A stretch of DNA of 17,493 nt from Pseudaestuariivita sp. (GTDB lineage: Bacteria > Pseudomonadota > Alphaproteobacteria > Rhodobacterales > Rhodobacteraceae): the NCBI GenBank assembly GCA_020629995.1, contig JAHDCH010000023.1, positions 1-17,493 of the forward strand. Direction: 5' to 3'. The translations under genes and the position numbers were made by a program. Shown piece by piece: positions 1-17,493 of the stretch. Every line of letters begins with the position of its first letter. Position 1 is the stretch's first letter. The notes beneath the pieces were generated by a model that saw only the letters and a list, made by a program, of their open reading frames with translations, did no database searches and was not told the DNA's origin.

Positions 1-246
1 AAATAAGCAATCGGGGTGGTGGTGACGATGGGACGATGTCAGCCACCGGAGGGATACCCGGGCGCTTGGAGGGATACGGCCCCTCGTGCAACCGGACAAC
101 TCGCCGAGGGCCTGTTTGGTTCCAAAGAAAATGGGATTTTTTATAAACTAAAAAATCAATAACTTAAGTGAAGTAATGTCTCCTCTGAAGAAAATCTTGC
201 CACAAAAGCCGGTACCCCGGATGCATCAGGATCCGAGCGCCAGCGA
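1..246. other. Gene-less left edge with AT-rich patch
   Basis: I see no convincing coding region here. The first ~120 bases are GC-rich and contain a short direct repeat, GGAGGGATAC at 48-57 and again at 68-77 (20-bp period). Bases ~121-200 are strikingly AT-rich compared with the rest of the window and contain the inverted repeat listed separately at 135-157. The remainder is the region downstream of the glycerate 2-kinase stop codon; a small inverted repeat (CGGAT at 218-222, ATCCG at 231-235) is too weak to call a terminator. The GC-rich part may be the tail of a gene or element that begins outside the window. Confidence 0.5.
135..157. repeat. AT-rich perfect inverted repeat (9-bp arms)
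   Basis: The arms GATTTTTTA (135-143) and TAAAAAATC (149-157) are perfect reverse complements around the 5-nt centre TAAAC. The arms are almost pure A/T, so this does not look like an ordinary intrinsic terminator; it could be a protein-binding site or an AT-rich promoter/upstream element. Its function is unknown. Confidence 0.45.
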
Positions 247-1503
247 TTATTTGATCACGATGGCGCGGAAATCGTTGACGTTCGTGCCCGTCGGTCCGGG
301 CGCGAACAGATCATCGATGGCGGCAAAGGCCGAATAGGCATCGTTGCGGGCCAGCATCGCGGCCGGGTCAAGGCCCGCAGCGCGCAACCGCGCCGCCGAT
401 CCTGCGTCCACGAAGGCGCCCGCATTGTCTTCGGACCCGTCGATTCCATCGGTGTCCGCCGCCAGGGCGGTGATCCCGCCCACATCGTCAACCTCGCGCG
501 CGAGGCTCAGCAGGAATTCCGAATTGCGCCCGCCGCGCCCGCCCGACCCGGCAAGAGTGACCGTCGTTTCTCCGCCCGACAGCAGCACGACGGGGCGCGC
601 AAAAGGCCGGTCCTTGGTCGCCACCTCGCGGGCGATGGCTGCGTGGACCTTGGCCACGTCACGCGCTTCGCCTTCAATCGCGTCCGACAGGATGACCGCG
701 GGCATGCCTTCCCGGCGCGCGACTTCGGCAGCAGCCTCAAGAGATTGCGCCGCCGAGGCGATCACAGCCACCGTGTTGCGGGCGAATGCAGGATCACCCG
801 GGCTGGGCGGCAGATTGGCGTCTGACGCGATGATCTGCGCGGCAGCCTGCGGCAGATCAATCGGCCAGGCCTCAAGCGCGGCGCGCGCCTCGTGCCGCCC
901 GCGCGCATCCGGCACCGTCGGCCCCGACGCCACCTGCGCCGGGTCATCGCCCGGCACATCGCTGACCACCAAAGACACAACGCGCGCCGGGTGTGCCAGC
1001 GCCGCCAGACGTCCGCCCTTGATTGTGGAGAGCTGATTGCGGATCAGGTTCATCACGCCGATTGGCGCGCCGGATGCCAGCAAAGCCTGATTGACTGCGA
1101 TCTCGTCCTTCAGCGTCAGCCCGTCGCAAGGCGCGGGCAACAGCGCCGATCCGCCGCCGCAGACCAAGGCGACCACCAGATCATCCTGCGTCAGACCGTC
1201 CACAGCAGCGCGCAAGGCGGCTGATGCCGCCATCCCCGCAGCGTCGGGCACGGGATGTGCCGCCTCCATCACCCGCAGGCTGCGCGTCGCGCAGGCATAG
1301 CCATACCGCGTGACAACCACGCCTTCGAGCGGGCCATCCCACAGGTCTTCGAATGCGGCCGCCAGTTGGGCCGCGCCCTTGCCCGCTCCGATGACGATCG
1401 TACGTCCCTTTGGGCGCTCTGGCAGGTGCGGCACCAACGCGCGTTTCGGGTCGGCTGCCGCAACGGCGGCATCAAACAGGCGGGTCAGAAAGGCTTTGTC
1501 CAT
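247..1503 (-). CDS. Glycerate 2-kinase (MOFRL/TtuD family)
   Basis: Predicted 418-aa cytoplasmic kinase that phosphorylates D-glycerate to 2-phosphoglycerate, linking glycerate (from glyoxylate, hydroxypyruvate or tartrate metabolism) to glycolysis. Seen in the sequence: the N-terminal GCK/DUF4147-type domain with GAGKGAAQ near residues 39-46, CGGGSALLPAP at 115-125 and IRNQLSTIKGG at 154-164; then the C-terminal MOFRL domain with GGETTV at 310-315, GGRGGRNSEF at 321-330, TDGIDGSEDNAG at 351-362 and TGTNVND at 405-411. Length is normal for the family. The frame is open further upstream, but that extension overlaps the neighbouring VOC gene and reads as non-protein-like; MDKAFL at 1503 is the family-like start, although only a weak GGGG precedes it. 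It lies 64 bp downstream of the VOC gene and may be co-transcribed with it. The exact physiological substrate is inferred from the family. Confidence 0.9.
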   Translation of the reverse strand: MDKAFLTRLFDAAVAAADPKRALVPHLPERPKGRTIVIGAGKGAAQLAAAFEDLWDGPLEGVVVTRYGYACATRSLRVMEAAHPVPDAAGMAASAALRAAVDGLTQDDLVVALVCGGGSALLPAPCDGLTLKDEIAVNQALLASGAPIGVMNLIRNQLSTIKGGRLAALAHPARVVSLVVSDVPGDDPAQVASGPTVPDARGRHEARAALEAWPIDLPQAAAQIIASDANLPPSPGDPAFARNTVAVIASAAQSLEAAAEVARREGMPAVILSDAIEGEARDVAKVHAAIAREVATKDRPFARPVVLLSGGETTVTLAGSGGRGGRNSEFLLSLAREVDDVGGITALAADTDGIDGSEDNAGAFVDAGSAARLRAAGLDPAAMLARNDAYSAFAAIDDLFAPGPTGTNVNDFRAIVIK

Positions 1504-1567
1504 GGCAGACGATTTACCCCGCCGCCGCGCCGCGCACCATACGAAACCGCGAAACCGCCCACAGGGC

Positions 1568-1951
1568 CTAGCCGGGCTGATGGCAGACGGCTTCGATATT
1601 GTGGCCATCCGGGTCGCGGACATAGGCCGCGTAATAGCCGGCGTGGTACTGCGTGCGCAGACCGGGCGCCCCGTTGCAAAAGCCCCCGGCAGCACGCGCC
1701 GCAGCATGAAACGCATCAACCGCACCCGGCGTTTCGGCTCTGAGGGCAATGTGCATCAGGCCACGCGCGGGACGCTCGCCCGCGATCCACAGACAAGGTG
1801 CGCTGGCACCGTAACCAACGACGCGAACTCCGTCCGTGTCTTCGGGGTCAAGCGCGACCAGCCGCGCCATCCCCAGCGGCGCGAGAGCCTTGTCGTAAAA
1901 CCCCTGCGACCGGTCAAAATTGCTGACGCCAAACGTGATGTGATCAATCAT
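1568..1951 (-). CDS. VOC (glyoxalase/bleomycin resistance-fold) protein
   Basis: A 127-aa single-domain vicinal-oxygen-chelate protein. It opens with MIDHITFGVSNFDRSQGFYDKAL, the typical first beta-alpha unit with a metal-ligand-position His (H4), and ends with YAAYVRDPDGHNIEAVCHQ, the usual closing strand with Glu. Central segments (LMHIALRAETPGAVDAFHAAA) match the second beta-alpha-beta unit. The substrate cannot be told from sequence; family members include glyoxalases, dioxygenases and resistance proteins. The MIDHI start is chosen because VOC proteins begin right at this strand; a longer in-frame start at 2038 would add an unlikely Arg-rich leader. It is divergent from tpa, across a 212-bp region carrying the TauR-like boxes, so the two may share regulation; that is only an inference. 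Confidence 0.85.
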   Translation of the reverse strand: MIDHITFGVSNFDRSQGFYDKALAPLGMARLVALDPEDTDGVRVVGYGASAPCLWIAGERPARGLMHIALRAETPGAVDAFHAAARAAGGFCNGAPGLRTQYHAGYYAAYVRDPDGHNIEAVCHQPG

Positions 1952-2048
1952 GCCGCGTGCCCTTGCCGCTGTACCGGTGCGCGGCGATGGTGCCCGCTGC
2001 ACAACCAAGGTGCAAGCGGACCACCCAAGCCCTGCCACCCGGCAGATT

Positions 2049-2081
2049 GTGGCCTTAAATTCCCGCCCGCTCTGGCCCTAT
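2049..2081 (+). promoter_or_regulatory. Putative TauR-type direct-repeat operator upstream of tpa
   Basis: Two tandem boxes, GTGGCCTTAA (2049-2058) and CTGGCCCTAT (2072-2081), start 23 bp apart, about two helical turns. Each matches 8 of 10 positions of the CTGGACYTAA direct-repeat box that I recall being described for TauR, a MocR-type activator of tpa in Rhodobacter capsulatus. The downstream box lies directly upstream of where a -35 element would be for the -10 at 2105-2110, the expected place for an activator. A TauR-like regulator is encoded at 9018-10481. Binding is inferred. Confidence 0.55.
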
Positions 2082-2104
2082 CCGAGGTCTCAAAATTTCC
2101 GTGA

Positions 2105-2110
2105 TATAGC
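2105..2110 (+). promoter_or_regulatory. Candidate -10 element of the tpa promoter
   Basis: TATAGC at 2105-2110, inside GTGATATAGC, is the best -10 match in the region. At a 17-bp spacer the -35 position (2082-2087, CCGAGG) has no consensus match, which fits an activator-dependent promoter with the putative TauR box ending at 2081. The transcript would start near 2117, giving a ~45-nt leader that contains the hairpin at 2123-2145. Confidence 0.4.
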
Positions 2111-2122
2111 TCATCTGATGCT

Positions 2123-2145
2123 GCCCGACGGCGATTGAGTCGGGC
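2123..2145 (+). other. Stem-loop in the tpa leader
   Basis: GCCCGAC (2123-2129) and GTCGGGC (2139-2145) are perfect 7-bp complements around a 9-nt loop. The hairpin ends 5 bases before the Shine-Dalgarno stretch GAGGAGA (2151-2157) of tpa. If transcription starts near 2117 it caps the mRNA and could stabilise it or tune translation. Confidence 0.45.
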
Positions 2146-2163
2146 CCCGAGAGGAGAGTTCCC

Positions 2164-3549
2164 ATGGACGGCGCACTGAACGAAAACGACATCAGCCATG
2201 TGGTCGAGGCCGACCGCGCTCATGTCTGGCACCACCTGATCCAGCACAAACCCTTCGAGACGACCGATCCCCGGATCATCATCGAAGGCAAGGGCATGCG
2301 CGTCTGGGACCAGAAGGGCAAAGAGCACCTTGATGCGGTGTCCGGCGGCGTCTGGACGGTGAACGTGGGCTATGGCCGCGAGTCGATTGCCAAGGCGGTC
2401 TATGACCAGCTGATCAAGCTGAACTATTTTGCCGGCTCGGCGGGCTCGGTCCCCGGAGCGCTGTTTTCCGAAAAGCTGCTGACCAAGATGCCGGGGATGA
2501 GCCGGGTGTACTATTGCAACTCGGGGTCGGAAGCGAACGAGAAGGCGTTCAAGATGGTGCGCCAGATCGCGCACAAGCGCTATGGCGGCAAAAAGCACAA
2601 GGTGCTGTACCGCCACCGCGATTACCACGGCACCACGATCAGCTGCCTGTCGGCAGGCGGCCAGGAAGAGCGCGGCGCGCAATACGGCCCCTACACCCCC
2701 GGCTTTGTCGAGGTGCCCCACTGCCTCGAATACCGCGCGCAGCCCGAGTTTGAGGGCGGCAACTACGGCGAATGGGCCGCAAACCAGATCGAAGAGGTCA
2801 TCCTGCGCGAAGGCCCCGACACCGTGGGCGCGCTGTGCCTGGAGCCGGTGACCGCAGGCGGCGGCGTCATCACCCCGCCCGAAGGGTACTGGGAGCGGGT
2901 GCAGGAGATCTGCAAGAAGTACGACATCCTGCTGCACATCGACGAGGTCGTCTGCGGCGTGGGCCGCACGGGCGTCTGGTTCGGCTATCAGAACTACGGC
3001 GTGAAGCCGGACATGGTCACGATGGCCAAGGGTGTCGCCTCGGGCTATGCGGCGATTGCCTGCCTTGTGACGACCGAAGAGGTCTTTGACATGTTCAAGG
3101 ACGACGCGTCGGACCCGATGAGCTATTTCCGCGACATCTCGACCTTTGGCGGCTGCACCGCAGGGCCCGCAGCAGCGATCGAGAACATGCGCATCATCGA
3201 AGACGAGAACCTCTTGGACAACACGCTTGCCATGGGTGACCGGATGATCGCCAACCTGAACGCGCTGGCCGAAAAGCACGCCTGTATCGGTGATGTGCGC
3301 GGCAAAGGCCTGTTCTGCGGCGCCGAGCTGGTGGCCGACCGCGCCACCCGCGAACCGGCCGCAGAAAAGATGGTGCAGGCCGTTGTGGGTGACTGCATGG
3401 CGCAAGGTGTCGTGATCGGGGCAACCAACCGCAGCGTGCCCGGCTTCAACAACACGCTGTGCTTCTCGCCGGCGCTGATCGCGACGGCGGACGACATCGA
3501 CCAGATCACCGACGCGGTCGATCAGGCCCTGACCCGCGTGTTCGGGTAA
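2164..3549 (+). CDS. tpa: Taurine:pyruvate aminotransferase (class III, PLP-dependent)
   Basis: A 461-aa cytoplasmic aminotransferase predicted to transfer the amino group of taurine to pyruvate, giving sulfoacetaldehyde and L-alanine, the first step of taurine dissimilation. Visible class III features: SGGVWTVNVGYGRES near residues 61-75, the PLP phosphate-binding NSGSEANEKAFKM with S120-G121-S122, RDYHGTTIS following it, HIDEVVCGVGRTG with D260 contacting the pyridine nitrogen, and the Schiff-base lysine K289 in MAKGVASGYAA. The opening VVEADRAHVWHHLIQHKPFETTDPR closely resembles known Rhodobacterales Tpa proteins. GAGGAGA lies 6 nt before the ATG. The gene is flanked by TauR-like boxes upstream and a strong hairpin downstream, so it appears monocistronic. 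The next pathway genes, xsc and pta, are absent from the window. Other omega-amino acids (hypotaurine, beta-alanine) remain possible substrates. Confidence 0.82.
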   Translation: MDGALNENDISHVVEADRAHVWHHLIQHKPFETTDPRIIIEGKGMRVWDQKGKEHLDAVSGGVWTVNVGYGRESIAKAVYDQLIKLNYFAGSAGSVPGALFSEKLLTKMPGMSRVYYCNSGSEANEKAFKMVRQIAHKRYGGKKHKVLYRHRDYHGTTISCLSAGGQEERGAQYGPYTPGFVEVPHCLEYRAQPEFEGGNYGEWAANQIEEVILREGPDTVGALCLEPVTAGGGVITPPEGYWERVQEICKKYDILLHIDEVVCGVGRTGVWFGYQNYGVKPDMVTMAKGVASGYAAIACLVTTEEVFDMFKDDASDPMSYFRDISTFGGCTAGPAAAIENMRIIEDENLLDNTLAMGDRMIANLNALAEKHACIGDVRGKGLFCGAELVADRATREPAAEKMVQAVVGDCMAQGVVIGATNRSVPGFNNTLCFSPALIATADDIDQITDAVDQALTRVFG

Positions 3550-3559
3550 ACCTTTGGCC

Positions 3560-3592
3560 TTGGTCCCCTGCGGTCTTGCCGCGGGGGACCAA
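3560..3592 (+). terminator. Strong hairpin after tpa (probable terminator)
   Basis: A 14-bp stem with one G-U pair: TTGGTCCCCTGCGG (3560-3573) pairs with CCGCGGGGGACCAA (3579-3592) around the loop TCTTG. It starts 10 bases after the tpa stop codon. No T-run follows, so it may act as a Rho-assisted terminator or a 3'-end stabiliser. It separates tpa from the chromate genes. Confidence 0.65.
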
Positions 3593-3611
3593 CCGTACAT
3601 CTGCGTGGCGG

Positions 3612-3640
3612 TTGACTTGGCGCAGCCCTGTCGTTACCCC
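3612..3640 (+). promoter_or_regulatory. Weak candidate promoter for chrB-chrA
   Basis: TTGACT at 3612-3617 matches a -35 hexamer in 5 of 6 positions; 17 bp later TACCCC (3635-3640) is a poor -10. It lies after the tpa hairpin and before the chromate genes, where a promoter is expected. A small inverted repeat, CTCAA-GTG-TTGAG (3701-3713), overlaps the start of the chrB Shine-Dalgarno GAGGAGG (3711-3717) and could be an operator or a translation-control element. Confidence 0.3.
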
Positions 3641-3724
3641 CACAACCCTGGGGCGCGCAGGAGCCCCGTGAGGCGCCAGCCCAATCTTGCATCCGGTTCT
3701 CTCAAGTGTTGAGGAGGATGCTGC

Positions 3725-4543
3725 ATGGCGCCCTATAACGAAATCTCTGTCTCTGCCCTTGCGCGGCTGATCGGCACGCCCGATTGCCCGGTTTTGGTGG
3801 ACGTCCGCACGGACGAAGACTTTGACAAAGATCCACAGCTGATACCCGGCGCGTTTAGGCACCCGTTCACAGCAGCGACCGACCTTGCCGACAGGCTTCG
3901 GGGACGTTCCGCTGTCGTTTATTGCCAAAAGGGGCTCAAGCTGAGCCAGGGCGCGGCGGCATTGCTGCGGGCATCGGGCGTACGCGCCGAAGTCCTGCAC
4001 GGCGGCCACCTTGCCTGGAAAGACGCGGGCCTGCCGATGGTGCGGGCGGATAGACTGCCGCCGCGCAACGGCTCGGGCCAGACCCTTTGGGTCACCCGCC
4101 ATCGCCCCAAGGTCGACCGGATCGCCTGTCCCTGGCTGATCCGCCGCTTTGTGGACCCGGACGCCCGGTTTCTGTTTGTGGCTCCATCTCAGGTGACCTT
4201 GGTGGCCGAGCGTTTTGGCGCAACCCCGTTCGATGTCGAAGACGTGTTCTGGACCCATCGCCGGGACCGATGCACCTTTGATACGATGGTGGACGAGTTC
4301 GGCATTCAGCACCCGGCCCTGACGCACCTTGCGTCGATTATTCGCGGTGCTGACACGGACCGCCATGATCTCGCGCCCGAAGTTGCCGGCCTGCTTGCGG
4401 TGTCACTTGGGCTGTCGCGGATGTTTCGCGATGATCTGCAGCAACTGGAGGCGGGTATGCTGCTGTATGATGCCTTCTACCGCTGGGCACGGGATGCCAC
4501 CAACGAAGGCCACGCCTGGCCCCATGCCCAGGGCGGGTCCTGA
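3725..4543 (+). CDS. chrB: Rhodanese-ChrB fusion (chromate resistance)
   Basis: A 272-aa protein with two domains. Residues ~8-105 form a rhodanese domain: VDVRTDEDF at 25-33, the active-site loop AVVYCQKGLKLS with the catalytic-position cysteine C67, and HGGHLAWKDAGLP at the end. Residues ~118-265 form a ChrB C-terminal-like domain starting WVTRHRPKVDRIACPWLIRRFVDP and including DVFWTHRRDRCTFDTMVDEFG. ChrB proteins accompany the ChrA pump and in some bacteria act as chromate-responsive regulators; the rhodanese half suggests sulfur transfer or a redox role. No DNA-binding N-terminal domain of classical ChrB is seen, since the rhodanese takes its place. A perfect Shine-Dalgarno GAGGAGG precedes the ATG by 7 nt. 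The stop codon is 3 nt before chrA, so the two form an operon and are probably translationally coupled. Confidence 0.85.
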   Translation: MAPYNEISVSALARLIGTPDCPVLVDVRTDEDFDKDPQLIPGAFRHPFTAATDLADRLRGRSAVVYCQKGLKLSQGAAALLRASGVRAEVLHGGHLAWKDAGLPMVRADRLPPRNGSGQTLWVTRHRPKVDRIACPWLIRRFVDPDARFLFVAPSQVTLVAERFGATPFDVEDVFWTHRRDRCTFDTMVDEFGIQHPALTHLASIIRGADTDRHDLAPEVAGLLAVSLGLSRMFRDDLQQLEAGMLLYDAFYRWARDATNEGHAWPHAQGGS

Positions 4544-4546
4544 CAC

Positions 4547-5833
4547 ATGAGCGCAGACACCAAATCCTTTCCCAACCCGTCCCTGCGCGCTGCGGCGCGC
4601 GTGTGGTGGAAAATCGGCATGTTGTCCTTTGGCGGCCCGGCAGCGCAGATCGCCCTGATGCACAAAGAGCTGGTCGAGGACCGCGCCTGGTTGTCCGAAC
4701 AGCAATTCCTCAATGCACTCAGCTTTTGCATGCTTTTGCCCGGCCCCGAAGCCATGCAGCTGGCCACCTATGCGGGCTGGCGGCTGCACGGGACGCCGGG
4801 CGGCCTGATCGCCGGGCTGCTTTTTGTTCTGCCCGGCGCGGCGATCATCATGGCGCTTGCCGCGATCTACAGCCTTTATGGATCGGTGCCGCTGGTCCAG
4901 GCGCTGTTTTTCGGGGTCAAGGCAGCCGTGCTGGTGATCGTTGTCGAAGCCTTGCTGCGCGTTGCCAAAAAGGCGCTTGGCCGGTGGCACCACTGGCTGA
5001 TCGCAGGGGTGGCCTTTGTCGCGATTTTTGCCTTTGCTGTGCCCTACCCCGTCATCGTGGCTTTGGCCGGCCTTGCTGGGTGGGTGTCGGCCGCAAAGCA
5101 CCCGATCCATGAGACCGCGCGCACCGCACATGTCCCGATGTCACAGACCGCGCGGACATGTGCCGTGTGGCTTGCGATCTGGGGCCTGCCGCTTCTGGCG
5201 CTGCAATGGCTGGGTGCGCCCGGCATTTTTGTCCAGATCGGAACGTTTTTCAGCACGCTGGCCGTTGTTACCTTTGGCGGGGCCTATGCCGTTCTTGCCT
5301 ATATGGCTCAGGACGTTGTCGGAACATTCGGGTGGCTGACCGCAGGCGAGATGATTGATGCCCTCGGCCTTGCCGAAACCACCCCGGGTCCCTTGATCCT
5401 GGTCACCCAGTTCGTCAGTTTTCTGGCCGGGTTCCAGGCTGGCGGGCTTGGCTTTGCGGTGGCCGGTGCTCTTGTCGCCCTTTGGGTGACGTTCGTGCCC
5501 TGCTTCCTGTGGATCTTTGCCGGCGCGCCGTACATTGACTGGCTGTCTGGCCAGCCCCGACTGCAAGGCGCTCTGCGTGCGATCACGGCGGCGGTCGTGG
5601 GTGTCATTCTCAACCTTTCGCTGTGGTTCGCGTTGCATGTCCTGTTCGGCACGGTGTCGCGGGTGCAGATCGGGGCCGCCGCCCTGTGGTGGCCCGATGT
5701 TGCGACGATCGACTGGCTGGCGGCCGGGCTGTTCGGTGTCAGCTGCTTGCTGGCCTTCCGGCTGCATTGGGGCATCCTGCCCGTCCTGCTGTTCGCGGCT
5801 TGTGCGGGCGCTGGTTTGAACCTGCTGCTCTAG
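4547..5833 (+). CDS. chrA: Chromate efflux transporter ChrA (long-chain CHR family)
   Basis: A 428-aa inner-membrane protein of the CHR family, which exports chromate from the cytoplasm. It is the long, duplicated form: the N-terminal CHR half begins WWKIGMLSFGGPAAQIALMHKELV and contains FCMLLPGPEAMQLATYAGW; the C-terminal half carries the corresponding TFFSTLAVVTFGGAYAVLAYMAQDVV and LGLAETTPGPLILVTQFVSFLAGFQ. The paired FGG and PGP motifs in both halves mark the inverted duplication. About ten or more hydrophobic segments are visible. The ATG is 3 nt after the stop of the rhodanese-ChrB gene. The gene ends tail-to-tail with the ABM gene, 33 bp away. The substrate is assigned by family and by the ChrB neighbour; some CHR members may handle other oxyanions, and sulfate-like anions cannot be excluded. 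Confidence 0.92.
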   Translation: MSADTKSFPNPSLRAAARVWWKIGMLSFGGPAAQIALMHKELVEDRAWLSEQQFLNALSFCMLLPGPEAMQLATYAGWRLHGTPGGLIAGLLFVLPGAAIIMALAAIYSLYGSVPLVQALFFGVKAAVLVIVVEALLRVAKKALGRWHHWLIAGVAFVAIFAFAVPYPVIVALAGLAGWVSAAKHPIHETARTAHVPMSQTARTCAVWLAIWGLPLLALQWLGAPGIFVQIGTFFSTLAVVTFGGAYAVLAYMAQDVVGTFGWLTAGEMIDALGLAETTPGPLILVTQFVSFLAGFQAGGLGFAVAGALVALWVTFVPCFLWIFAGAPYIDWLSGQPRLQGALRAITAAVVGVILNLSLWFALHVLFGTVSRVQIGAAALWWPDVATIDWLAAGLFGVSCLLAFRLHWGILPVLLFAACAGAGLNLLL

Positions 5834-5834
5834 G

Positions 5835-5847
5835 GCCGCTGTGCGGC
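5835..5847. terminator. Short hairpin between convergent genes
   Basis: GCCGC (5835-5839) and GCGGC (5843-5847) form a small stem with a TGT loop in the 33-bp gap between the stop codons of chrA (plus) and the ABM gene (minus). There is no T-run on either side, so terminator function is only suggested by position. Confidence 0.3.
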
Positions 5848-5866
5848 AACACCGGCTTTGCGGGGT

Positions 5867-6211
5867 TCAGCCGTGCAGGTCGCGGCTGTCCTTTGGCGCG
5901 GCGTCCCGTTCGTGCATGCCATAGTCACGCACCACGCCTGCAACCCGCAGCCGGTAGCCTGCGAACATCACGTCTCGCCCCGCCGTCTGCGCACCTCGGT
6001 GCTGCGGCAGATTGCGCCAGGCCTCCAACGCTTCTTCGCTTTCCCAGAACGACAGCGACAGCAGCTTGGTGGGATCCATGATCGACTGGAACCTTTCGAC
6101 GCTGATGAACCCCGGAATGCTTTCGGCCAGCGGGCGCATCCTGGCAGCCATGTCGAGATAGGCATCTACCTGACCCTCGGCGGGGTGCACTTCGAAAATG
6201 ACGGCGATCAT
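5867..6211 (-). CDS. Antibiotic biosynthesis monooxygenase (ABM) domain protein
   Basis: A 114-aa protein with a dimeric alpha-beta barrel (ABM) fold: [43 protein letters not shown] is the typical first half, and [30 protein letters not shown] the typical second half with the W-E-EA-W-H pattern. Family members are cofactor-free monooxygenases or heme-degrading enzymes, but many are uncharacterised and the substrate cannot be predicted. Its ATG overlaps the stop codon of the upstream NIPSNAP-like gene by 4 bp (TCAT at 6208-6211 on the plus strand), so the two are translationally coupled and probably work together, plausibly under control of the divergent ArsR-type regulator. Confidence 0.82.
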
Positions 6212-6531
6212 GGCGTGTCCTCGTTTGGTCCCGTCACCAGCTTCAGAAAGGTACGGTCCTCGCGCAAGAGGAACTTTTCGGATTGCGCGAACGCATAATT
6301 CTCGCGCCCGAGTGGATCCTCCGCCAAACGGGCGCGATAGGCTTCGTAGGCTGCCAGCGACTTGACGTGGTAGATGCCGTAGGCCCGCGTGGCCGAGCCT
6401 TCGTGCGGCGCGAAATAGCCAACCAGGTCCGCCCCGCAGCGCGGGATCGCGGTGCTCCAGTTGCGCGCATAGGTGTCGAATGCGGCGCGCTTGGTCGGGT
6501 CAATGTGATAGCGGATGATGCAGGTGAGCAT
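6208..6531 (-). CDS. NIPSNAP-like small protein
   Basis: A 107-aa protein, again of the dimeric alpha-beta barrel type: [69 protein letters not shown]. The opening I-R-Y-x-I-DP, the GAD-L-GYF segment and the [12 protein letters not shown] segment are characteristic of bacterial NIPSNAP-family proteins. Its biochemical function is unknown. The frame is open upstream beyond the chosen start, but that part runs into the divergent regulator gene and does not resemble the family. It is first in a two-gene operon with the ABM protein and divergent from the ArsR-family regulator, with 84 bp between the two start codons. Confidence 0.8.
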
Positions 6532-6581
6532 GGGCCTCTCCGGTTTGGTGATTGGAAGTTGGTTCCCGTGATATAGCGGGT

Positions 6582-6594
6582 TGCGTATCACGCA
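6582..6594. promoter_or_regulatory. Inverted repeat TGCGT-ATC-ACGCA in divergent promoter region
   Basis: TGCGT (6582-6586) and ACGCA (6590-6594) are perfect complements about a 3-bp centre. It lies between the divergent NIPSNAP-like and ArsR-type genes and is a candidate operator for the ArsR-type regulator. Five-bp arms are short, so position is the main support. Confidence 0.35.
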
Positions 6595-6597
6595 TGC

Positions 6598-6613
6598 TTC
6601 GATCAGGATCGAA
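6598..6613. promoter_or_regulatory. Palindrome TTCGATC-AG-GATCGAA abutting the arsR-type start
   Basis: A perfect inverted repeat with 7-bp arms (6598-6604 and 6607-6613) and a 2-bp centre ends two bases before the ATG at 6616 and takes the place of a Shine-Dalgarno sequence. It is a plausible autoregulatory operator of the adjacent ArsR-family regulator, which would also control the divergent NIPSNAP/ABM operon. Confidence 0.5.
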
Positions 6614-6615
6614 CC

Positions 6616-7308
6616 ATGAAAGCAGGACCTGACATAGCGCGCATTGCCGCGTTGATCGGCGACCCGGCGCGGGCCAACATCCTGACTGCCCTGATGTCGG
6701 GCCGCGCCCTGACCGCGCGCGAGCTGGCGCAAGAGGCTGGCGTGGGTGCGTCAACCGCGTCGTCGCATCTGAACAAGCTGACCCAAGGTGGGCTTGTCGC
6801 TGTCGCGCAGGACGGGCGCCACCGCTATCACAGGCTGGCGGGACCCGAGGTGGCGCATGCGCTCGAGACGCTGATGGGGCTGGCGGCGGGTCGCGGGCAT
6901 TTGCGACACCAGCCCGGGCCCAAGGACATGGCGCTGCGGCAGGCACGGGTGTGCTACAATCACCTGGCAGGTACCGCAGGCACGGCGCTGTTCTCTTCGT
7001 TTGTCGACCGAGGCTGGCTGGACAATTCGGACGGCAGTCTTGCGCTGTCGCCGGATGGCACCGCCGCAATGATCGGCTTTGGCATTGACATGGATGGGCT
7101 GTCGCGGGGCCGCGCGCCTGTGTGCCGCCCGTGCCTTGATTGGTCGGAACGGCGCACGCATCTGGCCGGCAGTCTTGGGCGCGCGTTGTTCGCTGCATTT
7201 GAGGCGCGCGGCTGGGCACGCCGCATCCCGGGCAGCCGCGCCGTCGAGATCACGCCAAAAGGCCGCGCAGGCCTGCGCGACCACTTTGGCGCTCGGATCA
7301 GACCCTGA
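6616..7308 (+). CDS. ArsR-family winged-helix transcriptional regulator
   Basis: A 230-aa regulator. Residues ~5-80 form an ArsR/SmtB-type winged helix: [70 protein letters not shown], with the recognition helix around [11 protein letters not shown]. No ELCVCDL-type arsenic-binding site is present in the DNA-binding domain. The long C-terminal part (~100-230) is more than a classical ArsR has and contains Cys and His (C113, and the VCRPCLDW segment near 166-173) that could bind a ligand or metal; this is inference. There is no clear ribosome-binding site, and a perfect palindrome sits in its place. It most likely controls itself and the divergent NIPSNAP/ABM genes. The inducer is unknown. Confidence 0.85.
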
Positions 7309-7378
7309 CCCGGGCTCTACCATGTCTGCCGCAATCGCTGGACGGGCAAAGGGGTACAGGAACACCGCCGGATAGTTT

Positions 7379-7398
7379 AATAATGAATATTCATTATT
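7379..7398. promoter_or_regulatory. Perfect 20-bp palindrome, probable TetR operator
   Basis: AATAATGAATATTCATTATT is perfectly self-complementary (10-bp half sites, no spacer). It lies 19 bp before the ATG of the secreted NTF2-like gene, just upstream of its GGAGG, and supplies A/T-rich -10-like sequence in a GC-rich window. The second gene of the operon is a TetR repressor, whose family binds exactly this kind of site, so feedback control is likely. A perfect 20-bp palindrome is not expected by chance in 17 kb (about 0.02 occurrences). Confidence 0.75.
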
Positions 7399-7417
7399 GA
7401 TTCGTGAGGAGGCTTCT

Positions 7418-8359
7418 ATGCCCGTTTTGTCGCGCCTTGCAGCGCTATCCATTGCCGCTTTGGCGGCTCTTGCCCCACCCGCCCTTGCCGACGGACATGC
7501 ATCCGGGATCACGGCACAACAGACCAGCCTGGCGCACAACACGCTCAAGGCTTTTGCCTATGACTGGTACGCACGCTTTGACCGGGGCGCCGGGATCGAG
7601 GCCTTGGCGCCGAACCTGCCGGACAGGTTTGAATTCGTCTATCCGCAAGCCACCGTCACCTCGCTTGCGGATTTTGCACCGCTGCATGCCGCCGCCCAGG
7701 ACGCCTCGGTCGCCAGCGCGCATGATATCGAGGAAATCCGTGTCCACCCCACCGCCGAAGTGGACTTGTTCGAAATCGTGACGCCGCACACCTACTGGAT
7801 CGAACGCAAGGACGGCACGTTCGGCGACATCGATATTGTCAGCCTGATGCGGGTGCGCCTTGGCCAGGCGACTGTCCGCGACCCGTCAGGTGACCTGCCC
7901 AAGATCGAAGCGTATCGTGTTGTCTTTGAAAACAACCGTGACACGGACGTGTCACAGAACATCGCGCAGAACGGCAGCGCCGGGTTCTCGGTCAATGACG
8001 CCAAATCGTTCGTCCATCAATGGTTCGCCGCCACCGATGCACGCGATGCCGACGCAATAATCGCCCGCACGTCGCAAGGCGCACTGAACATCGATCTGCT
8101 GGGCACCAGGATCACGTCAGCCGACGAGCTGCGCACCTATCTCGAGAGCAACAGCGCGGCACAGGTCTGGGCGACCCATCTGCCGCACAACATTTCGGTA
8201 ACGCCGACAGAAGGCGGCTTTGCCGTCCGCTTCATCGTTCATTTCGAAGGCCTCATCGATGGCGCAGGTGAGACGTTTCTGACAAACGTGACCCAGTGGC
8301 AGCTGATCAAAGAAGACGGCGCGTTGCGGCTTCGCGATTACAGCCTGACGATCTTGTGA
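7418..8359 (+). CDS. Secreted protein with two NTF2/SnoaL-like halves
   Basis: A 313-aa protein of unknown function. The N-terminus MPVLSRLAALSIAALAALAPPALA is a signal peptide with a predicted cleavage after A24 (ALA|DG), so it is exported to the periplasm. The mature part appears to be two alpha+beta units of the NTF2/SnoaL type: residues ~36-175 (TLKAFAYDWYARFDRGAGIEALAPNLPDRFEFVYP, ending EAYRVVFENN) and ~190-313 (AKSFVHQWFAATDARDADAIIARTSQGALNIDLLG, ending LRLRDYSLTIL). Both start with an amphipathic helix containing W and a D-rich turn, suggesting an internal duplication. I chose the ATG at 7418 because GAGGAGG lies 7 nt upstream; an in-frame TTG at 7397 falls inside the palindrome. It is 12 bp from, and co-transcribed with, the TetR gene. 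No catalytic residues can be assigned. Confidence 0.78.
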   Translation: MPVLSRLAALSIAALAALAPPALADGHASGITAQQTSLAHNTLKAFAYDWYARFDRGAGIEALAPNLPDRFEFVYPQATVTSLADFAPLHAAAQDASVASAHDIEEIRVHPTAEVDLFEIVTPHTYWIERKDGTFGDIDIVSLMRVRLGQATVRDPSGDLPKIEAYRVVFENNRDTDVSQNIAQNGSAGFSVNDAKSFVHQWFAATDARDADAIIARTSQGALNIDLLGTRITSADELRTYLESNSAAQVWATHLPHNISVTPTEGGFAVRFIVHFEGLIDGAGETFLTNVTQWQLIKEDGALRLRDYSLTIL

Positions 8360-8371
8360 TACGGGAGGGTC

Positions 8372-8950
8372 ATGCCACGCATGACCAAAGACCAGACCCG
8401 CAAGAAGCTGCGCGACGCCGTGGTCGCAGAAGCCATTGAACACGGGTTCAGCGCCACGTCGGTTGCCGGCGTGGTGCAAAGGGCGGGAACCTCCGCCGGA
8501 ACCGTCTACGTTCATTTCCGCAGCAAGGAAGACATGCTTCAGAAGGTCTTTCTTGAGATCAAGAATGAATTTCATGCCACGATGATGGACGCCCAAGGCG
8601 CGACCAATTCGGCGTCCATGGTCGAACAGATGTGGATCAACATGTTCGCCTTCGTGCGCGCGCAACCTGCGGATTTTCTGTATCTCGAATTTGGCAATTC
8701 GGCGCGTATCCTGACCCCAAGCCAGGAACAGGATGCGGCGCGCATGACGGCCGAGATTGCACAGATGCTGCAAACCGGAATTGACGACGGGACACTGGCT
8801 GATGTTGGCGTCGATGTCATTTCGCTGCTGCTTGTCTCCCCGGCCCTGCAACTGGCGCGGCAGTCCGTCCAGCACGGGCGCGCCATTCCCCAAAGCACCA
8901 TCGACATCATGTTCGACCGCGTCTGGCGGGCGATTGCGCGTGACGGGTGA
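8372..8950 (+). CDS. TetR/AcrR-family transcriptional regulator
   Basis: A 192-aa repressor-type regulator. Residues ~8-54 form the TetR DNA-binding domain: TRKKLRDAVVAEAIEHGFSATSVAGVVQRAGTSAGTVYVHFRSKEDML, with the recognition helix around SAGTVYVHF. The C-terminal ~130 residues are the divergent ligand-binding and dimerisation domain; the ligand is unknown. GGGAGG at 8363-8368 precedes the ATG by 3 nt. The gene follows the secreted NTF2-like protein by 12 bp in the same operon. The 20-bp palindrome at 7379-7398 is its likely operator, which would make the operon self-repressed and induced by an unknown compound. Confidence 0.9.
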   Translation: MPRMTKDQTRKKLRDAVVAEAIEHGFSATSVAGVVQRAGTSAGTVYVHFRSKEDMLQKVFLEIKNEFHATMMDAQGATNSASMVEQMWINMFAFVRAQPADFLYLEFGNSARILTPSQEQDAARMTAEIAQMLQTGIDDGTLADVGVDVISLLLVSPALQLARQSVQHGRAIPQSTIDIMFDRVWRAIARDG

Positions 8951-8972
8951 CCAAGGCGCAGACGCGGGCCAA

Positions 8973-9008
8973 ATAATACCAGTTTACGCCCGCGCTAAGA
9001 CCAGTTAA
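8973..9008 (-). promoter_or_regulatory. TauR/MocR-type direct repeats before the regulator gene
   Basis: On the plus strand, ATAATACCAG (8973-8982) and CTAAGACCAG (8995-9004) repeat at 22 bp, and the match extends to ACCAGTTTA (8978-8986) and ACCAGTTAA (9000-9008). Read on the minus strand the boxes are CTGGTATTAT and CTGGTCTTAG, 7 and 8 of 10 matches to the TauR box CTGGACYTAA. They end 9 bp before the ATG, suggesting autoregulation by the MocR-type protein. Orientation is opposite to that of the tpa repeats. Confidence 0.5.
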
Positions 9009-9017
9009 GCGAAGGTC

Positions 9018-10481
9018 ATGGCTATTCCCGTTGACGCCTTGATGCTGGACCCGTCCGCGCAAGGCACGCTTCAATCCCGGATTCAGCAGATGGTCGCGCA
9101 GGGCATCCTGTCGGGGCGGTTCCGACGCGGTGAAAAGCTGCCGTCGTCGCGCAAGCTGGCCGCGCATCTGGGCGTCAGCCGGATCACCGTGACGCTGGCC
9201 TATAACGAGCTGCTGGCCAATGATTACCTGACATCGCGCGGGCGGTCGGGCTATTTCGTGTCCGACAATGCGCCCGACCCGCCGGCATTTGACGGCGTTG
9301 GCCCAACGCCGGACAAGATCGACTGGGCGCGCGCAATCGGGCAGCGGTTTACCGGCGGTGCAACGCCCAGCAAGCCGCAGGATTGGCAGAGTTATACCTA
9401 CAGCTTCATCTACGGACAGACGGACCCGTCGCTGTTCGACCACGCCAACTGGCGCCAGTGCGCCATGCAGGCACTGGGCGTGCGTAATTTCACGGCGATG
9501 ACCACCGATTACTACGATCAGGACGACCCCGAGCTGATCCAGTTCGTGCTGCGCCATACCCTGCCCCGCCGCGGCATCACCGCGACCCCCAGCCAGGTGC
9601 TGATCACGCTGGGCGCGCAGAACGCGCTGTGGCTGGCCGCGCAGGTGCTGCTGCGCCCCGGCAAGCGCGCGGTGATCGAGGATCCGTCCTATTTCGCGCT
9701 GCGCGACATCCTGCGGCAATCCCATTGCGAAACCGTACCCGTGAGGGTGGATGAACAGGGCCTCCGACCCGAGGACGTGCCGGATGGCAGCGATGTGATC
9801 TTTGTCACGCCCAGCCACCATTGCCCGACCTCGGGCACCATGCCCCTGAAACGGCGACGCGCCCTGTTGGACCGCGCCCGCGCGCTGGACGCCCTGGTGG
9901 TCGAGGACGACTACGAGTTCGAAATGGCCTTTTTGCACCCGCCGTCCCCGGCGCTGAAGTCGCTGGATGACGAAGGGCGGGTGATCCATGTGGGGTCGTT
10001 CTCGAAATCTCTCTTTCCGGGGCTGCGGCTGGGCTATCTGGTGGGGTCCAAACCGTTTATCGACGAAGCACGCGCGCTGCGGGCCAGCGTGTTGCGGCAC
10101 CCGCCCGGGCTGATCCAGCGCACGGCAGCCCAGTTCCTGAGCCTGGGGCATTATGATGCGCTGATCCGGCGTATGGCGCGCGTGTACCACGAACGCCGCC
10201 GCGTGATGGAAGAGGCCATCGACGCGCACGGGCTGACGATCGCAGGCACCGCCGCGCATGGCGGATCGTCGTTCTGGATGCGCGCACCCGACGGGGTGGA
10301 TGCCGAATGGCTGGCGCGGCATCTGGCCAAGCGCGACGTGCTGATCGAACCGGGTGCGCCGTTCTTTGCCAGCGCCCCGCGCCCGATCGAGTTCTACCGC
10401 ATCGCCTATTCGTCGATCCCCGCCGAGCGGATTCCCGAAGGCATTGCGCGCATCGCCGAGGCCATCGGCGCACGCGCCTGA
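9018..10481 (+). CDS. tauR: MocR-family (GntR-aminotransferase) regulator, TauR-like
   Basis: A 487-aa two-domain regulator. Residues ~12-82 form a GntR winged helix (IQQMVAQGILSGRFRRGEKLPSSRKLAAHLGVSRITVTLAYNELLANDYLTSRGRSGYFVS). Residues ~110-487 form an inactive-type class I aminotransferase domain that binds PLP: K330 in VGSFSKSLFPGLRLGYLVG is the Schiff-base position, with VEDDYEFEM before it and SHHCPTSGTMP as the substrate-side loop. TauR proteins sense taurine through PLP and activate tpa. The start MAIPVDALMLDP resembles TauR N-termini; GAAGG lies only 2 nt upstream. Assignment as TauR rests on this resemblance, on the direct repeats upstream of this gene and of tpa, and on tpa lying in the same window. 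Other MocR regulators remain possible. It is followed by the TAXI-TRAP genes after 140 bp and may be read with them. Confidence 0.75.
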   Translation: MAIPVDALMLDPSAQGTLQSRIQQMVAQGILSGRFRRGEKLPSSRKLAAHLGVSRITVTLAYNELLANDYLTSRGRSGYFVSDNAPDPPAFDGVGPTPDKIDWARAIGQRFTGGATPSKPQDWQSYTYSFIYGQTDPSLFDHANWRQCAMQALGVRNFTAMTTDYYDQDDPELIQFVLRHTLPRRGITATPSQVLITLGAQNALWLAAQVLLRPGKRAVIEDPSYFALRDILRQSHCETVPVRVDEQGLRPEDVPDGSDVIFVTPSHHCPTSGTMPLKRRRALLDRARALDALVVEDDYEFEMAFLHPPSPALKSLDDEGRVIHVGSFSKSLFPGLRLGYLVGSKPFIDEARALRASVLRHPPGLIQRTAAQFLSLGHYDALIRRMARVYHERRRVMEEAIDAHGLTIAGTAAHGGSSFWMRAPDGVDAEWLARHLAKRDVLIEPGAPFFASAPRPIEFYRIAYSSIPAERIPEGIARIAEAIGARA

Positions 10482-10621
10482 CAAAGCGCCGCGCGGAAAT
10501 CCGCAGGGCACGGGCACCGGCGCGCGCGAATTTATTCGTGGCCGGGCCTGCGCCCACGCGCTAGCTTTGGCCTACGAAGGGCGCCGGTTTTCAAAGCGCG
10601 CCCGAAATCTGGGAGGATGAC

Positions 10622-11626
10622 ATGACATTCATCAAGACTCTGGCCGCCGGCATGGTGGCCGGCGCCGTAACCTTTGCCGGCGGCGCCATGGCCGAAGAAA
10701 AGGACTATGTCCTGAACACCGCATCGACGGGCGGCACCTACCACCCCGTGGGCACTGCGATCTCGACCCTGACCAAGGTCAAACTGCTGCCCAAGCAGAA
10801 ATTTTCGCTGACCGCCGTGAACTCGGCCGGGTCGGGCGCGAACGTGCAGGCGCTGGGTGCGGGCACCGCTGATTTCGCCATTCTGCAGGGCCTGTTCGGA
10901 TCGTATGCCGCAACGGGCACCGGCCCCGTGACCGAGCCGCAAGAGAACCTGCGTTCGGTCACCATGCTCTGGCAGAACGTCGAGCAGTTTGTTCTGTCGA
11001 ACGATCTGGTCGACACCGGCACCGTGTCCGACCTGATGGCGGCCAAAGGCAAGCCGATGGCGATGGGCCGTCAGAATTCGGGGACGATCGGATCGAACCG
11101 CGTGCTGATGTCGGGACTGGGTGTCGACATGGAAGCCGATTACGAGCTGGTGTTCGCCGGCTACGGCCCTTCGGCTGACGCAATGGCCAACGGCCAGGCA
11201 GTGGGCGGCGGATTCCCGGCGGGCCCCCCGACCGGCGCGATCACCAAGCTGATGGCCTCGAACGGTGACAAGTTCACCCTGCTGAACGTCACCGCCGAGC
11301 AAGGCGCAGCCATGGACGGTGGCCGCAACCTGTGGGTGCCCTACACCATTGCAGCCGGCACATACCCCGGCCAGGACGCGGATGTGCAGACCATTGCACA
11401 GCCCAACTTCCTCGCCGTGAACGCCTCGGTCGATGAAGAGCACGTCTATCAGGTCACCAAGACGATGTATGAAAACCTGCCCTTCCTGCAGGCGATCCAC
11501 CCCGCCACCAAGGCGATGGCGGTCGAAGCCGCGATGGCCGGCCTGCCCGTGCCGCTGCACCCCGGTGCTGCGCGCTACTACAAGGAAGTGGGGCTTGAGA
11601 TCCCCGAACGCCTGATGGCCAACTAA
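10622..11626 (+). CDS. TAXI-family TRAP transporter solute-binding protein
   Basis: A 334-aa periplasmic binding protein. The signal peptide MTFIKTLAAGMVAGAVTFAGGAMA is followed by a predicted cleavage after A24. The mature protein starts with the TAXI signature LNTASTGGTYHPVGTAISTL and continues with AVNSAGSGANVQALGAGTADFAILQG, the conserved ligand-pocket segment; the C-terminal part HPATKAMAVEAAMAGLPVPLHPGAARYYKEVGL is also typical. It delivers a substrate to the fused permease encoded next. The substrate is not predictable from sequence: known TAXI substrates include dicarboxylates and amino acids, and taurine is inferred here only from the TauR-like gene and tpa. GGGAGG lies 5 nt before the ATG. 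A hairpin with a short T-run follows the gene, so it is probably made in excess over the permease. Confidence 0.9.
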   Translation: MTFIKTLAAGMVAGAVTFAGGAMAEEKDYVLNTASTGGTYHPVGTAISTLTKVKLLPKQKFSLTAVNSAGSGANVQALGAGTADFAILQGLFGSYAATGTGPVTEPQENLRSVTMLWQNVEQFVLSNDLVDTGTVSDLMAAKGKPMAMGRQNSGTIGSNRVLMSGLGVDMEADYELVFAGYGPSADAMANGQAVGGGFPAGPPTGAITKLMASNGDKFTLLNVTAEQGAAMDGGRNLWVPYTIAAGTYPGQDADVQTIAQPNFLAVNASVDEEHVYQVTKTMYENLPFLQAIHPATKAMAVEAAMAGLPVPLHPGAARYYKEVGLEIPERLMAN

Positions 11627-11634
11627 AACCACTG

Positions 11635-11667
11635 GCCCCTCCTGCCAGCCCGGCGGGAGGGGCTTTT
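11635..11667 (+). terminator. Intercistronic hairpin with T-run (partial terminator)
   Basis: GCCCCTCCTGCC (11635-11646) pairs with GGCGGGAGGGGC (11652-11663; one G-U) around AGCCC, followed by TTTT. It looks like an intrinsic terminator with a short U-tract, placed between the solute-binding protein and the permease gene. In a transporter operon such a site lowers permease expression relative to the binding protein. Confidence 0.8.
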
Positions 11668-11783
11668 GCCAAGCGCGGGTCCACGGGGCCTGCGCTTCCG
11701 CTGCTCGCCACCAGACTGCACCAAATCCAAAGGTTTTGGCACGCCGCTGCGCCTGACACGGCGCGCGTGATCCGGATATACCC

Positions 11784-14000
11784 ATGACACAGACCCCAGA
11801 CATCCCCGAAGACGTGGCCGCCATGATGTCGGCCCGGCGCGAAGACTGGCTGACGCTGGACCGCGCAACCGAAACTCCTTTGCGCATGGCGGTTGCCACG
11901 CTCGCGGTTGCGTTCGGCATCTGGCACATCCTGACCAACGTCTGGCTGACCGAGCCGGGCATGTGGCAAAACGCGATCCATTTTGCCGGGTTCGCCTTTT
12001 TCGCCAGTATCATCTATTCGCCCTGGAAAGCCGCCGCCGACACGCCGCGCGGTCTGGCTGTGGATTTTGTCTATGGTCTGCTGGTCGCGGCGTCTGCGCT
12101 GTGGATCGCCGGGGCCGAGACTGGCCTGTACGAACGGACACTGGCGCAAACGGGCCTTGCGTGGCAGTTCCGCACGCTGGACATCGTGGCGGGGGCGGTG
12201 CTGATATTTGCGGCGCTGGACCTGTCGAAACGGGTGTCGGGTTGGGTGATCCCCATCCTGATTGTGCTGTCGCTGTCCTATATCCTGTTTCTGGGCAGCT
12301 ATCTGCCGGGCGTGTTCCGCGCCGCGTCGCTGCCGCCCAACGATGTGCTGTTCCGCACGCTGTTCAATGACGAGGGGATGTTCGGCATCCTGGCCTCGAT
12401 CTCATCGACGAACATCACCCTGTTCATGATCTTTGGCGGCTTCCTCGTCGCCTCGGGCGCGGCGGATTTCGTGATCGAGCTGAGCAAGGTCGTGGCCGGC
12501 CGCATCAAGGGCGGGGCGGCTTTTGTCGCGGTTCTGTCATCATCGCTGACGGGCACGATTTCTGGCTCGGCCATTGCCAACACCGCGTCGACCGGGGTGA
12601 TCACCATCCCGCTGATGAAATCGAACGGCTTTCGCCCCAAGTTCGCCGCCGGCGTCGAGGCTGCGGCCAGCACGGGCGGCCAGCTGATGCCACCGATCAT
12701 GGGCGCGGGCGCCTTCGTGATGGCCAGCTACACGTCGATTCCCTACGCCACGATCGTGACCGTCAGCATCGTCCCGGCGATCCTGTATTTCCTGTCGGTC
12801 GCCTTCATCGTGCGGATCGAGGCGGTCAAGCACAACGTGGGCGAAGGCATTAGCCTCGAGGTGGACCGGGGCAAGATGCTGTCTGGCGGTCTGGCCTTTT
12901 GCGGGCCGCTGGGCGTGATGATCTGGCTGCTGTTGTCGGGGGTCACGCCCGCCTATGCGGCCAGCTGGGCCATTGCAACGCTGGTGCTGGTCAGCTGGGG
13001 CGCGACCTTGCTGAGCAAGATCGTCGGGCCGGGCCTGTTTGCACCTGTGCAGATGGGGCCGAGCAAGATCGCCGAAGCCATCATGATGGGCATCCGGTCT
13101 TCGATCCTGACGGGTGTTCTGCTGGTGGCCATCGGGATCATGAACAACGCGATTGTGACCTCGGGCGTCGGCAACGGCTTTTCGCTGATGATCGCGCAAT
13201 GGAGCCAGGGGTCACTGGTGCTGGCGATTGTGCTGATCGGTCTGGCGTCGCTTGTGCTGGGCATGGGCCTGCCGGTGACGGCGGCCTATATCATCCTGGC
13301 GATCCTGACCGCGCCTGCGCTGGCCGGTATCCTGGCCGATGGCGTGATCGTCGAAGCGCTGATGGCCGGCCTCGCCGACCCGACGCAATCAGCGATGTTC
13401 ATGCTGGTGGACAGCCCACATGCGCTGAAAGTGGCCGAAGGGATGACCCGCGAAGAGGCCGTTCAGCTGATGCGCGACATTCCGTTCGAGCTGGCCGTGA
13501 CGATCCGCCCGCTGCTGGTGGACCCGGCCTTGCAAACAACATTCTTGCTGACCGCGCACCTGATCATCTTTTGGCTGAGCCAGGACAGCAACGTGACGCC
13601 ACCCGTCTGTCTTGCGGCCTTTGCTGCCGCCGGGATCGCGGGATCGCGGCCCATGGCGACGGGGTTCCAGTCGTGGAAGATCGCCAAGGGGCTGTATATC
13701 GTGCCGTTGATGTTCGCCTATACTCCGCTGATCTCGGGCAGCTTTGCCGAGGTGATGCAGATCGGGTTCTTTGGCCTGTTTGCCATCTACGCCACCAACG
13801 CGCTGATCCAGCTGTATGCAGAGGGCCCATTGAAGGTTTGGCACTATCCGATGCTGCTGGTGGGCGCGGTTGGATGCTATTGGCCGCTGAATTGGGCGGC
13901 GAACCTTGGCGGTGCGGCGGTTGTGGTGGCCGTGGTCCTGATGTCACGGCGGGCGATGGGTGCGAGCACCCATCCTACACAGACCGCAGCGCAGCCGTAG
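11784..14000 (+). CDS. TRAP transporter fused permease (4TM/12TM, TAXI-type)
   Basis: A 738-aa inner-membrane protein combining the small (DctQ-like, residues ~35-190) and large (DctM-like, ~200-720) subunits, the usual arrangement in TAXI-TRAP systems. It is a Na+- or H+-driven secondary importer that takes substrate from the preceding binding protein. Visible motifs in the large part: GTISGSAIANTASTGVITIPLMKSNGFRPKFAAGVEAAASTGGQLMPPIMGAGAFVMASYT, and LGMGLPVTAAYIILAILTAPALA, both typical of this family. Many hydrophobic segments are seen along the whole length. No strong Shine-Dalgarno precedes the ATG, consistent with lower expression. The last residues (GASTHPTQTAAQP) are encoded by a REP-like repeat that also contains the stop codon. 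Confidence 0.92.
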   Translation: MTQTPDIPEDVAAMMSARREDWLTLDRATETPLRMAVATLAVAFGIWHILTNVWLTEPGMWQNAIHFAGFAFFASIIYSPWKAAADTPRGLAVDFVYGLLVAASALWIAGAETGLYERTLAQTGLAWQFRTLDIVAGAVLIFAALDLSKRVSGWVIPILIVLSLSYILFLGSYLPGVFRAASLPPNDVLFRTLFNDEGMFGILASISSTNITLFMIFGGFLVASGAADFVIELSKVVAGRIKGGAAFVAVLSSSLTGTISGSAIANTASTGVITIPLMKSNGFRPKFAAGVEAAASTGGQLMPPIMGAGAFVMASYTSIPYATIVTVSIVPAILYFLSVAFIVRIEAVKHNVGEGISLEVDRGKMLSGGLAFCGPLGVMIWLLLSGVTPAYAASWAIATLVLVSWGATLLSKIVGPGLFAPVQMGPSKIAEAIMMGIRSSILTGVLLVAIGIMNNAIVTSGVGNGFSLMIAQWSQGSLVLAIVLIGLASLVLGMGLPVTAAYIILAILTAPALAGILADGVIVEALMAGLADPTQSAMFMLVDSPHALKVAEGMTREEAVQLMRDIPFELAVTIRPLLVDPALQTTFLLTAHLIIFWLSQDSNVTPPVCLAAFAAAGIAGSRPMATGFQSWKIAKGLYIVPLMFAYTPLISGSFAEVMQIGFFGLFAIYATNALIQLYAEGPLKVWHYPMLLVGAVGCYWPLNWAANLGGAAVVVAVVLMSRRAMGASTHPTQTAAQP

Positions 14001-14022
14001 GATGGGTGCTTGCACCCATCCT
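13955..14022. repeat. REP/BIME-like palindromic pair at the permease 3' end
   Basis: Two palindromes: GATGGGTGC-GA-GCACCCATC (13955-13974) and AGGATGGGTGC-TT-GCACCCATCCT (13999-14022). In addition GCACCCATCCTAC (13966-13978) and GTAGGATGGGTGC (13997-14009) are perfect 13-bp complements across 18 bp, so alternative larger hairpins are possible. The first copy is in coding sequence and the second contains the last base of the TAG stop codon. It may end or stabilise the transporter transcript and is probably a dispersed repeat in this genome. Confidence 0.75.
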
Positions 14023-14102
14023 GGCCGGTGGTGCGTGACGCAGCGGCGCAGTTGATCCGGCTGGGCGGGGGTGATTGTCTCCGCCCAAACGGAGGACACC
14101 CC

Positions 14103-15278
14103 ATGAAACAAGCCGTCATCGTCTCGGCCGCGCGCACCGGCCTTGCCAAATCCTTTCGCGGATCGCTCAATCAGACCCACGGCGCAACACTGGGCGCTCA
14201 TGCCGTCAGCGCTGCAGTGACGCGCGCAGGTGTGGATCCGGAGCGCATCGAGGACGTGGTGATCGGCTGCGGCTTTCCCGAAGGCGTCACCGGCCAGAAC
14301 GTCGCCCGCCAAATCGCAATGCGCGCGGGCCTGCCCGACACCGCCTGCGGGATGACCGTCAACCGGTACTGCTCGTCCGGCTTGCAATCCATAGCGCTGG
14401 CCGCGCAGCAGATCACGGCCGAGGGCGCCGGGCCGATGGTGGCTGGAGGGGTCGAAAGCATCTCGATGGTGCAGCCCGATGTGTCGGCCTTTCCCGACCC
14501 ATGGCTGCAAGAACACCGCCCCGAGGCCTACATGCAGATGATCGACACCGCCGACCTCGTGGCCGACCGATACGGCGTCAGCCGCGAAGAGCAGGACGCC
14601 TACGGCCTGCGGTCGCAGGCGCGCATCGCGGCCGCACAAGAGGCCGGTCTGTTCGCGGACGAAATCGTGCCGATGGACACCGTGATGGCCGTCAAGGATC
14701 GCGAGACGGGCGAGATCAGCGAGCAAGCCGTCACGCTGGACCACGACGAATGCAACCGCCCTGGCACGACAATCGAAGGGCTGGCCGCGCTGGAGCCTGT
14801 GCGTGGGCCTGGCAAATACATCACCGCAGGCAATGCCTCGCAGCTGAGCGATGGCGCCGCTGCCGTTGTGCTGATGGAGGCCGCCGAGGCCGAAGCGGCA
14901 GGGCTTGAGGCCATGGGCGCGTTTCGCGGGTTTGCCGTCGCAGGCTGCGGGCCCGAAGAGATGGGGATCGGCCCTGTCTTTGCCGTACCACGCCTGTTGG
15001 AGCGTCACGGGCTGAGCGTGAGTGACATCGATCTGTGGGAGCTGAACGAAGCCTTTGCCAGCCAGGCCCTGTATTGCCGCGATCGACTGGGGATCGATGA
15101 CGAGATCTGCAACGTCAACGGCGGCTCCATCGCCATCGGTCACCCTTTTGGCATGACCGGCGCGCGCATGGTCGGGCATCTGTTGCGCGAAGGCAAACGC
15201 CGGGGCGCAAAGCGCGGTGTTGTCACCATGTGCATCGGCGGCGGCATGGGCGCGGCGGGCCTGTTCGACATCTACTGA
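14103..15278 (+). CDS. Acetyl-CoA C-acyltransferase (thiolase)
   Basis: A 391-aa thiolase that either condenses two acyl-CoA molecules or cleaves 3-oxoacyl-CoA. The catalytic residues are present: the nucleophilic C90 in [11 protein letters not shown], the loop WELNEAFAS with the structural Asn, H347 in [17 protein letters not shown] and C377 in [10 protein letters not shown]. Length is normal for a degradative or biosynthetic thiolase. I took the start at 14103 (GGAGG at 14091-14095, about 7 nt upstream); the frame is open 93 bp further upstream, but that part overlaps the REP-like region. It lies 102 bp after the TRAP permease with a repeat between, so co-transcription is uncertain. It could use the acetyl-CoA that taurine breakdown yields, but this is speculative; it may simply belong to beta-oxidation. 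Confidence 0.92.
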
Positions 15279-15289
15279 TGACGGGCCCC

Positions 15290-15317
15290 GCCCCTGCGCG
15301 GCTCTTTGCGCGCGGGC
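15290..15317 (+). terminator. Imperfect GC-rich hairpin after the thiolase gene
   Basis: GCCC (15290-15293) plus GCGCG (15296-15300) pair with CGCGC (15309-15313) plus GGGC (15314-15317), with a 2-nt bulge and an 8-nt loop. There is no T-run. It may be a weak or Rho-linked terminator between the thiolase and VOC genes. Confidence 0.3.
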
Positions 15318-15372
15318 GATCCGGCCTAGGTTCTGAGCGGGACCCTCGAAACATGGCACCGGAGACAGCGGC

Positions 15373-15927
15373 ATGAAAAAGCTACAGGCCCAGGGGCTGC
15401 ATCACATCACGATGATGGGCGCGGACCGGGCAACTTCGATCGCTTTTTGGGAGGGGCTGCTGGGCATGCCCTTTGTCTTTGAACAGCCAAACCTGGATGA
15501 TCCCAGCCAAGGGCATCTGTATTTCGATCCTGGCGACGGGCGGCTGATCACGATCTTCACCAGCGAAGAGCGCACACCTGACAGCCGCCCGGCCCCGGCC
15601 GAGCCGGGCCAGATGCATCACGTGGCCTTTACGGTGAGCCAATCGACATACAGCCAGCTGGCCGAGCGACTGGACGCGCGCGGCATTCCGCATTCTGGGG
15701 AAAAGGATCGGGGGTTCATGAACTCGATCTATTTTCGCGACCCGCTGGGGATGCTGATCGAGCTGGCATCCTATCGGTTTGAGCCACCCGCCGGCCACAG
15801 CCACGCTGACGTGTTGCAGACCGCACATCGGATCCGCGTGGCAGCGGGCGATGCGGCCATCGCGGACAGCCATCTTGCGGATGCCATCGAAGAGCTCAGC
15901 GCCAGACGCCCCAGCCTGAGCGACTAG
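15373..15927 (+). CDS. VOC-family protein (ring-cleavage dioxygenase-like)
   Basis: A 184-aa protein with a two-module vicinal-oxygen-chelate fold. The first module starts GLHHITMMGADRATSIAFWEGLLGMPFVFEQPNLDD and contains GHLYFDPGDGRLITIFTSEE; the second starts GQMHHVAFTVSQSTYSQLAERLDARGIPHSGEKDRG and ends SIYFRDPLGMLIELASY. The metal-ligand pattern His (H10 or H11), His (HHVAF) and Glu (MLIELAS) is present, as in extradiol dioxygenases and glyoxalases. The substrate cannot be assigned. A tail of about 45 residues (VLQTAHRIRVAAGDAAIADSHLADAIEEL) follows the second module. GGAG lies 8 nt before the ATG. The gene follows the thiolase by 94 bp and is convergent with nrdJ. Confidence 0.85.
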   Translation: MKKLQAQGLHHITMMGADRATSIAFWEGLLGMPFVFEQPNLDDPSQGHLYFDPGDGRLITIFTSEERTPDSRPAPAEPGQMHHVAFTVSQSTYSQLAERLDARGIPHSGEKDRGFMNSIYFRDPLGMLIELASYRFEPPAGHSHADVLQTAHRIRVAAGDAAIADSHLADAIEELSARRPSLSD

Positions 15928-15965
15928 CGCGTCCCGCTCATCGGACCTTGCGGCCCGCCTCGCCA

Positions 15966-15978
15966 CGCGGCATCCGCG
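15966..15978. terminator. Small inverted repeat between convergent genes
   Basis: CGCGG (15966-15970) and CCGCG (15974-15978) pair about CAT in the 57-bp gap between the VOC gene and the 3' end of nrdJ. The stem is short and no T-run is present; it is listed only as a possible end-of-transcript hairpin. Confidence 0.25.
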
Positions 15979-15984
15979 GCGCGG

Positions 15985-17493
15985 TCAGCCGCATTTGGAA
16001 TGGCCGCAGGAGCTGCAGGTCATGCACCCTTCGGACATGTGCATCGTGTACTGGCCGCAATTGGGGCAGGCCTTGCCACGATTGCCGTCTAGGTTGACGA
16101 CCTGCGCACGCGGATCTTCCTTGAGGCCCATCCCCTCGCCTTCGAGAAAACCGGTGGCAACCATGTGCCGTTCGATCACGCCGCCGATGGCCGCAAGGAT
16201 TGAAGGGATGTACTTGCCCTCGACCCAGGCACCGCCGCGCGGGTCGAACACGGCTTTCAGCTCTTCGACCACAAAGGTCACGTCCCCGCCGCGCCGGAAC
16301 ACCGCCGAGATCATCCGCGTCAGCGCGACGGTCCAGGCAAAATGCTCCATGTTCTTGGAGTTGATGAACACCTCGAACGGGCGCCGCTGGGTGCCCTGCA
16401 CGATGTCGTTGATCGTGATGTAGATCGCATGCTCGCTGTCGGGCCACTTGAGCTTGTAGGTCTGCCCCTCCAGCGCATTGGGCCGGTCGAGCGGCTCGGA
16501 GATGTAGACAACATCTGCTGCATTGGCATCGACGACGACCTCGGTCTCCGAGGGCTGTCCCCGGCCGCGGGTGGGGGTGAAGCCCCCGCCCGGGGGGGCG
16601 GTCGGGGGCTGCCCGGCGGTGCCGCCGGGCTGGTCACCTTCACCGAAGAGCAGCCAGCCGGGGGAGACGTTCAGTGCCGTCGCGAAATCTTCGATATTTG
16701 GAATCGTCTTTTGAGCGCCACTTTCAGCCTTGGAAATTGCAGCAGCAGAGGTACTCGCTAAATCTGCAAGTTGTGCTTGCGTAAGCTGGGCGCGTTTCCT
16801 AGCCCAAATCAGGCGCTCTTCGCGGCTCTGCAGCACCGGCAAGCTATCTTCCTTTTTCTCCTCTGCCACGCTCAGCACCGACCCGGTCACCGCGTTCGGG
16901 CGGTAGGTCGTGCAGCCTTTGCAGCCTTGGTCCCAGGCGGCCATGTACACGTCCTTGAACGCGTCGAACGAAATGTCCTCGGGGCAGTTGATCGTCTTGG
17001 AGATCGACGAGTCGACCCATTTCTGAGCGGCCGCCTGCATCTTGACGTGGTCGAGCGGGGCGAGCGTCTGGGCGTTGACAAAGTGATCGGGCAAGGGCGC
17101 ATCGCCCTTCAGGTCGCGCCACATCTGGACGGCGTAATCGACCACCTCTTCTTCGGTGCGCGAGCCATCCTTTTGCAGGACCTTGCGGGTGTAGGCATAG
17201 GCAAAGACAGGCTCGATGCCCGACGACACGTTCCCGGCGTAAAGCGAGATTGTCCCCGTGGGTGCAATCGAGGTCAGCAGCGCGTTGCGGATGCCATGTT
17301 CGGCAATCGCGGCACGCACATCTTCGTCCATCATCTGCATCGTGCCCGAAGCGAGGTATTTCTCGGCGTCGAACAAAGGAAACGCTCCCTTCTCGCGCGC
17401 CAGATCGACCGACGCGAGGTAGGCCGCGCGGGCGATGGCGTGCAGCCAGGCCTCGGTCTGGGCGGCGGCCTCGTCCGAGCCATAGCGCAGGCC
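15985..17493 (-). CDS. nrdJ: Adenosylcobalamin-dependent ribonucleotide reductase, 3' part, with internal HTH domain
   Basis: The last 502 codons of a class II (vitamin B12-dependent) ribonucleotide reductase, which makes deoxyribonucleotides; the 5' part lies beyond the right edge and the frame is open to base 17493. Seen: AYLASVDLAREKGAFPLFDAEKYLASGTM (upstream of ~17355), the conserved SIAPTGTISLYAGNVSSGIEPVF near 17270-17202, then INCPEDISFDAFKDVYMAAWDQGCKGCTTYRPNAVTGSVLSV (to 16867), the C-terminal NrdJ domain from SEPLDRP (about 16500) through FRRGGDVTFVVEELKAVFDPRGGAW, and a terminal zinc-ribbon-like Cys cluster (CPNC, then CMTCSSCGHSKCG, six Cys). Between 16500 and 16866 is an insert of about 122 residues that includes an Xre-type helix-turn-helix (separate entry). 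The reading frame is intact throughout, so this is not a pseudogene. It is convergent with the VOC gene. No B12 riboswitch can be checked, since the upstream region is outside. Confidence 0.93.
   Translation of the reverse strand, partial: GLRYGSDEAAAQTEAWLHAIARAAYLASVDLAREKGAFPLFDAEKYLASGTMQMMDEDVRAAIAEHGIRNALLTSIAPTGTISLYAGNVSSGIEPVFAYAYTRKVLQKDGSRTEEEVVDYAVQMWRDLKGDAPLPDHFVNAQTLAPLDHVKMQAAAQKWVDSSISKTINCPEDISFDAFKDVYMAAWDQGCKGCTTYRPNAVTGSVLSVAEEKKEDSLPVLQSREERLIWARKRAQLTQAQLADLASTSAAAISKAESGAQKTIPNIEDFATALNVSPGWLLFGEGDQPGGTAGQPPTAPPGGGFTPTRGRGQPSETEVVVDANAADVVYISEPLDRPNALEGQTYKLKWPDSEHAIYITINDIVQGTQRRPFEVFINSKNMEHFAWTVALTRMISAVFRRGGDVTFVVEELKAVFDPRGGAWVEGKYIPSILAAIGGVIERHMVATGFLEGEGMGLKEDPRAQVVNLDGNRGKACPNCGQYTMHMSEGCMTCSSCGHSKCG
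16611..16630. repeat. GC-rich palindrome at the HTH/linker junction in nrdJ
   Basis: GCCCGGCGG (16611-16619) and CCGCCGGGC (16622-16630) are perfect 9-bp complements separated by TG, inside the coding sequence and starting two bases beyond the HTH segment. On the other side the plus strand is very G-rich (GGGTGGGGG, GGGGGGG, GGGGG between 16569 and 16608), encoding the Pro/Gly linker QPPTAPPGGGFTPTRGRGQP. It could be a recombination scar, a slow-folding mRNA structure or simply repeat-rich linker DNA. Confidence 0.6.
16633..16827 (-). other. In-frame Xre/Cro-type helix-turn-helix domain inside nrdJ
   Basis: About 65 residues in frame with nrdJ read SREERLIWARKRAQLTQAQL followed by ADLASTSAAAISKAESGAQK, then TIPNIEDFATALNVSPGWLL and FGEGD. 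This is a textbook HTH_3 pattern: R-x(2,3)-R..LTQ..LA (helices 1-2, TQAQLADLA at 16756-16782), SAAAISKAESG (recognition helix, about 16720-16749), and the closing ALNVSPGWLLFGEG. The segment 16681-16860 has 93 G/C of 180 by hand count (about 52%), lower than the surrounding gene. It sits in the linker between two conserved ribonucleotide reductase segments. Confidence 0.85.

Follow-up and report, generated by a model that had tools for sequence, protein, structure and literature searches.

Both enzymes that carry a fixed DNA-binding domain and specificity modules that are swapped, in restriction enzymes and phages, have been described. PutA-like trigger enzymes carry a DNA-binding domain of their own, which is conserved and has its own operator. 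Type I restriction enzymes swap their target-recognition domains, and the immunity regions of temperate phages are mosaic. We know of no module swap of such a kind inside a metabolic enzyme. The helix-turn-helix (HTH) domain of the regulator BzdR is of the XRE type. The DNA-binding domain of BzdR is reported to be joined to a shikimate-kinase-like domain (PMC3602430).

In Rhodobacteraceae, the short class II enzyme NrdJ, a ribonucleotide reductase (RNR), almost certainly has in its linker a recurrent insertion site for Cro/C1 DNA-binding domains, whose nearest free-standing kin include the CI repressors of temperate phages, and which are gained, lost, and exchanged between almost identical enzymes and mostly have an HTH fold with diverse DNA-contact residues. 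Compared to the described short class II NrdJ (TIGR02504, TSCPD), these enzymes have the same barrel, TSCPD domain, and cysteine-rich tail, and differ by the exchangeable HTH in the linker. In BzdR, the HTH is N-terminal and the protein is a regulator without enzyme activity; in contrast, NrdJ has an internal HTH that is exchanged, and its enzyme part seems to be intact. PutA-like enzymes combine a conserved domain with an operator, whereas the domain in NrdJ is hypervariable and there is no sign of an own operator. As in restriction enzymes and phages, a specificity module is exchanged between constant flanks. The nearest named kin of this module are the CI repressors of temperate phages (434, phi80, S24 family), which have the same HTH fold and, in many cases, a WLLFG-like end. 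CI repressors possess an S24 peptidase/dimerisation domain, whereas the HTH of NrdJ is devoid of it and resides inside an enzyme. Neither known class accommodates a metabolic enzyme whose near-identical copies differ by swapped phage-repressor-type domains. No paper on an HTH in NrdJ was found among the titles and the beginnings of abstracts of the open literature. The available passages on phage RNRs in PMC3653736 do not contain the term DNA-binding.

The linker of the window NrdJ contains a complete HTH domain

The window, i.e. the whole stretch of 17,493 nucleotides that was analyzed, is one entire contig (17.5 kb) from a genome that is 70% complete and distributed over 378 contigs. Its nrdJ gene, which codes for a short-type class II RNR, runs off the contig end. 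The 3' 502 codons and the stop codon are present (positions 15985..17493, minus strand); the 5' end is lost, and the nrdJ promoter and the N-terminal part of NrdJ are off the contig. Barrel, TSCPD domain, and cysteine-rich tail were all found. Pfam assigned residues 1-197 (16903..17493, minus strand) to the C-terminal part of the catalytic barrel (PF02867; 139.2 bits, cut-off 23.9) and residues 345-444 (16162..16461, minus strand) to the TSCPD domain (PF12637). With TIGR02504, the window NrdJ, a copy cut at its 5' end, scored 194.5 bits compared to a cut-off of 399.95. The full-length, HTH-bearing relative L043 reached 587.5 bits with the same model, and a relative without HTH had a similar score (586.3 bits).

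The linker between barrel and TSCPD domain comprises residues 209-331 (VAEEKK ... DVVYI; 16501..16869, minus strand) and is read in frame. According to Pfam and to PDB alignment, the HTH cassette occupies residues about 223-288 (SREERL...FGEGDQ; 16630..16827, minus strand). Residues 230-281 (16651-16806, minus strand) match HTH_3 with 33.9 bits (curated cut-off 23) and an E-value of 3.2e-8. Three PDB matches were obtained, two for the 434 repressor and one for 434 Cro, with E-values of 9e-5 to 4.4e-4. The closest chain is that of the 434 repressor, whose residues 10-65 align with the window HTH (E 9e-5). Both this alignment and the domain search confirm the claim of the preliminary description that the NrdJ linker holds a complete, in-frame HTH of the prophage-repressor type. 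In the alignment, with residue roles as in 434, the window HTH retains the first helix 2 glutamine as well as three residues around helix 3 (isoleucine, glutamate, and glycine). The paired glutamines of the 434 recognition helix are replaced by alanines. A Pfam scan of the window NrdJ detected no C-terminal S24 peptidase/dimerisation domain.

When HTH-length linkers from Rhodobacteraceae were scanned singly, 45 of 50 matched HTH_3 at E<=0.01; the HTH match therefore exceeds chance. Among 170 distinct long linkers, 156 align across most of the HTH model and 14 are below threshold. For the DNA set, the HTH model is reached by 55 of the 65 single long linkers, and 10 fall short. Four of these ten sub-threshold linkers are of an acidic type with a host-like (high) GC3.

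Contact positions of the NrdJ HTHs, which were picked after the DNA contacts of 434, vary more than the scaffold (2.97 vs 1.74 bits). The same contrast is observed in free-standing HTHs (2.41 bits for contact and 1.47 bits for scaffold positions). It therefore marks the kind of domain and not its use in NrdJ. The NrdJ HTHs are less basic: their mean net charge is 1.8 (n=156, a set that omits 14 of the 170 linkers, the acidic type included), compared to 3.2 for free-standing HTHs (n=42, some near-copies among them). These values are bounded by the domain; a contrast of 0.1 vs 3.1 calculated at fixed offsets was exaggerated and was discarded. For six inserts with a GC3 of at least 0.75, the mean charge over a fixed stretch is -3.

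Base composition and constraint of the inserts

The preliminary description had put the GC content of the HTH portion at about 52%, and had suggested the acquisition of a foreign domain. In the window, the HTH stretch, which comprises 68 codons, is indeed lower in GC content than the preceding enzyme part, albeit at a measured 55.9% vs 63.8%. The corresponding GC3 values are 0.56 and 0.84. The foreign character of the domain is borne out by the larger set: GC3 is lower in 63 of 66 inserts, with 0.596 for the HTH stretch vs 0.832 in the same genes. As a control, two enzyme stretches of equal length were compared, which differ in GC3 by 0.01 on average (sd 0.06).

In all 70 HTH pairs with at least 50% identity, pN is lower than pS (median ratio 0.41); the constraint may predate the capture, and picking pairs by identity lowers pN. 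An apparently resident HTH type (L009, L056, L057, L066, L017) has dN values of 0.16-0.28 and dS values of at least 0.85. A core dN of about 0.6 was discarded, because it had been calculated with ungapped indexing across indels.

Distribution among Rhodobacteraceae

Comparison of NrdJ orthologues across the family, a check suggested in the preliminary description, detected an HTH in the linker in at least 48 of 394 Rhodobacteraceae genomes, a set with about one genome per genus that was searched with a profile built from HTH-bearing linkers. At least 46 full-span matches, that of the window included, scored 193.9-269.3 bits, followed by a gap down to 126 bits. The number 48 is composed of the 46 matches above the gap plus G118 (tandem pair) and G009 (broken frame), which were counted by sequence reading. 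It is a lower bound, because matches under the gap could conceal a very divergent HTH. About 88% of the Rhodobacteraceae genomes have no linker HTH. Forty HTH-less linkers, which are the next-best matches and not a random draw, have a length of 20-34 residues. The other genome of the window's genus contains a linker of 30 residues and no HTH.

Among the matches listed for a sample of 289 genomes of Alphaproteobacteria, only that of the window itself (231 bits) exceeds 100 bits, and no HTH was found in eight linkers read from other families. In a collection of named genomes, about half of the best 80 of 583 loci have an HTH. When proteins were searched with the HTH region, 675 matches were obtained; nearly all of the 120 that were listed are HTH-bearing NrdJ, as expected from an HTH-bearing query. 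Six NrdJ loci are located in viral contigs; L144, L145, and L146 have short linkers. From 120 loci, NrdJ was extracted by pattern in 111 cases; seven loci were not NrdJ, and L075 and L090 failed the pattern. Two of the 111, L024 and L032, had no downstream motif; they represent a single gene whose frame is broken. Twelve were duplicates. The 179 NrdJ frames correspond to 147 distinct ones.

A long class II NrdJ was matched in 80 of 80 genomes (77 over the cut-off, three fragments). The short NrdJ is therefore a second enzyme. In L012 (G180), where contigs are fragmented, an HTH-bearing short NrdJ is accompanied by another short NrdJ match, which is of the HTH-less kind.

An assembly error or chimera at 16500-16870 would be compatible with the origin of the window, a lone 17.5-kb contig of a fragmented and incomplete genome, and with the missing HTH in the other genome of the genus. 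However, the same architecture is repeated in dozens of assemblies that are independent of each other, among them those of named isolates. A chimera in the window is therefore very unlikely, to the point of being negligible, and was rejected as an explanation of the architecture.

Different HTH domains reside in near-identical enzymes

Pair statistics were based on 197 NrdJ sequences with full flanks, 159 of which have HTH-length and 38 short linkers; 17 of 214 sequences had no full flanks and were excluded, and the downstream motif was missing in three of the 120 proteins (P0076, P0081, P0083). The similarity of the linker HTHs does not follow that of the enzymes (rho 0.024 over 12,537 pairs below 99% enzyme identity). 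The linker scores behind this rho and behind the following medians span the first 95 residues and thus include some conserved linker ends. The median local linker score is 85 at 85-90% and 78 at 93-96% enzyme identity. It rises to 136 at 96-99% (19 pairs) and to 174 at 99-100% (16 pairs). For eight pairs with identical enzymes, the median is 484.

The clearest example is given by P0004, P0010, and L042. Their enzyme parts are 99.5-99.7% identical and their linker ends near-identical. The HTHs, however, share only 19/56, 12/57, and 15/56 residues (21-34%). They are therefore no closer than any two HTHs, whose median identity is 32%. The HTHs of P0005 and P0021 look similarly unlike, at an enzyme identity of 99.5%; P0021 is under the threshold of the HTH model. 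L044 and L046, which belong to a Marivita-like group, contain different HTHs (16/57 identical); these sit between the two halves of a short linker that is left unbroken in L099, L100, and L104. The foreign domain of the preliminary description thus stands, but not its single acquisition: as different HTHs occur in near-identical enzymes, the insert is a recurrent, exchanged cassette.

In a tree of 147 enzyme parts, in which L238 is a long branch, the presence of the HTH requires at least 39 changes, 17 of which are forced by well-supported branches. With shuffled labels, 48-49 changes are needed, which indicates some clustering of HTH presence. Part of the scattered presence may result from the exchange of whole genes, but not the cases with near-identical flanks. 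Clustering of the 156 HTHs at 60% identity yields 88 groups. In L231 (G118), a single linker of 192 residues contains two HTHs that differ from each other and are arranged in tandem; the second HTH is nearly that of P0118. This tandem is a possible intermediate of exchange.

Free-standing relatives of the HTH domains

The nearest free-standing relatives are phage repressors. The cI protein of a Providencia phage is 47% identical to the window HTH. For an L028-like HTH, 13 records were obtained, among them the cI proteins of a Synechococcus phage (47%) and of phi80 (37%), and S24 repressors of Rhizobium phages (38%). Relatives in viral contigs have identities of 31-50%, and several of them run on into an S24-like domain according to sequence reading. 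For the window HTH, one relative was found in viral contigs (30%). A small repressor-like protein of the viral contig L275 has NPTAVYDILKGKS at the place where the NrdJ proteins of L071 and L014 have NATAVYDILKGKS. The HTH of L071 had no match in phage records. A length-matched search for free-standing HTHs among 5.8 billion proteins yielded 23 candidates for the window HTH and three for the L043 HTH, none of them at E<=1e-3. Altogether, protein, phage-record, and viral-contig searches revealed no close free-standing donor for any of the NrdJ HTHs searched.

Upstream regions of nrdJ genes

Control of its own gene by the HTH, which the preliminary description had considered, found no support. 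NrdR and NrdR-box-like sites are found irrespective of the HTH, and an operator deduced for one HTH type was not seen upstream. All 40 HTH genomes examined (out of 48; G000 is outside the 40) contain NrdR, and so do 39 of 40 HTH-less ones. NrdR-box-like sites, scored over 12 positions with a consensus set from the general NrdR box and from sites seen, precede nrdJ in 30 of 55 genes with HTH and in 47 of 66 without; shuffled controls gave 3 and 9. Exact DnaA boxes were found upstream in 18 of 55 HTH genes and 24 of 66 others (shuffled: 0 and 0). These boxes thus precede about one third of the nrdJ genes (e.g. L043, L085, L110), with or without HTH.

Within four named HTH types of five to seven genes each, no exact palindrome with arms of five or six bases was common to two genes; the groups are small, and the test covers exact arms only. 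The repressor-like protein of L275 sits among repeats of the form TAGGA-N4-TCCTA, and its recognition helix resembles that of the C-type NrdJ HTHs. Upstream of C-type nrdJ, this motif was not found: of nine such genes, seven were suitable for the test, and there the best match was 7-8/10, the same as in controls. L071, which has the closest recognition helix, is outside the seven, and the operator was deduced from a protein that shares about 50% identity with the query. The tests for regulation are weak, and control of the own gene is not supported.

Possible roles of the HTH-NrdJ fusion

Class II NrdJ is a dimer. We tentatively propose that the HTH-NrdJ fusion may be a stolen, non-inducible repressor that gives immunity to phages. 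The fusion would likewise form a dimer and thereby keep a pair of HTHs close together, a task that is fulfilled in CI by the C-terminal domain missing here. The fusion would bind operators of temperate phages with matching specificity and block their lytic genes, which would result in immunity. As phages differ in immunity type, the useful HTH would shift and the cassette would turn over. The insert would be affordable owing to the presence of the second, full-length class II enzyme. A wider version, in which the linker of NrdJ would be a hypervariable locus for immunity, is more doubtful. Here, a recombining, family-wide pool of phage-repressor-type HTHs on a second, dispensable NrdJ would be kept diverse by temperate phages, and each allele would represent immunity to one immunity group. 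The repressor-type kin, the turnover, the foreign codon usage, pN values below pS, the tandem HTHs, and the second enzyme argue for immunity. Against it stands that the searches found no operator, no immune phage, and no close donor, that the HTHs are less basic, that 10 of 65 linkers are under the HTH model, and that about 88% of the genomes are without HTH.

Among possible reasons for the turnover of a phage-repressor-type domain, phages are the likeliest. Stolen immunity is therefore our first choice, with a tolerated insertion close behind and autoregulation further back. A tolerated insertion, which by itself we regard as rather unlikely, would mean that in-frame fragments of phage repressors and REP-like repeats persist for a while in a permissive linker and are then lost, the HTH being idle. 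This is consistent with the scattered presence of the HTH on the enzyme tree, with a linker that also takes a dispersed repeat and, in another family (L204), a simple repeat, with the existence of a second class II enzyme, and with HTHs that are less basic and partly degenerate. However, random capture should bring other pieces as well, whereas 156 of 170 distinct long linkers fit the HTH model; this fraction was obtained with HTH-bearing queries and with only 40 lower-scoring linkers of the family, all short, so that other inserts are maybe under-sampled. The low pN in 70 of 70 pairs and the values of the resident type (dN 0.16-0.28, dS at least 0.85) likewise argue against an idle domain. 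If NrdJ was a trigger enzyme, its HTH would bind the own promoter or dNTP genes and tie expression to the state of the enzyme. We consider this improbable: HTHs differ among near-identical enzymes, all 40 HTH genomes examined contain NrdR, DnaA boxes are found in 18 of 55 vs 24 of 66 genes, no palindrome is common within HTH types, and the deduced C-type operator is at control level upstream. The intact HTH in an enzyme, the precedent of BzdR (PMC3602430), and the somewhat lower frequency of NrdR-like sites upstream of HTH genes (30/55 vs 47/66) are the arguments in its favor.

Just as improbable as a trigger enzyme is a decoy or docking function, in which the HTH would be bound by phage or host proteins that recognize repressors (e.g. 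antirepressors) or would serve as a changeable protein-protein module. The less basic HTHs, the acidic type with its host-like GC3, and the high turnover are in line with such a function; no partner is known, however, and DNA-contact positions are among the most diverse. A tethering of the enzyme to DNA, by which the HTH would concentrate it at replication or repair sites, is very improbable. Apart from the presence of a DNA-binding fold nothing speaks for it; a constant need does not account for differing HTHs in near-identical enzymes, and the HTH is absent from most genomes.

The exchange of HTHs within NrdJ hints at a fast-changing role, e.g. defense against viruses. If the HTH binds phage operators as in the immunity proposal, it would represent an undescribed way in which a host stores immunity without a prophage or an inducible repressor. 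If the HTH is idle, NrdJ would constitute a striking natural insertion test at one site of a protein.

The REP-like repeat and other contents of the linker

The preliminary description had reported a Pro/Gly linker beside the HTH. A Pro/Gly segment is present, but it appears to be itself a dispersed, palindromic REP-like repeat, which is here read in frame as PGGTAGQPPTAPPGGGFTPTRGRGQPS (16550..16630, minus strand) and was recognized by its matches in related genomes. Per genome, 15 matches were found in G010 (mostly partial), eight in G009, seven in G003, and one in the incomplete genome of the window. The repeat recurs behind different HTHs. A regular expression for it matched 6 of 66 NrdJ sequences with HTH, 0 of 81 without, and 37 of 117 proteins, with at least one false match (L056). 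The dispersed repeat may offer homology for the exchange of cassettes.

Several individual sequences deviate from the common architecture. In L024 (G009), the HTH-NrdJ frame is broken inside the repeat. The NrdJ frames of P0076, P0081, and P0083 end right after HTH and repeat, and have neither TSCPD domain nor cysteine tail. P0058, a predicted protein from a short contig, has a match to PF03480 (TRAP-type) beside HTH and TSCPD domain, and is either a chimera or a fusion. In L204 (G667), which belongs to another family, the same NrdJ linker contains a tandem peptide repeat.
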